Below, piece by piece: positions 1-64,000 of a DNA stretch of 64,000 nt. A model generated the notes under the pieces. It searched no databases and was not told the origin of the DNA. It saw nothing but the letters and a program-made list of their open reading frames with translations. Source of the stretch: Peristeroidobacter agariperforans (GTDB taxonomy: Bacteria; Pseudomonadota; Gammaproteobacteria; Steroidobacterales; Steroidobacteraceae); contig NZ_RYFW01000002.1 of NCBI RefSeq assembly GCF_004138335.1, positions 1,097,501 through 1,161,500 of the forward strand, in the 5' to 3' direction. Position numbers and translations under genes: made by a program. Positions within the stretch are counted from its first letter, which is position 1. Each line of letters starts with the position of its first letter.

Positions 1-154
1 TGTACCGGAATCACTTGCAAGAACGGTCGATGCAAATCGCGATCGCCCGCTCTGGACCCAGTTTCTCCGGCTCCGGAGCTTGTCGAGCGATCGGGGTGTC
101 ATCGGTTGTAGAATCTCTACTGCGAGGGGCGGGCCCCGCGATTTAGGGAAGAAT

Positions 155-1159
155 ATGAATAGAAGAGACCTCGACGCTTTCGTGGCTCACTATCGTCTGT
201 CGGCCGAGGCGACCGAGGTCGTTCTGGATCTGGCGGCGGCGAGGCCGGCGCCTGCCGAGCTTCGATTGTTTCTTGTCAGAGTGTTGCAACTCGCAGGCGT
301 GCTGTCGCTCGCGGCGGGGCTGGTGTTCTTCATCGCCGCGAACTGGCAGGACATCGGCGTCACCGGCAGGTTCGCGCTGATCCAGGGGGCCATTGTCGGC
401 AGTGTGGCGCTGGCATTGTGGAAGCCGACGCCGCACGCGCTGGGCCGTTACGCCCTGCTCATGGCCTTCATTGCAAGCGGTGCGTTGCTGGCGTTGTTCG
501 GCCAAACGTATCAGACCGGGGCCGATGTCTATGAGCTGTTCCTCAGCTGGTCGCTCCTCGGATTGGCCTTCGTCGTGGCGGGGCAGTGGTCGGTCCTGAG
601 CGCTGCATGGCTGGTTGTGTTCAATGTTTCGTTACTACTGTTCTTCGGTGGGCGCCCCGGCGGCGGGTGGTTGTGGGTGGTGTTCGCGCCTGTTCACGGC
701 AGCGAATCTTTGGAGCTGCTCGCGCCGGCGCTGCTCAATCTGGCGCTGTGGTGGTTTGCGGAGTTCGGCTGGCGAATGGGCTGGAGTGCTGTCAGCGCGC
801 GCTGGGTTTCCGGGTTGGCGCTTGTTTGTGCTTTCGGCTTCTTGACTGCGGCCGGGATCGACGCGGTGGAAACCATTTCGATCGACGGTTTCGATGTCAT
901 TGCTCTGTTCCTCGTGCTGGCGGTGGAAACGGCTCTGGTCGTGCACGCGATGCGCTTGCGGAACGACGTGTTTCCTTTGGCGCTGACCGCCGCCAGTGTG
1001 ATCGCCATCGTCACCTACGCGTTGGCGGTGCACAGTGGTTTTGACGATCTCGGCATCACGTTCATGCTGGCGCTGTGGCTGACGGTGAGCTCCACCATCA
1101 GTGGACGCGTGCTGATGTCACTCCTCAGGGAGTGGCGTCAGCAAGGAGAGGCGGCATGA
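155..1159 (+). CDS. DUF2157 domain-containing membrane protein
   Basis: Protein of 334 residues with a short soluble N-terminus (about 35 residues) followed by repeated hydrophobic segments, the pattern of the DUF2157 family of unknown function. An in-frame upstream start exists at 80, but ATG 155 is preceded by a purine-rich AGGGAAGA and begins the family-like sequence MNRRDLDAF, so I prefer it. It overlaps the next gene by ATGA at 1156-1159 and is the first gene of a three-gene set with DUF4401 and GDYXXLXY proteins, a combination I recognise from other proteobacteria. The function is unknown; a joint inner-membrane complex is inference. Confidence 0.85.
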   Translation: MNRRDLDAFVAHYRLSAEATEVVLDLAAARPAPAELRLFLVRVLQLAGVLSLAAGLVFFIAANWQDIGVTGRFALIQGAIVGSVALALWKPTPHALGRYALLMAFIASGALLALFGQTYQTGADVYELFLSWSLLGLAFVVAGQWSVLSAAWLVVFNVSLLLFFGGRPGGGWLWVVFAPVHGSESLELLAPALLNLALWWFAEFGWRMGWSAVSARWVSGLALVCAFGFLTAAGIDAVETISIDGFDVIALFLVLAVETALVVHAMRLRNDVFPLALTAASVIAIVTYALAVHSGFDDLGITFMLALWLTVSSTISGRVLMSLLREWRQQGEAA

Positions 1160-2136
1160 AGGGGGCGATATCTGTTGCTGAGCTGAGGAACGAACTCGTG
1201 CGGCGTGGGCTGATCGAACCGTCCGCCGACGATGTTCCTGGCACGCCGGACGGCCGGCCTTGGTTCATCGGCATCGTGCTCGGAGCCTCGGGCTGGTTGG
1301 CCGGTGTGTGCGTGCTCGTTTTCCTGGGCACGCTGTTCAAGCCGGATTCCGCCGCGGTGATTGCGGTGATAGGCCTGTCGCTGCTGGTGGCGGCGTTCGC
1401 ATTATATGCTGCCGATCGCGGCAGCCAGTTCTTCGATCAGTTCGCACTGGCGCTGTCGATCGCCGGGCAGCTCGCGATGGTGTGGGCAGCCTATGACGCC
1501 ACCGACTCGGATACCGCGACGGCGGCGCTGACGTGCGCGATGCAGGTCGTGCTGTTGCTCGCGATGCCGAATCCTTTCGCCAAGACGATCGCTGCTTTCT
1601 TCACGTGCTGCGCGTGGGCGCTGACGGTTCGCTTCGGGTGGTGGGGCTCGATCAGCTACGATGCCGTTCGGCAAGTGGCTTTGACCCCCGCGCTCATCGG
1701 CTGGTTCATTGTCTGGTTGCCCATCATCGGGACGACTCACGCGCTCATCGATAATGAGCGCCGCTGGATGTCCAGCCCCGCTCGACGGATCGCACGACCG
1801 GCACTGACGGGCCTGCTGATAAGCCTGTCGCTCGCGACCTGGATCTCCGAACCGTTGGGCAGCTTGATGTTCTGGAACGATCAACCTCAGACGAACTGGC
1901 TCGCGCTATGGCCGCTGCTCGGTGCAGCTGGCGCGCTGCTGGCTGCGGTTTATGCATTCCGGTTGCGCAGTCGTGCATTGATCGGTATCGCGAGCGTCGG
2001 TGCGTTGTTGCACGTTGGCCAGTTCTACTATTTGCTCGGGCTGAGCCTGCTGACCAAGTCTTGCATCATGGTCAGCGTCGGGGTGCTCGCGCTGCTGGCG
2101 GCGATGCGGTTGCAACGGCAGGAGGTCGCGACATGA
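1156..2136 (+). CDS. DUF4401 domain-containing membrane protein
   Basis: 326 residues. A short soluble head (roughly residues 1-35) is followed by many hydrophobic helices, several in closely spaced pairs, typical of DUF4401. ATG 1156 overlaps the stop of the DUF2157 gene (ATGA), and its own stop overlaps the next start the same way at 2133-2136, so the three genes are probably translationally coupled. No catalytic motif is visible. Longer in-frame starts (1075) run inside the upstream gene and were discarded. Function unknown. Confidence 0.85.
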   Translation: MKGAISVAELRNELVRRGLIEPSADDVPGTPDGRPWFIGIVLGASGWLAGVCVLVFLGTLFKPDSAAVIAVIGLSLLVAAFALYAADRGSQFFDQFALALSIAGQLAMVWAAYDATDSDTATAALTCAMQVVLLLAMPNPFAKTIAAFFTCCAWALTVRFGWWGSISYDAVRQVALTPALIGWFIVWLPIIGTTHALIDNERRWMSSPARRIARPALTGLLISLSLATWISEPLGSLMFWNDQPQTNWLALWPLLGAAGALLAAVYAFRLRSRALIGIASVGALLHVGQFYYLLGLSLLTKSCIMVSVGVLALLAAMRLQRQEVAT

Positions 2137-2612
2137 TGGGCTCGACGTTGACTCGTGCTATAACGGCGCTCGGCGCGATTCTAGTCCTGGTCGCGGTCAA
2201 TCATTCGATCCGCGCCAAAGAACGGATCATCAGCACCGGCGAGCCCATTTACCTCGCGCTCGCGCCGGTGGACCCTCGCTCGCTCATGCAAGGCGACTAC
2301 ATGGCGTTGCGCTTCCAGCTCGCCGACCAACTGAGCGCGGAATACACCGCGAACATCTCAAATCTTCGGGCACCGATCGTCCTCGACGCGCGTCAGGTCG
2401 CGACGCTGGCTGGGCAGGGCATCCCCACTGATCTCTTTATCCGCTACCGCCTTCGCGACGGCGGCGCGTGGCTGGGCACCAACGCTTATTTCTTCGAGGA
2501 AGGAGCTGCCGCTCGCTTTACCAATGCGCGCTTCGGCGAGTTCCGCTTGGATCGTGACAGCGGCGAGGCGGTGCTGGTTGGGTTGCGGGATGCGGAACTG
2601 AAGGCGCTTTGA
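2133..2612 (+). CDS. GDYXXLXY domain protein
   Basis: 159 residues. One N-terminal hydrophobic segment (residues about 5-20), then a periplasmic domain carrying MQGDYMALRF, the signature that gives the GDYXXLXY family its name (here with F in the last position). The start at 2133 has GGAGG at 2121-2125 and overlaps the DUF4401 stop; a second ATG follows directly at 2136. This is the third member of the DUF2157-DUF4401-GDYXXLXY operon. The conserved linkage suggests one membrane assembly, but no biochemical role is known to me. Confidence 0.85.
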   Translation: MMGSTLTRAITALGAILVLVAVNHSIRAKERIISTGEPIYLALAPVDPRSLMQGDYMALRFQLADQLSAEYTANISNLRAPIVLDARQVATLAGQGIPTDLFIRYRLRDGGAWLGTNAYFFEEGAAARFTNARFGEFRLDRDSGEAVLVGLRDAELKAL

Positions 2613-2729
2613 GCGCTCACTGTTCACCAGCTTGCGTGGGCGGTGCGACAAAGACCAATCGTCGCGCGAGTCGCTGTCAGGCTGAATCGGCGTATGCTTC
2701 CGTTGGCTCCTGGCGAGCGGAGGCACCCC

Positions 2730-3314
2730 ATGACGATGTTCCACGACGGCAACCGTGAGTTGCAGCAGCACTTTGCATCGGAGGCGTTGGCCGACCGGCT
2801 GGTCGAACGACTGCGCCACTCAGAATTCACGGAGGAGGACACGGCGTTCATTCATTCGGTGGAGTTCTTCTTTCTGGCCACCGCCGCTGCCGACGGCCAA
2901 CCGGATTGTTCCTTCAAAGGCGGACCGCCCGGTTTCGCGCACATCGTGCGGCCTGACCTGTTGGTCTGGCCGGACTACGACGGCAATGGGATGTTCAAGA
3001 GCCTTGGAAACATCAGCGTCAATCCTTTCGTAGGATTGTTATTCATTCGAATGGGCGAGGCGCCGAAGCGCTTGCGCATCAACGGACGCGCACAGGTCGT
3101 GCTCGACGATCCGCTGATGCAGGAGTTCGTCGGCGCGCAGGCACTAGTGCGCGTCACGCCGATCGACATCTTTCCAAATTGCCCGCGTTACATTCCCGAT
3201 CTCGCGGCAGGCAAGCCGTCGCCGTATGTTCCTCGCGCCGGCGAGCCGCCCGTCGAGCCTGGCTGGAAATCGAATCCGGCGTGGAAAGAGTTGGTTCCGT
3301 CGCGGAGGGCGTGA
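2730..3314 (+). CDS. pyridoxamine 5'-phosphate oxidase family protein
   Basis: 194 residues with the split-barrel FMN-binding fold of the PPOX family: an N-terminal segment FFFLATAAADGQPDCS, then GFAHIVRPDLLVWPDYDGNG and the strand LRINGRAQVV are typical of the putative flavin-dependent PPOX subgroup. Start chosen at ATG 2730 because GCGGAGG lies just upstream (2716-2723) and family homology begins soon after; the longer reading at 2643 lacks both. It stands alone between the GDYXXLXY gene and yfaZ. The substrate cannot be told. A larger PPOX relative sits at 22.2-23.2 kb. Confidence 0.82.
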   Translation: MTMFHDGNRELQQHFASEALADRLVERLRHSEFTEEDTAFIHSVEFFFLATAAADGQPDCSFKGGPPGFAHIVRPDLLVWPDYDGNGMFKSLGNISVNPFVGLLFIRMGEAPKRLRINGRAQVVLDDPLMQEFVGAQALVRVTPIDIFPNCPRYIPDLAAGKPSPYVPRAGEPPVEPGWKSNPAWKELVPSRRA

Positions 3315-3559
3315 GAGCAGCGCGAGCCCGTCCCGGTGGCGTTGCGCTGCGAGCTGTCACGGTCGAGCCCGTCTCCCGCCCTCGTTCTACCGAGCTGCGC
3401 TTAGGTGGATTCAAGGTTCTCGCGCGGTTGCGTGGGCAGCGGGCGCAGTCTTTGTACTTATAAATCTCGGATCGCGCTTGCACCATCTCGCGTTGCCGGA
3501 ACCTTTCTTTTCGTAACTCATTGGCTATGCATCCGGCCATCATGAGATGGAGAAGAAAC

Positions 3560-4156
3560 ATGCGAAGCTGTCTCGGATTCCTGGTGCTCATGGGGGCCGC
3601 TGGCAGCGCCGCTGCCCAGAGTGAAAATCCAGGGGATATTCCAACCGGTCACGAAGCCCAGGTGCAGCTGAGCAATGACACGCTGCAGCTCAAATACATC
3701 TCCGGCGGCAAGAAAGTGGGCGTCGACAACAGTCGTTTCTCCGGTGCTTTCTTTCTGAGCGAGGAGCGAGACATCGTGCTCAGCGCGGGGCTGGTGTTTC
3801 CGGTGGACTTCGATTTCGGCCGGCTCAGCGTGCTGGTCGGGCCCCAGGCCTATGCGGCGCTGCTGAACGATGAGAACAACGACGTGATGGCGTTGAGCCT
3901 GGGCGCGGAGTTGCGCTTCGTTCTCGACAAGGATCTCGACCTCGCAGTCGCCGGCCACGCCTACTATGCGCCCGATATCATGACGTTCGGATCTGCGGAC
4001 AGTCTCACCGACCTGAGCGCGCAGGTGGAGATTCCGCTCTCTGACCAGATGAAAGGATTCGCAGGCATGCGCTGGTTCGAGTTCGACCTGACGGAAGGCG
4101 GCGGAACGCAGACGCTGCAGGAGGAAATCTTCGTCGGGATTGGCTACCGCTTCTAG
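3560..4156 (+). CDS. YfaZ family outer-membrane protein
   Basis: 198 residues with a clear signal peptide (hydrophobic LGFLVLMGAAGSAAAQ, cleavage after AAAQ region) and alternating amphipathic strands ending in FVGIGYRF, a terminal aromatic residue as expected of an outer-membrane beta barrel. It matches the YfaZ family, whose function is unknown. ATG 3560 is preceded by GGAGAAG; upstream ATGs at 3521 and 3527 lack a ribosome site. Its stop codon overlaps the convergent stop of the diguanylate cyclase gene (4153-4156). Confidence 0.8.
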   Translation: MRSCLGFLVLMGAAGSAAAQSENPGDIPTGHEAQVQLSNDTLQLKYISGGKKVGVDNSRFSGAFFLSEERDIVLSAGLVFPVDFDFGRLSVLVGPQAYAALLNDENNDVMALSLGAELRFVLDKDLDLAVAGHAYYAPDIMTFGSADSLTDLSAQVEIPLSDQMKGFAGMRWFEFDLTEGGGTQTLQEEIFVGIGYRF

Positions 4157-5151
4157 CTGGACACTTCGAGCAAGGTGCGAGGTTCGGTGGCCGGAGTCGC
4201 CGTCACCTGATTGCGCCCGAGTCGCTTGCTTTCATACAAACCGCGATCGGCTTCATCGAGCACGTCCAGTGTCGTTTGCGGCTCCATGCTGATGCGGTTC
4301 GATAAACTGCCAATCCCGATGCTGACCGTGATGCTCAGCCTGCCCGCTGCAGTGACAAAGGGCGTGCTCTCGATCGCTGCACGAAGTCGCTCGCCGGCGA
4401 TGGCTGCGTCATCGCGACTGGTGTGAGGAAGAATCGCGGCGAATTCCTCGCCGCCAATCCGAGCGAGCACATCGTATTCGCGAGGTAAATTCTCTCTCAG
4501 CGTGGTCGCCAGACGTCGCAGGACTTCGTCGCCGACATGGTGGCCGTACTGATCGTTCACTTGTTTGAAGTGGTCGGCATCGATGAGCAGCACAGAGATG
4601 GGCTCCGCAAAGCGACGAGCGCGCTTGAACTCGGCATTGAGCCTTCGATCGAAGGTGCGACGGTTGGGCAGCCCTGTCAGCGGATCGGAGGCGGCCTGGC
4701 GGGCCTTGCTTTCCAGCGTGCGACGCAAGCGCTGCTCCAGCGTCACGATGCGCTCCGCCACTCGCAAACGCGCGCGGAGCTCGGCAGGGGGAGCGCCCTT
4801 GTGAAGATAGTCATCGCCGCCGGCATCGAGCGCCTCGACCACGCCATCCTCCTGGTCGTGGCCGGTCATCACGATGATATAAACATAGCCGGGCCACTTG
4901 CCGGCGCGCAGCTTGCGACACAGCGACAAGCCGCCCATGCCGGGCATCTGCACGTCGGTGATCACGATCGGGCAGAAGAATTTTCGCATGTCCTCGAGCG
5001 CGGTCTCGGCGCTCGGGCAGGAGCGGGTCTGAAAGCCTTGCTCCTGGGTGTAGATGTTTACTAAGTCCTGAATGGCCTCATCGTCGTCCACGATCAGAAT
5101 CGTCGGGCGCGACGCCGGGTTGAGCAGCGGAATCGGATCGGTCGGCTTCAT
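4153..5151 (-). CDS. response regulator with GGDEF domain (diguanylate cyclase)
   Basis: 332 residues. The N-terminal receiver domain (about 15-130) has the acidic pocket VDDDE and phospho-acceptor Asp66 in TDVQMPG; the C-terminal GGDEF domain (about 155-320) has an active GGEEF at 233-237. The inhibitory-site RxxD is present as REYD at 224-227, exactly five residues before GGEEF, so product inhibition by c-di-GMP is expected. No membrane segment, so it is cytosolic. PleD/WspR-like logic: phosphorylation by an unlinked kinase would stimulate c-di-GMP synthesis. No cognate kinase lies beside it. It is convergent with yfaZ. Confidence 0.9.
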   Translation of the reverse strand: MKPTDPIPLLNPASRPTILIVDDDEAIQDLVNIYTQEQGFQTRSCPSAETALEDMRKFFCPIVITDVQMPGMGGLSLCRKLRAGKWPGYVYIIVMTGHDQEDGVVEALDAGGDDYLHKGAPPAELRARLRVAERIVTLEQRLRRTLESKARQAASDPLTGLPNRRTFDRRLNAEFKRARRFAEPISVLLIDADHFKQVNDQYGHHVGDEVLRRLATTLRENLPREYDVLARIGGEEFAAILPHTSRDDAAIAGERLRAAIESTPFVTAAGRLSITVSIGIGSLSNRISMEPQTTLDVLDEADRGLYESKRLGRNQVTATPATEPRTLLEVSS

Positions 5152-5267
5152 TCGTGCGGCTTCGTCTTCTTGCGCTCCAAGAACAACGATTATCGCCAGC
5201 AGCCGATGTCAATGCCATGAACGGCACTGTCTGTAGACGCTGACAGGAAGAAACTACAGGGCGTCAA

Positions 5268-5480
5268 TCATGCAGAGCCGGATCGTCTGAGATCCCGAAG
5301 GAAGGCGCAATCCACGGCGGCTTGAGGGGATTGGCCTTCATCGTAGAAGGCGCGCCACGAATCCCAGTCAATGTCGCCGTCCTTCACATCTCTCAACACT
5401 TTGCCAAAGTCGAATCGGATGATGGCCACCACGCTGGCGCGCCATTGAAACCATGAATATTGCATCGAACTCACAGTCAT
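5268..5480 (-). CDS. small hypothetical protein (70 aa)
   Basis: 70 codons, no recognised family. The C-terminal half contains DIDWDSWRAFYDEGQSPQ and then AAVDCAFLRDL, which looks like a real short amphipathic domain rather than a random reading. The start is uncertain: ATG 5480, or ATG 5465 which gives 65 residues. It is followed on the same strand by the decayed AraC gene. Coding status is inferred from protein-like composition only. Confidence 0.4.
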   Translation of the reverse strand: MTVSSMQYSWFQWRASVVAIIRFDFGKVLRDVKDGDIDWDSWRAFYDEGQSPQAAVDCAFLRDLRRSGSA

Positions 5481-5542
5481 CGCAGGGGACAGCCCCGGGA
5501 TAACTGTAGCAGCCTCGGGTCATGAGGTCAGTCGTGTGCAGG

Positions 5543-5938
5543 TTACATGGGGGTTATGGCGAAAATTGCTCGATTGACCTGGCGAAGGTGCCCCGGCGTG
5601 ACCCCGGTCACCGTCCGAAACGCGCCAAAGAAATTCGATGCCGCACTGAACCCAAGACGTGCGGCAATTTTCTTCAATGGCAACTCCGTGTCGGTCAGGT
5701 AAGACTGCGCCTTCGCGATCTGCGCCGTGCGCAAATACTGGCCGATGGAATGTTTGGTTTGCTCGCGGAACAGCCTGGCAAAGTAACGTTCGCTAAAGCC
5801 AAGAGTCTTGTCATCGGCGCCGGCAGCAAAGTGCCAGGCACGTTCAGGCAACCCTGCGGTTGAGAGCGTGAGAGATCGATCAAGTTGTCGATGACGCCTG
5901 CCGCATGCGAACGCTCGTAATAGCAAGAATCCACGCAC
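5543..5938 (-). pseudogene. decayed AraC-family regulator, C-terminal DNA-binding part
   Basis: The 3' half of this reading encodes a good AraC/XylS double helix-turn-helix: GFSERYFARLFREQTKHSIG, then KAQSYLTDTELPLKKIAARLGFSAAS and the classic FFGAFRTVTGVTPGHLRQ. Only about 130 residues are open, against about 280-330 for the family, and no ligand-binding domain precedes it. A neighbouring frame (5695-5934) carries HAAGVIDNLIDLSRSQ, which resembles the linker usually found just before the helix-turn-helix, so a frameshift near 5850 plus further upstream decay is likely. Another fragment starting at 6139 may be an N-terminal remnant. Probably non-functional, although a stand-alone DNA-binding domain is possible. 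Confidence 0.6.
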
Positions 5939-6208
5939 TCCTTGGCGGGCGCATCAAACGTCGTTGGAATCGCTGTCCTCGGGCATTCCAGTGCCGCGAC
6001 AGTGCGAAGTCAATGACGGCAAGCGACTCGCCGGTTCATCCATTTCATCACCTGCGAGACGTTGGGGCGCGGACCGCTGACGTTGCTGGAACGTGACGAG
6101 TGTGGCTAGATCCGCGATTACCTGCGCCAGGAAGTCCATGGCTCATTGAACCGGCGCGCCCGCTTCCGCTCAAGCAACATTGCAGCCCGGCTGCCATAAT
6201 CTGTGCTT

Positions 6209-7090
6209 ATGCCAACCTCGCAACGCCTGCCGTCCCTTCATACATTGCACGTTTTTGAAACAACGGCCCGGCGCCTGAGTTTCACGCGTGCGGCCGCGGA
6301 GCTGCATCTCACCCAAGCCGCAGTAAGCCGGCAAATCCGGCAGCTCGAAGCGGCGCTCCATCAGCCTTTGTTCATTCGTATGCACCGGCGTGTCGAGCTC
6401 ACGCCCGTGGGGGAGCGGTTGGCTGCCGATCTATCGCATAGCTTCATGCAGATCGCACGGTCGGTCGCTCAGGCCCGGGGCGAGACGCGGGAGCGGTTGC
6501 GGCTCAGCGTCGAGCCTGCTTTCGCCGCTCGGTGGCTGTTACCGCGATTGCCCCGGTTCGTGGCGAGCGAGCCTCAGATCGATGTGGAAGTCGATTCCAC
6601 CGAGATCATGCGGGAGCTGGGCAGCGAGACCGATATGGCGATTCGTTACATCGAAGGTCCACGACGCAGCCCGCAGCGAAGCGCCATCCTGGTGGAGGAA
6701 GTCGCGATGTTTCCAGTGCTCGCGCCATCGTTGCTCCGCCCGGGTCAGAGCCTGCGGACACCGGAGGATCTGCTGCAATATCCGCTGCTCCATGAGGATG
6801 AAGACCGCTCCTGGCAGGCGTGGTTTCGAGCGGCCGGGATGCCGGGCATCTCGATTCCGCGTCGCATGCGATTCAACGACGTGGCGCTGGTATTGCAGGC
6901 CGCGGCGAACGGACACGGTATCGCATTGGGTGACGATCTGCTGGCGGGCGACGATTTGAAGGCGGGCAGGCTGATCAAGCCGTTTCAGGTCACTGCTCCC
7001 TGCGGCACTTATTGGCTGCTCGGCGGGTCGTCTCGGTCTCGCGCGCGGCGGACGTTTCGCGATTGGTTAGCGGAGCAACTGGCGCACTAA
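6209..7090 (+). CDS. LysR-family transcriptional regulator, GcvA-like
   Basis: 293 residues. N-terminal winged helix-turn-helix (about 6-65: LHVFETTARRLSFTRAAAEL then LTQAAVSRQIRQLE) and a type-2 periplasmic-binding effector domain with the GcvA-like pattern LLHEDEDRSWQAWF, FNDVALVLQAAANGHGIALG, and a C-terminal FRDWLAEQ. ATG 6209 is preferred; GTG 6203 is also in frame and neither has a strong ribosome site. No obvious target gene is divergent from it, since the AraC remnant lies on the other strand. The effector is unknown. Confidence 0.88.
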   Translation: MPTSQRLPSLHTLHVFETTARRLSFTRAAAELHLTQAAVSRQIRQLEAALHQPLFIRMHRRVELTPVGERLAADLSHSFMQIARSVAQARGETRERLRLSVEPAFAARWLLPRLPRFVASEPQIDVEVDSTEIMRELGSETDMAIRYIEGPRRSPQRSAILVEEVAMFPVLAPSLLRPGQSLRTPEDLLQYPLLHEDEDRSWQAWFRAAGMPGISIPRRMRFNDVALVLQAAANGHGIALGDDLLAGDDLKAGRLIKPFQVTAPCGTYWLLGGSSRSRARRTFRDWLAEQLAH

Positions 7091-7137
7091 CCTTTGCAAT
7101 CGACAGCTGTCGGCGCAGCCGGTAACGTGGCCGGTCG

Positions 7138-8382
7138 ATGGGCAAACGAACCGGCAGCGCAGATCTTCCCCTACACGGCGGGCACGTTCCGCCCTGGCTG
7201 TCCGCGCGCATGGCCAAGCTGGGACGGATCATCGTCGAAGCGATCGTGCTCGAATACGGTCGGGACGAGTTGCTGCGCAGACTGGCTCACCCGTTCTGGT
7301 TTCAGTCCTTTGGCGCCGTCATGGGCATGGACTGGCATTCTTCCGGCATCACCACCAGCGTGCTCGGCGCGCTGAAGCGCGGGCTTTCACCTGTGCAGCA
7401 GGAGCTGGGCATTTACGTCTGCGGCGGCAAAGGTGCGAAGTCACGAAACACGCCCCAAGAGCTGACCGCTGTTGGCGATCGCACCGGGTTGGACGCGACG
7501 CCGCTCGCAAATGCCAGCCGCCTGGTGGCGAAGGTCGACAGCGCGGCCGTGCAGGATGGCTATGATCTCTATCTGCACGCCTTCATCGTGAGCACCGAAG
7601 CTCGCTGGTGCGTCGTCCAGCAAGGAATGAATGAGCAGCGACGCGAGGCCCGTCGCTATCACTGGCTCTCGGAGAATCTGCAGAGCTTCCTGGATTCGCC
7701 GCATTCGGCCATCGAGGGGCGCAACCAGGGCTCGATCATCAATCTCGCGGATGCCCGAGCCGAAAGGAATCGACGCGCCGGGCTCGAGCTCGTGCACGCC
7801 GGACCGGACCGGCCCGTCACGTTGTTGAAACGATGGCGCGATTCAGGCAACACCGCGCTGAGTCTGTTTCCCGAGTTGGAGCCCGCGTCTGAGCCGCATC
7901 TGCGCTTGCCTGCCCATCACGAGGTGCGAGCATCGGATGTCGTACTCAGACGTTTGCATGCAGCGCTCGCCGCGGCGGCGGATCGTGGGCCAAAGGATTT
8001 CGCCGATCTGCTGCTCACGCCAGGCGTGGGTGCTCGCACGGTTGCAGCACTCGCGTTCGTTGCTGAGGTCCTGCACGGCGCGCCATCGCGTTTCAGCGAT
8101 CCGGCGCGCTTCTCGATGGCTCACGGCGGGAAGGACGGACATCCGTTTCCGGTGCCCTTGAAGGTTTACGATCAAACCATCCGGGTGCTCAAGGATGCGG
8201 TCGGTCGGGCGAAACTCGGCAACGACGAGAGACTCGCCGCGATTCGCCAGCTCGATGCTCAAGCACGCGCGCTCGAAGGTCGGGTCGCCGGACCCGGCTT
8301 CGATCAATTCATCTCTGCAGAACGCGCCAATGCCGCCGAGTACGGCGGCCGAACCGTGTTCGACGATCGACGCCCTAAATAG
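7138..8382 (+). CDS. DUF763 domain-containing protein
   Basis: 414 residues matching DUF763, a family better known from archaea and thermophiles: RTGSADLPLHGGHVPPWL at the start, then GAVMGMDWHSSGITTSVLGA, CGGKGAKSRNTP and HAFIVSTEARWCVVQQGM. Near the C-terminus LLTPGVGARTVAALA (PGVG at 295-298) looks like a helix-hairpin-helix, which suggests DNA or RNA contact; that functional reading is inference. Start at ATG 7138 has only a weak upstream site. It is monocistronic on the plus strand, 47 bases after the LysR gene and convergent with the NTF2-like gene. Confidence 0.85.
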   Translation: MGKRTGSADLPLHGGHVPPWLSARMAKLGRIIVEAIVLEYGRDELLRRLAHPFWFQSFGAVMGMDWHSSGITTSVLGALKRGLSPVQQELGIYVCGGKGAKSRNTPQELTAVGDRTGLDATPLANASRLVAKVDSAAVQDGYDLYLHAFIVSTEARWCVVQQGMNEQRREARRYHWLSENLQSFLDSPHSAIEGRNQGSIINLADARAERNRRAGLELVHAGPDRPVTLLKRWRDSGNTALSLFPELEPASEPHLRLPAHHEVRASDVVLRRLHAALAAAADRGPKDFADLLLTPGVGARTVAALAFVAEVLHGAPSRFSDPARFSMAHGGKDGHPFPVPLKVYDQTIRVLKDAVGRAKLGNDERLAAIRQLDAQARALEGRVAGPGFDQFISAERANAAEYGGRTVFDDRRPK

Positions 8383-8887
8383 TCTTTGCGAGCGCGGCTG
8401 CTTGCTCGAGGGAGATGCCGGTCACCAACGGGTCGGCGTGCCGATGGGCCAATCGCCAGCCAGTTCCTTCCCGCCGATACACCAAAGTAACGCGCAATGC
8501 CCAGGGCTGTGGCGGCAGGCCGCCGACTTCGACGTGGGCTCGTTCGATGAGCGCGAGCACGACCATGTCCGACGAGCCATAGGCGGCAATCACTTCCTGC
8601 GTCAGCGCGCCGTTCTTGAAGAAGCGGCCCATGGCTTTCATTGTCTCATCGGTGATGTCGGCGCGACGGGTCGGTTTGCCGCCGAAAGGAGCCATCAAAG
8701 TGAAATCGTCGGTGAACGAGATCAGCGTCTGATACTTCTCGATGTCGCCACGCATCAGCGTGGCGTTGGATGCTTCGGAGAGTTTGATGAGCTCTTGGAT
8801 CGTCTCGTTGGCGCCGGTTGCGGCAGCGTCGAACGAAGCCAGAGCCGCACCGGCGGCAGCCAGGACGGAACGACGTGAGGCAGGCAT
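8375..8887 (-). CDS. SnoaL/NTF2-like secreted protein (DUF4440-type)
   Basis: 170 residues. The N-terminus ASRRSVLAAAGAALASF is a Tat-like signal (RR plus hydrophobic stretch). The rest has the compact alpha+beta cone of the NTF2/SnoaL superfamily: a long first helix with SEASNATLMRGDIEKY, a strand DDFTLMAPFGG, and the terminal strand pair RVTLVYRREGTGWRLAHRHAD, as in SgcJ/DUF4440 proteins. ATG 8887 was chosen because the signal starts there; the longer reading to 9037 adds an unlikely leader. Its stop overlaps the DUF763 stop region. Ligand or enzymatic role unknown. Confidence 0.78.
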   Translation of the reverse strand: MPASRRSVLAAAGAALASFDAAATGANETIQELIKLSEASNATLMRGDIEKYQTLISFTDDFTLMAPFGGKPTRRADITDETMKAMGRFFKNGALTQEVIAAYGSSDMVVLALIERAHVEVGGLPPQPWALRVTLVYRREGTGWRLAHRHADPLVTGISLEQAAALAKTI

Positions 8888-9088
8888 GAGTTCGGTCTCG
8901 GGTTCTACTGGAATCGCGACTGTATTGATGTCACGGCGGCCGCCGAACTGTCTTTGGTTATCCCGGGGCACTGACCCAAGCTGGCACGGATACATTCCGA
9001 TACAGACCAGGGGGGCGGCGACATCAACCGTATACATGGGTGCGCTTGAATACGCCTCACCGGGTTATCGGACGAGGTCGAGACGAGC

Positions 9089-9904
9089 ATGAAGACGGTA
9101 TTCATCACGGGTGCGAGCAGCGGTTTGGGCAAGCTCACCGCCGCCCATTTCGCGAAGCAGGGCTGGAATGTGGCGGCGACGCTGCGCAATCCCGAGGCCG
9201 ACACCGAATTGCGCAAGCTCAGCAATGTGCAGCTGATCAAGCTCGACGTGACCGACGTTGCACAAGTGAAACGCGCCGTGGGTGAAGCGATCGATGCTTT
9301 CGGCTCGGTCGACGTCGTCGTCAACAATGCCGGCGCCGGCTCGTATGGGCCGCTGGAGTTTGCGACGGAGGAGACCATCGACTGGCAGTTTCGCTTGAAC
9401 GTCCGTGGCCCGATCAATGTCATGCGGGCGTTTCTCCCGCACTTCCGTGCGCGTCGCCGCGGCATGTTCATCAACATCAGCTCCTTCATGGGCGTGACGA
9501 CGGTCGTGCCCACGGGCTCGCTGTACAACATGTCCAAGTTCGCGCTCGAAGGGCTCACCGAAGGGCTGTACTACGAGCTCGCGCCGCTGGGCATCGAGCT
9601 GCGCCTGATCGAGCCGGGCGGTTCACGCGGCAATAACTTCAAGCACAACATCGTGTTCAACGCCAATGCAGACATCACCGACTACGACGCGATAGTCAAC
9701 AAAGTGCAGTCGCTGTTCGAGGCCACGCCCGAGGACTTGCTGGACGATCCGCAGACCATCGTCGATGCGATCTATGCGTCGGCGTCAGGAGAGAACAAGC
9801 AGTTTCGCCAGGTGCTGGGCCAGCAGGGGCAGGGCCTGCTCGCGCTTCGCAAGGAGTTGCCGATCGAACAATACTTGGAACAGATGGCCGCAATGTTCCG
9901 GTAG
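9089..9904 (+). CDS. SDR family oxidoreductase
   Basis: 271 residues, a classical short-chain dehydrogenase. It has the NAD(P)-binding TGASSGLG near the N-terminus, NNAGAGSYG after the fourth strand, catalytic Ser in NISSFMG and the YNMSK catalytic Tyr-Lys pair, then EPGG after the active site. The length is usual for the family. It is divergent from the NTF2-like gene and convergent with the ICMT-like gene, three bases apart. The substrate cannot be inferred. Confidence 0.92.
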   Translation: MKTVFITGASSGLGKLTAAHFAKQGWNVAATLRNPEADTELRKLSNVQLIKLDVTDVAQVKRAVGEAIDAFGSVDVVVNNAGAGSYGPLEFATEETIDWQFRLNVRGPINVMRAFLPHFRARRRGMFINISSFMGVTTVVPTGSLYNMSKFALEGLTEGLYYELAPLGIELRLIEPGGSRGNNFKHNIVFNANADITDYDAIVNKVQSLFEATPEDLLDDPQTIVDAIYASASGENKQFRQVLGQQGQGLLALRKELPIEQYLEQMAAMFR

Positions 9905-9907
9905 GCG

Positions 9908-11050
9908 CTACCAGACGCCCGGAACAAAACGCCAGCGAACTTTCCGGGCGTACTCCGCGTAGCCGTTGTCGAGGAGTCGCAAGTGGCGCTCCTCGGTGAC
10001 GGCGCGCATCGCATAGATCGCCGTCCAGCCGAATATCGCGAACAGCGAGTAAGCGAATGCCTGCCAGTGGCCCGACGCGAGCGTGGTTCCAAGAAGAGGT
10101 AGCGCGCCAAGCCACCACGCGAAGTTTTTCGCCGCATAGCCGGGATGGCGGACGAACGCATAAGGACCCTGCGTCACGATGCCGCGGTTCGTGAGATTGC
10201 TGGCCTTGGAGCCGAGCGCGATAGAGGCCCAGGAGAAGATGCCGAGCGCGATCAGCACGCCGATGTTCAGCGTGAAATGCAGGAAGTCGCTCTGGAACTG
10301 AGGAAAGTCGCTGCTCTGCCATTCCAGCAAACGCAGCGTGAGATCGTTGAACGGCGGATAACAGGCCAGGCAGATGAACCAGCCGAAGAACGTCGGGTCT
10401 ACGGAGCGGATGCGATTGCCGAGCGTGGGCAGCTCGATGATGTAGCCCAGCGTGAACAGCAGCGTGTCGACGAACAGGATCAGCTGAAAGGCGGCCCAGA
10501 ACAGCGAGGTGTCGAACAGTTCTCGGCCGGACAGGCCACCTTGTGTCCCGTCGATCAACTGGAACAACGACCCTGTGAGGTTGGCGACGTGGACCAGGCA
10601 CCAGTTGATCATCAGCGGCGCGAAAAATAGCTTCAGCAGCAGCGCCAGTCCGGCCTGTCGAGCGAGCGGCGAGAGCTGCGGATTCGAGCGATCACGCCGC
10701 AAGGCGAACCATAAACCCTGTGCAAAGGTGAACGCCTTTGAACGCATCCACGGGTAGGCGGCGTAGTACGGAATCAATATCGCTGCATAGATCGCGATCA
10801 GCGTGACGAACAGGCCGTGCACGGTGATGACCAGGTCGAGGCCGAACAGGCCGAGCTGCCACTGCCCTTGCAGCATCGAACGATGAAAGTTGCTGAGCCT
10901 CGAGATGATCCAGTACGACAGGCCGATGAAGGCTAGAGTCGACAGATAGTTCGAGACGAAGCGCGCGCTCCACAGCCTCGCGAGCATGCCGTAAAGAAGG
11001 GTGGACGGGGATCCACCCTTCGCAGGGACAACGCGAACTTCGGCGCTCAT
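9908..11050 (-). CDS. membrane protein with isoprenylcysteine methyltransferase-like C-terminus
   Basis: 380 residues, very hydrophobic, with about eight membrane segments. The C-terminal part has the ICMT/PEMT-type signature GPYAFVRHPGYAAKN followed after a membrane hairpin by TEERHLRLLDNGYAEYARKV, the SAM-binding pattern of this family. The N-terminal two thirds have no relative I recognise. The start is uncertain: codons about 10-19 lie in a perfect 10-bp hairpin (10996-11021), so initiation at ATG 10987 (MLARLWSAR) with the hairpin in the leader is also possible. The methyl acceptor is unknown. Confidence 0.75.
   Translation of the reverse strand: MSAEVRVVPAKGGSPSTLLYGMLARLWSARFVSNYLSTLAFIGLSYWIISRLSNFHRSMLQGQWQLGLFGLDLVITVHGLFVTLIAIYAAILIPYYAAYPWMRSKAFTFAQGLWFALRRDRSNPQLSPLARQAGLALLLKLFFAPLMINWCLVHVANLTGSLFQLIDGTQGGLSGRELFDTSLFWAAFQLILFVDTLLFTLGYIIELPTLGNRIRSVDPTFFGWFICLACYPPFNDLTLRLLEWQSSDFPQFQSDFLHFTLNIGVLIALGIFSWASIALGSKASNLTNRGIVTQGPYAFVRHPGYAAKNFAWWLGALPLLGTTLASGHWQAFAYSLFAIFGWTAIYAMRAVTEERHLRLLDNGYAEYARKVRWRFVPGVW
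10996..11021. repeat. perfect 10-bp hairpin near the ICMT-like gene start
   Basis: Arms GAAGGGTGGA (10996-11005) and TCCACCCTTC (11012-11021) are perfectly complementary around a six-base loop. It lies at the very 5' end of the minus-strand ICMT-like gene, or in its leader if translation starts at 10987. It has no T tract, so it is not a standard terminator; a repeat-family hairpin or a translational control element are alternatives. Confidence 0.6.
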
Positions 11051-11100
11051 GTTTCGCGAGTCAGAGGTGCATTGTTATCGATCACGATTGACGGCCCGGC

Positions 11101-12174
11101 TCAAGGCGTATTGCCGTAGCCGATGGCGCCGTTGCAGTGCATCCACTCGCTGTTCGAGCCGCCACCACAGCTGCCGTTGGCGTACAGCCCGGTGTTATAA
11201 CTTTGGGCTTCGGATTGACGCGTCTGGCCGTTCACCTGGATGTAGTCGACCTGCACGTCGCGGTTGCCACTGTCGTTGGTGTAAGCAACAGTGATGCCGC
11301 CGCTCAGCGTGGTCGTCGCCGTGAAGTTTTGCATGCTGGTCGAGAGCGACCAGGTCGCAACAGTGCTGTTGTTGACGCGCAGGGAGATGGATTCTCCGCC
11401 AACGGTGCCGCGTGCGCGCACGAGAATGGTCTTGCTGCCGCCACCACCGCTGCTACTGCTACTACTGCTGCTGCTGCTGCTCGAGGAGGATGAGCTGCTG
11501 CTACCGCTACCACCAATGGTGATATCTGAGCTGCCGCTGCTCTGATAGCCCTCGGTCGCCAGGACCATGTAGTTGAACGTACCGAGATTCAGCCCATAGC
11601 TGCGCCACGCGTCGAAATGATTGCCGGTGGTGATGGTGCCGCCGACCCGTTTCTGCTGTCGCACGCTCCAGTACTGATAAAACGTGCGAGTGCCTTCGAT
11701 GGACGGCTGATTGACCCGCTGCGTGCGATAAACATCGTACGTGCCGCCATCGCTGGTGACGGTGCCGAGGAAGCCCTCGCCACCGGGCGGGCGCCATGTG
11801 CCCCAGCTATCGACGATGTAATATTCCACCAGTGGATTGGTCGTCCATCCATACAGGGCAAGATACGAGTTGCCCGACGGATTGAAGCTGCCCGAATAGG
11901 TCACAGTACGGCGTCCGCCGGTTTGCCAGCCCTTGCCGCCGACCCAGTTGCCGACATTGCTCCATTGCGACGTGTAGCGTCCGCCGGACTGCAAGGTGAA
12001 GGAGACCGAGCCGCCGCCGTCGGTCCAGAACGAGTAGTAATAGCCGTCGTGAGTGCCGGTTTGACTCGAGGTCAAAGTCTGGGCGTTCGCCGCCGAAGTG
12101 CAGAGCGCGGCAGCGCAGGCGAGTGCAGAACAAAGCGTGCCGGCAACGGTAAATCTTCTAGAGATTCCATTCAT
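11101..12174 (-). CDS. secreted endo-1,4-beta-xylanase, GH11 with C-terminal CBM60
   Basis: 357 residues. Signal peptide 1-31 (ends SAANA). GH11 beta-jelly-roll domain about 36-215 with both catalytic glutamates: nucleophile Glu117 in [12 protein letters not shown] and acid/base Glu208 in [12 protein letters not shown] linker of about 18 consecutive serines follows, then a domain starting [17 protein letters not shown] and ending [13 protein letters not shown], which matches calcium-dependent xylan-binding CBM60. This architecture and the poly-serine linker are typical of Cellvibrio-type plant-wall degraders, so acquisition by transfer is possible. GGGGGAA upstream of ATG 12174 is a good ribosome site. 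It should hydrolyse xylan outside the cell. Confidence 0.95.
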
Positions 12175-12348
12175 GATGATTCCCCCTTTCGTTGTGGCGT
12201 CAATGTAAAACAGGCGTTCGATGTGCTGTTTGTTATAAACCTCCTTAGATTTTGTTACCGCTAACTTTCGGCGGTACTTATCCGCCAGGTGCGCGAGCGT
12301 GTCAAGCGCCGCTGCGAATGTATCGAGAGATATAGGCGGATCGCAGGT

Positions 12349-13929
12349 TTATTGCCGGAGTGCTGCCCAATCCAGGTTGAAGCGGGCGAGATATTTCTTC
12401 AGCCGATCGCTGTCGTTCACTGCCCGGCGACGTGTTCGCGACGCTGCAAACAATCTCCTGCCGGCTTCGGCCAGAGTCGTACACGAACGGCACGTCGCGA
12501 TGACCGCGTCCAGTTGCAGCCGATCGAACAGATCGATGTCGGCGAGCTGGTCCGCCGGCAGCAGCGATTCGAGATTGCTGTGCGCCTGTTCCGGCTGCCA
12601 GGCCTGTCGCAGCCGGTCGATTTCATCCTGCACCACTTCGACCGTGATCTTTCCGTCTTCGGCGAGCGTGGCCATACGCATGATGGAGGCGGACAGCTCT
12701 CGGAAATTGCCGTTCCATACCGCTGCCGGTGATGTTGCGAATCGCTGGTACTCGCGCCGGGCTTCGGCGTTGAAGCGCACATTGGCGTCGTTGTCCTGCG
12801 CGAACCGCTCGAGCTCGTAGTCGATGTTCGGCTCGATATCTTCACGGCGCTCGCGCAGTGCCGGCATCTCGAAAACCCACAGATTGATTCGAGCGAGCAG
12901 ATCGTCGCGGAACCGTCCGGCCGCGACGGCGGCGCGAAGGTCGCGGTTCGTGCCGGCGATCAGCTGAAAGTCGCTTTGGACTTCCTTGTCCGAGCCCATC
13001 GGCGCAAAGCGCTTTTCTTCGGTGGCCTTGAGCAGCATGGTCTGCTCGTCGATGCCCAGCTCGCCGATTTCGTCGAGGAACACGACGCCGCCGTGAGCCT
13101 TGCGCAGCAGGCCGGCGCGATCGGTTTGGGCGCCAGTGAAGGCGCCTTTCACATGACCGAACAGCGTGGAGAGCGCCGCGTCGCCGCGCAGAGTCGCGCA
13201 GTTCACTTCGACGAATTCGCCCTGGATCTGATGGCGGGACTTCTTCAGTTCGTAGATGCGCCGAGCCAGCGTCGACTTGCCGGCGCCGGTGGGGCCGTTG
13301 AGCATCAAAGGCGCTTTGGAGCGCGCAGCTACGCGCTCGATGCGCGCGATCATCTGGTTGAACTCGGCATTGCGCGTCTTGATGCCGGACTTCAGGAACT
13401 CGGTGCTCTCCTGTTTCTCACGCGCGAAGCGGGCGCCGATCTGGTTGTAACGCGACAGGTCGAGATCGATGAGCGAGTACGAGCCGACTTCCCGCAAGCT
13501 CTGCTTGCGAGGCGGTGACGTTTGCAACAGCACCGCCGGAAAATAGCGTGCCTCGGTCAAAAGAAACATGCAGATCTGCGCGACGTGCGTGCCCGTGGTG
13601 ATGTGGATGAGATAGCGCTCGCGCTCCGGATCGAAGGAATACTGGCGCGCGAATTCGTGCAAGCAGCCGTACATCTCCTGGAAGTCCCACGGATCCTTGG
13701 GGTCGCAGAGGTGCAGGTTCACCTTCGTTTCGGGTGAAGCGGCGGCGATGTCCTCCTGCAGTTGCTGAGCCAGGCGAAGGTGAGGGCGCGCGTGAAGCAT
13801 CTCGAAGCGATCGATGACCAGATCTTCCTGCTGGCAGATCGAAACACTGGGACGCCACTTCTCCCAACGGCCCGGCCCGCCGCCACTGTCCAGCATCGAA
13901 CCCAGGAAGCCGATGACCACGGTTTTCAT
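12349..13929 (-). CDS. rtcR: RtcR, sigma54-dependent activator of the RNA-repair operon
   Basis: 526 residues. The N-terminal CARF-like ligand domain (about 1-180) has the hallmark HITTGTH at 109-115. The AAA+ domain (about 185-430) has Walker A GPTGAGKST at 212-220, the sigma54-contact loop GAFTGA at 262-267 and Walker B FLDE at 284-287. A C-terminal helix-turn-helix follows (region TLAEAGRRLFAASR). RtcR of Salmonella is known to bind 5' tRNA fragments ending in cyclic phosphate and then to activate rtcBA with sigma54. Here it is divergent from rsr and faces a perfect sigma54 promoter. No clear Shine-Dalgarno precedes ATG 13929. Confidence 0.96.
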   Translation of the reverse strand: MKTVVIGFLGSMLDSGGGPGRWEKWRPSVSICQQEDLVIDRFEMLHARPHLRLAQQLQEDIAAASPETKVNLHLCDPKDPWDFQEMYGCLHEFARQYSFDPERERYLIHITTGTHVAQICMFLLTEARYFPAVLLQTSPPRKQSLREVGSYSLIDLDLSRYNQIGARFAREKQESTEFLKSGIKTRNAEFNQMIARIERVAARSKAPLMLNGPTGAGKSTLARRIYELKKSRHQIQGEFVEVNCATLRGDAALSTLFGHVKGAFTGAQTDRAGLLRKAHGGVVFLDEIGELGIDEQTMLLKATEEKRFAPMGSDKEVQSDFQLIAGTNRDLRAAVAAGRFRDDLLARINLWVFEMPALRERREDIEPNIDYELERFAQDNDANVRFNAEARREYQRFATSPAAVWNGNFRELSASIMRMATLAEDGKITVEVVQDEIDRLRQAWQPEQAHSNLESLLPADQLADIDLFDRLQLDAVIATCRSCTTLAEAGRRLFAASRTRRRAVNDSDRLKKYLARFNLDWAALRQ

Positions 13930-14080
13930 TAACTATCCAAAAGGAGAAAGCACTAGCTTAAAAGATAACACTTCATGGCAGCAATGAGCTTGCGTCTAGT
14001 GGGTTGCGGGGCGACTGTTTTGCTAAATTGCGCGCATAGTCAGTGAGTTATGAACGTGCAGGGCGTCGGGCTCCGCCGCC
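13930..14080. promoter_or_regulatory. rtcR-rsr intergenic region, candidate RtcR binding sites
   Basis: About 150 bases, clearly more AT-rich than the flanking genes, separating divergent rtcR and rsr. It must hold the rtcR promoter and the enhancer sites from which RtcR reaches the sigma54 promoter at 14081. The only clear dyad I find is CACTAG (13951-13956) with CTAGTG (13996-14001), with centre about 105-115 bases upstream of the -24/-12 element, a distance usual for enhancer-binding proteins. The assignment as operator is inference. Confidence 0.4.
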
Positions 14081-14096
14081 TGGCACAGCGGTTGCT
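14081..14096 (+). promoter_or_regulatory. sigma54 (-24/-12) promoter of the rsr-rtcBA operon
   Basis: TGGCAC (14081-14086), five bases AGCGG, then TTGCT (14092-14096). This matches the consensus TGGCAC-N5-TTGCW at every fixed position, with the invariant GG and GC correctly spaced. Transcription would begin near 14107, leaving about 80 bases of leader before rsr ATG 14190. The divergent regulator RtcR has the GAFTGA loop needed to activate exactly this promoter class. Confidence 0.9.
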
Positions 14097-14189
14097 ATCT
14101 CCTTCCGCGAGCAACGATTCAATCAGAACGGGCGGCGCCATGGGGGCGCCGCGGCTCACACGGAACAAACGGAACGGGAGTCGCCCATC

Positions 14190-15743
14190 ATGGCCAACAC
14201 TCAACTCTTTCAGTCGACACGCGGCGCCTTTGTGCCGGCGGCGATGGACGCGAATAGCGAAGGCGCGCCGGCATATCGGTTCTCGCCGAAGCATCTGTTG
14301 GCTCAGTACGCCGTGACCGGCTGTCTCAACAACACGTTCTACGCTAGCGGTGCGGATCAGCTCGAGCAGGTGCTGGAGCTGAGCAAGCAGCTGGATGCGG
14401 AGTTCATCGCGAAGACTGCGGTCTATGCGCGTGAGAGCGCGTCGATGAAGGACATGCCGGCGTTGTTGCTGGCGGTGTTGTCGACGAAGAGCCCGGAGTA
14501 TTTGCGTCGTGTATTCGATCGTGTGGTCGACAACGGACGCATGCTTCGTAACTTCGTGCAGATCATCCGCAGCGGCGCTGTCGGTCGGAAGTCGTTGGGC
14601 TCGGCGCCGAAGGCGCTGGTGCAGAACTGGTTGAGCTCTGCGAACGAGCGACGCCTGATCGAGGCAGCTGTGGGCAGCGATCCGTCGCTGGCCGACATCG
14701 TGCGAATGGTGCATCCGAAGCCGAACGATCCGGTTCGTGAGGCGTTCTATGGCTGGTTGCTGGGTAAGCCGTACGCGTTGGAAGCCTTGCCGCGCAAGCT
14801 GCAGGAGTACGTCGTGTATAAGTTCGACCGGTCGCAGGAGTTTCCGGATGTGCCGTTCCAGATGCTGACCGCGCTGGGATTGAAGCGAGATGAGTGGGCG
14901 ATGGTCGCCCGTCGCGGCAACTGGCACATGGTGCGCATGAACTTGAAGACGTTCGCCCGTCACGGGGTGTTCGAGATCGAGGGCATGTCACGGGTGGTCG
15001 CGGACAAGCTGCGCGATCCGGTCGCGATCGAGAAGGCGCGAGTGTTGCCGTATCAGTTGCTGGCTGCGTATCGGGCGGCGGCTGCGGGCATTCCGATGGA
15101 AGTGCGCGAGGCGTTGCAGGATGCGATGGAAATCGCGCTGGTGAACATCGGTAAGTTCGACGGCCGTGTGGTGGTGTGCCCGGACGTTTCCGGCTCCATG
15201 GCCTCGGCGATCACCGGCGTGCGTAACGGAGCGACGAGCGCCGTGCGGTGTATCGACGTTGCTGGCCTGGTGGCAGCCGCTGTGGCTCGCACCAACCGGG
15301 ACGCGTTGGTGCTGCCGTTCGAGAACTGCGTTCGTGACATCGCGCTGAACATGCGGGACTCGGTGATGACCAATGCCGAGAAGCTGGCAGCGATCGGTGG
15401 CGGTGGAACGAACTGCAGCGCGCCGTTGAAGTCGTTGAATGCGCGGAAGGTGCAGGCGGACCTGGTGATCTATGTTTCGGACAACGAGTCGTGGGTGGAT
15501 GCCCGCAAGACCGGTTCGACCGAGATGATGCGTCAGTGGGGCGCCTTCAAGGCCCGCAACCCGGCGGCGAAGCTGGTGTGCATCGACATCCAGCCGAATG
15601 GAACGACTCAGGCGATGGAGCGCGCCGATGTGTTGAACGTCGGCGGCTTCTCGGATGAGGTGTTCAATGTGGTGAACGCGTTTGCCAACGGCACGCTGTC
15701 GCCGGGTCATTGGGTGAACAAGATCGAAGCAATGATGATTTGA
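14190..15743 (+). CDS. rsr: Rsr, TROVE-domain Ro60-like RNA-binding protein
   Basis: 517 residues. The N-terminal TROVE/HEAT-repeat ring (about 25-310) includes FSPKHLLAQYAVTGCLNNTFY and successive helical repeats; the C-terminal von Willebrand A domain (about 325-510) has an intact metal site: DVSGS (Asp332, Ser334, Ser336), GGGTNCSAP and SDNES. Bacterial Ro proteins bind Y RNAs and gate RNA access to nucleases or help RNA quality control. ATG 14190 has GGGAG upstream; the open reading back to 14043 overlaps the sigma54 promoter and cannot be translated from that transcript. First gene of the operon, followed by the Y-RNA array. Confidence 0.96.
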   Translation: MANTQLFQSTRGAFVPAAMDANSEGAPAYRFSPKHLLAQYAVTGCLNNTFYASGADQLEQVLELSKQLDAEFIAKTAVYARESASMKDMPALLLAVLSTKSPEYLRRVFDRVVDNGRMLRNFVQIIRSGAVGRKSLGSAPKALVQNWLSSANERRLIEAAVGSDPSLADIVRMVHPKPNDPVREAFYGWLLGKPYALEALPRKLQEYVVYKFDRSQEFPDVPFQMLTALGLKRDEWAMVARRGNWHMVRMNLKTFARHGVFEIEGMSRVVADKLRDPVAIEKARVLPYQLLAAYRAAAAGIPMEVREALQDAMEIALVNIGKFDGRVVVCPDVSGSMASAITGVRNGATSAVRCIDVAGLVAAAVARTNRDALVLPFENCVRDIALNMRDSVMTNAEKLAAIGGGGTNCSAPLKSLNARKVQADLVIYVSDNESWVDARKTGSTEMMRQWGAFKARNPAAKLVCIDIQPNGTTQAMERADVLNVGGFSDEVFNVVNAFANGTLSPGHWVNKIEAMMI

Positions 15744-15759
15744 GGTTTGGTGCGCGCGG

Positions 15760-15841
15760 GAATGCGTCTGTGACTACATCCGGTAAATGTCAGGTCACCG
15801 ACAACCTGGTCCCGGGCGCATCGATCCAAACGGGTTTGTGC
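15760..15841 (+). ncRNA. Y-RNA array, unit 1
   Basis: Begins with GAATGC (15760-15765), seven bases, then ACTACAT (15773-15779) and GGTAAA, the block shared with units 2 and 3. A hairpin CAGGT/ACCTG (15791-15795 with 15804-15808) and a longer stem built from CGCA-CAAA with TTTG-TGCG (15817-15842) follow. Unlike units 2 and 3 it lacks a TTCRANY T loop, so it may instead supply the Ro-binding stem of a composite Y RNA. Unit borders are set by the repeat and are approximate. Confidence 0.6.
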
Positions 15842-15958
15842 GAATGCCGGCAGGACTACATGGGTAAGCCGCAAGGCGACGGGGTTCAAGTCCCCGACAG
15901 GCTGCAAGGCCTGAAAGAGTCCTGCCAAACGTTGTCGCACATCGGTGCTGTCGCCGAC
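15842..15958 (+). ncRNA. Y-RNA array, unit 2 (YrlA-type tRNA mimic)
   Basis: GAATGC at 15842-15847, ACTACAT at 15855-15861, then GGGTAAG. GGCAGGA (15849-15855) pairs perfectly with TCCTGCC (15920-15926), forming a seven-base-pair acceptor-like stem. Inside it are GCC-GCAA-GGC (15868-15877), a canonical T arm CGGGG-TTCAAGT-CCCCG (15880-15896) and a hairpin CAGGC/GCCTG (15898-15913). A closed cloverleaf-like domain without a real anticodon is what YrlA-type bacterial Y RNAs look like. Position between rsr and rtcB matches the yrl genes of Salmonella. Confidence 0.82.
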
Positions 15959-16029
15959 GAATGCTGATGGAACTACATCGCTAAGGACGCCGGGGTCGCG
16001 GGTTCGAATCCCGTCCGCTCCAACACTGT
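15959..16029 (+). ncRNA. Y-RNA array, unit 3 (tRNA-mimic module)
   Basis: GAATGC at 15959-15964 and ACTACAT at 15972-15978, then TAAGG; spacing between the two boxes is identical to units 1 and 2. A canonical T arm GCGGG-TTCGAAT-CCCGT lies at 15998-16014, 19 bases after ACTACAT (18 in unit 2). TGGA (15968-15971) can pair with TCCA (16019-16022), giving a short acceptor-like closure that ends TCCAACA, close to but not a CCA end. Automatic searches could mistake this for a partial tRNA or tmRNA tail. Confidence 0.72.
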
Positions 16030-16104
16030 GGGGCGGTAGCTCAGAGGTAGAGCACGGGTTTCATCGACTGCTTGGTCGTCGGCGCCGGGATCGACTGGAT
16101 TATT
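16030..16104 (+). ncRNA. tRNA 5'-half-like element upstream of rtcB
   Basis: Starts GGGGCGG-TA-GCTC-AGAGGTA-GAGC-A (16030-16054), a perfect tRNA acceptor 5' strand and D arm with all standard spacings. CGGGT-TTCATCG (16055-16066) follows as an anticodon-arm 5' side with CAT at the anticodon place, but the 3' side pairs only partly. Where the T arm should be there is GTCG/CGAC (16075-16078 with 16092-16095) around a GC-rich loop with no TTC motif, and no CCGCCCC acceptor strand or CCA follows. It ends beside the rtcB ribosome site. Either a decayed tRNA gene or a purposeful 5'-half mimic. Confidence 0.6.
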
Positions 16105-16116
16105 GGAGTGAAGGAC

Positions 16117-17337
16117 ATGAGCGAAAAGAATCACGACACGATGAACGTCGAGGGCGGCGCCCACGTCAAGATGTGGACGCAGGGCGTGCCGGTCGAGGAC
16201 GGGGCCAAGGAACAGCTGCGCAAGACGGCGAAGATGCCGTTTATCTTTCATCACATCGCAGTGATGCCGGACGTGCACGTTGGCAAGGGCTCGACGATCG
16301 GCAGTGTCATCCCGACGCTGCAGGCGGTGATACCTGCGGCGGTCGGCGTCGACATCGGCTGCGGCATGATCGCGGCCAAGACGACGCTGCAGGCGTCCGA
16401 TCTTCCGGACAACTTGAGTGGCGTGCGTTCGGCGATCGAGCGGGCTGTACCGCATGGCAAGTCCCCCGGACGGCACGACCGGGGCGCGTGGGATCGGCCT
16501 CCCGACAACGCGGATGCGGCGTGGGGCAAGTTACACGAGGGCTTCAAGCGGATCACGGACAAGTACCCGCACCTGCAGAAGACCAACAATCGTATGCATC
16601 TCGGTACGCTTGGCACCGGCAATCACTTCGTCGAGGTGTGTCTCGACGAAGAGCAGTCGGTTTGGTTCATGCTCCATAGCGGGTCGCGTGGCGTCGGCAA
16701 TGCCATCGGCACGCACTTCATCGAGCTGGCCCGGCGGGACATGCAGCAATGGATGATCAATCTGCCGGACCGCGACCTGGCGTATTTCCCGGAGGGCACG
16801 CAGCACTTCGACGACTACGTCGAGGCGGTGGAGTGGGCGCAGAACTTCGCGCGATTGAATCGTGAGGTGATGATGCAGAATGTGATCGCAGCCGTGCGCA
16901 AGGCGATTCCGAAGTCGTTCGAGAGTCACATCGAGGCGGTGAACTGTCATCACAACTATGTGAACCGGGAGCACCACTTCGGTCGCGATGTGCTCGTGAC
17001 CCGTAAGGGAGCCGTGAGCGCTCGAAAGGGCGAGCTCGGCATCATTCCGGGAAGCATGGGTGCGCGTTCGTACATCGTGCGCGGCCTCGGCAATGAGGAC
17101 AGCTTCCATAGCTGCAGCCACGGTGCGGGACGGACGATGTCTCGCACCGAGGCTCGGAAGCGCTTCACGGTGGAAGAACATCGTGCGGCAACGGCGGGAG
17201 TGGAGTGTCGAAAGGACAAAGAAGTGATCGACGAGACTCCCGCTGCTTATAAGGACATCGACGCGGTGATGAACGCACAGCGAGACCTGGTCGAGGTGGT
17301 CCATACGTTGAAGCAGGTCGTGTGCGTCAAGGGATGA
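16117..17337 (+). CDS. rtcB: RtcB, RNA-splicing ligase
   Basis: 406 residues, the normal length. It joins 2',3'-cyclic or 3'-phosphate RNA ends to 5'-OH ends using GTP and Mn2+. Visible signatures: DVHVGKG, GVDIGCGM (metal Cys), LGTLGTGNHFVE, LHSGSRG, and the guanylylated histidine His335 in SCSHGAGR. ATG 16117 has GGAG at 16105-16108; the open reading to 16072 would run into the tRNA-like element. Third part of the operon after rsr and the non-coding RNAs; its stop overlaps the rtcA start. Confidence 0.97.
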   Translation: MSEKNHDTMNVEGGAHVKMWTQGVPVEDGAKEQLRKTAKMPFIFHHIAVMPDVHVGKGSTIGSVIPTLQAVIPAAVGVDIGCGMIAAKTTLQASDLPDNLSGVRSAIERAVPHGKSPGRHDRGAWDRPPDNADAAWGKLHEGFKRITDKYPHLQKTNNRMHLGTLGTGNHFVEVCLDEEQSVWFMLHSGSRGVGNAIGTHFIELARRDMQQWMINLPDRDLAYFPEGTQHFDDYVEAVEWAQNFARLNREVMMQNVIAAVRKAIPKSFESHIEAVNCHHNYVNREHHFGRDVLVTRKGAVSARKGELGIIPGSMGARSYIVRGLGNEDSFHSCSHGAGRTMSRTEARKRFTVEEHRAATAGVECRKDKEVIDETPAAYKDIDAVMNAQRDLVEVVHTLKQVVCVKG

Positions 17338-18350
17338 AAATGATCGAGATCGATGGATCCAAGGGCGAAGGCGGCGGGCAGATTCTGCGCTCGTCGCTTT
17401 CGCTCGCCATTTGCACGCAGCAGCCGTTCCTGATTACGAATATTCGCGCCAATCGCGATAAGCCGGGGCTGTTGCGTCAGCATCTCACTGCGGTCAAGGC
17501 CGCGGGGGAGATCTGCAATGGAGAACTGACCGGCGCCGAGATCGGCAGTCGGGAGCTGACCTTCAAGCCGGGCCGGTTGAAGGGCGGCAATTATTCGTTT
17601 GCGATCGGCACGGCGGGCAGCTCGACGCTGGTGTTGCAGACCGTGCTGCCGCCGTTGTTGACCGCGGAGGAGCCCAGCGTCGTTCGGATCACTGGCGGAA
17701 CGCATAATCGCGGTTCGCCGCCGTTCGATTTCCTGCAGCGAGCGTTTTTGCCGTCGCTCGCTCGGATGGGTGCGAAGGTGGAACTCGAGCTGCGAAGCTA
17801 CGGCTTCTACCCGCGAGGCGGCGGCGAGATCGTCGCCAAGATCGCTCCGTCTGAGTTGTCGGCGCTAACGCTGACCGAGCGAGGCGATCGAGTGCGGGCT
17901 TACGCCGAAGCGTACGTCGCGGCGTTGCCGATCAATATCGCGCAGCGTGAGTTGGAGGTCATCGGCCATCGCTTGAACTGGTCGCAGGATCAGTTGTTGC
18001 TGCGCGGCCTGTCGAATGACATGGGACCGGGCAACGCCGTGACGATCACCGTCGAGCACGAGCATGTCACTGAAGTGTTCACGGGCTTCGGCGAGCGAGG
18101 CGTTCGAGCAGAGGCGGTTGCGGCTGGCGCAGTCGACGAAGCTCGCAACTACATTGCAGCGACCGCCGCGGTCGGCGAGCACCTGGCGGATCAGTTGCTG
18201 TTGCCGATGACGCTCGGGCAGGGCGGATCGTTTACGACGACGGTCGTCACGGAACATCTGCGATCGAATGCATCGATCATCGAGACGTTCACGTCGAAGC
18301 GCGTGTCGATCAGCGAGTTCGACGGCGGCTTCTCGGTGCGGGTCCGGTAG
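17334..18350 (+). CDS. rtcA: RtcA, RNA 3'-terminal phosphate cyclase
   Basis: 338 residues, usual length. It converts RNA 3'-phosphates to 2',3'-cyclic phosphates with ATP. Motifs: IDGSKGEGGGQILR at the start, IRANRDKPGLLRQHL, GGTHNRGSPPFDF, YGFYPRGGGE, and the adenylylated histidine His308 in TEHLRSN. ATG 17334 overlaps the rtcB stop (ATGA), so the two are translationally coupled. In Salmonella RtcA makes the cyclic end that activates RtcR, so it would close a feedback loop here too. Last gene of the operon; convergent with the DUF6494 gene immediately after. Confidence 0.97.
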   Translation: MKMIEIDGSKGEGGGQILRSSLSLAICTQQPFLITNIRANRDKPGLLRQHLTAVKAAGEICNGELTGAEIGSRELTFKPGRLKGGNYSFAIGTAGSSTLVLQTVLPPLLTAEEPSVVRITGGTHNRGSPPFDFLQRAFLPSLARMGAKVELELRSYGFYPRGGGEIVAKIAPSELSALTLTERGDRVRAYAEAYVAALPINIAQRELEVIGHRLNWSQDQLLLRGLSNDMGPGNAVTITVEHEHVTEVFTGFGERGVRAEAVAAGAVDEARNYIAATAAVGEHLADQLLLPMTLGQGGSFTTTVVTEHLRSNASIIETFTSKRVSISEFDGGFSVRVR

Positions 18351-18557
18351 TCAGCCCAGCTCGATTACACCGTCGAACACGACGTTGAGCTGCACGCCTT
18401 CGATCTCCAGCGTCATCCGGGCGGGCAGCGATTCGGCGCCTGAAATCCTGCCCTCCTGGATCGCCTGGGCCACTGCATGCTCGATCTCGCGTTGCGAGCC
18501 GACGCCGACCATCTTTAGAAACTTGCGAATGCTGAGATTGAAGGTTTCGTCGTTCAT
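18351..18557 (-). CDS. DUF6494 family protein
   Basis: 68 residues, full family length: MNDETFNLSIRKFLKMVGVG then SQREIEHAVAQAIQEG, followed by two strands and the end NVVFDGVIELG. This is the DUF6494 pattern; function unknown. GGAG precedes ATG 18557 at a good distance. The open frame extends to 18947 but that part lies in the VOC gene and is not family-like. It follows the VOC gene on the same strand, 67 bases away. Confidence 0.82.
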   Translation of the reverse strand: MNDETFNLSIRKFLKMVGVGSQREIEHAVAQAIQEGRISGAESLPARMTLEIEGVQLNVVFDGVIELG

Positions 18558-18624
18558 GGGGGCTCCAGGGGCGTAACGGACGGCTCGAGCAGGTAAACGC
18601 GCCGCCCCGCGCCTTGGTTGCCGG

Positions 18625-19236
18625 TCAGCTCGCCAAGGGCTCGCCCGTCTGCTCGCGAACCAGGTAATTGGCGTACCAATCCGGCCAGTTTTTATCCCGT
18701 TCGCCCGTGCGTTTCTCGTGCTCCGTGTGAGCGGCCTCTGCGCGGCGCAGCGCTTTAGCGAGTTCGCCTGCGGACGTGAAGGTCGTGGCTGCGTCGACTC
18801 GTCCGGGAAGGCGCGTGGTGACTTCTTGCAGCAGCCACGTGTTGCCGTCCGGATCGCTGAACGTTGCAAACGAGCCGTAGCTGCCTCGCTCGGGATGGAT
18901 GCCGGGGCGCACGGGTTGCCCCGGGCCCTGTCGATGCGCCACCTCACTGACCTTCACGCCCAGTTCAAGCAATCGGGCGCGCGCTGCCTCGACATCAGAA
19001 ACGACGAGAAACAATCCGGATGCCGAACCGGGCGCCGCGTCGGTGAGGCCCTTGCCGAAGTGCACCGAACACGAGGAACCTGGCGGAGTGACTTGCACGC
19101 CTCGAAAATCATCGCCCACGACGAAGTCGCCGTCGAGCCGCCAGCCGAGCTTGGTGTAGAAGCGCAGGGCGCGCTCGACATCGGCAACCGGAATGACGAC
19201 GACTTCCAGCTTCATGATTTCGGGTGCGGTACTCAT
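18625..19236 (-). CDS. VOC family protein (glyoxalase/bleomycin-resistance fold)
   Basis: 203 residues. Residues about 8-140 form a VOC domain: LEVVVIPVADVERALRFYTK, then GLFLVVSDVEAARARLLELG and ATFSDPDGNTWLLQEV. A C-terminal extension of about 60 residues ending AEAAHTEHEKRTGERDKNWP is a recurring tail in one VOC subgroup. ATG 19236 was chosen because homology starts a few residues later. The substrate is not known; dimers usually bind a metal with His/Glu residues that cannot all be assigned here. Confidence 0.85.
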   Translation of the reverse strand: MSTAPEIMKLEVVVIPVADVERALRFYTKLGWRLDGDFVVGDDFRGVQVTPPGSSCSVHFGKGLTDAAPGSASGLFLVVSDVEAARARLLELGVKVSEVAHRQGPGQPVRPGIHPERGSYGSFATFSDPDGNTWLLQEVTTRLPGRVDAATTFTSAGELAKALRRAEAAHTEHEKRTGERDKNWPDWYANYLVREQTGEPLAS

Positions 19237-19391
19237 GTTGACTCCTGGGAGTGGACGGACCGATTCCGGAAACGTAGCGAATCTGGCGCGGGCTGCGATT
19301 AGACCAAGGGGCATCGACCTGGGTGTCGCAACCTTTGGCGGACATTGCGCGTCGTAGATGCCATTCGCAGCAAGCCTGGAAGGTTGTTCCC

Positions 19392-20783
19392 ATGCATTGG
19401 ATGGTCCCTACGTCGATGATTCTGCTGGCGCTCGGCGGTTCTCGAGCAATCGCTGCGTCACCTTCGAGTCCCATTCCTTGCGAAGTCGGCAGCTACACCA
19501 TGGCGGACGGCACCCAGCTGGACATTGCCCCCAGCTCTGAGGGCAGGTTGCGATGGAGTCTTCTCGACGGTCGCACCGGCGCGCTGACATCGCAGGGCAA
19601 GGGACGATGGACCAGCAAGCTGGGCTGGACCGATCGTCCCGACGGACATCACGTCACGTTTTCAGATTGCAAGCGAGGCGAGATTCGATTCGACGAGCTC
19701 AGGGGCAAGCGCCAGGCTTTGATCCAAATCGACACTCGCTTTCAAGGCAGCGGTGTCGATCTGGCCGGGCGATTGACGTTGCCGCCGGGCCAGGCGCGAG
19801 TGCCCATCGTTGTATTGATCCACGGCGCCGAGCACTCATCGGCGCTCGAGGATTATTCGTTGCAACGGCAGTTCGCGAGCGTCGGCATCGGCGTGTTCGC
19901 CTATGACAAGCGTGGCACGGGCGCGTCCGCAGGACGCTACTCCCAGAATTATTTGTTACTCGCGACCGATGCGGTTCACGCCGTGCGTGAGGCTCGGCGT
20001 CTCGCCGGCGATCGTGCCGGACGAGTGGGATATCAGGGGGGCAGCCAGGGTGGCTGGGTGGCGCCGCTGGCAGCGCGCATCGAGCCGGTGGACTTCGTCA
20101 TCGTGAGCTTTGGGCTGGCGGTGTCGCCGCTGGATGAAGATCGCGAGGCGATCGAATTCGACATGCAGCGTGCCGGCTTCGGGCCCGAGATCGAGGTCAA
20201 GGCCATGGAGATTGCCGACGCCACGGCGCGAATCGTCGACAGCAATTTCACCGAAGGCTACGAGCAGCTCGCTGCGGTCAAGCGCAAGTATGGCAACGAG
20301 CCTTGGTTCAAGTCGGTCCGCGGTAACATCACCTGGTATCTGTTGGCCGGGTCGGAAGAATCGATACGCAAGGAAGGTCCGGCCCTACTCGAAGGTGTGC
20401 CGGCCCGGTACGACCCGATGCCGGTGTTGGCGAATCTCGACGTGCCGCAGCTATGGATAATGGGAGGCCAGGATCGCGACGCGCCGCCGAGGCAGACGCT
20501 GCGTCGGCTGGAAGCGCTGAGAAAAGCGGGTCGGCCGATTACCGCGGCTGTTTTTCCCGACGCGGACCACGGGATGTACGAGTTCGAGACGCAGGCGGAT
20601 GGCGAGCGCGTGTCGACGCGCCAGCCGGAGGGCTATTTTCAGATGATGAAGGACTTCATCGAGGGCAGGCCGCAGGCTCCGGGCTATGGAAGTGCGGAGC
20701 TGCGTGGCGGCAGCACATGGATTACAGAGCGCCGAAACCCCGAACCGCGAGCCACGACGCGCCCACCCACACCGCGCCCTTGA
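19392..20783 (+). CDS. secreted alpha/beta-hydrolase (S9/esterase-like)
   Basis: 463 residues with a signal peptide (MILLALGGSRAIAAS). After a beta-rich N-terminal region (about 35-140) comes an alpha/beta-hydrolase fold: oxyanion strand VVLIHGAEHSS, FAYDKRGTGASAGRYS, nucleophile Ser in YQGGSQGGWVAPL, acid in MGGQDRDAPP and His in FPDADHGMYEF, so the triad is complete. ATG 19392 (or 19401) starts at the signal peptide; 19323 is too long. It overlaps the small convergent gene at its 3' end. Substrate unknown; peptidase or esterase activity is possible. Confidence 0.85.
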   Translation: MHWMVPTSMILLALGGSRAIAASPSSPIPCEVGSYTMADGTQLDIAPSSEGRLRWSLLDGRTGALTSQGKGRWTSKLGWTDRPDGHHVTFSDCKRGEIRFDELRGKRQALIQIDTRFQGSGVDLAGRLTLPPGQARVPIVVLIHGAEHSSALEDYSLQRQFASVGIGVFAYDKRGTGASAGRYSQNYLLLATDAVHAVREARRLAGDRAGRVGYQGGSQGGWVAPLAARIEPVDFVIVSFGLAVSPLDEDREAIEFDMQRAGFGPEIEVKAMEIADATARIVDSNFTEGYEQLAAVKRKYGNEPWFKSVRGNITWYLLAGSEESIRKEGPALLEGVPARYDPMPVLANLDVPQLWIMGGQDRDAPPRQTLRRLEALRKAGRPITAAVFPDADHGMYEFETQADGERVSTRQPEGYFQMMKDFIEGRPQAPGYGSAELRGGSTWITERRNPEPRATTRPPTPRP

Positions 20784-20880
20784 CGAACAGCGCCAGAAAC
20801 GTGGCTCGCGCTACGCCTTTCACCCACGCCGGCGGGTTGTGGAAAGTGGAGGCGACAGAAGCTGCAATTGGCGTGTGCAT
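20722..20880 (-). CDS. small membrane protein (52 aa)
   Basis: Short reading of 52 codons starting MHTPIAASVASTFHNPPAWV and continuing with a hydrophobic stretch ATFLALFVKGAVWVGASWLAV, one probable transmembrane helix. GAGGA lies about ten bases before ATG 20880. It overlaps the 3' end of the hydrolase gene by 62 bases on the opposite strand. No family recognised; coding status rests on the ribosome site and membrane-like composition. Confidence 0.45.
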   Translation of the reverse strand: MHTPIAASVASTFHNPPAWVKGVARATFLALFVKGAVWVGASWLAVRGFGAL

Positions 20881-21025
20881 CGCGTGAGTTCCTCGGTGCA
20901 ATTGGAAACTGCGAATGAGGATACGAGCGGTGTGCGTGCAGCAAACATCCCCGGATGGACCAACCACCCCTACGGCCGGGCCTGCGATTTCCTCTACGAC
21001 ATCGCCTTAACCGGATCGACTACGG

Positions 21026-21670
21026 TCAGGACTGATTTCTCCAGTCGGTCAGGCCCTCGCGATCGTTGACCTCGATGAATGCAGGCCGGGAGCGCATGCG
21101 GTGGATGTAGGGCGCGAGATTTTTCCAGGTGGTCGCCGGTCGCGGCATGTTTCGCGACCAGCGCATGACCATGGTCGCCAGGAAATCGGCCGCGGTCAGT
21201 TCGCTGCCCATCATGTGAGTGCGACCGTCGGCCAGGTGCGCATCGAGCCGGTCCCATGCACCTTCGATTCGACGTCGTGCGAGCGCCTTGACTGCGTCAG
21301 CGTCGGCAGGATCGCCGTCCGCCTGGGCATAAAACCAATCGCGCTTGGCGGGTAGCACTGTGTTCGCGAGGAAGATCATCATTTCGAGCCAATCGGCGCG
21401 ACCGGGCGCTCCCGGCAACGGTGCGAACTTCTTCTCTGGATGACGCTCGGCGAGCAACATCAGCAGGCTCGTGGATTCTCCGTGCGCCTTGCCGTCGACC
21501 ATCAAAGTCGGAATGCGGCCGGTGGGATTCACGCGCAGATACTCCGGCGATTTCTGCGCGCCGGCATCGATGCTGACCAGCTTCGCCTCGAACGGCACGC
21601 CGAGCTCGATCAGCATCCAATGCACCGCCAGGCTGGCGGATCCCGGCGAATAATAAAGCGTGTAACTCAT
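21026..21670 (-). CDS. glutathione S-transferase family protein
   Basis: 214 residues. The N-terminal thioredoxin fold begins YTLYYSPGSASLAVHWMLIE (Ser likely in the active site) with NPTGRIPTLMVDGKAHGES giving the cis-Pro and the Glu-Ser glutathione contact. The C-terminal helical domain contains LTAADFLATMVMRW, the conserved N-capping region. It resembles the bacterial beta/theta-like GSTs. ATG 21670 fits the family start; the longer reading to 21844 is not supported. Its neighbours are unrelated. Confidence 0.9.
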   Translation of the reverse strand: MSYTLYYSPGSASLAVHWMLIELGVPFEAKLVSIDAGAQKSPEYLRVNPTGRIPTLMVDGKAHGESTSLLMLLAERHPEKKFAPLPGAPGRADWLEMMIFLANTVLPAKRDWFYAQADGDPADADAVKALARRRIEGAWDRLDAHLADGRTHMMGSELTAADFLATMVMRWSRNMPRPATTWKNLAPYIHRMRSRPAFIEVNDREGLTDWRNQS

Positions 21671-21835
21671 GGCCAACTCATCCGAGAAGGGTCGGCGCAG
21701 AAGTTTAGCGCAGCGGGATGCCCGAACTACGGACCAAAAGCGCCATCGTTGCGGCCCAGGACGGCCATCGGTGCCGGGGAACCGCTGTCCGAATTGAGTG
21801 TTACAAGTCACACCGAACCAAACGAGGATCGCACA

Positions 21836-22180
21836 ATGGCGCAAGCACGGGACAGCTCCATCCTGGCCAGCTCACTTTGGATGATCCTGATCAGCCTCGT
21901 GCTGTTCTTCTTGCCGGCCATCAACGGCCTGATCGGCGGCTGGGTGGGTGGCTACAAGGCCGGCTCTGCGGGGCGAGGGGTGAGTGCGGCGGTGTTGCCC
22001 TCCATCATCGTCGGCGCGATCTTGTGGATCATGTTGGCCTCGTACGGCCGTCCGCTGCTCGGTTTCTTCGGCGGCCTGGCCGTTGGCTTGTGGGCGCTGA
22101 TCTCGAGTGTGGGTTTGTTGATCGGCGCCGCCATCGGCGGCGTGATGGCGCCGGACCGCTCGGGCCTGCGGCTTCAATAG
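21836..22180 (+). CDS. small hydrophobic membrane protein (114 aa)
   Basis: 114 residues with three to four hydrophobic helices, glycine-rich: MILISLVLFFLPAINGLIGG, then AAVLPSIIVGAILWIMLA and LALISSVGLLIGAAIGG-like repeats, ending PDRSGLRLQ. GAGG upstream of ATG 21836 supports the start. No family that I can name with certainty; it looks like the short glycine-zipper membrane proteins. Its 3' end overlaps the PPOX gene (opposite strand) by seven bases. Confidence 0.7.
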   Translation: MAQARDSSILASSLWMILISLVLFFLPAINGLIGGWVGGYKAGSAGRGVSAAVLPSIIVGAILWIMLASYGRPLLGFFGGLAVGLWALISSVGLLIGAAIGGVMAPDRSGLRLQ

Positions 22181-23184
22181 AGATTCTTTTTATAGTCGTG
22201 GTCGAGCCCTTTGCGCATCATGCCTGGGATCGACACGCTGGCGCGGGCCAGGGCTGCCTCTGCGCCGCCAACCCGGCTCAGCTTGATGTGAGCTTTGAAT
22301 ATCTCCGCAGGTTCCAGCCCGGTGGCGGTCTGCACGGCCGGCCAGAGTCGTGCGCGCGACAGCGCTTCGCTTCTGCGCACGATGCACTCCGCGTGCTGAA
22401 TCCGGGTCACGAGCTTCGGTGTCTTCTCGTTGACGGCGAACGATGCGCGCACTGCCTCATCGGTGGACACGCTGGCGACGCCGGTCACGTGCATGACATC
22501 CAGGGATCCTGGAATCACCGCCATGGCCGCGATCCGTGGCTGGGTCAAAATGTTCCGAAAGCTGTCGACGCGGCGGTTGCCGGGGCGGTCCGGGTACCAC
22601 ATCGCGTCTTGATGCGCCTTCAACAACACACCCGCCGGATCGCCTTTGGGGCTCACATCCGCGCGTCCATCGTTGTCCATGGTGGCCAGCGCCATGAAGC
22701 GGCTTTGCTCCACGAAGGCGGCAGCATCAGAGATCACATTCACCTCGACCGGCGTTGCGCTCCAGAATCCCGATCGCATGAAGGCCTTGGCGCAATGTAA
22801 ATAGCATTCTTCCACCGCAACACCGATGTGACCATCGGCGACGCCGCGAACACGACCGTTGATACGCAATGTTTCATCGATGCCGGGCACGAGGAACAGC
22901 GAACCGAAGCCCTGGCCTTCACGCGCCAGGCTCGGATCGTCGAGCAGCGTCAGGGGCAATTGAATGGACTGAGGATCGGTCACGCGCAGGAAGCCCGTTT
23001 CGCCGCCGCCCGCGGTCGCCCGGATGCCACTGGGATCGCCGAAGGCCGCAAACATGAACGGCGAGGCGGCGAGCCACCGCATGGCGTTGTCATCGAGGTA
23101 ATCGATGACTTTCAAGTCGCGCGGGGCAGGCAGTCTGCCAACGTGGCCTTGTAACGTGTCGAGATCGGTGACCAGGTCGTTCAC
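22174..23184 (-). CDS. large PPOX-family FMN-binding protein
   Basis: 336 residues from GTG 23184 (an upstream in-frame start at 23247 is also possible but lies in the GIY-YIG promoter). Two split-barrel-like parts: SPFMFAAFGDPSGIRATAGG in the N-terminal half and SRFMALATMDNDGRADVSPKGDP in the C-terminal half, where WYPDRPGNRRVDSFRNIL and IAAMAVIPG are typical of pyridoxamine-phosphate-oxidase relatives. Fusion of two PPOX-like domains is seen in this subgroup. Flavin or heme use and substrate are unknown. Confidence 0.8.
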   Translation of the reverse strand: MNDLVTDLDTLQGHVGRLPAPRDLKVIDYLDDNAMRWLAASPFMFAAFGDPSGIRATAGGGETGFLRVTDPQSIQLPLTLLDDPSLAREGQGFGSLFLVPGIDETLRINGRVRGVADGHIGVAVEECYLHCAKAFMRSGFWSATPVEVNVISDAAAFVEQSRFMALATMDNDGRADVSPKGDPAGVLLKAHQDAMWYPDRPGNRRVDSFRNILTQPRIAAMAVIPGSLDVMHVTGVASVSTDEAVRASFAVNEKTPKLVTRIQHAECIVRRSEALSRARLWPAVQTATGLEPAEIFKAHIKLSRVGGAEAALARASVSIPGMMRKGLDHDYKKNLY

Positions 23185-23263
23185 GGCGTTCCGTCGTCCT
23201 TCCGCAGCGGCAGTCGAGTGCGCAGTCTGCCCGAATCGGCGACACATGCGGTAACCTCTGCGT

Positions 23264-23533
23264 ATGACTCAAAGTTGGTGGGTTTATTTGCTCATCTGCC
23301 GCGATGGCCGCACCTATGCCGGTATCGCGACCGACGTTGCGGCCCGTTTCGAAGCTCACAGCCGTGGCAAGGGCGCGAAATTCACGCGCTCGAATCCGCC
23401 CGTTCGCGTCCTCGGCGCGCAAGCCTTCGCCACCAAGTCGGAGGCGATGAAAGCGGAAGCGGCGTTGAAGAAGCTGGATCGTCCCGCAAGGCTGGCCTGG
23501 GCCAAACTGCTGGAAGTCAGCGCCACCACATGA
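23264..23533 (+). CDS. GIY-YIG nuclease family protein
   Basis: 89 residues, the single-domain YhbQ/UPF0213-type length. It has WWVYLLICRDGRTYAGIATD (the Y-V-Y/Y-A-G core), then RFEAHSRGKGAKFTRSNPP and AMKAEAALKKLDR, with catalytic Arg and Glu positions present. Stand-alone members may nick or process nucleic acids, though no clear role is established. The stop overlaps the DUF1615 start (ATGA 23530-23533). Confidence 0.9.
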   Translation: MTQSWWVYLLICRDGRTYAGIATDVAARFEAHSRGKGAKFTRSNPPVRVLGAQAFATKSEAMKAEAALKKLDRPARLAWAKLLEVSATT

Positions 23534-24663
23534 CCGACTCGTTACGCCTCAACTCGGTCCCGCGCCGCCGGTTCGGCGCAGTGGCGGTGTCACTGTGCAT
23601 GAGTCTGATCGCGAGCTGCACGAGCCCACCGGTGCGCGAGCCGGCCATCGATCCGGATGTGGCGCGAGCGGAGATTGCCAAACGCATTGCTCCTACGGTC
23701 AAGAATCGCGAAGGCTGGGCAATCGACATCTTCGCTGCGTTCGAGGCGCTCTCGATCCGCCCGACGGCGGAGAACATCTGCGCCGTGGTCGCAGTGACCG
23801 AGCAGGAGTCCACGTTCCAGGCCACTCCCGCGGTGGCTGGGCTACCCGCCATTGCTCGCCGTGAGATCGATGCGAGGGCGGCTCGTTACAAGATTCCGAA
23901 TTTTCTGGTGGATGCGGCACTGAGCGTGGAGTCGCCGAATGGCAAGAGCTATCGCGAGCGACTGGCGAAGGTCAAGACCGAGCAGGAGCTGAGCGAGATC
24001 TTCGGCGACTTCATCGGCATGGTGCCGCTGGGCGAACGTTTGTTCGGCAGCTTGAATCCGGTCCGCACCGGCGGCCCGATGCAAGTGAGCATCGCGTACG
24101 CCGAACAGCACGCCAATCAGAAGCGCTATCCCTATCCGATGCCGGGCAGCGTTCGCGAGGAGGTGTTCACGCGACGTGGCGGCATGTACTTCGGGATCGC
24201 GCATCTGCTCGACTATCCGGTGAGCTATCCGGGCATGGTGTATCGCTTCGCCGACTTCAACGCCGGCCACTACGCCAGTCGAAATGCGGCGTTTCAGAGC
24301 GCCATCGGCAAATTGTCCAAGACAAAGCTCGCCTTGGATGGTGATCTGTTGATCGAGGGTTCGAGCGCGCCGAGCAAAACGGAGCTGGCGATTCGCGGCC
24401 TGGCCGCCGAGCTGGATCTGGATGACCGTGCGATTCGCCGGGATCTGGAGCTGGGCCGCGAGCAGGCGTTCGAAGACAGTAAACTTTTCAAGCGAGTGTT
24501 CGCGTTGGCTGACAAGAAACTGAAAGGTCCCGTGCCACGCGCGCTGATGCCGAACATCCGTCTGGAAAGCCCCAAGATCACGCGCAAGCTCACCACCGAG
24601 TGGTTCGCGAGGCGCGTCGACGATCGCTACCAGAAATGTCTGGGCCGGGGCCGCACCAGCTGA
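23530..24663 (+). CDS. DUF1615 lipoprotein
   Basis: 377 residues. N-terminus has a signal with lipobox-like LIASCTSPP, so it is probably a lipoprotein. The body matches DUF1615: VKNREGWAIDIFAAFEAL, CAVVAVTEQESTFQATP and GGPMQVSIAYAEQHA, MYFGIAHLLDYP, FADFNAGHYASRNAAFQ. The E-Q-E-S-T-F-Q region resembles lysozyme-like transglycosylase sites, so peptidoglycan binding or cleavage is plausible but unproven. Translationally coupled to the GIY-YIG gene. Confidence 0.88.
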   Translation: MTDSLRLNSVPRRRFGAVAVSLCMSLIASCTSPPVREPAIDPDVARAEIAKRIAPTVKNREGWAIDIFAAFEALSIRPTAENICAVVAVTEQESTFQATPAVAGLPAIARREIDARAARYKIPNFLVDAALSVESPNGKSYRERLAKVKTEQELSEIFGDFIGMVPLGERLFGSLNPVRTGGPMQVSIAYAEQHANQKRYPYPMPGSVREEVFTRRGGMYFGIAHLLDYPVSYPGMVYRFADFNAGHYASRNAAFQSAIGKLSKTKLALDGDLLIEGSSAPSKTELAIRGLAAELDLDDRAIRRDLELGREQAFEDSKLFKRVFALADKKLKGPVPRALMPNIRLESPKITRKLTTEWFARRVDDRYQKCLGRGRTS

Positions 24664-24682
24664 GCATGTGCTATCGTCGCGC

Positions 24683-24949
24683 ATGCCGTTCGATCCCTCC
24701 ACCATGTATCCCGACGACGAAGATCTGACTCCCGTGGCAGTGCCGCACACCGAGCTGTCGGCCGACGCGCTTCGGGGTGTCATCGAATCATTCGTATTGC
24801 GCGAGGGTACGGAGTACGGCGAGCGCGAGTTCACGCTCGAAGAAAAGCTGACGCACGTGGTGCATCAGCTGGAGCGCGGCGAGGCGCAAATCATGTTCGA
24901 TCCCCAGTCGAACTCGGTCGACATCGTGGTCACCCGAAAGCTCAAGTAG
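24683..24949 (+). CDS. YheU family protein
   Basis: 88 residues. The core LSADALRGVIESFVLREGTEYG then EREFTLEEKLTHVVHQLERGEAQIMFD matches YheU (UPF0270), with an extra acidic N-terminus compared with the E. coli protein. Starts at 24668 (GTG), 24683 (ATG) and 24704 (ATG) are all possible; 24683 is a compromise because none has a strong ribosome site. It lies between the DUF1615 gene and gor on the same strand. Function unknown. Confidence 0.85.
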   Translation: MPFDPSTMYPDDEDLTPVAVPHTELSADALRGVIESFVLREGTEYGEREFTLEEKLTHVVHQLERGEAQIMFDPQSNSVDIVVTRKLK

Positions 24950-24954
24950 ATTCC

Positions 24955-26298
24955 ATGGCCAGCCAACGCGACTTCAATCTGTTTGTCATCGGCGCCGGGT
25001 CCGGCGGTGTGCGCGCGGCGCGAATGTCAGCGGCTCATGGAGCCAAAGTCGCAGTCGCCGAGGAATACAGAGTCGGCGGCACTTGCGTGATTCGCGGCTG
25101 CGTGCCGAAGAAACTGCTGGTGTACGGCGCGCACTTCGCCGAAGACCTGGAAGATGCGCGCCGCTTTGGCTGGCATGTGCAGGATGCGAAGTTCGATTGG
25201 CCGACGTTGCGCGATAACGTGCTGGCCGAAGTCACGCGACTCAGCGGCCTGTACACGCAGACGCTCGATAATCACAAAGTGACGATTCTGCCGGAGCGGG
25301 CCGTTGTCACGGGCCCGAACGGCGTGCGAGTCGGCGAGCGCGAATACACGGCCGATGTGATTCTCATCGCGACCGGCGCGCGCCCGCACGTGCCGACGCA
25401 GCCAGGCTGCGAGCACGGCATCACTTCCAACGAGGCGTTCCATCTCGAACAGCTGCCGAAGCGGCTGTTGATTGCAGGCGGCGGCTATATCGCCAATGAA
25501 TTCGCCGGCGTGTTCAACGAATTCGGCGTCAAAGTCACGGTGGTCAATCGATCCGATGCGATTCTGCGCGGCTACGACGCGCAGATCCGCGATCGGCTGC
25601 TGCAGATCTCGATGATCAAGGGCATCCAGTTCCTGTTCAATTCGCCCATCGAGAAGATCGTCAAGGAGTCGAGCGGCGCGCTCACCGTTCACATGCCCGG
25701 CGGACCGCAGGAGTTCGATGCGGTGATGTTTGCTACCGGTCGAGTGCCGAATACGCGCGGGCTCGGGCTGGAGAGCGCAGGCGTCGAAGTCGACGAGAAC
25801 GGCGCCGTCCGCGTGGACGATGAAAGTCGCTCGACGTGTCCCTCTATCTACGCGGTCGGCGATGTGACCGATCGGGTACAGCTCACGCCGGTCGCGATCC
25901 GGGAAGGACAAGCGTTCGCGGACACGGTGTTCGGCAAGAAGCCGACCAAGGTGGATTACAGCTGCATTCCTTCGGCCGTGTTCAGCCATCCGCCGCTCGC
26001 GGGGGTCGGGATGACGGAAGGGGAGGCGCGCAATCGACTCGGCGCCGTCAAGGTCTACACCGCGGACTTCCGTCCGATGAAGAACGTGCTCGCAGGCCGC
26101 AACGAGCGCGCGTTATATAAAATCGTCGTCGATGCAGCGACCGATAGAATCGTCGGCGCTCATATGATCGGTCCGGATGCTCCGGAGATTCTGCAGGTGC
26201 TGGCGATTGCCGTGAAAGCCGGCATCCGCAAGTCACAGCTCGATGAAGTGGTCGCGGTCCATCCGACGATGGCCGAAGAGCTGGTGCTGCTGAAATAG
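24955..26298 (+). CDS. gor: glutathione-disulfide reductase
   Basis: 447 residues, full length. FAD-binding GAGSGGVRAAR at 13-23, redox pair Cys44/Cys49 in GGTCVIRGCVPKK (the plant/alphaproteobacterial-like variant), NAD(P)-binding GGGYIANEFAGVF followed by basic residues as expected for NADPH, FAD-contact YAVGDVT, and the dimer-interface HPTMAEE with the catalytic His-Glu. It reduces GSSG in the cytosol. Starts five bases after the yheU stop; probably cotranscribed with it. Confidence 0.93.
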   Translation: MASQRDFNLFVIGAGSGGVRAARMSAAHGAKVAVAEEYRVGGTCVIRGCVPKKLLVYGAHFAEDLEDARRFGWHVQDAKFDWPTLRDNVLAEVTRLSGLYTQTLDNHKVTILPERAVVTGPNGVRVGEREYTADVILIATGARPHVPTQPGCEHGITSNEAFHLEQLPKRLLIAGGGYIANEFAGVFNEFGVKVTVVNRSDAILRGYDAQIRDRLLQISMIKGIQFLFNSPIEKIVKESSGALTVHMPGGPQEFDAVMFATGRVPNTRGLGLESAGVEVDENGAVRVDDESRSTCPSIYAVGDVTDRVQLTPVAIREGQAFADTVFGKKPTKVDYSCIPSAVFSHPPLAGVGMTEGEARNRLGAVKVYTADFRPMKNVLAGRNERALYKIVVDAATDRIVGAHMIGPDAPEILQVLAIAVKAGIRKSQLDEVVAVHPTMAEELVLLK

Positions 26299-26300
26299 CC

Positions 26301-27275
26301 TCACGTTTCCGGCGTCGGTTCCGGCGCCGGCGGACTGGGGCGTTTCTTCAGTGCATATTCGCGCCACAGGATGATGAGCCCGCCGGCGACGACCAGCGGC
26401 GCGCCGATCCATACCGAAGCCGTCGGGATTTCCGCGAAGAACACGTAGCCCAGGATCACCGACATGATCATGTTGGTGTAATCGAGCGGGGCGATAGTCG
26501 ATGCCGGCGCGTATCGATAGGAATACGTCATCACCAGCTGGCCGGCGACGCCGAACACTCCGGCCCCGACGATCAGCAGCCACTGTGTCGTCGTCGGCAC
26601 GACCCATCCCGCGAACGCCGTCAGCGCCGCACAGACCATGAACGTCAGCGAGAAGTAAAAAGTGATCGTGAGCGCGTGCTCGCCGCCGCTCATCATGCGC
26701 AGGAAGATCATTGCAACGGCCGAGAACATCGCCGCACCGAGCGCAACCAGAACGCCGAGCGATGCGCCGTCCGCAAACGTGAGATGCGGGCCGAGCATGA
26801 TCAGCACGCCGATGAATCCCAGCGCCAGCGCGGTCCAGCGAAACCGATGGATCTGCTCGCCGAGGAACACCATCGCGAGCAATGTGATGAACATGGGCGA
26901 GGTGAACGAGATCGCTGTCACATCGGCCAGCGGAATCATGGTGACGGCGGTGAACAGGCAGAACATGCTCACCGTGCCCGACAACGAGCGCAGCGCGTGC
27001 GACTTCAGATTACTGGTCTTCAGCAGGTGCAGCCGATTCGTCTGCCGGGCAATCAGCGCCAGCAGCACTATCGACAGTAAACCGCGAACGAAAATCGTCT
27101 GCCCGACCGGAACCGCCTGCCCGAGCAGCTTTACGCACAACGTCATCCCGGCGAACAGGACGACGGACACGAGTTTCAGCGCGATGCCCAGGATCGGCCG
27201 GTGTAGAGAAGCTGCGGCGTGCAAGGAGGCGGAGTTTGTTGAGGATGAGCCGCCGGCCAAACGCGGCACGCCCAA
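26301..27275 (-). CDS. DMT-superfamily (EamA) transporter
   Basis: 324 residues with ten predicted membrane helices in two EamA repeats (about 28-160 and 175-305). Each repeat ends with the typical motif, for instance PLADVTAISFTSPMFITLLA and ASTIAPLDYTNMIMSVILGY with the glutamate-proline helix after it. Likely an inner-membrane exporter of metabolites such as amino acids; the substrate is not deducible. The first 25 residues look like a non-conserved tail, so the real start may lie further inside. Convergent with gor. Confidence 0.88.
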   Translation of the reverse strand: MGVPRLAGGSSSTNSASLHAAASLHRPILGIALKLVSVVLFAGMTLCVKLLGQAVPVGQTIFVRGLLSIVLLALIARQTNRLHLLKTSNLKSHALRSLSGTVSMFCLFTAVTMIPLADVTAISFTSPMFITLLAMVFLGEQIHRFRWTALALGFIGVLIMLGPHLTFADGASLGVLVALGAAMFSAVAMIFLRMMSGGEHALTITFYFSLTFMVCAALTAFAGWVVPTTTQWLLIVGAGVFGVAGQLVMTYSYRYAPASTIAPLDYTNMIMSVILGYVFFAEIPTASVWIGAPLVVAGGLIILWREYALKKRPSPPAPEPTPET

Positions 27276-27364
27276 GGCCCGTCAGCTTACCCTAAGTCAT
27301 GCGGCGTGTCCGCATCCCGGCGCTGCGCGTCGAGTCAGCAGCGCCGCTTCCGCCTCCGATACGC

Positions 27365-27414
27365 TTGACATGCAACTAATTCCTTGCCTATTCTTCAGGC
27401 AAGTCATTACTTGC
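27365..27414 (+). promoter_or_regulatory. promoter with overlapping dyad operator of the ArsR-type regulator
   Basis: TTGACA at 27365-27370 and TATTCT at 27389-27394 are 18 bases apart, a good sigma70 promoter. Immediately after lies a perfect inverted repeat GCAAGT-CATT-ACTTGC (27399-27414), where transcription would begin. Such placement is typical of an ArsR-family autorepressor; the regulator gene starts 11 bases later at 27426. Operator identity is inferred from position and symmetry. Confidence 0.65.
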
Positions 27415-27425
27415 ATATTGGTTTC

Positions 27426-27785
27426 ATGACAGAACGCCCGGATACGGATGTGTTGTTCAAGGCTCTGGCGGATCCCAGCCGGCGCAAGCTCATGGACGTC
27501 CTGCATGCAAATGATGGGCGCACCTTGAACGAATTGTGCGAGCACCTCGATATGAGCCGGCAGGGTGTGACTCAGCATCTCAACGTGCTCGAGGCGGCTA
27601 ACCTCGTGGCGATCGTGTGGCGCGGCCGGGAAAAGCTGCACTTCCTGAATCCGGTGCCGCTGCAGGAAATCTACGAGCGCTGGATCGCCAAATTCGAGAG
27701 ATCGCGAGTCAAGGCGCTGCACGGTCTGAAGCAGCGTCTGGAAGCAGGCGAAACCATCGACACACCGAAGCGACGCAAATCATGA
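27426..27785 (+). CDS. ArsR-family (SdpR-like) transcriptional regulator
   Basis: 119 residues with one winged helix-turn-helix (about 8-90): VLFKALADPSRRKLMDVL then LNELCEHLDMSRQGVTQHLNVLEAANLV and a wing with WRGREKLHFLNPVPL. This is the group that pairs with AHSA1/SRPBCC proteins, and such a gene follows 57 bases downstream. No cysteine metal site is visible, so it probably senses something other than metal. A TTG start at 27384 is in frame, but it would overlap the promoter/operator, so ATG 27426 is preferred. Confidence 0.9.
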   Translation: MTERPDTDVLFKALADPSRRKLMDVLHANDGRTLNELCEHLDMSRQGVTQHLNVLEAANLVAIVWRGREKLHFLNPVPLQEIYERWIAKFERSRVKALHGLKQRLEAGETIDTPKRRKS

Positions 27786-27842
27786 ACCGAAACAATCGCG
27801 CCGTTTGCGCAATGAAGATCTAACACAAGACTGGAGACTGCA

Positions 27843-28316
27843 ATGGCCAGATCGACCTTCGTTTACGTCACATATATCCGCACCACGCAGCAGCAGCTGT
27901 GGTCGGCACTGACCGAAGATGCGGAGTTCATGAAGCAGTACTGGTTCGGTATTCACTGCGAGAGCCAGTGGACATCCGGCTCAGCGTGGAGAATGGTGTC
28001 GGGCGAAGGGCAGGTCCTCGACGACGGTGAGATCGTGGAGTCCGTTCCGCCCCGCTTGCTGACGATCCGCTGGCAGCATCAGAAGAGGCCGGAGCTCAAG
28101 GCTGAAGGCGCTTCGCTGTGCACGATCGAGCTCGAGCCGATCAGCACATCGATCAAGCTCACGATCACTCACACCATGGAGCGGGAATCCTCGCAACTCA
28201 TCGAAGCGGTCTCCGGCGGTTGGCCGAAGATCATTTCCAACCTGAAGTCCCTGCTGGAAGCAGGTTCGGTGGCATTGGCGGAAGCCTATCCCGCGACCGT
28301 AGGCGCTGGGTCGTAA
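27843..28316 (+). CDS. SRPBCC/AHSA1 family protein
   Basis: 157 residues of the START-like AHSA1 type: FVYVTYIRTTQQQLWSALTE, QYWFGIHCESQWTSGSAWRM, VPPRLLTIRWQHQ and the C-terminal helix SGGWPKIISNLKSLLEAG. It forms a hydrophobic ligand pocket; the ligand is unknown. It is in an operon with the ArsR-type gene, a pairing seen in many bacteria, and is followed 18 bases later by a secreted hydrolase. Regulation by the ArsR protein is expected. Confidence 0.9.
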   Translation: MARSTFVYVTYIRTTQQQLWSALTEDAEFMKQYWFGIHCESQWTSGSAWRMVSGEGQVLDDGEIVESVPPRLLTIRWQHQKRPELKAEGASLCTIELEPISTSIKLTITHTMERESSQLIEAVSGGWPKIISNLKSLLEAGSVALAEAYPATVGAGS

Positions 28317-28334
28317 CCATCAATCGAGATTGGC

Positions 28335-29243
28335 ATGCATCGTCTCCTCGGCCTCACTCTAGCCTCGCTTGCCCCGTTCTGCGCGCATGGCCAGCAACAG
28401 TGGGATGCGAGCGCTCCTTCTGCGGAGCCGGTGCCGGGCTTTACGAGTATCGATATCGGCGGGCGCTCGTTGCGCTACAACTGTCAGGGCAGCGGGGCGC
28501 CGACGGTGATCATCGAGCCAGGCGGCGGTGTTTCGCTCGAGACGGTCACGTCGTGGAATCTCAGCCGAGGTTGGCCGGTCATCATTCGCGACATTGCGAA
28601 GACGACGCGTGTCTGCGCTTACGATCGGGCGGGCTTGGGGCGCAGTGACAAAGCGACTTTGCCGCGCACGAGTCTCGACGCGGCGAAGGATCTGCATGAG
28701 TTGCTCGAGAAGGCTGATATCGAGCCGCCGTATGTTATCGCGGGCCAGTCGTACGGCGGCATGAACGCGCGGATGTTCACGCATCTCTATCCGAATACGG
28801 TCGCCGGCGTGGTGCTGGTCGATTCATCCCATCCCGATATGTATCCGGAGGTCGCCAAGGTGCTGCAGGCGCCATCGCCCGACGACAAGAACTACGCTTT
28901 GCTCAAGGGATGGCGAGAAGGGCCGGATCTTTCAGGTTCGCGCGAATGGGTGGATCTGAAAAAGAATGCCGAGCTGGTGCGTGCGACTGGCAAATTCGGC
29001 GATCGACCATTGATCGTGCTCAGCGCGAGCCCGACATGGAACGATCCGTACGCGCCCGACGATGTCGAGCCGTTGATCAAAGCAGTGGGCCAGAGATTGA
29101 ATGCCGACCTGGCCGCACTATCGACGAACAGCAAGCATATCGTCGCGACCACAGCGGGACACAACATCCAGGCCGACGAGCCGCAGCTGGTGACCGCTGC
29201 GATCCTCGACGTGGTCGCTCAGGTGCGCGCGAAGGCGAAGTGA
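28335..29243 (+). CDS. secreted alpha/beta hydrolase
   Basis: 302 residues with a signal peptide (LLGLTLASLAPFCAHG). Alpha/beta-hydrolase fold: TVIIEPGGGVSLE oxyanion region, AYDRAGLGRSDKA, nucleophile in GQSYGGMNARMF, acid in the VVLVDSSHPDMY or later strand, and His in HIVATTAGHNIQADEP. Probably the third gene of the ArsR/AHSA1 operon (18-base gap). Substrate unknown; the SYGG elbow is common in epoxide-hydrolase and esterase relatives. Confidence 0.87.
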   Translation: MHRLLGLTLASLAPFCAHGQQQWDASAPSAEPVPGFTSIDIGGRSLRYNCQGSGAPTVIIEPGGGVSLETVTSWNLSRGWPVIIRDIAKTTRVCAYDRAGLGRSDKATLPRTSLDAAKDLHELLEKADIEPPYVIAGQSYGGMNARMFTHLYPNTVAGVVLVDSSHPDMYPEVAKVLQAPSPDDKNYALLKGWREGPDLSGSREWVDLKKNAELVRATGKFGDRPLIVLSASPTWNDPYAPDDVEPLIKAVGQRLNADLAALSTNSKHIVATTAGHNIQADEPQLVTAAILDVVAQVRAKAK

Positions 29244-29247
29244 AATT

Positions 29248-29487
29248 CTACCCGTCCTGCTCTTCGTCGATTTGCAGCTCGCCGCGCTCGTAGGCGTCGA
29301 TGATGCGCCGGGCGGCGCTGGCGTCGGCTTCGTCGACCATGATGGCAAGGTGGCCCAGGGCGGGCAGCTCGCCCAGGCCACCTTGCAGCATCGCGCCCTG
29401 CAGGAATGTCTCGATGCCTCGCTCTCGAAGCAGACCTTCGACGAGATGGGCTTCGATGTAATCGCTGCAGCGGAAGATTCGGATCAC
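29248..29487 (-). CDS. DUF2007 domain-containing protein
   Basis: 79 residues, whole-family length: MIRIFRCSDYIEAHLVEGLL then RERGIETFLQGAMLQGGLGE, VMVD-type strand IMVDEADASAARRIIDAYE and an acidic tail. DUF2007 (putative signal-transducing, PII-like fold) proteins have no established function. It sits one base after the M20 peptidase stop on the same strand and is likely cotranscribed with it. Confidence 0.88.
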   Translation of the reverse strand: MIRIFRCSDYIEAHLVEGLLRERGIETFLQGAMLQGGLGELPALGHLAIMVDEADASAARRIIDAYERGELQIDEEQDG

Positions 29488-29488
29488 G

Positions 29489-31027
29489 CTATTTCACTTC
29501 GGCGATCTGATAGAACATATCGACATAACCCATCACTGCGTCGACGATGCCGGCGACTTTGGGATTGGTCGACTCGACGACGTAGTACTCATCCGGAGCG
29601 TGCGCGCCCGAGCCATGGCCGAGGCCGAAGTGGCCTGCAGGCAGTGACACCGGCGGCGCGGTGAATACAGCGCCCGGCCATGAGCCAGCGAGTCGCGGAT
29701 TGAGCGTCGCCTTCACGCCGGCGCGCTTATAAGTCGCGAGCTCGGCGCGAATGATGCGGCTGTCCTCGGCGGTTTCGGTGGGATCGTAGCCGCCGGTGAC
29801 TTTCAATTCGACGTCCTCGAAGCCCTTCTTGTCCAGATACGCGCGCAGCTTCTCGACCGCTTCTTTGCGTGTTTGATTGGGCACCAGTCGCAGATCGAGC
29901 TTGGCGACGGCGCGTCCGGGCAGAATGGTTTTGCCGCCGGGGCCGGTGTATCCGGAGACCAGGCCTTCGATGTTGACGGTCGGTTGCGAGGCGAGCCGTT
30001 CGAGCGCCTGGGCATACGGCAGGTCGTCGATCCATCGCGTCACGCCGAGCAATTTCTTCTGAGTCGCCTCATCGCCGTTGCGGGCGATCTCCGCGATCAG
30101 TTCTTTCTCACGCCGCGTGAGCGGGCGGACGTTTTCGAACCAGCCATCGATCGCCGCCGTATTGCCGTCCGGGGTCACGAGCGTGTTCAGCGCCTGCACC
30201 AGGCGCCAGGCCGGCGAGTCGACCATGGCTTTCATGCTGGAATGGATGTCGCCCTTCGGGCCGCGGCCCCATTGCTCGCCGCTGGCAATCAGCTCCAGCT
30301 CGACGACACCCTTGGAGCCCAGATTGACCGCGACGTTGCCATTCATGTCCTGCCAGCTGGCCGGAATGAAGATGCCTTCGGCCTTCTTGAGCGCGGCGAG
30401 CACTTTGGGACTCTGCACGACCTGATGGAAATTCGGCGAGCCGATCTCTTCCTCGCCCTCGGCGACCAGCACCAGATTGACCGGCAGTTTCACCTTGGCC
30501 GCTCGGAACGCATGCAGCGCGGCGAGCACGGTCGCTTCGGGGCCTTTCTGGTTCACGGCGCCGCGACCGACGATGGCGCGACCGAAGCCGGGCTTATCGA
30601 CGATGCGACCTTCCAGCGGCGGGGATGACCATTCGGCAGGATCGAACTGCTTCACGTCGTACATGAAGTACAGCGCGAGCGTGCGTTTGGCGCCGTTGTC
30701 CATGGTCGCGAACACACCGGGATGACCGTCGGTCGGCATGATGGTGGCCGAATCGAAACCCGCCTCGCGGGCAAGATTGGCCATGTACTCGGCGCCTTCC
30801 TTCATGTTGAGGTTTTCGGCGGCGATGGACGGGTGCGCGATCCAGTCCTGAATGCGCTTGATCGAACCTTCCCGTCCGGCTTCGGCGGCCTTGCGGATCG
30901 CGGGATAGCGGTTGGGGGACGATGCCCACGCGGGCGATCCCAGAGCCATGGCGCCGGCGCCGGCCAGCGCGGCAGCGAGGAAATCGCGACGATCGAATCC
31001 GTTGGGAACGCGGGTGAACTCAGTCAT
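29489..31027 (-). CDS. M20 family metallopeptidase, exported
   Basis: 512 residues. The N-terminus DRRDFLAAALAGAGAMALGS is a Tat-type signal. Peptidase M20 features: metal and catalytic region around YFMYDVKQFDPAEWSSPP (an atypical form of HxDxxP), VGRGAVNQKGPEATVLAALH, catalytic glutamates in VAEGEEEIGSPNF, and a dimerisation domain with IEGLVSGYTGPGGKTILPGRA. Final His in GHGSGAHAPDEYY. The usual HxD of the first metal-binding motif appears as Tyr-Asp, worth noting. Probably a periplasmic dipeptidase or carboxypeptidase. Confidence 0.87.
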   Translation of the reverse strand: MTEFTRVPNGFDRRDFLAAALAGAGAMALGSPAWASSPNRYPAIRKAAEAGREGSIKRIQDWIAHPSIAAENLNMKEGAEYMANLAREAGFDSATIMPTDGHPGVFATMDNGAKRTLALYFMYDVKQFDPAEWSSPPLEGRIVDKPGFGRAIVGRGAVNQKGPEATVLAALHAFRAAKVKLPVNLVLVAEGEEEIGSPNFHQVVQSPKVLAALKKAEGIFIPASWQDMNGNVAVNLGSKGVVELELIASGEQWGRGPKGDIHSSMKAMVDSPAWRLVQALNTLVTPDGNTAAIDGWFENVRPLTRREKELIAEIARNGDEATQKKLLGVTRWIDDLPYAQALERLASQPTVNIEGLVSGYTGPGGKTILPGRAVAKLDLRLVPNQTRKEAVEKLRAYLDKKGFEDVELKVTGGYDPTETAEDSRIIRAELATYKRAGVKATLNPRLAGSWPGAVFTAPPVSLPAGHFGLGHGSGAHAPDEYYVVESTNPKVAGIVDAVMGYVDMFYQIAEVK

Positions 31028-31124
31028 TGATCCTTCCTCGCCGGTAGCCGGAACTGGCTGAGATTCTGCCCTGAATACTGCTGACGGCCAACAGGCGAGG
31101 TGTTGGCCGTTGGCAGTCGGCGGA

Positions 31125-33311
31125 TCAGGGTTGGGCGGTCACGACGTTGTCGAGGTCCAGCGCTGTCTTGTACATCGCTACGCCGGCGGTGGCGGCGACG
31201 GGCGTGATCGATGCGTCGGTCGCTTCCGCCCGCAACGCGCCGTTTACATAGACGCGCAGGCTGGTGCCGACCACTTCCAGCCGGACACGATAGGAAACAT
31301 TCGCTTGCACCGTGAAGGGCACGCTGATCAGGGTCTGGGCCACGCCGTTGACCAGCTTCCGGATCTGCAGCGAGCCGCTGGTGCGCAACGTGACATAGTG
31401 ATAATTCGCGTCGTCGCGATAGCGTGCCATCAGTCCAAACCAGCGATCCGCGCCCGAGAACTGCGTCGGGCGCAAGTCGGCTTCGATCATCTGATCGCCG
31501 AACGTTGCGCCGATCGTCAACAGGCGAGCGCCGCCCGTGAGATCGCTTTGACGACGCACCCACGTCGTGCCGGTATCGACACGATTCCACTCGCCCGCGA
31601 CGACGTTCCAGTCGAAGTTGATCGACTGGAAGTCGTCGACAAACGCCGTGAACCCGGGATTCTCGTTGACCACGACGTTGTCGTAATCCGCCTGGGTACG
31701 AAACATCATGATTCCGGGCTGACCGCCGCCGGCGATGCCCGAGTCGCGCACGCGAATGACAGGGCGATTATTCACCAGCACACGAATGTGATCTCCCACC
31801 GCTTCCAGCCGGATGCGATGCGTGGCGCCAATGGTGACGGGCAGGGGCGCGGTGCCCAACGTCGTGAACGTTCCGCCCAGCATACGTTTCAGATGGATGC
31901 CGCCGCCGGAACGGGCGGTGACATAGTAGTAGTTGTTGGCGTCGCTGTAGCGGGTCACCAGACCGAACCATCGATCCGCTCCATTGAACGCGCGCGGCGT
32001 GATGTCGGCTTGAATGGATTGATCGTTGTTGGGCGTCGTTTGCCACAGCGCCGCCGCGTTGCCAGTGGTGTTCGTTTGCCTGTAGAAGCGCGAAGTCCCG
32101 CTGGTGGCGACCGCAAAGGTGCTGCCTGGCGTAGTGACCCAGCCGACTGCATCACCGTCCTGGAAAGTGTCTTCGACGAGAGCGTTACGGTTGAGGTTCG
32201 ACGGCACCTCGTACAGATAAGCTGCGGGTGTCGGGCCGCGATAGGACGCGAGCAGCGCACGGCCGGCATCGGAGCCCATCGACGTGATGCGAGCCTCGTC
32301 GCTTGCTGCCAGTTCGGCGCGAACGGGCCAAGCATCGCCGGAAGTCGTGCGTCGATGCAGCTGCGCATAACGGAACGCACCGGCAAAACCGAGAATGGTC
32401 ACCTCGTCGTCATCGAGTGCGGAGGCGCCCGGCACCGTGGTTTCGAAGCGCCATTGCCCGTTGGCGTCCGCCCGGAACACATAGCCGTCGATCAAGGCGG
32501 TGTTGGCGGAGATTGTCACTTGCCGGGACCAGCCGTTCGCAAAGCCGGGGCCGCCGGGTTGCGTGAGCGCCGTGACAGTGGGCTGCGCCCAATTACCGCC
32601 CGGGCCCGGCTTGTAGATATAGGCGGTGGACAGCGTCGGCGGGTCGAAGTCGAAACCCCAGCTGCCGTGGATGGCGTAGTTCGGCGAGATATCTACACGC
32701 GGCGAATAGTACTCGTCGTCGCCCAGCGGCAGACCGTTTTCATAGCTTGCGATCCGCACCCAGCCGGTGGCCTGGCGCTGGTAGAGGACCATGCCGTGCG
32801 GTTCTTCTTCTCCGATCGCGATGATGCCGTTGTCGATGGCGACGGAAAAACCGCTGCCACTGCCCAATGTGCTTCCCAAGACTGCAGTCTGCTGCCAGCT
32901 GCCGGAGATTTTTTCGTACACGTGCGCTTCACCGCGGAACACGGCGGCCACAACAATGACGTTGCCGCCGACAGCTACGTCTATGCCATACAGATCGCCA
33001 TCGTCGCCCGTGGTGAGTTTGGCTGTTTGTATCCAAGCGCCGGACGACTGGCGCTCGAAAACATAGGCCGCGCCGAGTAAATCTTCTCCTGCGCCGTGCG
33101 TGGCTTGCTGGTTGTTCGCCGTGACCACCGCCACGTTGCCGTCGATCGCGACCGAGCGGCCGAATCCGCCATCGGGCGCGCCGTCGGATGGAATCAGTTT
33201 GGCTGTTTCCAGCAGCACCACGGGTGCTGCCGGTGACGAAGTAAAGAAGCAGGCCAGAGCGCCGCCGACCAGCAGGCGCAGGAACGCCGCGGAACACATC
33301 ACTGTGCGCAT
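31125..33311 (-). CDS. large secreted protein with FG-GAP-like repeats and two LamG-like domains
   Basis: 728 residues with a signal peptide (FLRLLVGGALACFFTSSPA). Residues about 25-350 hold repeated units such as GFGRSVAIDGNVAVVTANN, YGIDVAVGGNVIVVAA and FSVAIDNGIIAIGE, which look like FG-GAP/beta-propeller blades. Two homologous concanavalin-like domains follow (QADITPRAFNGADRWFGLVTRY and EADLRPTQFSGADRWFGLMARY), an internal duplication. AGGGGGC precedes ATG 33311. No catalytic motif is visible; surface adhesion or glycan binding is the best guess. A long opposite-strand reading frame over the same bases is a GC-driven shadow. Confidence 0.82.
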   Translation of the reverse strand: MRTVMCSAAFLRLLVGGALACFFTSSPAAPVVLLETAKLIPSDGAPDGGFGRSVAIDGNVAVVTANNQQATHGAGEDLLGAAYVFERQSSGAWIQTAKLTTGDDGDLYGIDVAVGGNVIVVAAVFRGEAHVYEKISGSWQQTAVLGSTLGSGSGFSVAIDNGIIAIGEEEPHGMVLYQRQATGWVRIASYENGLPLGDDEYYSPRVDISPNYAIHGSWGFDFDPPTLSTAYIYKPGPGGNWAQPTVTALTQPGGPGFANGWSRQVTISANTALIDGYVFRADANGQWRFETTVPGASALDDDEVTILGFAGAFRYAQLHRRTTSGDAWPVRAELAASDEARITSMGSDAGRALLASYRGPTPAAYLYEVPSNLNRNALVEDTFQDGDAVGWVTTPGSTFAVATSGTSRFYRQTNTTGNAAALWQTTPNNDQSIQADITPRAFNGADRWFGLVTRYSDANNYYYVTARSGGGIHLKRMLGGTFTTLGTAPLPVTIGATHRIRLEAVGDHIRVLVNNRPVIRVRDSGIAGGGQPGIMMFRTQADYDNVVVNENPGFTAFVDDFQSINFDWNVVAGEWNRVDTGTTWVRRQSDLTGGARLLTIGATFGDQMIEADLRPTQFSGADRWFGLMARYRDDANYHYVTLRTSGSLQIRKLVNGVAQTLISVPFTVQANVSYRVRLEVVGTSLRVYVNGALRAEATDASITPVAATAGVAMYKTALDLDNVVTAQP

Positions 33312-33423
33312 GATCGCCCCCTGGAGAAATGTAATTGTCCGTTCGTTAGGCACGAACGAACGCCGCGCTGCCAAGTTCCAGGAGGGGCGGGCGGCCGCTG
33401 CAATATTTTTAGCGCGGCGCGAT

Positions 33424-33843
33424 TCAGTCCTTCAATTCAGCGGGAACCTTGCCGCCGTGCGCGGCCAGTTGGTTCATGACTTGCTTGTGCAGCCAGATAT
33501 TCATGGCGGCGGAATCGTTGGTATCGCCCTTGTAGCCCAGCTCGCGAGCCAGTTCCTTACGATTTTCCAGGCTCGAATCGAGACCGACCAGTTTCATCAG
33601 ATCGACGATGGAGGTGCGCCAGTTCAACTGCTGCTTCTGATTGGCGGCCATCTGTTGCAACACCGCTTCCACGTCGACCGCGGTTGCGGCAGGCGGAGGT
33701 GTCGATGGAGTGCTCGCTGGAGTAGCCGCCGGCTTCGGCGCCGCTGTCGCAGTCGGCTTGGGGGCCGTCGAAGGCGAAGGCGCCGGCGCTGCCTTGGCGC
33801 TCGCTCCGAAGATCGCGTCTTTGATGCGTGAAAAGATGCTCAT
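33424..33843 (-). CDS. DUF3597 domain-containing protein
   Basis: 139 residues. MSIFSRIKDAIFG at the start, an Ala/Pro/Thr-rich spacer (about 15-55), then a conserved C-terminal domain VDVEAVLQQMAANQKQQLNW to NIWLHKQVMNQLAAHGGKVP. This is the DUF3597 arrangement (LysM-like fold in a solved member, function unknown). Monocistronic, in the same orientation as the two-component genes downstream in coordinate order but separated by about 120 bases. Confidence 0.88.
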   Translation of the reverse strand: MSIFSRIKDAIFGASAKAAPAPSPSTAPKPTATAAPKPAATPASTPSTPPPAATAVDVEAVLQQMAANQKQQLNWRTSIVDLMKLVGLDSSLENRKELARELGYKGDTNDSAAMNIWLHKQVMNQLAAHGGKVPAELKD

Positions 33844-33959
33844 GACGATGCTCCCGCGCTGATGACATACAACGAAGCGGCCAGTGCAGGACCAGGTTCC
33901 ACGCGTGCTCGATATGTCGCAACGCGCGTCGACGCCGGGGTTGTAGGAAAAAATCGCGT

Positions 33960-34331
33960 TCAGGGCGACGGGGTGAGCGCAGCGTCGATGGCTTGAATCA
34001 AGGCCTGTCCGGTGAAAGGTTTGGTGAGATAGGACGAACCGCCGCGCGCTGCGTCGCGTGTGTGCGCATCGTCATGTGCGGTGATGAAGATGACGGGCCG
34101 ATGGATGCCGGCCTCGTCCAGCCGGTCGAGCAGCTCGACGCCGCTGATGCCGGGCAGATGGATATCGAAAACAAAACAATCGGCGCCCGACGCGGCGGCG
34201 CTCTCGAGCAGGCGTTCGGCGGATTCGAAGCTGCTGGAGTGGAAGCCTGCAATGTTCAACAGTCTCGCGACGGCACGGTTCAAGCCCATGTCGTCTTCGA
34301 CAATGATGACGTTGGCGCGGCACACTTGCAT
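33960..34331 (-). CDS. single-domain response regulator
   Basis: 123 residues, a receiver domain only. Acidic pair in IIVEDDMG, phospho-acceptor Asp56 in FVFDIHLPGISG, Thr in FITAHDD and Lys in SYLTKPF are all present, so phosphotransfer should work. No output domain. It is the last gene of the histidine kinase - NarL-type regulator - receiver set and may act as a phosphate sink or relay for the same kinase. Confidence 0.92.
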   Translation of the reverse strand: MQVCRANVIIVEDDMGLNRAVARLLNIAGFHSSSFESAERLLESAAASGADCFVFDIHLPGISGVELLDRLDEAGIHRPVIFITAHDDAHTRDAARGGSSYLTKPFTGQALIQAIDAALTPSP

Positions 34332-34363
34332 GCGAAGCGTCCCATAGCTCCGCGCTCGCGGAG

Positions 34364-35026
34364 CTACTGGTTGACGGCTTGCATATCACTTGCGGCGCTC
34401 AGCACATCCAGCATTTTCGCGGTCTTCACCAGTCCGGCGACCGACGAGACTCGCATCTTGCGCATGACACTGGAGCGGTGCGACTTGATCGAGCGTTCGC
34501 AGATGCCGAGCTTCAGCGCCATCTGTTTGTTCAACTTGCCGTGGACCACGCCTATATAGATGTCGCGCTCGCATGGCGTCAGCTCGGAGTATCGGGATTG
34601 CAGCTGCTCGAGCTCGTGGCGCTCGGCGCGTCTTCTGGCGTCGCGCGAGATGGCGTCACGCAAGGACTGCAAGAGACGCTTGGTATCGAGCGGTTTCGAC
34701 AACGAGTCCATGGCGCCGGCTTTCATCGCCTGCACCGTGGCTGGAATGTCGTTGAACGCCGTGACGAAGATCACCGGCGGAGCGCTTTTCTGATGGGCCA
34801 GCGAGGCGAGCAGCTCGAGCCCGCTCGGGCCGGGCATCAACATGTCGAGCACGATGCAGCTCGGACAGTCGGCATGGTCTGCCAGCAGATAGTCGCCGAC
34901 GCTGCGACACGGCACAGGAAACATCCCTGCGGTGCTGAGCAGGCGCGCCAGGCTGCCGCGGAAACTGTCATCGTCGTCGACGATATAAATTCGGTGGTCG
35001 CAGGTGAGTGGATCGTAAAGCTCCAT
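34364..35026 (-). CDS. FixJ/NarL-type response regulator
   Basis: 220 residues. Receiver domain about 10-125 with VDDDDS, Asp61 in VLDMLMPGPSG, Thr in VTAFND and Lys in LSKPLD; C-terminal LuxR-type helix-turn-helix (about 150-205: LTPCERDIYIGVVHGKLNKQ then KLGICERSIKSHRSSVMRKM). It starts one base after the kinase stop, so the two are cotranscribed. A perfect 18-bp palindrome just upstream of the kinase is a candidate binding site. Confidence 0.92.
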   Translation of the reverse strand: MELYDPLTCDHRIYIVDDDDSFRGSLARLLSTAGMFPVPCRSVGDYLLADHADCPSCIVLDMLMPGPSGLELLASLAHQKSAPPVIFVTAFNDIPATVQAMKAGAMDSLSKPLDTKRLLQSLRDAISRDARRRAERHELEQLQSRYSELTPCERDIYIGVVHGKLNKQMALKLGICERSIKSHRSSVMRKMRVSSVAGLVKTAKMLDVLSAASDMQAVNQ

Positions 35027-35027
35027 A

Positions 35028-35921
35028 TCAGCCTCCAGGACTCGTCAGCTCAGGGATGCCAATTCGCGGAGTGCGTTGGCGTTGACGTTGGGGTAGGGGC
35101 AGGCGAAACGCGAAAATCGAACCGCCGCCCGGGCTGCGCTCGGCCCAGATCGTGCCGCCGTGGGCCTGGACGATCGAGCGCGCGATCGACAGCCCGAGGC
35201 CCATGCCACCCTCCTTGGTGGTGAAGAACGATTCGAACAATCGGCCGGCGTCGGCGGCATCGATGCCGTGGCCATTGTCTCGTACGGCAATTTCGACCGC
35301 CGAGCCGGCCCGCAGTCGCGTGCGCACATACAGCCAGCGTGTCGGCGGCGGGGTCTCGTTCATCGAATCCATGCCATTGACCAGCAGGTTCAACACCACC
35401 TGTTGTAAGTGAATCGGATCGACCGCGACCGGCGGCAGGTCCGGCTCCAGCTCGATTCGCAGCTGGACGTGTCGGCGGCCCGCGTCGGCGCGAATCAGTG
35501 TCACGGCGCTGCTGACCAGCGCGTTGATATCCATGGGCTCCAGCTTCAGCTCGCGCTTGCGCAGCAGGGCGCGTAAGCGGTTGACCACTTCGTTGGCCCG
35601 CATGTCGTCGCGCTTGATGTCGGCGAGAATGGGCGCAAGCGCCTCCGCGTCCGCTGCGTTCTGACGCTGTTTGAGGATCAGCTCGGCCGTTTCGACGTTA
35701 TTGAGAATCGCGCCGAGCGGTTGGGCGATCTCGTGCGCGATCGACGCTGTCAACTCGCCGGCGAGGGCCAGGCGCGCATGGTGCGTGACTTCGGCGCCGA
35801 GGCTTGAATTCCGCTGAGGGTTCCCGTGTCTGACGTAGGCAAGGACGATCACGACCAACGCCAGCTGCGCGATGAGGACGAGGCCGATCAGATAGGCATA
35901 GTTGAGAAAGTCACCCGTCAT
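35028..35921 (-). CDS. sensor histidine kinase (FixL/StyS-like, no sensor domain)
   Basis: 297 residues. One transmembrane helix (about 9-31), no PAS or periplasmic domain, then a HisKA-type dimerisation helix with His63 in IAHEIAQPLGAILNN, N box LNLLVNGMDSM, G1 DNGHGID and G2 GGMGLGLSIARSI. The IAxxEIxQPL form is typical of FixL/TodS-type kinases. ATG 35921 gives a normal N-terminus; the extra 29 residues to 36008 would cover the palindrome. What it senses is unclear; the membrane helix alone or a partner could be the input. Confidence 0.9.
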   Translation of the reverse strand: MTGDFLNYAYLIGLVLIAQLALVVIVLAYVRHGNPQRNSSLGAEVTHHARLALAGELTASIAHEIAQPLGAILNNVETAELILKQRQNAADAEALAPILADIKRDDMRANEVVNRLRALLRKRELKLEPMDINALVSSAVTLIRADAGRRHVQLRIELEPDLPPVAVDPIHLQQVVLNLLVNGMDSMNETPPPTRWLYVRTRLRAGSAVEIAVRDNGHGIDAADAGRLFESFFTTKEGGMGLGLSIARSIVQAHGGTIWAERSPGGGSIFAFRLPLPQRQRQRTPRIGIPELTSPGG

Positions 35922-35991
35922 GAGCGGCTTGCGTTCCAGTGGCCAGGAGCTGCGTTGAATCAAAATTGGCACGGCCATCCCTGCCGGAACA

Positions 35992-36009
35992 GTTGGACCT
36001 AGGTCCAAC
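35992..36009. promoter_or_regulatory. perfect 18-bp palindrome upstream of the kinase operon
   Basis: GTTGGACCTAGGTCCAAC is self-complementary over all 18 bases. It lies 71 bases before the kinase ATG and 28 bases after the stop of the upstream outer-membrane protein. With no loop and no T tract it is a poor terminator, so an operator for the linked response regulator (or another dimeric factor) is the better reading. Confidence 0.6.
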
Positions 36010-36037
36010 CGCGGTCAGCGCGCGCAACAGCCCGTGT

Positions 36038-36829
36038 CTAGAGAGGAAACTGCAGATTGAGCCCGGCGTATATCTGAAATTCGGGCACGCCGTCGCCATC
36101 GTGCGCGAGCGTCCACTGTGGCTCGACGAACACGTTCCAGGTCGTGGTGGAGGGCTTCCAGACTTTGCCGACACCGGCGCCGACGGGAACGTAGTAGGTG
36201 CCCTCGTGCAGGTCCCAGGTCCAGGTCGCGGTACTGCGCAGGTACCAGCCCTTGGGAAGATTGAATATCACCAGCGGTTGCGCCTGCAGATTGTTTTGTG
36301 TGCGACGGTCGCTGTCGCCCGCGAACGAATGCTGCCAGGTCACCAGGCCGCCGAAGATGCCCCAATGCCGCGGGCTGATTGCCAGGAAGGCGAGGCCCGC
36401 TTGCCACTTGCCGGTGCCTGTTTCATCGCGGCCGGCGGTGGGCGCGGTGAGTTGCGGGCCCAGGCCCAGCTCGAACTCGCCGGCCTTCATCAGTAGCAGA
36501 TCGAACAGATTCAGATCGCCCACATCGGTCTGCTCGCCGGCAGGAGACAAGTCCGGCGTGGTGACGATCGGCAACGTCCCACGCAGCAGCTGCGGCTTGC
36601 CGAAAAGTTTGTGTGGCAAGGATCCGCGCAGCAGGCCGCTGTTGCTGTCGGCATCGTTGAGTCCGTAATAACTGTCGACGTAGAGGTTATGGAGGTTGAT
36701 GCCCAGAGTGGGCTGCAGCGGATTATTTGCCGCATTCATTTCGTCGTCGGTCTGAGCGAGCACTGCGGAGCTTGCGGCGGTGAGCGTGACGATACAGACC
36801 AACCACAGGGGAGCGGATCCGGCCTTCAT
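36038..36829 (-). CDS. outer-membrane protein of the neuromedin-U-annotated family
   Basis: 263 residues with a signal peptide (LWLVCIVTLTAASSAVLAQ). The mature part resembles bacterial proteins often annotated neuromedin U: NNPLQPTLGINLHNLYVDSYY, LLRGSLPHKLFGKPQLLRGT, VTTPDLSP, GDLNLFDLLLMKAGEFELG, with a C-terminal FQIYAGLNLQFPL aromatic/hydrophobic end of a beta barrel. AAAGGGAA precedes ATG 36829. It may be a transporter or channel; it lies upstream of the kinase operon on the same strand and might be its target. Function unknown. Confidence 0.8.
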   Translation of the reverse strand: MKAGSAPLWLVCIVTLTAASSAVLAQTDDEMNAANNPLQPTLGINLHNLYVDSYYGLNDADSNSGLLRGSLPHKLFGKPQLLRGTLPIVTTPDLSPAGEQTDVGDLNLFDLLLMKAGEFELGLGPQLTAPTAGRDETGTGKWQAGLAFLAISPRHWGIFGGLVTWQHSFAGDSDRRTQNNLQAQPLVIFNLPKGWYLRSTATWTWDLHEGTYYVPVGAGVGKVWKPSTTTWNVFVEPQWTLAHDGDGVPEFQIYAGLNLQFPL

Positions 36830-37065
36830 TTCGTTCCCTTTCAAAAAATCGCGCCGCCGGTGTGCTTCGGGCGAAGTATCGACCGGCGGCGTTGAGGCCA
36901 GGGATGCGCTATAGCACGGGGAGTCAGCGCCACGACCTCCAGGGGGACGAGACAGCTTTATGGGAGCGCGTTTTGGTACGTGGCAGCAATAGGTGCGAAG
37001 GGAGCGGAGTGCGCCCGCAGCTCGCACTGACTTCAAGCACGCGGCTGTAACAGAGTCGGGCCGGT

Positions 37066-37452
37066 ATGAGATCTTTCTCGCGCGCCGTTCTCGCTATCGT
37101 CGCTGTGGCTGGGTTGCCCGGCGTCGTCGCAGCGTTGCCCACCGATATCCTCGGCAACAGTGCCTTGCTGAAGCTGAGCGACGAGGACAAGAAGCTGCAG
37201 TACCAAGCCGTAATGGACGTGCTCGAGAGCAGCGATCCTCGCGCGGTGCGCGAGTGGGAGAACAAGAAGACCGGATTCAAAGGTCGCATCGACGCGCAGG
37301 GAGATATGAGGTCGACTGACGGCTTGCGCTGTCGCAGGCTCCAGCTGCGAATGCAGCTCAACGCCTCGCAGAGCTTGTTTACTTTCCCGTTCTGTAAGGA
37401 CGAGCAAGGCCAGTGGTTCATCGCTTCCGGCAAGCAGTTCAGCGATCAATAG
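37066..37452 (+). CDS. RT0821/Lpp0805-like surface protein (hypothetical)
   Basis: 128 residues with a signal peptide (AVLAIVAVAGLPGVVAA). The C-terminal part, WENKKTGFKGRIDAQGDM then CRRLQLRMQL and FCKDEQGQWFI, follows the pattern of the short C-terminal domain shared by RT0821/Lpp0805 and 17-kDa surface-antigen relatives, where two cysteines may pair. No lipobox. Function unknown. It is convergent with the FGE gene, one base apart. Confidence 0.65.
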   Translation: MRSFSRAVLAIVAVAGLPGVVAALPTDILGNSALLKLSDEDKKLQYQAVMDVLESSDPRAVREWENKKTGFKGRIDAQGDMRSTDGLRCRRLQLRMQLNASQSLFTFPFCKDEQGQWFIASGKQFSDQ

Positions 37453-37453
37453 C

Positions 37454-38446
37454 TCACGCGACCGCGCTGGCTGGCCGCTCCTGACTCGATGAAGCCGTGT
37501 TTGTCGCCACCTTTCTGACGACGCAACGAAAGCCGATGTGACAGGTCGACGAGTCGATCGGCTGGGCGTGACGCGCGGCCGGGCGATAGCGCCGACAGTA
37601 ATTCGGCGCACACAGGAACGAGCCGCCCTTCAGTACTTTGCGAGGAATCAGGATGTGCGGCTGGCAAGGGTCGTAACTGCCGCGTTCGACGCCGCCGCGA
37701 GGATTGTGAGGAATGCAGCAGGGCTTCGCGGCGTCCGGCGGATGATTCGCGGCGAACCAATCATCGGTCCACTCCCAAACATTGCCGATCATGTCGTAGA
37801 TGCCATAGGGATTGGGAGGAAACGCTTTCACGGGCGAGGTGCGCGGATACCCGTCGCTGGAGAGATTCTGGTAGGGAAACTCGCCTTGCCAGGTGTTGGC
37901 GAGATGACGATTGCGAGGGGTGAGCTCGTCGCCCCAGGCGAACTCGGCGCCAGCCAGGCCGCCGCGGGCGGCAAACTCCCATTCGGCTTCCGTCGGCAAC
38001 TCCTTGCCGCGCCATCGCGCGTAAGCGAGGGCGTCCTGATGGGTTACGTGCACGACCGGATGATCGCTGAGATGACGGTTCGAGGCGGCGCGACCGTAGG
38101 GCCGGCGCCAGTTCGCGCCGAACTTGAATCGCCACCACGCTTGCCAGTTACGCAAGTCGACCCGATGCTTCGGTGGCGCGAATACCAGCGACCCCGGCTT
38201 CAACATGTGAGGCAGCGCGCCCGGATACATTTTGGGATCCGGCGGCAGCTCCGCCTGAGTGACATAGCCGGTCGTTTCGACGAATTCGCGAAACTGCCGA
38301 TTGGTCACCGGCGTCACATCGATCCAGAAGCTGTCGACGGTGACATGGTGCGCGGGCGCTTCTTCCGGATAGTGATGGTCGGAGCCCATCAGATAGGTGC
38401 CGCCGCGTACGAACACCATGCCTCTCAATGCTGTCATCGCAGTCAT
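37454..38446 (-). CDS. formylglycine-generating enzyme (sulfatase modification)
   Basis: 330 residues, a complete SUMF1-type domain with FVRGGTYLMGS, GKELPTEAEWEFAARGG, DMIGNVWEWTDDWF and the active-site region GGSFLCAPNYCRRYRPAAR. Both copper-binding catalytic cysteines (Cys279 and Cys284) are present, so it should be a true FGE converting the sulfatase Cys to formylglycine, not one of the many Cys-less relatives. No signal peptide, so cytosolic. Last gene of the six-gene sulfatase operon, four bases after the HAD gene; the substrate sulfatase is three genes upstream. Confidence 0.92.
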   Translation of the reverse strand: MTAMTALRGMVFVRGGTYLMGSDHHYPEEAPAHHVTVDSFWIDVTPVTNRQFREFVETTGYVTQAELPPDPKMYPGALPHMLKPGSLVFAPPKHRVDLRNWQAWWRFKFGANWRRPYGRAASNRHLSDHPVVHVTHQDALAYARWRGKELPTEAEWEFAARGGLAGAEFAWGDELTPRNRHLANTWQGEFPYQNLSSDGYPRTSPVKAFPPNPYGIYDMIGNVWEWTDDWFAANHPPDAAKPCCIPHNPRGGVERGSYDPCQPHILIPRKVLKGGSFLCAPNYCRRYRPAARHAQPIDSSTCHIGFRCVVRKVATNTASSSQERPASAVA

Positions 38447-38450
38447 GTTG

Positions 38451-39443
38451 TTATTTCCCTGCGCTGAAGATGCGTAACCAGTCGCGTTTCATATCGACGA
38501 CGAGCCACTGCTGCCGCCGTGCTTCGTCGAGTGCCTTATCGAGCTTGCCGACAGGAGATTGCCGGTCGTATGCATACTCACGATCGGCATCGGTGTGGTG
38601 AAGCAATGCGACGAAGCGCGGTCCGGCGCCGCCCGCCGTCCACTGCAGCATCTGCAGGTCGCCGTCCGAATTGCCGAACGCGAGCAGCGGGCGGCGGCCG
38701 ATGAAGCGATTGATGCCCGATGGCTTGCCGGGTCCGTCGTCGATGAACTCGACCTGCGGCTCCTTGATCAGCGCGGGTTTGCCGTTGGTTCCCACGGGCA
38801 CGAATTTCGTGACGGCCGAGGAGCCGATGACCTGTTCGGGCGGAATGCCATAAACCTGCTCCGCGAACACTCGCATGAATTCCACGCCGCCGCCCGAGAC
38901 GATGAAGGTCTTGAAGTTCTGGCTGCGCAAGTAATCGAGCAACTCGAGCATGGGTTGATACGCAAGCTCGGTGTACTGGCGCTGGAATCGCGGATGTTTC
39001 GCCGTCGCGAGCCAGGAGCCGACGATGGTGCTGAAGTCTTCTGTGGTGATCCCGGTATGCGCCGCCGCCATGACTTGCAGTAGCCCTTGTTTTCCCGAGG
39101 CGGCCAGTGCTTTGGTGTCGCCGGCCAGCAGATCCTTGAACGGCGCGGTCGTGCGCCACTCCGGGTGCACCGACGCGAGCGTCTTCACACGATCGATCGC
39201 GAAGGCAAACTGAAAGTAGATCGGCTGCTCGGCCCACAACGTGCCGTCGTTGTCGAACACAGCGATGCGCTCGCGGGGCGGGACGTAGTCAGCGCTGTCT
39301 TCTCGGGTGACACCGGCAACGAAGTCAACGATGGCTTTTTTGCCGGCGCCGTCCGCCCACGATGCCAACGGATCCGCAGATGCAACCGCCGTCGCGACCA
39401 GCAGCGTGGCGAACAACAGGATGCGGCATGAGCGCTGGGGCAC
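38451..39443 (-). CDS. periplasmic HAD-family phosphatase
   Basis: 330 residues with a signal peptide (ILLFATLLVATAVASA). HAD motif 1 is VFDNDGTLWAEQP (DxDGT-like, nucleophile Asp then Asn-Asp), motif 2 FIVSGGG, and motif 4 LAFGNSDGDLQML. The nucleophile motif DNDGT instead of DxDGT is normal for this haloacid-dehalogenase subgroup. Exported, unlike its operon partners the sulfatase and FGE, which suggests phosphate or phosphorylated-compound handling in the periplasm. Nine bases after the DUF1622 stop. Confidence 0.88.
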   Translation of the reverse strand: MPQRSCRILLFATLLVATAVASADPLASWADGAGKKAIVDFVAGVTREDSADYVPPRERIAVFDNDGTLWAEQPIYFQFAFAIDRVKTLASVHPEWRTTAPFKDLLAGDTKALAASGKQGLLQVMAAAHTGITTEDFSTIVGSWLATAKHPRFQRQYTELAYQPMLELLDYLRSQNFKTFIVSGGGVEFMRVFAEQVYGIPPEQVIGSSAVTKFVPVGTNGKPALIKEPQVEFIDDGPGKPSGINRFIGRRPLLAFGNSDGDLQMLQWTAGGAGPRFVALLHHTDADREYAYDRQSPVGKLDKALDEARRQQWLVVDMKRDWLRIFSAGK

Positions 39444-39452
39444 GAGCCTACC

Positions 39453-39821
39453 TCACGGTGGAATCGAGGCGGCCTCGGCGCGGGCTGCATCGCGCTCGCG
39501 GACGTCGGCGATATCGCGCTCGAGGAAATAATTCAGGAAGGTGCGGATCGCGGCGATGGCCGCCAGCCGGCCGACCGCATCCCAACTCTCCACGATGGTC
39601 GATTCGATGATGTCGGCTGCGAGCTGAAAAGTGAGGCCGGCGACCAGCCAGCGAGCGTACGCAATCCAGACCAGTCGGCGCTGGTGCCCCTCGGGCTTCG
39701 TGCGCATGACACGAAGCATGGAGATAAAGGCCGCCGCGGTGCCGAAGAGAATGATCAGCACCGCGATGAGATCGATCACGGCCACTGCAAAGTGGGTCGC
39801 GTCCAGCATCCATTGATTCAC
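39453..39821 (-). CDS. DUF1622 membrane protein
   Basis: 122 residues with three hydrophobic helices and the DUF1622 core FAVAVIDLIAVLIILFGTAA, RRLVWIAYARWLVAGLTFQL, ADIIESTI and IRTFLNYFLERDI. An inner-membrane protein of unknown role, frequently near transporters or oxidoreductases. In this operon it sits between the sulfatase (23 bases upstream) and the HAD phosphatase (9 bases downstream). Confidence 0.9.
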   Translation of the reverse strand: MNQWMLDATHFAVAVIDLIAVLIILFGTAAAFISMLRVMRTKPEGHQRRLVWIAYARWLVAGLTFQLAADIIESTIVESWDAVGRLAAIAAIRTFLNYFLERDIADVRERDAARAEAASIPP

Positions 39822-39844
39822 GATGGCGCACGCTCCCGTGGCGG

Positions 39845-41401
39845 CTAGTCGCCGCTCGACGCTTCATGCATCTTGGCGAGCGCCTGGTCGACGGTGAAGC
39901 TGCCGGGCCGCTGCGCCGGCGGGAAATCCTTGAAGGTCGCGGCGAACTGCGCTGCCGCGGCCTGCGCGGCATAGATGAAATATGCATTGTGTATCATCCA
40001 CTCATAGTACGAGTTGGACGTAACATCCGCCCGTTCGAACGGATCGGTTCTCAGGTTGAAGAACTTCGGCACGCGCAGCCGGGTAAACGGTTCCGCCCAC
40101 ACCTGCAAGGTGCCCTGGCAGCGCTGCTCCATGAAGACTATCTTCCAGTTGTCGTAGCGCAGCCCGAGCATGTCGCCGTCGTCGCTGAAATAGAAAAAGA
40201 AATTGCGCGGGCTCTTCGGCTGCTCGCCGGTGAGATAGGGCAGCAGATTCATGCCGTCGATGTGATTCTTGTACTCGCGGCCGTTGGCTTGGTAGCCGCC
40301 GCGCTTGAGTTCTTCGACGATGTCAGGCTCGCCTGCCATCGCCAGGAAGGTCGGCAACCAATCATGATGCTGGATGATTTCATTGGACACCGAGCCTGCC
40401 TTGATCTTGCCCGGCCAGCGCACCAGCATCGGCACGCGGAACGCGCCTTCCCAGTTGGTGTTCTTCTCGCTGCGGAACGGCGTCATCGCGCCATCGGGCC
40501 ACGAGTTCATGTGCGGCCCGTTGTCGGTGGAATACATCACAAACGTGTTCTCGGCGATGCCCAACTCATCGAGCAGGTCGAGCAGCTCGCCGACATGACG
40601 GTCGTGATCGATCATGGTGTCGTGGTAGGGCGATTGCCAGCGGCCCGCCTGGCCAAGGCTCTCCTTCTTCGTGTGCGTGATGAAATGCATGTGGGTCGTA
40701 TTCACCCACGTGAAGAACGGCGTGCCGGCTTCGTGCTGTCGCTTGATGAAATTCTTCGCGGCGGCGACGAATTCATCGTCGCAGGTTTCCATGCGCTTCT
40801 TGGTCAGCGGCCCGGTGTCCTCGATCTTCTGCCTGCCGATGCGGCCCCAGCGCGGTTGCTCGGTCGCGTCGTCCTTGTCGGCGGCCCACGAGCGGAGCAC
40901 GCCGCGCGGCCCGAATTGCTTGCGAAAATTGGGAAAATCCTTTTCGTTGGGATAGTTGTCCATCTCCGGCTCTTCCTCGGCGTTGAGGTGATACAAGTTG
41001 CCGAAGAACTCGTCGAAGCCGTGTACGGTTGGCAGGTGCCGGTTCAGGTCGCCTAGATGGTTCTTGCCGAACTGGCCGGTCGCGTAGCCCTGATTCTTCA
41101 GCAGCGCCGCGATGGTCACGATGCCCTCGGGCATGCCGATGGGCGAGGCGGGAATGCCCACTTTCGACAGCCCCGTGCGATACACGCTCTGTCCGGTAAT
41201 GAACGACGAACGCCCGGCCGTGCAGGACTGCTCGCCATACGAATCGGTGAACATCATGCCTTCCCGCGCGACGCGGTCGATGTTCGGCGTCTGATATCCC
41301 ATCAACCCGTGCGAATAGCAGCTGAGATTGGCGATGCCGATGTCATCGCCCCAGATCACCAGGATATTGGGCTTGTCGGATTTCTTCGCTGCACGTGCCA
41401 T
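39845..41401 (-). CDS. arylsulfatase, type I, cytoplasmic
   Basis: 518 residues, whole sulfatase fold (alkaline-phosphatase superfamily). Metal-binding Asp19-Asp20 in VIWGDDIGI, modification site Cys60 in SCTAGRSSF (C-T-A-G-R; the common form is C-x-P-S-R, but CTAGR is a known variant), Lys and His in LFG-type segments such as GKNHLGD, and metal residues in STDNGPHMNSWPDG. No signal peptide, matching the cytosolic FGE of the same operon. It should hydrolyse a sulfate ester inside the cell; the substrate is unknown. Confidence 0.93.
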   Translation of the reverse strand: MARAAKKSDKPNILVIWGDDIGIANLSCYSHGLMGYQTPNIDRVAREGMMFTDSYGEQSCTAGRSSFITGQSVYRTGLSKVGIPASPIGMPEGIVTIAALLKNQGYATGQFGKNHLGDLNRHLPTVHGFDEFFGNLYHLNAEEEPEMDNYPNEKDFPNFRKQFGPRGVLRSWAADKDDATEQPRWGRIGRQKIEDTGPLTKKRMETCDDEFVAAAKNFIKRQHEAGTPFFTWVNTTHMHFITHTKKESLGQAGRWQSPYHDTMIDHDRHVGELLDLLDELGIAENTFVMYSTDNGPHMNSWPDGAMTPFRSEKNTNWEGAFRVPMLVRWPGKIKAGSVSNEIIQHHDWLPTFLAMAGEPDIVEELKRGGYQANGREYKNHIDGMNLLPYLTGEQPKSPRNFFFYFSDDGDMLGLRYDNWKIVFMEQRCQGTLQVWAEPFTRLRVPKFFNLRTDPFERADVTSNSYYEWMIHNAYFIYAAQAAAAQFAATFKDFPPAQRPGSFTVDQALAKMHEASSGD

Positions 41402-41425
41402 GGCTACTCCTCGTTACGAATCCCA

Positions 41426-41887
41426 TCAACCAAACGGCCCGACGCGAAACGTCATGCTCACGATCGCGGCGATCCCGAGGACCAGCAGCGCGATGGCGGT
41501 GAGCAGCGTCAAGGACACCGGGAAATGACTTTCCGCGTGAATCAATCCTTCTTCTTTCATGTGACTGCGCTCGTGTCGCAGGCCGAGCATGAACTGGATG
41601 TGAAACAGGATGCCGAGCGCCAGCATGCCGATGCCGATCCACACCAGCGTCATGCCGAACGCGCGCGTCGAGTGCGCAGTGTTCACGATGTTGTTCTCGG
41701 CGAGCTTCTGGAAGAACTGGAAGATGGTGAAGCCGAAGCTGAGCAACGAGAGCGAGGTGCGGATGATGGACATGAGCGTGCGGTCCGCGCTCAGGCGCGT
41801 GCGATGAAACGACATTCCCGTCCGGCGGGAGGACAGCTCGACGGAGATTTCATCCGATGGCGATTGCGATGAGATCATGGCCTTCAT
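41426..41887 (-). CDS. DUF202 membrane protein
   Basis: 153 residues. DUF202 pattern with RLSADRTLMSIIRTSLSLLS and FGFTIFQFF in the first half and two further hydrophobic helices (LVWIGIGMLALGILFHIQFM, LTLLTAIALLVLGIAAIVSM). ATG 41887 overlaps the stop of the preceding gene (ATGA at 41884-41887), so it is preferred over the start at 41929. Second gene of the sulfatase operon; the sulfatase starts 24 bases after its stop. Function unknown. Confidence 0.85.
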   Translation of the reverse strand: MKAMISSQSPSDEISVELSSRRTGMSFHRTRLSADRTLMSIIRTSLSLLSFGFTIFQFFQKLAENNIVNTAHSTRAFGMTLVWIGIGMLALGILFHIQFMLGLRHERSHMKEEGLIHAESHFPVSLTLLTAIALLVLGIAAIVSMTFRVGPFG

Positions 41888-42312
41888 CGATGCACGGCTC
41901 GGTGATGGGCTCCGTGCCGGGACTGCCACCAGCGCGCGATTCTCGCGGCCGGTCCACGGATCAGAAAGTAGGGCAGGACGGCGAGCACGACGGAGACGAT
42001 GATCGCCTCCAGCGGATAGAACTTCTTCAGCACGACGAACTGGTAGGCGGTGTCCATGATCAGTCCGAGCAGGAAGATCCGGCCGGTCGCCGCCAATCCC
42101 TCATGCAGGCGTGCCTTGCGTTCGCCGGGCTCGGTCCACAGCGCGAGGAAGTACGGCGAGCGGCCGGTGCGTGCATCGACGATTCCGGCGCGGATCGCCG
42201 CGATGGCGGCCATCGTCGGCTGCAGTAGGAATCGGAATGCGAACGGTCCGCTCGGCCGGGCCAGCAGGTCGTGCCAGAGTCGCGTCGTCATGTCCTGCAA
42301 CAGGTCGAGCAT
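41884..42312 (-). CDS. hypothetical membrane protein, first gene of sulfatase operon
   Basis: 142 residues. A soluble N-terminal segment including PTMAAIAAIRAGIVDARTGR, then two hydrophobic helices (GRIFLLGLIMDTAYQFVVL and LEAIIVSVVLAVLPYFLIRG). Similar small membrane proteins occur in proteobacteria but I cannot name a family. It opens the six-gene operon 42312-37454, is translationally coupled to the DUF202 gene, and begins 78 bases after the sortase stop, so the operon may have its own promoter in that gap. Confidence 0.75.
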   Translation of the reverse strand: MLDLLQDMTTRLWHDLLARPSGPFAFRFLLQPTMAAIAAIRAGIVDARTGRSPYFLALWTEPGERKARLHEGLAATGRIFLLGLIMDTAYQFVVLKKFYPLEAIIVSVVLAVLPYFLIRGPAARIARWWQSRHGAHHRAVHR

Positions 42313-42390
42313 CGTGGGGGATTGCGCACGGAGAGTTTGGAACGAGCATATGAATCCGCGCTCGACGGTCAGACCATACGCAGATGGTGG

Positions 42391-42987
42391 TCAGCCGTGT
42401 GCCCGACTCAGCCGGATATCTTCGGCGTTTGGCGCTCGTGTGGCGCGCACGATGAAGCGCTGCGGGGCTGAGCCGGCGAAGTAGAATGGATAGCACGTGA
42501 CGAGTGTGATGGTCGGCTCGGTCGTCGCACGCAGCACGCCGGTTTCGGAAGGATCGACGATGCGCGTGCTCACGATTCGGTAGCTCACAGTTGCGTCGGG
42601 CAGGTCTACCTGCAGGACATCGCCGACTTTCACATTGCGCAGGGCACGGAAGAAACCGTCGCGATGGGCCGCGATGCCCGTGTTTCCCGACGCACCGAAA
42701 GGCGACGTTCGTTCGATGCGGCCCGCAGCCTGGTCGAGAATCTCCGGGCTCGTGCCCGCGAACACAGGGACGACCAGGCCGATGCTCGGGATCCTGAGTA
42801 TTGCCTCGGGCTTCTGCTTGAGTGGGGCCCGGTTGCGATAGGCAGCGATGCGAGTCGCCGACCACGAAGACATATCGACGACGTGGTCGGCGACAGTATC
42901 GGCGTGTTCGATTGCAGTCGCGCCGCTCAGCGCCACGGCGCTCAGCAGCAAGGCGACGATCACGGCTCCGACGGATAACGATCTCAT
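42391..42987 (-). CDS. class D-like sortase
   Basis: 198 residues with one N-terminal membrane anchor (VGAVIVALLLSAVALSGAT). Sortase fold about 62-185 with the full catalytic set: His108 in IAAHRDGFF, Cys165 in TLVTCYPF and Arg177 in PQRFIV. Sortases cut LPxTG-like signals and join proteins to an amine acceptor; in diderm bacteria the acceptor is unclear. ATG 42987 overlaps the stop of the beta-barrel gene (ATGA). No protein with a sorting signal is adjacent, unlike the second sortase at 61.8 kb. Confidence 0.9.
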   Translation of the reverse strand: MRSLSVGAVIVALLLSAVALSGATAIEHADTVADHVVDMSSWSATRIAAYRNRAPLKQKPEAILRIPSIGLVVPVFAGTSPEILDQAAGRIERTSPFGASGNTGIAAHRDGFFRALRNVKVGDVLQVDLPDATVSYRIVSTRIVDPSETGVLRATTEPTITLVTCYPFYFAGSAPQRFIVRATRAPNAEDIRLSRAHG

Positions 42988-43760
42988 GGGCCGAAGTTGT
43001 AGCGCAGGCCGAGCAGCGGGCCGGCAACCAGCATGTCGAACTTGAATCGATCCTCGCCCGAGCCGTCGCTGTAGTCGGTGTCCAGTGCGCGATAGCCGAG
43101 CACCAGGCCGAAGTTTTCAGAGAGGCCCCAGTCGAGTGCCGCCAGCGCACTCCAGGTGAGGTCGGAGCCAACGCCGAACCCGCCGACGTCGGCGCGTGCT
43201 ATCAGAGTGAACGCTTGCCCGAGTGGCCACGCAGCGCGCGCGCCCAGCACGGGATCGAACAATCGCTTGGTCTTGGCTGCTGCATCGCTGGCGCCCGTCG
43301 GCAACTTGACCGAAAGGTCCACCGACAATGATTGATACCGCCCGCCGACATACAACTCGTAGCGCTCGTCCATGCGCCACGACCACGCCAGCTCGACCAT
43401 ATCCTGCGTGACATCGAGGTCGTAGAACGCACCATTCGCAGCGGCAGCGTCGGCGCTGAGTCCGGTAAATACGGCGTTGATGGTCAACGCATAGCGCTCC
43501 TTCTCGCTGCGCAGAACCATCATGCCCGCCATGTCGAGATGATCGAGCAATTCGCTGGAGCTCACCTCGACATCGGCTTGCCGCCCGCGCACCTCGGTAT
43601 GGCCGTCCATATTCGCGAACTGCAGGTACAGCGTGCCGCTGGTATTCCAATCGTCCGCACGCGCCGATTCCGTGAGTGCGAGCACGGCCATGGCAATGAC
43701 ACCGAAGCGAATGTGAGCTTGTCTCAAGGCCGCAGCCAATCGTGAAGAACGAGAGGCCAT
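42984..43760 (-). CDS. outer-membrane beta-barrel protein
   Basis: 258 residues with a signal peptide (GVIAMAVLALTESARA) and an alternating-strand pattern typical of a 8-12-strand barrel: GTLYLQFANMDGHTE, YELYVGGRYQSLSVDLSV, AFTLIARADVGGFGVGSDLT, FGLVLGYRALDTDYSDG, ending GLRYNFGP. It resembles OmpW/OprF-N-like proteins annotated as hypothetical. It is translationally coupled to the sortase downstream, an unusual pairing. No LPxTG-like motif is present in it. Confidence 0.8.
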   Translation of the reverse strand: MASRSSRLAAALRQAHIRFGVIAMAVLALTESARADDWNTSGTLYLQFANMDGHTEVRGRQADVEVSSSELLDHLDMAGMMVLRSEKERYALTINAVFTGLSADAAAANGAFYDLDVTQDMVELAWSWRMDERYELYVGGRYQSLSVDLSVKLPTGASDAAAKTKRLFDPVLGARAAWPLGQAFTLIARADVGGFGVGSDLTWSALAALDWGLSENFGLVLGYRALDTDYSDGSGEDRFKFDMLVAGPLLGLRYNFGP

Positions 43761-43893
43761 CGTGCGTGCCGTCGTTCATGGAGGAATCGGTATCGCGGGC
43801 ACGGCCCATTTCCCTTCGACGCCGCGCCGCGGGCATGGGTGCATGCCCGCGTTACGACTGGGCGCTGCAGGAGATTTGCACTGAGGTAGCTTC

Positions 43894-44802
43894 GTGACGC
43901 TACTCTCGATCCGCAGGCTCTGGTTGTTGCTGACGGTGCTGCTGGCAGGATGCTCATTCACGCCATTGGCCGACGATGGCGCGCTCGAGCACGTCGTTGT
44001 CGCCGGCCTGGAGGATGTGCGCTTCTCATCGGCTCACATCCGGCAAGGAGTGTGGTCGCCCGCCGAGTTCTCCCGTTCCGCTCACGGCGGAATTTTCTGT
44101 CTGGAGCCGCCCGTTGCCGGGCGCACGGTCGTGCTGTTCATCCACGGGATCAACGGCTCGCCGCGCGATTTCAGATTCTTGATCGCACATCTGGATCACA
44201 ATCGTTTTCAACCGTGCGTGTTCTTCTATGCGTCGGGTGCCAGCCTGGACAACATCGGCCGCGATCTTGCCAAGGACGTCGGTGAGTTGCACCGTCGCTA
44301 TGACATCGGGTCGCTGGTCATCGTCGGGCACAGCATTGGCGGTTTGATCGGGCGCGAGCTGGTCTTGAATCCGTCCTCGCACGCGGGCGTGGACATTCCT
44401 CTGTTGATCACAATGTCCGCTCCTTGGGGAGGCGTGCCAAGTGCGGCAGTCGGCGTTCGCTGGTCGCCGGTGGTTATCGATTCATGGCGCGATATCGCCT
44501 CTGGCAGTGCGTATCTGAGTTCGCTGTTCGTCGACGCTGTCGGCTCCACGCGGGACCTGCCTGCCTCGACGCGTCATTATTTGTTGTTTTCCTATCGCAA
44601 GAGCTGGTCGTCGTTCGGTTTGTCGGGCGACGCCGTGACCAGCGTCGCCAGTCAACTATTCCGCACGGCGCAAGACCAAGCCTATCGCGTCTACGGCTTC
44701 GACGTTTCTCATTCGGAGATCTTGCGCAATGGCGGCGTCGCGAATGTGCTCGATGAAGCGTTGCGCACCGTGTCCCCACAAAGCACAAAGGCCGCACTAT
44801 GA
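43894..44802 (+). CDS. alpha/beta-hydrolase lipoprotein
   Basis: 302 residues from GTG 43894. Lipobox LLAGC at the end of a short signal peptide, so a lipoprotein. Hydrolase features: VVLFIHGINGSPRDF, nucleophile Ser in IVGHSIGGLIGREL, and a late His in FDVSHSEILRNG. It belongs to the lipase/PGAP1-like type with a GHSIGG elbow. Its stop overlaps the start of the amidohydrolase gene by four bases, so the two enzymes are probably coexpressed. Substrate unknown. Confidence 0.87.
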   Translation: MTLLSIRRLWLLLTVLLAGCSFTPLADDGALEHVVVAGLEDVRFSSAHIRQGVWSPAEFSRSAHGGIFCLEPPVAGRTVVLFIHGINGSPRDFRFLIAHLDHNRFQPCVFFYASGASLDNIGRDLAKDVGELHRRYDIGSLVIVGHSIGGLIGRELVLNPSSHAGVDIPLLITMSAPWGGVPSAAVGVRWSPVVIDSWRDIASGSAYLSSLFVDAVGSTRDLPASTRHYLLFSYRKSWSSFGLSGDAVTSVASQLFRTAQDQAYRVYGFDVSHSEILRNGGVANVLDEALRTVSPQSTKAAL

Positions 44803-46190
44803 TGAAGCTCGCCACACGTTGCCTGTGCAGCCTGTTGTGTTCCATCGCATGTTTGAGCTTGCTGGCCTATGCGGGGCAAAGTAACGCGGCGGCTGAGGCT
44901 TCCTCGAGCATTCTGTTGGAGAACGTTCGTGTGTTCGACGGCAAGTCGCCGCGCGTATCGAGTCCGACCAACGTGTTGATCGTCGGGCCGCTGATCAAGA
45001 GCATCTCCAGCACGGCCATATCCGAGGCCGATGGCAGCGTGATGCGCATCGATGGCGGCGGTCGCGTACTCATGCCGGGCCTGATCGATGCGCATTGGCA
45101 CTCGATGTTTCTGGCCACGACGCCGCTGGTGGGGCTCATGAGCGACGTGGGCTATCTCAACTTGCTTGCCGCGGCCCAGGCGAATGCAACGCTGATGCGA
45201 GGCTTCACGACGGTTCGCGACATGGGTGGGTCGGCGTTCTCGTTGAAGCAGGCGACTGACGAAGGTGTCGTTCCCGGCCCGCGCATTTATCCCTCGGGCG
45301 CGATGATCACGGTGACGAGTGGACACGGTGATTTCAGGATGATGTATGAAGTCCCGCGCGTCATCGGTGGGCCATTGACGCGGATGGAGCAGATTGGCGC
45401 TAGCGCAGTCGCCGACACGCCGGACGAAGTGAGAATTCGGGTGCGTGAGCAACTGATGCAAGGCGCATCGCAGATCAAGCTGACTGCCGGCGGCGGCGTC
45501 GCGTCCCCTCACAGTCCGCTGGACGTTTCGACTTTCACGCTGCCCGAGTTGCGAGCAGCCGTGGAAGCTGCGGAGAACTGGGGCACGTATGTCGCCGTTC
45601 ATGCCTACACGTCCCGTGCAGTTCGCGCTGCGCTCGACGCAGGCGTGAAGTGCATCGACCATGGCCACCTGGTCGACGAAGCCACCGCGAAGCTCATGGC
45701 CGAAAAGCAAGTGTGGTGGAGCCTGCAGCCATTCGTCGTCGAGGAAGGTGCGAATCAGTTTCCCGAAGGCTCGCTGGAGGCGGCCAAAAAAAAGGAAGTG
45801 ACCGCAGGGACGGACCGAGCCTACGCGCTCGCGAAGAAGTACAAGATCAAGACGGCGTGGGGCAGCGACATTCTGTTTTCGCCCATCCTCGCCAAAGGTC
45901 AGAACGCGATGCTGACCCGGATGGTTCGTTGGTACACGCCCGCGGAAGTGCTGATCATGGCGACGAGCACGAACGCGCAGTTGCTGACGATGTCGGGGAA
46001 GCGCAATCCGTATCCCGGCAAGCTGGGCGTGGTGGAAGAGGGAGCGTATGCGGACTTGCTGCTGGTGGACGGCAATCCGTTGGAGAACATCGAGCTGATC
46101 GCGGACCCGGCCAAGAACCTGGTCGTCATCATCAAGAACGGAGCGATCGCGAAGAATTCGCTCACGCCTGCAAGTAGAACGTCTCCTTGA
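44799..46190 (+). CDS. exported amidohydrolase (imidazolonepropionase/prolidase-like)
   Basis: 463 residues with a signal peptide (CSIACLSLLAYAGQSNA). Amidohydrolase superfamily: the metal motif LIDAHWHSM (HxH), TTVRDMGGS, Lys in QIKLTAGGGVASP (the bridging lysine), His in YVAVHAYTSRAVRAALDAG and CIDHGHLV, and Asp in AWGSDILFSP. This set matches the group of prolidases and imidazolonepropionase relatives. Likely periplasmic. It overlaps the lipoprotein hydrolase upstream. A role in degrading amide-linked compounds is inferred from the family only. Confidence 0.9.
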   Translation: MMKLATRCLCSLLCSIACLSLLAYAGQSNAAAEASSSILLENVRVFDGKSPRVSSPTNVLIVGPLIKSISSTAISEADGSVMRIDGGGRVLMPGLIDAHWHSMFLATTPLVGLMSDVGYLNLLAAAQANATLMRGFTTVRDMGGSAFSLKQATDEGVVPGPRIYPSGAMITVTSGHGDFRMMYEVPRVIGGPLTRMEQIGASAVADTPDEVRIRVREQLMQGASQIKLTAGGGVASPHSPLDVSTFTLPELRAAVEAAENWGTYVAVHAYTSRAVRAALDAGVKCIDHGHLVDEATAKLMAEKQVWWSLQPFVVEEGANQFPEGSLEAAKKKEVTAGTDRAYALAKKYKIKTAWGSDILFSPILAKGQNAMLTRMVRWYTPAEVLIMATSTNAQLLTMSGKRNPYPGKLGVVEEGAYADLLLVDGNPLENIELIADPAKNLVVIIKNGAIAKNSLTPASRTSP

Positions 46191-46623
46191 TTTCCTCCAT
46201 CACCACGTAGCTGCGCGACTGGGCGGAAGAGGGCAGCCGTTGCAGGATGTCGCCGAGCAGCGTGCGATAGTTGTGCATGTCCGGGATGCGGGCTTTGATC
46301 AGATAGTCGAAGTCGCCGGACACCAGGTGACATTCCATCACGTCGGGAATGTTGTGCAGCTCGTTCTTGATCTTCTCGAACACCTCGTCCGATTTCACCG
46401 CCAGCTTGATCTCCAGGAACACCAGCAAGTTGCGTCCGACCTCCCGGGGCGAGAGGCGGGCGTGGTAGCCGGTGATCACGCCGGTCCGCTCCAGCCGGCG
46501 GACCCGATCGGCGCAGGGGGTGGCGGACAAGCCGACCTGCTGGGCGAGGTCGGTGATGGAGATGCGTCCATCGCGCTGAAGGATGTCCAGGATCTTGCGG
46601 TCGATACGGTCGAATTGCTGCAT
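46162..46623 (-). CDS. Lrp/AsnC-family regulator of the dad locus
   Basis: 153 residues. N-terminal helix-turn-helix (DRIDRKILDILQRDGRISIT then LAQQVGLSATPCADRVRRLE) and a C-terminal RAM ligand domain (NLLVFLEIKLAVKSDEVF, HLVSGDFDYLIKARIPDM). ATG 46623 fits the family start. It is divergent from dadA-alr, as DadR/BkdR-type regulators often are, and the gap holds an array of related boxes. Probable role: alanine-responsive activation of D-amino-acid catabolism (inference). Its 3' end overlaps the amidohydrolase by 29 bases. Confidence 0.9.
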   Translation of the reverse strand: MQQFDRIDRKILDILQRDGRISITDLAQQVGLSATPCADRVRRLERTGVITGYHARLSPREVGRNLLVFLEIKLAVKSDEVFEKIKNELHNIPDVMECHLVSGDFDYLIKARIPDMHNYRTLLGDILQRLPSSAQSRSYVVMEEIKETFYLQA

Positions 46624-46632
46624 GGCGGCGGC

Positions 46633-46774
46633 GGTGGCTATCCAGGGTGGTTGTGGACACCCATAAATCAGGGGGTGTTGTTGGACACCCATCGATTCCT
46701 GGCGGTGGACCGGACGGTCGATGGCTGTCCAGCACCGTACAGGACCCGTAATTGATGGCTGTCCAGGACCCGTA
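46633..46774. promoter_or_regulatory. array of Lrp-like operator boxes between the regulator and dadA
   Basis: Five related boxes. Two read TGGACACCCAT on the plus strand (46654-46664 and 46682-46692); two are the same word in opposite orientation with one change, GATGGCTGTCCAG (46720-46732 and 46754-46766); a weaker copy GGTGGCTATCCAGG lies at 46633-46646. An exact direct repeat AGGACCCGTA occurs at 46741-46750 and 46765-46774. Alternating orientation and several phased copies are what octameric Lrp-type proteins bind. Assignment to this regulator is inference. Confidence 0.65.
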
Positions 46775-46967
46775 GATTACGTTCAGGTTTTGCTCGATGC
46801 CAGTGTTCTGGGCTGGCATTTACGTGGAGGTCAGTGTTTTTCACTGGATTCGGAGGCTTATGTCAGGCTGGCGCAGGGGAAACCGCTGAGAAACGCGCTA
46901 CTTCGAAGGAAGTCGCTGCCGGGGTCTACATAGAATTACTGACGCTTCAGTGCCCTTCGGAGTGCTC
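46775..46967. other. structured leader region of dadA
   Basis: About 190 bases between the operator array and dadA. Two small perfect hairpins: ATGCCAG/CTGGCAT (46797-46803 with 46813-46819) and CAGTG-TTTTT-CACTG (46832-46846). A 30-codon reading frame 46797-46889 (starting MPVFWAGIYVEV) could be a leader peptide but has no clear ribosome site. GGAG at 46959-46962 is the dadA ribosome site. Nothing else recognised. Confidence 0.4.
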
Positions 46968-48273
46968 ATGCGAGTAGTGGTTCTGGGTGGTGGCGTCATC
47001 GGCGTAGCCAGCGCGTGGTATCTCGCGCGGCGAGGCGCCGAGGTTACAGTGATCGATCGGCAGACTGCGGTGGCCGCGGAGACCAGCTTCGCGAACGCCG
47101 GCCAGGTCTCGCCCGGCTATTCCACGCCGTGGGCGGCGCCCGGCATCCCGCTCAAGGCGCTCAAGTGGATGTTCCAGAAGCACGCGCCGCTGTCGATCAG
47201 CCTCGACGGCAGCCTGCACCAGCTGAAGTGGATGGCGCAGATGCTCGTCAACTGCTCGCCCGAGCGTTACGACATTAATTAATAAGGAGCGCATGCTCCG
47301 CCTCGCCGAATACAGCCGCGACTGTCTGCGCGCCCTGCGCGTCGAGACCGGCATTCAATACGAACAACGCACCGGCGGCACGCTGCAGTTGTTCCGTACC
47401 CGCAAGCAGTTCGAGTCGGCACGTCAGGACATTCGCGTGCTCGAGCGTTGCAATGTTCCTTACGAACTTCTTGAAGAGCACCAGCTGTCATCCGCTGAGC
47501 CTGCGCTCGCGCACGTGAAGGGCAAGCTCACCGGCGGACTGCGTTTGCCCAATGACGAAACGGGCGATTGCAACCTGTTCACCAAGCGCCTTGCCGATGC
47601 CGCGGAGAAGCTGGGCGTTACGTTCCGCCTCGGTCAGCACGTTACTGCCATCGACACCAGCGGTGGACGTATCGCTGGCGTTCGCATCGGGGAAGAGCGA
47701 ATCACTGCCGATGCTTATGTTCTGGCGTGCGGCAGCTACTCGCGCGCACTGGCATTGCCGCTCGGTATCGATCTGCCGGTGTATCCGGTGAAGGGCTATT
47801 CGCTGACGCTGCCCATCGTGAACGAGTCGTCGGCGCCGGTGTCGACGGTGCTCGATGAGACTTACAAGGTTGCGGTCACGCGCTTCGACGATCGCATTCG
47901 CGTCGGTGGCATGGCCGAGCTGTCGGGCTTCGATCATGAGTTGCTGCCGCAGCGTCGCCAGACGCTCGAGCTGGTCGTCAACGATTTGTATGCGGGCGCT
48001 GGCGATTTGAAGCAGGGTCAGTTCTGGACGGGCCTGCGGCCGATGACGCCGGATAGCACGCCGATTGTCGGTGCGAGCGAGTACCGCAATCTGTTCATCA
48101 ACACCGGTCACGGCACGCTCGGCTGGACGATGGCGTGCGGCTCGGGACAGCTCATCGCCGATCTCGTGACGGGCTATCGCCCCGAGATTCGCACCGACGG
48201 CCTGGATGTTTCGCGCTATCAGAAGGTGAGCGCGCCGCGGCCCCGTCTGGTCACTGGCGAGGAGACGGCGTGA
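46968..48273 (+). pseudogene. dadA: D-amino-acid dehydrogenase DadA, split by a 4-base duplication
   Basis: Two readings together make a full DadA: 46968-47282 (104 residues, FAD-binding [33 protein letters not shown], ends SPERYDIN) and 47293-48273 (326 residues, [16 protein letters not shown] to [20 protein letters not shown]). Alignment by eye with E. coli DadA shows they are continuous if one TAAT is removed from ATTAATTAATAAG (47274-47286), which restores [10 protein letters not shown]. The duplication creates a TAA stop. The second part has its own ATG with AAGGAG just before, so it may be reinitiated, but without the FAD-binding head. A sequencing error is possible. The gene would oxidise D-alanine to pyruvate. 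Confidence 0.85.
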
Positions 48274-49376
48274 CGCGTCCGACCAGTGTTCGAATCGATC
48301 TAGCGGCGCTTCGAAACAACTATCTCTACGCACGCGGCGTGCACGGCGGTCGTGCGCTGGCCGTGCTCAAGGCCGACGCTTATGGCCATGGCGCGCTCGC
48401 GTCGGCCCATTCGCTGGCGTCGCTCGCGGATGGCTTCGCCGTTGCGTTCCTCGATGAGGCATGCGTACTGCGCGAGGGGGGTGTTCGCAATCCCATCCTC
48501 GTGCTGGAAGGTTGTTTCAACGCATCCGAGCTGAAGCTCGCCAACGAGCTCGATCTGTGGGTGGTCGTGCACCAGGAGGAGCAGATCCGCCTGATCGAAG
48601 AGAGCAGGACGGGGGCGCGCTTCAACGTCTGGTTGAAGATCGACACGGGCATGAGCCGCGCGGGATTCCGTGCTTCCGATGCCGCCAACGCCTACCAGCG
48701 ATTGCAGAGCACGGGCAAGGTGAGCTCGATCACGTTGATGACTCACTTCGCGCGCGCCGATGAGTTGAGCGAGTCCATGACGGCTCAACAGATCGAAGCG
48801 TTCGGCGCGGCGACTGCGACGTTGAGAGGCGAGCGGAGCTTGTGTAACTCAGCGGGTTTGCTGGCTTGGCCGTCCGCACGGAGCGATTGGGCGCGGCCGG
48901 GGCTGATGCTGTACGGCGCGACGACGCATGGACGCGAAGTGCCCGAGTTGCAGCCCGTCATGACGTTCGAAAGCCGGGTGTTCAATGTGCGTACGCTCGA
49001 GGCGGGCGAGTCGTTGGGATATGGCGCGACGTTCGTTGCTTCGGAGCGCACGCGTGTCGGACTGGTATGCGCGGGTTATGCCGATGGTTATCCGCAGACC
49101 GCTGCGACGGGCACACCGATCGCTGTCGATGGGCAGGCGACGACGCTGATCGGTCGAGTCTCGATGGATATGTTGACCGTCGATCTCACGAACTTGCCGA
49201 ATGCCGGCGTCGGCAGCTCGGTCGAGTTGTGGGGTCCGCGAGTTCCGGTGGCTGCTGTCGCGAAGAGCGCCGGTCGTAGTCCTTACGAATTGCTGTGCGC
49301 GGTGAAGCGTGCGCCACTCGTGCACGAAAACGCCGGACAGGGTCGCGAGCCCGTGCGAATGACGGGAACTCGCTGA
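48270..49376 (+). CDS. alanine racemase (catabolic, DadX-like)
   Basis: 368 residues from GTG 48270, which overlaps the dadA stop (GTGA). PLP lysine Lys34 in [18 protein letters not shown] and MTHFARAD in the barrel, [10 protein letters not shown], the second catalytic Tyr in SLGYGATF, and [16 protein letters not shown] in the C-terminal beta domain. It interconverts L- and D-alanine. In dad operons the racemase feeds D-alanine to DadA, so the break in dadA affects this pathway directly. Its longer open frame to 48135 runs inside dadA and was not used. Confidence 0.93.
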
Positions 49377-49400
49377 TCAACGGCGGTCTAATCGATATGC

Positions 49401-49475
49401 CGGTAGGGACGACCCTACCGCGCTTTCACCTTCCGGGGACGACCCCTCTAACAGCGCGAATGCGCACCCCGGAGG
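49401..49475 (+). promoter_or_regulatory. guanidine-II (mini-ykkC) riboswitch
   Basis: Two hairpins with the diagnostic ACGR loops: CGGTAGGG-ACGA-CCCTACCG (49401-49420, eight perfect pairs) and GGGG-ACGA-CCCC (49435-49446), placed directly before a guanidinium-exporter gene. In the ligand-free state bases 49430-49438 (CTTCCGGGG) can pair over nine positions, one G-U, with 49467-49475 (CCCCGGAGG), which would hide the Shine-Dalgarno GGAGG at 49471-49475. Guanidine binding to the second hairpin would free it. Identification rests on the loops and gene context; the switching mechanism is my inference. Confidence 0.92.
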
Positions 49476-49479
49476 CACC

Positions 49480-49794
49480 ATGGCTTGGGTATTACTTCTA
49501 ATCGCGGGTCTGTTCGAGATCGGCTGGGCCATCGGCTTGAAATACACCGACGGCTTCACTCGCCTGTGGCCGAGCATCGGCACGGCCGTTTCAATGATTG
49601 TCAGCGTCGCACTGCTGAGCTGGGCGATGCGTTCACTGCCGGTCGGTACTGCCTACGCGGTTTGGACTGGCATTGGCGCCGTCGGCACTGTACTGCTGGG
49701 CATCGTGTTGTTCGGCGAAGCGATGACTCCGGCACGACTGGCTTGTGTCGCCCTCATTGTGGCCGGCATCCTGGGGCTGAAACTGGCCTCGTGA
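49480..49794 (+). CDS. Gdx/SugE guanidinium exporter (SMR family)
   Basis: 104 residues, four transmembrane helices, the small-multidrug-resistance length. The Gdx/SugE subtype is shown by [20 protein letters not shown] with the membrane glutamate Glu13 in FEIGWA, and by [17 protein letters not shown]. Such proteins export guanidinium in exchange for protons as antiparallel dimers. GGAGG ends five bases before ATG 49480. The guanidine-II riboswitch directly upstream supports guanidinium as substrate. Convergent with the FAD oxidoreductase. Confidence 0.93.
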
Positions 49795-51417
49795 TCAAGT
49801 CATCCGCCGCACCACCTTGCGACGGAAGTCGTTGATGATTTCATGCGCGGCGTTGTGTCCCGGCGCGCCGGTGACGCCGCCGCCGGGGTGGGTGCCGGAG
49901 CCGCACATATATAAGCCAGCGAGGGGGCCGCGGTAGTTGCCGTGGCCGAGCATGGGGCGGGCGGAGAACATCTGGTCGAGGCTCAGTTGGCCGTGGAAGA
50001 TGTCGCCGCCGATCAGGCCGAAGGTTCTTTCCAGATCCAGCGGGCTGTTGATCTGACGGCCGAGCACGGATGCTTTGAAGTTCGGCGCGAACGCGTTGAC
50101 CGTCTCGATCATCAGATCTGCGACCGTCTCTCTATGGGTGTCCCACGATTCGCCGTTCGGCAAGCTCGGCGCGACGTGCTGGCAGAACATGCTCGCGACG
50201 TGCTGGCCAGGAGGCGCGAGGCTGCTATCGAGTGTCGACGGAATGAGGATCTCGACGATGGGCTGTTTCGACCAGCCGTGCGTGCGCGCGTCGAAGTAAG
50301 CGCGTTCCATATAACCGAGCGTCGGCGCGATGATGATGCCCGCCGTGTGATGAGGAGCGCGCTGTTTGCCAGGCAGGCAGGTGAAGTCAGGCAGTTCGGA
50401 GAGCGCGACGTTCATGCGAAAAGTGCCCGAGCCACAGCGCCATTGATCGATGCGCTGTCGGAACGGCGCAGGCAGTGCAGCTGCATCGATCAAGCGGGTG
50501 TACAGCAGCTTGGGATTCAAGTTCGAGACGACGGCGGCAGCGTGAAACGTTTCGCCCGATTCGGTGACGGCGCCGATAGCCTTGCCGTTCTCCACGATGA
50601 TCTCGCGCACGCCCGCGTCGACTCGAATGTCCACGCCGCGGCTCGCAGCAGATTTCGCCATCGCCTGTGTGATCGCGCCCATGCCGCCGATGGCATGACC
50701 CCAAGCGCCTTTCTTGCCGTTCACTTCGCCAAAGACGTGGTGCAATAGCACGTAGGCCGAGCCAGGCGAGTAGGGGCTCGCGTAATTGCCCACGACGCCG
50801 TCGAAACCGTAGACGGCCTTGATCGGCGCGCTTTCGAACCAGCCGTCGAGATAATCGCCGGCTGAAGTGACGAACAGGCTGAGCAGTTCCTGTCGCATCG
50901 TCATGTCGAGCTTGCTGAAACGTTTGCCGAGCCCGGCCGCATGCACGAGCTCGGGCAGCGCCGCGCGCCAGCCACCATCCACGACATTGGGCGGTGTTTG
51001 CAAAACCAGATCGCGTAACAGATCCGCGATGATGTCCAGCCGTTCGCCGTAGGCATCGAGGCGCTCGGCGTCCTTCTGCGAGAACTTCGCGACTTCGCGC
51101 CGCGTTCGATCGCCGCCGGTCGCCAGGTAGCGGCCATCCTCTGTAGGAAGGAAATTCGAGACTTCGCGCTCGACCACACGCAAGCCGTGCGTGTGCAGGT
51201 CCAGGTCCCGAATGACCTTCGGGTTGAGCAAAGAAACCGTGTAGGAGGCGACCGAATTGCGGAAGCCTGGATGAAATTCTTCGGTCACGGCAGCCCCGCC
51301 GACGACATGGCGGCGCTCGAGCACGGTGACCTTCAATCCGGCCGCGGCGAGATACGCTGCGCAGACCAGACCGTTGTGGCCGCCGCCGACGATCAGGACA
51401 TCAGACTTTGCGGGCAC
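49795..51417 (-). CDS. FAD-dependent oxidoreductase (phytoene desaturase/PYROXD2-like)
   Basis: 540 residues. N-terminal dinucleotide-binding VLIVGGGHNGLVCAAYLAAA and LKVTVLERRHVVGGAAVTEE; C-terminal FAD contact GLYMCGSGTHPGGGVTGAPG. The overall pattern matches the NAD(P)/FAD-dependent family that includes PYROXD2 and phytoene desaturase-like proteins. Start codon ATG 51417 lies inside the 3' end of the Rieske gene (17-base overlap), so both are one operon. Pairing with a ring-hydroxylating oxygenase suggests aromatic or terpenoid catabolism, but the substrate is not shown. Confidence 0.9.
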   Translation of the reverse strand: MPAKSDVLIVGGGHNGLVCAAYLAAAGLKVTVLERRHVVGGAAVTEEFHPGFRNSVASYTVSLLNPKVIRDLDLHTHGLRVVEREVSNFLPTEDGRYLATGGDRTRREVAKFSQKDAERLDAYGERLDIIADLLRDLVLQTPPNVVDGGWRAALPELVHAAGLGKRFSKLDMTMRQELLSLFVTSAGDYLDGWFESAPIKAVYGFDGVVGNYASPYSPGSAYVLLHHVFGEVNGKKGAWGHAIGGMGAITQAMAKSAASRGVDIRVDAGVREIIVENGKAIGAVTESGETFHAAAVVSNLNPKLLYTRLIDAAALPAPFRQRIDQWRCGSGTFRMNVALSELPDFTCLPGKQRAPHHTAGIIIAPTLGYMERAYFDARTHGWSKQPIVEILIPSTLDSSLAPPGQHVASMFCQHVAPSLPNGESWDTHRETVADLMIETVNAFAPNFKASVLGRQINSPLDLERTFGLIGGDIFHGQLSLDQMFSARPMLGHGNYRGPLAGLYMCGSGTHPGGGVTGAPGHNAAHEIINDFRRKVVRRMT

Positions 51418-52549
51418 TGCGGCTCTCCGGAATCATCTCGTGCATCCGACGCGTGAAGCTGCGCAGGCACACTTCATTTTCGCTCAGCGGGCCGACCGTG
51501 TAACTGCTCGAGCTCATGCCGGATTGAACGCGCGCGATCAGCGTTGTGTCTTCCTTGTTCACCTGCCTGTTGATGCGCCAGTTCAAATAACGCGCGGCGC
51601 GCATTTCACGGCGGTTGTCAGGATGGACGTAGGCGATCTCGCGAATCATGGTCTCTGTGGGAGAGACGGGAATGAATTGCATGAAGTCGATCTGATCGGG
51701 ATAGATGTCGAGCGCGACGTTGGGCCAGAGCTTGAAGTAGGTCCAGAGCCGTTGCCGGTCGGGCGGCAGGTGTTCGACCGCAGGCAGCAGCTGTTGATAG
51801 CGGCGCTCCGACCAGTTGCTGCTCGGCTTGTCCTGCAGGACGCCCCACATCTTGTCGACCCAATCCCGAGCCTCGATGCCATAGCTGTTGCCGAACAATC
51901 TCGACAAGCCGGGGTGCGCGACATCGATGTGCATGCCGTCGGAATAGTTGTCCGCGACATTCTTCCAATTGACGGTGCGCGGGCGGAGAGTGACGCGTCC
52001 TTGAGGCACCAGTTCTTCGAGTCGATACGCCGCCAGTTCGTGGGTGTACGGCGCCAGCATCTCTCGCACGCTCGGCAGGCCCGGCTCCAGGCGGACGAAA
52101 ATGAAGCCCATGAAGATTTCCTGTTCGAGCGGCACGAGCCCGTGCAGCTCCGGCTTCAGATCGCGAAATGTTTCTCGATGCGGCACGCCGATCAGCCGGC
52201 CGTCCAGCGAGTAGGTCCAGGCGTGATAAGGACAGGTGATGCGTCCACCGCAGTGGCCTTTCGGACCGTCGACCAGACGCGAGGCGCGGTGACGGCACAC
52301 GTTGTGAAAGCTCCGGATCTCACCGTCGCGGCCGCGCACGGAGACGATGGATTCGCCGAGCATGTCGAAGCAGTGATAGTCGCCGGGGTTCGGCATATCG
52401 CTGCCGTGACACACCAGCTGCCAGCTGGTGCGAAAGATCGTGCGCTTCTCCAGTTCGAAGAAGTCGGGATCGCTGTAAATCCAGGCCGGCAGGCCGACTG
52501 CCGGAGCTTCGGTGGGCACGATGAACTGGGGTCGGGCAGCGGCGGTCAT
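51401..52549 (-). CDS. Rieske non-heme iron oxygenase, alpha subunit
   Basis: 382 residues. The Rieske [2Fe-2S] ligands are Cys85-x-His87 in VCRHRAS and Cys106-x2-His109 in TCPYHAW. The catalytic domain has the mononuclear iron motif in NWKNVADNYSDGMHIDVAHPG (two His). It oxygenates an aromatic or related substrate using electrons from a reductase that is not encoded nearby. It is followed by the overlapping FAD oxidoreductase gene. Upstream lies a 345-base non-coding region with strong hairpins. Confidence 0.92.
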   Translation of the reverse strand: MTAAARPQFIVPTEAPAVGLPAWIYSDPDFFELEKRTIFRTSWQLVCHGSDMPNPGDYHCFDMLGESIVSVRGRDGEIRSFHNVCRHRASRLVDGPKGHCGGRITCPYHAWTYSLDGRLIGVPHRETFRDLKPELHGLVPLEQEIFMGFIFVRLEPGLPSVREMLAPYTHELAAYRLEELVPQGRVTLRPRTVNWKNVADNYSDGMHIDVAHPGLSRLFGNSYGIEARDWVDKMWGVLQDKPSSNWSERRYQQLLPAVEHLPPDRQRLWTYFKLWPNVALDIYPDQIDFMQFIPVSPTETMIREIAYVHPDNRREMRAARYLNWRINRQVNKEDTTLIARVQSGMSSSSYTVGPLSENEVCLRSFTRRMHEMIPESRSARKV

Positions 52550-52894
52550 AGCGCCATCCTCGGACCGGAAGATGCCGCCAGCATTGCCTTAAGCGCCGCC
52601 GATGTCCAGCCCGGCCCAGAGCGAGTGCCACCCCAGGCACAGGGGCTCGGCGGTGCCTTTCAGCGAAGCACGGCTTCGCTCCGCCGAGCGGGTGTACATG
52701 GATGTACACCCTGGGCTTGCTCGAAGCAGGACTGCGCAGAGCAATGTGCCCGCCGCCATGGGCGGCGAGCGCAGGGGAAAAGTCGCGCCTTTTCCCTCTG
52801 CGCCACAGCGCGAGTGGCAGGTGAATGCTCCGTGCAACACCTGCATTTCCGACATCCATGTCGGTCAGCAGGATGTCCGAGTCGCTGTTTCGAA
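52550..52894. repeat. non-coding region with four strong hairpins
   Basis: 345 bases without a convincing gene. Four hairpins lie close together: AGCGAAGC/GCTTCGCT (52662-52669 with 52673-52680), GGTGTACAT-GG-ATGTACACC (52691-52710), CGCCGCC/GGCGGCG (52751-52757 with 52761-52767), and a long one, GCGCAGGGGAAAA with TTTTCCC-T-CTGCGC (52769-52803). The last could terminate transcription only weakly, since no T tract follows. The set resembles a composite REP/MITE-like intergenic element or a structured RNA. Short readings over it on both strands are judged not coding. Confidence 0.55.
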
Positions 52895-53431
52895 CTAGTC
52901 GCGATAGAGATAAGTGAGGATTCTGCTCTTCGCAGGATGTCCGCTGAGCCACGTGCGAATCGTTTCGACCTTGCCCGCATCGTCGGCGCCGATGTCCCGG
53001 CGCAGGACTTCCTGGCGCAAGCGTTCGCTGCTCTCCGTGCGAATCTTGCGTTGCCAGGCGTCCGAGAATACAGAGGGCAGCTTGTCGCTGAGCTGCAGCT
53101 GTTCCAGCAACTGCCATTCGCCGCCGTCGAGCCAGGCTTCGTCGCAAACCGAGCAGAGATCCAGGCGGTTGGCGACAGTCCCGGTGAGACGATACTTGTT
53201 CATGATGCGCTCACATTTCGAGCAGCGCAGGGCGTTGACCGAGTCCGCCGGCAACTCGGAGACGGTCGCCGGGCCGTTCGCATCCGAAGGCGGCTTGTGA
53301 TGTTCGGCCCAGTGCCGGTAGTAGAGCAATCCAACCAGCGATCCTTTGCATTGCTCGCAACCCATCGCTGGCAGCAGCTCTTCGATCAACGTGGGGCGCA
53401 GCTCGGGCGTCTTGCATACCGGACACTTCAT
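52895..53431 (-). CDS. zinc-ribbon protein (zf-TFIIB type)
   Basis: 178 residues with four CxxC pairs: KCPVCKTPE, GCEQCKGSL, RCSKCERIM and LCSVCDEAWLDGGEW, i.e. two zinc ribbons of the zf-TFIIB kind; WLDGGEW is the typical ending of that domain. The C-terminal third (about 120-178) is charged and helical, rich in Arg and Glu. Function unknown; nucleic-acid or protein binding is possible. It starts 86 bases before the divergent serine-hydrolase gene. Confidence 0.82.
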   Translation of the reverse strand: MKCPVCKTPELRPTLIEELLPAMGCEQCKGSLVGLLYYRHWAEHHKPPSDANGPATVSELPADSVNALRCSKCERIMNKYRLTGTVANRLDLCSVCDEAWLDGGEWQLLEQLQLSDKLPSVFSDAWQRKIRTESSERLRQEVLRRDIGADDAGKVETIRTWLSGHPAKSRILTYLYRD

Positions 53432-53517
53432 TCAGCTTCTCCTCGCTGAGGGACGCGGCGGATGATACGGCCTTCAGGGCGCTACAATCGACCACTCCGC
53501 TCTCATTATCGGTCTCC

Positions 53518-54699
53518 ATGGACACTCGACCCACCTGGTTCATAGCGATCGTGCTGTTGTTCGCAGCGTCGATTGCATACAGCTCCGAGTCTTCACGAGG
53601 CGACTTCGATGAAGTGCGCGAGCTGCTGGAGCAGGAGTTCGCCAGGGATGGGCGAGGTGGGTTGACGGTTGGCGTCGTCGAGCAGGGCGAGCTGGTGTGG
53701 ACTCACAGCATCGGCTTTACCGACGAGGCGGAGCAGCGCCCGGCGACACGTGAGTCGATCTATCCGATTGCCTCAGTGACGAAGATGCTGACGGGGATCA
53801 TGCTGCTGCAGTTGGTGGAGCGAGGCAGCGTTCATCTCGCCGATCCGGCGGAGAAGTACGTTCCGGAAATGCGCCAGATGCAGAACGCGTATCCGTGGGC
53901 GCCGCCGGTATCACTGATGCAGCTCGCGACCATGACGGCCGGTGTGCAAGTGGGCATCTCCATTCCGGAGGACAGGAGGGCGGCGTTCAATGCCGCGACC
54001 ACTTGGGAAGAGGCGATTGCCGTCGTCATTCCCTCTTTTAAATATCAATACGAGCCCGGCACGGTGAATCGTTATTCGAATGCCGGCTATGCCATTCTCG
54101 GCCTCGCGTTGAGTCGCGCGGCGAAGCGGCCGTTCGCCGACTACGCGCGTACCGAAATATTGGAACCGCTCGGGATGCGGCGCTCTGGGTTCTCGATCCC
54201 TGCCGACATGCAGCCCCATGTGGCGCGTGGCTATGCTCTGAACAAGGCCGATTCACGCGGCCAGATGCCCTGGGTCAATCCAAGCAAGGATTTGTTATTG
54301 CCCGCCGCGGGCCTGCTGACGGATGTGGGTGATCTTGCCAAGCTGATGCGCTTTCAGATGCTCGGCGGGTACGAGAAGGTACTCAGCAACGAGATGCTGC
54401 AGGCGTCGTATCGAATGCTCGTGCCGTCGAGTGCGAATCTGCAATACGGCGATGGCGTCGGCTTCGCCGCCGTCCGCGACCCCGACGGAAAACTCGCTGC
54501 AATCGGTCATGGCGGCGCATTTCCGGAGGGCTTCGTGACTTCCTACGAGTTCGACGGCACGCGTAAAACGGGTGTAATTCTGCTGGCGAACACTTACGCT
54601 GGCCAGGCGAACTACAAAGTGCTGGTGCGCCGTATCCTGGCGCGGCTCAATCCGACCAGCCCAGGCGGCAGCGGCTTGGCGGAGATCGAGCAGCATTGA
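53518..54699 (+). CDS. serine hydrolase, beta-lactamase class C-like
   Basis: 393 residues with a signal peptide (FIAIVLLFAASIAYS). Penicillin-binding-protein-like catalytic motifs: SxxK at Ser86-Lys89 (SVTK), YSN in NRYSNAGYA, and a HGG-type third motif in IGHGGAFPEG. This group includes esterases, D-peptidases and true AmpC; the long gap from AmpC motifs suggests an esterase or peptidase. Exported. The next gene starts immediately after the stop. Confidence 0.88.
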   Translation: MDTRPTWFIAIVLLFAASIAYSSESSRGDFDEVRELLEQEFARDGRGGLTVGVVEQGELVWTHSIGFTDEAEQRPATRESIYPIASVTKMLTGIMLLQLVERGSVHLADPAEKYVPEMRQMQNAYPWAPPVSLMQLATMTAGVQVGISIPEDRRAAFNAATTWEEAIAVVIPSFKYQYEPGTVNRYSNAGYAILGLALSRAAKRPFADYARTEILEPLGMRRSGFSIPADMQPHVARGYALNKADSRGQMPWVNPSKDLLLPAAGLLTDVGDLAKLMRFQMLGGYEKVLSNEMLQASYRMLVPSSANLQYGDGVGFAAVRDPDGKLAAIGHGGAFPEGFVTSYEFDGTRKTGVILLANTYAGQANYKVLVRRILARLNPTSPGGSGLAEIEQH

Positions 54700-54706
54700 G
54701 GTGTCT

Positions 54707-55216
54707 ATGTCGATGCAGTGGCGCATCTTCAAAGGTTTCCTGATCGCGGCGTGTATCGCGATCGCGCCTGCGGACGCAGCGGATGAAGGGAGTTGCACCG
54801 CGGCCGAGCATCGGCAGTTCGATTTCTGGCTCGGCGAATGGAATGTTTACAGCCCCGACGGCAAGCTCGCCGGCACGAATAGCATCAAAAGCGAATACGG
54901 CGGCTGCGTACTGCACGAACGCTATTCGACGCCCCTGGGTTATCGCGGCGAAAGCCTGAATGTTTACGATGCCGGGCGTAAAGTGTGGCATCAGAGCTGG
55001 GTCGATAGCGACGGGGCCTTGTTGCTGCTCGAAGGCGGTCTGCGCGGCGAGGCTATGGTGCTCGAAGGGCAATCGATCGGCGCCAAGGGTGAAGTGACCA
55101 AACATCGGATCACCTGGACGCCGAACGCCGATGGCACCGTCCGACAGCATTGGCAATCGACCGACAGCCAGGGAGGGTGGACGACGGCGTTCGATGGCGC
55201 CTACAAACGCAAGTGA
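54707..55216 (+). CDS. secreted hypothetical protein (DUF1579-like)
   Basis: 169 residues with a signal peptide (GFLIAACIAIAPADA). The mature part begins EHRQFDFWLGEWNVYSPDGK and continues with GGCVLHERYSTP, KVWHQSWVDSDGALLLLEGG, resembling the lipocalin-like beta barrels annotated DUF1579. GAGG just upstream supports ATG 54707 over GTG 54701. It follows the serine hydrolase by a few bases and is probably cotranscribed with it. Ligand unknown. Confidence 0.75.
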   Translation: MSMQWRIFKGFLIAACIAIAPADAADEGSCTAAEHRQFDFWLGEWNVYSPDGKLAGTNSIKSEYGGCVLHERYSTPLGYRGESLNVYDAGRKVWHQSWVDSDGALLLLEGGLRGEAMVLEGQSIGAKGEVTKHRITWTPNADGTVRQHWQSTDSQGGWTTAFDGAYKRK

Positions 55217-55223
55217 CACGACC

Positions 55224-56390
55224 ATGATGTTGGCAGAGTGGGTGTTGAAGGCGCGAGCGCTCGGGGCGAGCGACGTGCATTTGCAGGCGGGGACACCCGT
55301 GGTGGTGCGCGTCCGAGGAGAGTTGTCTACGGTCAGTGAAGCGCTGCCGGCGGCGCGAGTGGCCGAGATGGGCAGGGAGTTGCTCAACAACGAACAGTGG
55401 GAGCACTTCCGCGCGCGAGGCTCGGCGGATTTATCGATCAACGTTGCCGGCACGCGCTGTCGGGTCAATTTGTTTCAGACCATCCGGGGTGCGGCGCTGG
55501 CGGTGCGGCTGCTTGCGGCGTCGACCAACACGTTGCACAGCTGCAATCTGCATCCGGACCTGAGCAGGCTCACCGAAGCGCAGACCGGCCTGGTCATTGT
55601 CTCGGGGCCGACCGGCTGCGGCAAGTCCACGACGCTGGCGGCCATGATCGAGGAGATCAATGCCTCTCGCGCCAAGAACATCATCACCATCGAAAGTCCC
55701 ATCGAATATCTGTACACCAACCATCGCTCGTTCATCCGGCAGCGCGAAGTGCCGACGCATTCGCCCAGCTACGAGCAAGCGATCATCGATGCGCTTCGAG
55801 AGAATCCGGATGTGCTCGTCATCGGCGAGATGCGCACGCCCGAGGCGATGAGGCTCACTCTGAACGCGGCGGAGACCGGTCACCTGGTGCTCGCGACGAT
55901 GCACTCGTCGACCTGCGCCGAAGCGCTGAATCGTCTGTGTATGTCATTCGCGTCCGAGATTCAGGGCAGCGTTCGCGCGCAAGTCGCGGACTGTCTGGTT
56001 GCAGTGGTTTGCCAACGCCTGGAGTATCTGCAGGATTACCAGCTGCGGGTGCCGCTTTGCGAAGTGCTGATGGCCAACTCCAACGCCAAAGGCACGATCC
56101 GCAGTGGCTCCTTCAGTCAGCTGGCCACGGTGATTCAGTCGGGCGGCGAGGACGGCATGTGGAGCTTCGACCGCTATCGCCGCTGGATGGAACAGAAGCG
56201 GGATTGGGTGATGCCGTCGCGACAGAGTGCGAGCCCGCCGCTGGAAGTGCAGGCACACGCCGCGCCGCCTCCGCCAGCCGTCGGGCGTCCAACATCCAAG
56301 CCGGCGACGGAAGCGCCGATCGATATTTCCATCGACGAGAGCGCGGATCTTGCCGAGCTGGCGCGCAAGATCGAAAAGAAGATTCGTTGA
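55224..56390 (+). CDS. PilT/PilU-like type IV pilus retraction ATPase
   Basis: 388 residues. N-terminal PAS-like domain (WVLKARALGASDVHLQAGTP), then the RecA-like core: Walker A GPTGCGKST at 128-136, Asp box IIIES-type ITIESPIEY, Walker B LVIGEMRTPEA, His box GHLVLATMHSS. The Pro/Ala-rich tail after residue 330 and the ending AELARKIEKKIR recall PilU. No other pilus gene is nearby, so it is an orphan. The paired ATG at 55224/55227 is the likely start, seven bases after the upstream stop. Confidence 0.88.
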   Translation: MMLAEWVLKARALGASDVHLQAGTPVVVRVRGELSTVSEALPAARVAEMGRELLNNEQWEHFRARGSADLSINVAGTRCRVNLFQTIRGAALAVRLLAASTNTLHSCNLHPDLSRLTEAQTGLVIVSGPTGCGKSTTLAAMIEEINASRAKNIITIESPIEYLYTNHRSFIRQREVPTHSPSYEQAIIDALRENPDVLVIGEMRTPEAMRLTLNAAETGHLVLATMHSSTCAEALNRLCMSFASEIQGSVRAQVADCLVAVVCQRLEYLQDYQLRVPLCEVLMANSNAKGTIRSGSFSQLATVIQSGGEDGMWSFDRYRRWMEQKRDWVMPSRQSASPPLEVQAHAAPPPPAVGRPTSKPATEAPIDISIDESADLAELARKIEKKIR

Positions 56391-56391
56391 G

Positions 56392-56910
56392 CTATTGCTC
56401 GACGCGCGATGCCAGGCGGAGCAGGTCGGAGCTGATCTTCAAGCCGGCGCGACGAGCGTTGCCGACGTCGATAGCGAAGCGCAGGCGGTTGTCTTCGGTA
56501 AACAAGCGAATGATGCCGCCGCACTCGGTGAAGTCGCTGGCCTCGCTCACGGTCAGCGCGTCATTGCCAGCGGCGGAGGCGAGGGCGGTGCGCACGTCTT
56601 GCGCGGCGTCCAGATAAACGACATCGCAGCCCGACCAGCTGCCGCTCGCAGGCAGCTCGGCGGTGGCGATGGACCGCATGCCGATTCTCTTATCGACGGT
56701 GGATGTGGTCAGTGCGTGCTGCACGCCGCGCGCGCCGATGAAACAAACGTGGATTGCCGCCGCGCTGGCGTGCGGCAGTTCGACGAACTTCAGAAAGTTG
56801 AACAAATAGGCGGCGCGCAGCTGATCCGCTCGCTCGAAGGCAATGTCGTCTGCACGCGCGCTGCCCACCAGCAGCAACGTCACAAAGGTAACGGAGCGCA
56901 GGAATCGCAT
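56392..56910 (-). CDS. YfiR-family periplasmic protein
   Basis: 172 residues with a signal peptide (SVTFVTLLLVGSARA). YfiR/DUF4154 features: LRAAYLFNFLKFVELP, VCFIGARGVQHAL, CDVVYLDAAQ, ALTVSEASDFTECGGIIRLF and NARRAGLKISSDLLRLA. YfiR in Pseudomonas represses the diguanylate cyclase YfiN; here no cyclase is linked, and the partner is a TonB-dependent receptor 13 bases upstream, an arrangement seen in other proteobacteria. Confidence 0.9.
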   Translation of the reverse strand: MRFLRSVTFVTLLLVGSARADDIAFERADQLRAAYLFNFLKFVELPHASAAAIHVCFIGARGVQHALTTSTVDKRIGMRSIATAELPASGSWSGCDVVYLDAAQDVRTALASAAGNDALTVSEASDFTECGGIIRLFTEDNRLRFAIDVGNARRAGLKISSDLLRLASRVEQ

Positions 56911-56923
56911 CGTCGTCAGGGTC

Positions 56924-58861
56924 TTAGCGGCCCAAGCGCCACACGAAGCGACCGAAGAAACTCCGGCCGATGCGCGCGCCCATGGCGCCGCCGGTCTCGT
57001 CGTAGAATTCGATATGGTCGTCGTCGAATGCGTTGTTCACCATGAGCGACAACTCGAGATTCTCCCGCACGTGCCAGCCGGCGCGCAGGTCGAAGGACGT
57101 GTATGACGGGATGTCATAGGTGCTCAGGCTGCCGACGTAGCGCCACGACACGTCGAGCTCCGTGTGATACGGCAGATCGATGCGTGCTCGGGTGCCAAAC
57201 GATCTCGACGGATCGCTCGCGGCTTGCAACAACAGCTCGGCAGCGGACGGCGTTTCCGTCATCCGATACCAGTTGCCATTGAGTTGCCAGCGCAGCCAGT
57301 CGGCGGCGGCCCATTCCAGTGAAGTCTCCACGCCATACACTGTGGTGTCGTGGGCGTTCGTGTACGCGAACAGCCGGTCGATCCGCGGTGGCGGGCCCGG
57401 CACGAATGCAGTCTCGACGTCGATCACGCTGATCAGATCCTTGTACTCGTTGTAGTACAGCGAGGCATCGAGCGCTAGAACGGAGTTCGGGCGCCAGCGC
57501 CAACCCAGCTCGTAGGCATTCAACTTCTCTGCGTCGAGATGTTCGTTGCCGCTGAGCACGAAGCGTACGAGCACATCTCGTGGCACATCGACCTTGACAT
57601 GCGAGAACAGCTCTATGCGCGACGGTGTGCGCACCGCGCGTGAAACCGCGCCCCAGATCGTTTGGGTCGGGCTGAAGCGCCATAGCGCACGCAGTGTCGG
57701 CTGGAACGCGAGGCCGGTGAACGTGAAATCCTCGAGCTTCGCGCCGGCGATCACGCGTAAGCGGTCGTCGAAGAAATTGATTTCGTCCTGGGCGTAGATG
57801 TTCCATTGATCCTGCGTGGACCTGGTTTTCGAGAAGCGCACTTGCGTCGCGGGGTCGCGTTGTTCCTCCTCCAGCTGGCGCAGCCCGAAGCCGCCGGTCA
57901 GCAGGTGCCGGCCGATGCGATTGGCGCTCAACTGCAGATCGAGGCCTGCGGTCGCTTCGCTCCAGCGGCCAGGCATGCCACGGTCGGCCCAGCTGTAATA
58001 AGTGTGCGCATCGATGCGGCCCAAGGTGACGTCGCGTTGCCAGTTGACCGTAACGTTGCCGGTTCGCGAGCTGCCCGGAAGATTCGAGTCGGCGTAGCCG
58101 TCGATATCGCCGAAGTCGCCTTGCTGCACGTCGCCCTGGAAGGACAGCTGTCCGCCCGCCGCTGCACGGTCGAGTCGCCAGCCCGCTTGAGTTCTGACCC
58201 AGGGCTCGCCGCCATTTAAATAGGACTGGGTGTGGGCGTGCTCGGCGTACACGCGATAGTCGCCGAGCGCGTCGATGCGATCCGAATAACTCATGGCGCC
58301 CGACTCGCTATCCACAGTGCCGCCGCCCGCTTGTACGCGCAAACCGGCCGAGTCCGCGGCGGTGCGCGTGATGATGTTGATCACGCCGTTGACGGCGTTG
58401 ATGCCCCACAGGGCGCCGCCGGGACCGCGCATGACCTCGATGCGCTGGATGTTATAGAGCGGCACCGTCTGCTCTTCCCACATCACACCGGAGAACAGCG
58501 GCGTATAGATGCTGCGTCCATCGACCAGCACCTGGAGTTTGTTGGCGAAGCGGCTGTTGAAGCCACGCGCTGTGATCGCCCAGCTGCGAGCGTCGATGCG
58601 CGCGACCTGCAGTCCCGGCGCCATACGCAACACTTCGGGCAGGCTGGTAGCGCCGCTCCGCCGGATATCGTCGCGAGTGATCACGAACACCGCCGCGGCG
58701 GCGTCGGCGCTCGCTTGCGCGCGCTTGGCTGCCGATGTCACGGTCACGTCCATGCTCATCAACGTCGCCAGGTCCAGATCGGTGAGATCCTCTTGGGCCT
58801 GCGCCGCGCAGGGGGTCAACAACGAAGAAATGAGCAGCGCTAGCAGTCGCCGAGCCTTCAT
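56924..58861 (-). CDS. TonB-dependent outer-membrane receptor
   Basis: 645 residues with a signal peptide (LLALLISSLLTPCAAQA). Plug domain with VTSAAKRAQASADAAAAVFV, ATSLPEVLRMAPGLQVARID and QRIEVMRGPGGALWGINAVN; the barrel ends FVWRLGR with a C-terminal arginine after aromatics. The plug resembles the group of colicin I/vitamin-type receptors that pair with YfiR proteins. Start ATG 58861 begins the signal; the long extension to 59161 crosses a divergent gene. Ligand unknown. Operon with the YfiR gene. Confidence 0.92.
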   Translation of the reverse strand: MKARRLLALLISSLLTPCAAQAQEDLTDLDLATLMSMDVTVTSAAKRAQASADAAAAVFVITRDDIRRSGATSLPEVLRMAPGLQVARIDARSWAITARGFNSRFANKLQVLVDGRSIYTPLFSGVMWEEQTVPLYNIQRIEVMRGPGGALWGINAVNGVINIITRTAADSAGLRVQAGGGTVDSESGAMSYSDRIDALGDYRVYAEHAHTQSYLNGGEPWVRTQAGWRLDRAAAGGQLSFQGDVQQGDFGDIDGYADSNLPGSSRTGNVTVNWQRDVTLGRIDAHTYYSWADRGMPGRWSEATAGLDLQLSANRIGRHLLTGGFGLRQLEEEQRDPATQVRFSKTRSTQDQWNIYAQDEINFFDDRLRVIAGAKLEDFTFTGLAFQPTLRALWRFSPTQTIWGAVSRAVRTPSRIELFSHVKVDVPRDVLVRFVLSGNEHLDAEKLNAYELGWRWRPNSVLALDASLYYNEYKDLISVIDVETAFVPGPPPRIDRLFAYTNAHDTTVYGVETSLEWAAADWLRWQLNGNWYRMTETPSAAELLLQAASDPSRSFGTRARIDLPYHTELDVSWRYVGSLSTYDIPSYTSFDLRAGWHVRENLELSLMVNNAFDDDHIEFYDETGGAMGARIGRSFFGRFVWRLGR

Positions 58862-59053
58862 ATGCTCCAATGAATGAGCTGTTATGGAAGACAGGCGCAG
58901 CAGCGCCTGGTTAGACGCTGTGTCGACGCGCTGCGCCGAAAGCTTGAGCGCGCGCGAGCAATATTTGCCGCAACTCGCGCCCCGTAGGTTCTTTTCAGGC
59001 AGGGAATGTCTTAAGTATGCTCGCGTGCGTGCACAGGTTGAGGAGCGGCGCCG

Positions 59054-59701
59054 ATGGGCAAGGTTCGGGTCAATTTTTTCTGCGTGTCGTTGGACGGCTT
59101 CGGCGCCGGGCCGGATCAATCCCTGGAACAGCCGTTGGGTATTGGCGGGGAGTCGCTGCACGAGTGGGCCTTCGGCACACGCACCTTCCAGAAAATGTTA
59201 TTCGGCAAGGAAAGCGGCAGCACCGGCATCGACGATGACTTTCTGGTGCGAAGTTTCGACAACCTCGGTGCGTGGATCATGGGCCGGAATATGTTCGGTC
59301 CGATTCGCGGCCGCTGGCCGGATGAAGATTGGAAAGGTTGGTGGGGTTCGAATCCGCCGTATCGCTCACCGGTATTCGTGCTGACGAATCATCCTCGCGC
59401 GCCACTCAGCATGGAGGGCGGAACGACCTTTCATTTCGTGACGGATGGTGTTCACGCCGCGCTCGAGCGAGCGCAGGCCGCGGCGAACGGCAAGGATATC
59501 CGGGTGCTCGGCGGGGCGTCGACGATCCGGCAGTACTTGCAGGCGCAGCTGATCGACGAGATGCACCTGGTCGTGGTGCCCAAACTGTTGGGCCGCGGCG
59601 AACCGCTTCTTATGGGACTGGATCTGGTGAAGCTGGGTTACAGCGTCACTCGACAGGTGGCGTCCGAAACCGTACTACATGTCGTCGTTACGAAGATCTA
59701 G
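59054..59701 (+). CDS. dihydrofolate-reductase-like (RibD C-terminal) protein
   Basis: 215 residues of the RibD_C/DHFR-like fold: KVRVNFFCVSLDGFGAGPDQ, AWIMGRNMFGPIRG, VFVLTNHPRAPLS, KDIRVLGGASTIRQYLQAQL and DEMHLVVVPKLLGRGEPLL. Such stand-alone proteins are NADPH-dependent reductases of unclear substrate, not the folate enzyme. Monocistronic, divergent from the TonB receptor and convergent with the MBL lipoprotein. Confidence 0.9.
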   Translation: MGKVRVNFFCVSLDGFGAGPDQSLEQPLGIGGESLHEWAFGTRTFQKMLFGKESGSTGIDDDFLVRSFDNLGAWIMGRNMFGPIRGRWPDEDWKGWWGSNPPYRSPVFVLTNHPRAPLSMEGGTTFHFVTDGVHAALERAQAAANGKDIRVLGGASTIRQYLQAQLIDEMHLVVVPKLLGRGEPLLMGLDLVKLGYSVTRQVASETVLHVVVTKI

Positions 59702-59756
59702 AGACAGAAGCGGCTGCGTGCAGCGTTCGATCGTCTGCACGCAGCCAGCACGTTGC

Positions 59757-60716
59757 TTATAACGTTTCCGGAGTCCACACGTAGCCGTCGCCACGACGCT
59801 CGAACTTGCCCACGCCAGGATACGGAAAGTGCACGGCGTAGATGCGCTGACCGCTTTCGGCGCTCTTGCTGAGCACATCGAGGCGGCTCTTTTGTCCGGT
59901 CGGAGCGTCGAGATCGAATGCGACCGGCCAGTCCGGCTTCTGCACCGAGACGACGTAGTGGTGCACGGAATCGCCGACGTACAGCAGCGTGTTGGCGCCC
60001 GAGCCGATCAGATAACCCGAGTGACCCGGCGTGTGGCCGTGATAATCCATGGCCTTCACGACGCCCGGAATCAGCTCCGCCCCGGGAGCGAACGCATCCA
60101 TCTTCGGCGTCAGAGCGGTGACCAGCGCGGCATGATTCGGTGCGCCGACGGCTGCGGCCGTCTCGGCATTCAGCCCTTTCAAGAATTCCCAATCGGCGGC
60201 GCCGATGTGAACGGTCGCATTCGGGAACGCCAGCGCGCCTTCGGCATTCAGCAGGCCGCCGATGTGATCGCCGTGCGCGTGGGAGATGAAAATGTCCGTG
60301 ACGCTGGCAGGCTCGAAGCCGGCCTGGGCGAGCGACTGCAGGAGCTGACCGCCGGCCGGGCCGAAGTTCGAACCTGCGCCCGTGTCGAACAACAGCACGC
60401 GATCGGCGCTCTTCACCAGCAGCGGCTGAATCGACACGCTGAGCTTGTCGGAGGGCAGGCCGGCTGCAGTCAGCGCGGCGGCGACGTCCTCGGGGGTCTT
60501 GCCGACGCCGAAGATTTTATTGTCATTCGGGAAATCGAATCCGCCGTCACGCAGAGCGATGGCGGACAGCTCGCCGATGCTGAAGCTGCCGGCGGGCGCC
60601 TGTGCGGTCGAAGCGGGAGTTGCGGCTTGCTGCGCCGGCTCCTTGGGAGCCTCGGACTTCGGCGAGCAGGCAGCGAGCGTCAAACACAGAGCGAGAGCAA
60701 GCGATGTTCTTTTCAT
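59757..60716 (-). CDS. MBL-fold metallohydrolase lipoprotein
   Basis: 319 residues. Lipobox LAACS after a short signal peptide, then an Ala/Pro/Gln-rich linker. The metallo-beta-lactamase motif is HAHGDH at 146-151 (SHAHGDHIGGLL), with further metal ligands in DYHGHTPGHSGYLIG and YVGDSVHH. Similar to AHL-lactonase/alkylsulfatase-like hydrolases; the substrate is unknown. ATG 60716 starts the signal; the reading to 60779 is not needed. Confidence 0.9.
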   Translation of the reverse strand: MKRTSLALALCLTLAACSPKSEAPKEPAQQAATPASTAQAPAGSFSIGELSAIALRDGGFDFPNDNKIFGVGKTPEDVAAALTAAGLPSDKLSVSIQPLLVKSADRVLLFDTGAGSNFGPAGGQLLQSLAQAGFEPASVTDIFISHAHGDHIGGLLNAEGALAFPNATVHIGAADWEFLKGLNAETAAAVGAPNHAALVTALTPKMDAFAPGAELIPGVVKAMDYHGHTPGHSGYLIGSGANTLLYVGDSVHHYVVSVQKPDWPVAFDLDAPTGQKSRLDVLSKSAESGQRIYAVHFPYPGVGKFERRGDGYVWTPETL

Positions 60717-60805
60717 GCGAGTAAGGCGCTGGGTGAGTGGGGGCACGCATCGTAGCATTGCCACCCGGCACTCACCCACTGCGTCCTTGGATCGCTGCGC
60801 TATTG

Positions 60806-61681
60806 CTATTGCTGTTGCTGTGGCGGCGGCTCGACCGCCGACTCAGCCGCTTTCTCGGCCGGCTCCTGGCCGGGGCCGGCGCCGCTGCGCTGCTGCTTCT
60901 CGGGGTCGGGCAGCGGCACGATTTTGCCAGTGGGCAACAGTGCCTCGACGGTCATCTGCGGCGGGATGCGCGAGGAGTCGCGAGGACCGCAGCTGGCGCT
61001 CCGATGCGTCACTTTCACATTGAGCTTGCGGAATAGTTGCGTGCCCATCTGTTCGAGCAGATCGCAATCCTCGGGCTGCAAGCGCACGGTGCGTGAGGAC
61101 AGTGTCACTTCCTGGCGCTGCGCCTCGAACACGATCGGATCGTTCATTGCGGCGCCGGGGTTGCGAGTCACGCGCGACACCAGCTCGCGTCGCGATTTGT
61201 CCTTCTCGATCTCCTTCATCACCGCCGGCGTGACCTCGACCGGCATCTGCACTCGAATGCGGATCAGCGCCGATTGGCGTCGCTCGCTGGCGGGGTTGCG
61301 GAAGGTGGAGGAGGAGCGGTCGAACGGATCGCCCCGATCGAACGGGTCGCCGCGATCGAAGGGATCGGAGCTCGCCCGGCCGGGCATCGGATCCATCATG
61401 TCGTCGTCGCCGACCATGTACGCGTCGCAGTTCCTCACGTCGACCTTGACGTCGTCCCTGGCGCCGATTGCGAGCAGGATGTTGGCTACTCGGTTCTGCA
61501 ATTCGTGGCAGGCCTGGAATTGCCTGGGCAACCGGTAATTCAGCGAGAGTTCCTGGACTTTGTACACCGCCGTGACCGGCGCCTCCGCGAGCGCCGCGCC
61601 GGTGAGCAGCAAGGACGCGGCTGACAGCAGTTTCAAGGCAGCCGACGCGCCACGATGTGTGAACAGGTGCAAGGTCGTCAT
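60806..61681 (-). CDS. hypothetical secreted protein with DPFDRG repeats
   Basis: 291 residues with a signal peptide (LKLLSAASLLLTGAALA). Not recognised. Three tandem DPFDRG-like repeats (DNA 61317-61370, 18-base period) sit in an acidic loop after YMVGDDDMMDPMPGR; Cys pairs occur around CHELQNRVANIL and CDLLEQMG. The C-terminus is Pro/Gln-rich. GGAGAG upstream of ATG 61681 supports the start. It precedes, on the other strand, the sortase-substrate module, separated by about 160 bases. Function unknown. Confidence 0.7.
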   Translation of the reverse strand: MTTLHLFTHRGASAALKLLSAASLLLTGAALAEAPVTAVYKVQELSLNYRLPRQFQACHELQNRVANILLAIGARDDVKVDVRNCDAYMVGDDDMMDPMPGRASSDPFDRGDPFDRGDPFDRSSSTFRNPASERRQSALIRIRVQMPVEVTPAVMKEIEKDKSRRELVSRVTRNPGAAMNDPIVFEAQRQEVTLSSRTVRLQPEDCDLLEQMGTQLFRKLNVKVTHRSASCGPRDSSRIPPQMTVEALLPTGKIVPLPDPEKQQRSGAGPGQEPAEKAAESAVEPPPQQQQ

Positions 61682-61839
61682 GGGCAACTCTCCGCCGCAA
61701 GCCGCATGCGATTTTCTGTCAGTCTAGGCTCGCGGCGACGCCGCGTCGAGCGTGCAGTAATGGGTTGGCCCTAGGGCTAATTGTTCCTCGTTCAGTCTGA
61801 GCCGACGCTGATCCCCCGAGAAGCAGAAGAGCTGGGATC

Positions 61840-62505
61840 ATGGCTCGAGCGAGCGCGAGTGGGGTGGCCAGGGTGGTAGAGCGTGTCTGCTGGGCCCTGG
61901 CGTGCGTGGCGATTGCTCTGTACCTCGCAGCCCGAACCGACGCAGCCATCAACGGCAAGGCCGACCTCGCACGAGTGACCACCGCCGCGGCTCGCGCGAC
62001 AACAACATCGAATGATCCGCCGGCTGCAGTCGACATCGTTCAATCCGCTGCTGAAGCCTCCGGGCTGCAGGGCCTGTTGGAGATTCCGTCACTGGGCCTG
62101 CGCACGCCGCTTTATTCCGATACCAGTGAGTTCAATCTCAATCGGGGCGCCGGACTGATTGCCGGCATGTCGGTGCCGGGCCACGGCGGCAACCTCGGCG
62201 TGGCGGCGCATCGCGACGGCATCTTTCGAGCGCTGGAGAACATCCGGGTCGGCGCTGCCATCGAGGTGCGGACCGCGAGTTTTCACTACGTCTATCACGT
62301 CACGTCGATCGCCATCGTCGATCGCACCGATGCCGCGCTCCTGCGGCATACCGACGAGCCCGCCATCACGTTGGTGACCTGCTATCCCTTCCGCTTCGTA
62401 GGACCCGCGCCACGGCGGTTCGTGGTGCGTGGCCAGCTCGATTCCGCTCGCGAGGCCACCGCGTCAGTGACGCCACCGCTTCGGGAGAAAACCGCCGCCA
62501 TCTAA
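61840..62505 (+). CDS. class D-like sortase with adjacent substrate
   Basis: 221 residues with one N-terminal membrane anchor (VCWALACVAIALYLAARTD). Catalytic set complete: His124 in VAAHRDGIF, Cys181 in TLVTCYPF and Arg193 in PRRFVVRG, matching the other sortase in this window residue for residue around the active site. It lies 27 bases upstream of a protein ending in an MPRTAG sorting signal, its probable substrate. In a diderm bacterium the amine acceptor and final location are open questions. Confidence 0.92.
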   Translation: MARASASGVARVVERVCWALACVAIALYLAARTDAAINGKADLARVTTAAARATTTSNDPPAAVDIVQSAAEASGLQGLLEIPSLGLRTPLYSDTSEFNLNRGAGLIAGMSVPGHGGNLGVAAHRDGIFRALENIRVGAAIEVRTASFHYVYHVTSIAIVDRTDAALLRHTDEPAITLVTCYPFRFVGPAPRRFVVRGQLDSAREATASVTPPLREKTAAI

Positions 62506-62532
62506 AGCCTCTCGAACCTGCAGGAGACAATC

Positions 62533-63147
62533 ATGGGTATCCGTTCTCGCGTGACCTTCGGCGCGCTTCTCGCACTCATCGCTACCGCGACCCTGGCACA
62601 GAACCCGAAGGATTGCGCCGCCGTGAAGTTCAGTGACGACGTCCTGGAACGCTTCCCGCGGGCGCAGGAGGCTTGCCAGGATGTGATATCCCGCGGCGGG
62701 CAGGACTATGCGGTGATCAACGCTCGTCTGGTCGACGTGCGAGGAAACACGATGCGGGTGCGTTTCAGGCACGCCGACGGCTCCATGGGACCGACGCAGT
62801 CCGTCACACCGCCACGCGATTTTCGCGTGCTCATCAACGGCACACCCACGCGCGTTGCCGATCTGGCGCCGAACCAGGATCTGAAAGCTTACGTGCAGGT
62901 CAGCCGCCCGGTGATGGCGCTGGAGCCGGCCGATAGCACGCAGGAGCTGGTGATCGTGCCCTTGGTGGCCGCAGCGGCGGCCGCCGAAGAGGCCGAGCCC
63001 ACGCGCCTGGCCGAAGCCGATCCCGAAATGCCGCGCACCGCCGGGCCTGCGCCCCTGTTTGCAGCCTTCGGTCTGTTGTTCGCCTGCGCTGCCCTGGGCC
63101 TGCGCGCGCTGCGTGGCGTGCGCATCACGCATTCGAAGCAGCTCTAA
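62533..63147 (+). CDS. sortase-anchored surface or periplasmic protein with MPRTAG signal
   Basis: 204 residues with a signal peptide (GALLALIATATLA) and a C-terminal sorting signal: MPRTAG at 166-171 (DNA 63028 on), a hydrophobic helix about 174-190 (LFAAFGLLFACAALGL) and a basic tail (RALRGVR). This is the LPxTG architecture with M for L and A for the residue after T, as in other proteobacterial sortase substrates. The middle (about 20-130) is beta-rich with a poly-Ala stretch before the signal. No known domain. Directly follows its likely sortase. Confidence 0.85.
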   Translation: MGIRSRVTFGALLALIATATLAQNPKDCAAVKFSDDVLERFPRAQEACQDVISRGGQDYAVINARLVDVRGNTMRVRFRHADGSMGPTQSVTPPRDFRVLINGTPTRVADLAPNQDLKAYVQVSRPVMALEPADSTQELVIVPLVAAAAAAEEAEPTRLAEADPEMPRTAGPAPLFAAFGLLFACAALGLRALRGVRITHSKQL

Positions 63148-63164
63148 CCTCGAGGAGTGAAATC

Positions 63165-63725
63165 ATGATCCGGAATATTGTGGTTGTTTCCCTGGCCTGT
63201 CTGCCGCTGGTGGGTCTGGCAGGGGATCCGAAAAAGGTCTCGTCGGAGAATGTCACCAAAGCGACGGCGACGGTGAAGTCAGTCGATCACGACAGCCGCT
63301 CGCTGGTGCTTCGCACTGCCGATGGCGTCGATACGCTGGTGGTCGCGGGACCCGAGGTCCGCAACTTCGAGCAGATAGAAGCGGGCGACACCGTGTCGGC
63401 CACCTATCGTGAGGCGCTGCTGGCGCAAGTCGTGCCGAAAGGCTCGGCAGTCGGCGAACCGCGCACCACCGTCTCCAAGACCCGAGCCAAAGAGGGTGAA
63501 TTGCCCGCCGCGTCCGTCAGTGCTTCTGTGTCGACCGATGTGGTCATTCAATCGGTGGACCAGTCGTTCGACACCGTGACGTTCAAACGTTCCGACGGCG
63601 TGGTGCGCACCGTCGCGGTCGAAGATCCGGAAGCCACCAAGTTCGTGCACAACCTGAAACCTGGCGACGAGGTGCGCATCACGTACACCGAAGCGACCGC
63701 CATCGCTCTGAGCAAAGCGGAGTGA
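63165..63725 (+). CDS. secreted protein with two internal beta repeats
   Basis: 186 residues with a signal peptide (VVVSLACLPLVGLAGD). Residues about 33-88 (ATVKSVDHDSRSLVLRTADG to EAGDTVSATYREA) and 127-182 (VIQSVDQSFDTVTFKRSDG to KPGDEVRITYTEA) are similar, so the protein is an internal duplication of a small OB/SH3-like beta domain. It follows the sortase substrate by 17 bases and is probably in the same operon. No sorting signal. Function unknown. Confidence 0.78.
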   Translation: MIRNIVVVSLACLPLVGLAGDPKKVSSENVTKATATVKSVDHDSRSLVLRTADGVDTLVVAGPEVRNFEQIEAGDTVSATYREALLAQVVPKGSAVGEPRTTVSKTRAKEGELPAASVSASVSTDVVIQSVDQSFDTVTFKRSDGVVRTVAVEDPEATKFVHNLKPGDEVRITYTEATAIALSKAE

Positions 63726-64000
63726 TGCTGCACAGTGGATACGCGAGCAGACGACCTTTTGCCGATATATCCAGATAAAAATGACTTTCGATTCGGCAAA
63801 TCCCGATCTACTCGCGTAAGCCGCTGCCGCATGATCTGCGCGGAAGTCCTTGACTGCACTGATTCACCGCGAGATGAAGGTGACAAGCAGGTTACAAGGG
63901 CCGCGCTTCCTCCAAATGTGGCCACGTCGTGGAGCGCGCGAAATACATCGAAATATGTATCGTCGGGTGCATAGCGGGAGTTTTCGTGAGCAGGACACCA
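63726..64000. other. right end of window, no gene seen
   Basis: 275 bases without a supported gene. An inverted repeat TTTGCCGA (63758-63765) with TCGGCAAA (63793-63800) has a long loop and no T tract, so it may be part of an attenuator or a binding site. A short reading frame at 63735-63974 has no ribosome site or protein-like composition. Confidence 0.4.

Follow-up and report, generated by a model that had tools for sequence, protein, structure and literature searches.

The window, the whole 64-kb stretch of Peristeroidobacter agariperforans DNA analysed here, contains a gene for a bacterial Ro60 protein (Rsr), followed by three predicted Y RNA units and two RNA-repair genes:

12349-13929, minus strand: rtcR, divergent, encoding a sigma-54 activator with an RtcR sensor domain (Pfam RtcR 1.2e-81, Sigma54_activat 1.7e-48).
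14081-14096, plus strand: putative sigma-54 type promoter TGGCACAGCGGTTGCT upstream of rsr (consensus match only).
14190-15743, plus strand: rsr, bacterial Ro60 with TROVE and vWA domains (Pfam vWA_Ro60 6.5e-18, TROVE 3e-8).
15752-15819, plus strand: unit 1, predicted class S Y RNA with a two-part stem and no tRNA-like part (R2 45.9 bits; no Rfam match).
15834-15944, plus strand: unit 2, predicted class M Y RNA without a D arm (R3 69.2 bits; Rfam YrlA 32.9 bits).
15951-16085, plus strand: unit 3, predicted class L Y RNA, a Y stem bearing a complete, circularly permuted tRNA (R1 117.7 bits; Rfam YrlA 61.1 bits).
16117-17337, plus strand: rtcB, RNA ligase (Pfam RtcB 4.9e-132).
17340-18350, plus strand: rtcA, RNA 3'-phosphate cyclase (Pfam RTC 1.3e-80).

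R1, R2 and R3 denote covariance models of the L, S and M classes, which were run on the window and on 80 related loci; the window's own scores are not independent, because its three units stand in the model seeds. The rsr query used for searches covered 14187-15743, one codon more than the annotated gene, and the rtcB start codon (ATG at 16117) was assigned by hand, the domain search having used 16120-17337. The gene order, with rtcR divergent and then rsr, three Y units, rtcB and rtcA, is that of an RNA-repair operon under the predicted control of RtcR, its promoter being named by consensus. Measured against what we take to be the sigma-54 consensus, TGGCACAGCGGTTGCT is the sole match of this type within the window (0.14 expected; present in 14 of 100 shuffles). 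Since the window's genome alone carries an Rsr of this kind in a sample of 296 genomes of its own order, the operon was probably acquired.

The original prediction started from three copies of GAATGC-N7-ACTACAT with fixed spacing, which it read as tandem Y RNAs. The copies start at 15760, 15842 and 15959 on the plus strand and the 64 kb hold no other; none is expected by chance and three were reached in 0 of 100 shuffles, which bears out the motif. The seven-base spacing is a family feature, found in 154 of 170 units having a GAATG(C/T)...(A/G)CTAC block, and the fixed seven bases form the 5' arm of the inner stem. The TAA(A/G) said to follow the motif is indeed present in all three window units and fails as a feature of the family: only 5 of 171 called units carry it, the window's three among them, which rules out a TAA(A/G) block as an element. 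In unit 3 it sits within the anticodon-like loop. Reading the sequence by eye confirmed a T arm in units 2 and 3 and its absence from unit 1. The block end at 15978 was set too short, as unit 3 extends to about 16085, 31 bases ahead of the rtcB ATG.

The reading of the block as tandem Y RNAs is upheld by matches to the YrlA model, by the neighbouring Rsr and RtcB genes, by covariation and by the presence of units in the corresponding position in relatives. The proposed search with the Rfam YrlA model (RF02553) succeeded in part: unit 3 (E 7e-13) and unit 2 (E 1e-4) were matched below the curated cut-off of 69 bits, and unit 1 gave no match, so that all three window units miss the cut-off; at gathering scores no Rfam family matched anywhere in the window's array. 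As to the features expected of RF02553, a Ro60 gene lies beside the RNAs (vWA_Ro60 and TROVE domains are encoded directly upstream), and a basal stem with an internal loop is present, its GA/UC invariant and both its stems covarying in the chosen sets of all classes. According to excerpts of PMC4726728, it is the lower stem of the Y RNA that Rsr binds. The tRNA-like domain with T, D and acceptor arms is found in unit 3 only; unit 2 has a T arm (15881-15895) and a closed acceptor-like hairpin (15898-15913), and unit 1 has neither.

These comparisons support an array of three bacterial Y RNAs between rsr and rtcB, one from each of the predicted classes S, M and L. The classes share a stem composed of an outer stem with a GA/UC end, AUGC facing a CUUG-like strand, an inner stem, and ACUACAU or ACUACAG. 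They differ in their heads: S has none, M has a D-armless mini-tRNA of T arm and acceptor, and L has a complete permuted tRNA, whose opening lies in the anticodon stem, on its 5' strand. Covariation, which had been proposed as a check, was counted for the named structures on plain MAFFT alignments of hand-chosen units, and the Y RNA reading withstood it, each class covarying in its chosen set. The L set (A1; 39 of 64 distinct units, every one of them insert-bearing) is 96.8% paired with both-side changes in 20 of 34 pairs, the S set (A2; 32 of 39 candidates) 91.6% with 13 of 16, and the M set (A3; 30 of 36 candidates) 96.0% with 13 of 23; because the sets were hand-picked, the covariation holds for these seed sets. 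For each class the values were reached by 0 of 500 shuffles, and slid structures drop to 27-54%. The D stem is invariant throughout A1 and so uninformative, and the T and D arms of L units are conserved by construction because their patterns defined the L units. Each window unit folds into a long stem. Folding of 15743-15835 (unit 1) gave -41.1 kcal/mol and a z score of -2.74, and that of 15836-15943 (unit 2) a z score of -4.28; for unit 3 the z score was only -1.82.

Rfam results were available for 13 of the 80 related loci. YrlA exceeds its cut-off in 12 of these 13, at 14 places that all bear the L label; the remaining one, L026, has no YrlA match above the cut-off. The top match (L036, 80.5 bits) is an L unit that lacks the anticodon arm, and the L unit of L013 is also a tRNA to Rfam (29.8 bits, cut-off 29). 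None of the S and M places in the 13 loci is above an Rfam cut-off.

With Rsr as query, a tblastn search of genome contigs yielded 514 confirmed relatives, and the best 80 were retained. Downstream of rsr, at least one Y unit is present in 79 of these best 80 loci, at least two in 78 and at least three in 64; L039 is the sole locus among them without any, and the largest array holds eight units. Three modules, which had been presented as an exceptional number, are thus ordinary in this clade, and the ordered S-M-L trio is common: the three are adjacent in that order in 42 of the best 80 loci. A unit best scored by the L model at 40 bits or more is present in 71 of the best 80. The recurrence of S, M and L in constant order gives the suggested division of labour among the units indirect support. 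An Acidobacteriia record (L008) closely resembles the window in layout, with unit starts at 9, 89 and 206 bases from the rsr stop as compared with 9, 91 and 208. In the unit table behind these counts, rounded scores were merged by place, matches lying upstream of rsr were filtered or omitted, and many same-place rows of the lower-scoring model are left out; a few class labels are near ties, and at two places (L061 6940 and L072 7025) the S model scores best against the label given.

The head of unit 3 can be divided into the parts of a tRNA, in permuted order:

15979-15992, plus strand: predicted anticodon arm (numbering anchored on the T arm; family statistics).
15998-16014, plus strand: T arm.
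16015-16036, plus strand: acceptor stem of seven pairs, with the 3' strand at 16015-16021, AACACTGT closing, and the 5' strand at 16030-16036.
16039-16057, plus strand: D arm, then nucleotides 26-29, three of which (27-29) reach over the Y stem to pair with 41-43.

The anticodon arm of unit 3 would comprise C30 and G31, the loop CUAAGGA (32-38) and CGCCG (39-43), with the triplet AAG at 15983-15985. Under the numbering anchored on the T arm, nucleotide 29 comes from the strand after the D arm and two of the three hairpin pairs form; the anticodon stem of five base pairs thus has two pairs in the hairpin and three with the strand after the D arm, across the Y stem. The D arm has G18 and G19, and all seven pairs of the acceptor stem show both-side changes in A1. 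ARAGORN called no tRNA over the window, as expected of a permuted tRNA. After rotation it calls unit 3 a tRNA-Leu(aag), and the predicted cloverleaf is then complete, the control with shuffled arms being a weak one. The minimum free energy of unit 3 is -58.4 kcal/mol as compared with -45.9 kcal/mol for the tRNA-like form with the split stem, other local pairing being preferred. The closed acceptor stem (16030-16036 with 16015-16021) contains G3-U70, an alanine identity pair, despite the triplet AAG.

L units run from the inner stem through ACUACA, anticodon hairpin, variable loop and T arm to the acceptor 3' strand, a loop, the acceptor 5' strand, the D arm, nucleotides 26-28 and the inner stem again. 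In a first parse, 53 of 64 distinct L units had an insert of at least 19 nucleotides, and 45 of these 53 formed all three pairs 29-31/39-41 with seven bases enclosed. A second parser was applied together with units found with R1 in further genomes (46 loci given, 33 parsed, 13 not) and yielded 96 L units, with room for the arm in 73 distinct units and none in 23. All three hairpin pairs form round a seven-nucleotide loop in 61 of the 73, compared with a mean of 3.2 and a maximum of 11 for shuffled inserts. U33 is present in 66 and a purine at position 37 in 71 of the 73 arm-bearing units, and positions 34-36 hold 27 different triplets. The seven-base loop follows from a register fixed from the T arm, which a slide control supports: when the partner was slid by 1-3 bases, only 0-3 of 73 units kept the pairs. 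Among the added units alone, the three pairs form in 17 of 21 and U33 is found in 19 of 21; these units test the stem more cleanly than U33, which is not fully independent in them because R1 held a loop sequence profile and no anticodon pairs.

Pair 31-39 is CG in 38, AT in 24 and GC in 8 of the 73 units, and pair 27-43 is CG in 44, GC in 23 and AT in 3; the tertiary pair 15-48 is G-C in 84, A-T in 6 and other in 6 of the 96. The case for the arm is comparative, because neither nearest-neighbour folding nor RNAalifold favours it, the latter leaving the arm out on the L alignment. Rotated L pieces were called as tRNAs by ARAGORN in 70 of 73 cases and unrotated pieces in 0 of 73. The rotation says little on the anticodon arm itself, because rotated pieces with a shuffled arm were mostly still called (mean 55, maximum 62 of 73 over 20 rounds). 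By sequence, a complete circularly permuted tRNA, anticodon arm included, lies within many L units.

Permuted tRNA genes place the 3' half ahead of the 5' half, and L units have in common with them the order 3' half, linker, 5' half. L units differ in that a long Y stem opens the anticodon stem and in that the acceptor ends are closed by a loop, with no free CCA end; the acceptor closed by AACACTGT in unit 3, like the position of the Y stem at the anticodon stem, speaks against a working tRNA as its product. A weak match of unit 3 to the permuted tmRNA (RF04321; 24.7 bits, cut-off 47) spans 41 bases only and is explained by the common order of T arm and acceptor. The closest known RNA is YrlA (RF02553) of Salmonella and others, whose Y stem (CGAAUGC/CUUGUCG) carries, like L, a permuted head of T arm, acceptor and D arm. 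The Rfam consensus of YrlA differs from L in having no anticodon arm, so that most of the arm of unit 3 is aligned as a 14-nucleotide insertion. A second Y RNA of the Salmonella operon, YrlB, may be like class S or M. Units 1 and 2 differ from YrlB and the other rsr-side Y RNAs in reaching no Rfam family at the gathering score, and class M is set apart from the Y RNAs beside rsr by a T arm without a D arm. According to excerpts of PMC7790460 and PMC9879122, YrlA stands beside rsr in an rtcBA operon, as here, and YrlB is added to it in Salmonella (PMC9879122), comparable to the multiple units of the window; the part of a review available (PMC8394870) names only D, T and acceptor arms for YrlA. 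The operon and YrlA-type RNAs are already known. In the literature found, which was available in part and to which the primary Y RNA papers do not belong, neither an anticodon arm nor S-M-L arrays are named for Y RNAs; the novelty of the anticodon arm is unproven.

The anticodon loop is the fast part of the unit in two groups, by the sequence differences within each. Among 15 Comamonadaceae L units, mean entropy is 0.85 in the loop as compared with 0.16 in the remainder of the unit; from position 32 to 38 it is 0.91, 0.00, 1.55, 0.92, 1.23, 0.35 and 0.97, positions 32 and 38 thus being about as variable as the triplet. Pairwise, positions 34-36 of these 15 units differ by 0.55 and fourfold sites of rsr by 0.23. 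In the comparison of 48 survey loci besides the window, the 57 pairs with a fourfold difference of 0.1-0.2 (fourfold sites 0.16) differ by 0.51 at 34-36 and have different triplets in 42 cases, and the sole pair below 0.1 has an identical triplet; 130 of the 1,128 pairs, at larger distances, fall outside this table. The pairs are non-independent and uncorrected for codon bias and for recombination of rsr with the array, either of which could produce such a difference. On a 49-row Rsr tree (a quick tree with 12 open forks), at least 32 triplet changes are required.

Rhizobium and Shinella plasmids (20 of 54 plasmid records with a match) show another pattern. Their first L unit has GUU in all 18 parsed of the 20 records and C33 in 12 of the 18; its variable positions are 32, 33 and 38. 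In a further unit of these plasmids, which has no D arm by pattern (19 records), positions 33, 36, 37 and 38 vary, as do 6 of the 116 columns outside the hairpin. The constant GUU rules out a triplet that is hypervariable everywhere; in both groups it is the loop that changes fastest, though not always at the triplet. Across the family, 16 of 73 triplets start with A, and to our knowledge most A34 triplets are not used by real bacterial tRNAs; exact mimicry of host anticodons is therefore not the rule, and the idea that the loops derive from host tRNAs by copying was rejected. Two loci (L024 and L083) each have two anticodon-bearing units with unlike triplets, which is no evidence of a panel because 27 triplets are in play; at L079 there are two loops, both of which parse poorly.

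We give a probability of about one half to the reading that the locus makes Ro60 RNPs with graded tRNA mimicry, in which the L unit competes for anticodon nucleases. It is built on sequence comparison of the operon, the classes, their covariation, the arm, the unit order and the loop turnover; Rsr binding, separate expression of the RNAs, decoy action and resealing are steps that we infer. Anticodon nucleases would cut tRNAs, whereupon RtcR would switch the operon on, and Rsr would carry the Y RNAs. The L unit, showing a full tRNA body and a fast-changing anticodon loop, would serve as a decoy or competitor for the nucleases and, once cut, might be resealed by the neighbouring RtcB; the S and M units would act as a gate on Rsr or link it to further partners. 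In Salmonella, as excerpts of PMC7790460 report, RtcR is bound by the 5' halves of tRNAs that were cleaved in the anticodon loop and bear a terminal 2',3'-cyclic phosphate, and rsr-yrlBA-rtcBA is switched on by tRNA fragments. Its authors suggest that the tRNA-like domain of YrlA may be a competitive inhibitor of a nuclease; against a decoy, the same excerpts state that conditions which cut tRNAs gave no detected fragments of Salmonella YrlA. The 23 of 96 L units without room for the arm, together with the constant triplet in Rhizobium/Shinella, count against this reading. The conserved stem and mostly conserved U33 with fast 34-36 in Comamonadaceae, which are soil bacteria, would offer a testable handle on tRNA mimicry by Y RNAs. 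The curated YrlA model lacks such an arm, and in about half of the related operons L is directly adjoined by two further classes.

A bolder form of this proposal, which we put forward tentatively and consider doubtful, is that the permuted tRNA on Rsr is a resealable bait, offering a diversifying loop to nucleases so that the cuts spare tRNAs and are re-joined by RtcB. If it were true, the nucleases would be those of rivals, of phages or of the host's own defences, and loop turnover would mark an arms race.

Equally doubtful, to our minds, is that the tRNA-like head serves to dock Rsr to PNPase (RYPER) or to another general binder of the tRNA fold, the arm completing the fold while the triplet drifts. 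A role of bacterial Y RNAs with PNPase is published (excerpts of PMC7790460 and PMC8394870), and selection on shape only predicts what we see: U33 and purine 37 preserve the geometry of the loop, and 34-36 change. A tether to PNPase or RtcB would explain the tRNA fold as well as competition for nucleases does, and the fast loop less well: drift predicts otherwise than a difference at 34-36 above that of fourfold rsr sites in Comamonadaceae, which recombination or codon bias could nonetheless explain, and the arm-less L units manage without the part that would complete the fold. We find it improbable that the L unit is a repair adapter, bringing RtcB, RtcA or both to Rsr by a product-like anticodon arm so that tRNAs caught by the ring are sealed. 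Both genes share the operon, and breaks in the anticodon loop are proposed RtcB substrates (excerpts of PMC7790460); such an adapter, whose binding is putative, explains the fast loop no better than a tether does.

More improbable still is that the arm is a relic of an ancestral tRNA or of recombination with tRNA genes, under no selection. Arm-less L units exist, as it would have them, and the layout of tandem tRNA genes is similar to the permuted one, with weak matches to the L model. Against a relic, compensatory change keeps the stem, as seen at pair 31-39, the seven-nucleotide register and U33 are kept in most units, and A34 triplets speak against copying from tRNAs. YrlA members act as separate RNAs in print, and that the region is instead a structured rtcB leader in cis is very improbable: unit 3 ends close to the rtcB ATG, and a scan of 15650-16200 found no sigma-70-like promoter and no plus-strand terminator-like site, but the L units of relatives belong to Rfam YrlA in 12 of the 13 loci given, and across the 74 of the best 80 loci having an rtcB match after rsr the distance between the two genes ranges from 207 to 3,633 bases.

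R1 was also run on genomes of the class, where it gave matches at E values up to 0.001 in 279 of 369 genomes. Weak R1 matches were rejected as Y RNAs, since 16 of the 18 loci checked (L088-L105) hold tRNA genes, L088 and L089 holding none. At L091-L105, adjoining tRNA genes reach L-model scores of about 38-46 bits, since one gene's 3' half together with the 5' half of the next imitates the permuted layout, and neighbouring tRNA genes are a possible route by which the permuted RNAs arose. Among the matches listed, those above 59 bits come from five genomes including the window's; one of them (L088, 61.5 bits) has no GAATGC block and did not parse. At L118 (G533), at least four L-model matches lie close together (117.7, 96.5, 80.9 and 69.4 bits; five were counted genome-wide), some of them without an anticodon arm.

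Further observations concern single records. In a plasmid of Rhizobium sp. Pop5 (L169), a transposase gene occupies 3229-4416, the expected position of the Y RNA array, and because the first L unit breaks off there in the acceptor stem, the array was probably interrupted by insertion. Myxococcus phage Mx1 (L167, 4001-5650) encodes an Rsr that shares 46.6% identity with that of the window, and a tRNA-Gly lies close by; over the 2,150 bases downstream of this Rsr the pattern matches are chance-like, and GAATGC-N7-ACTAC is absent. Elsewhere in the window, an ORF at 11101-12174 on the minus strand encodes a protein resembling a GH11-type xylanase that also has a second domain and a long serine-repeat linker, and a Guanidine-II riboswitch (mini-ykkC) at 49401-49447 exceeds its Rfam cut-off with 45.4 bits.
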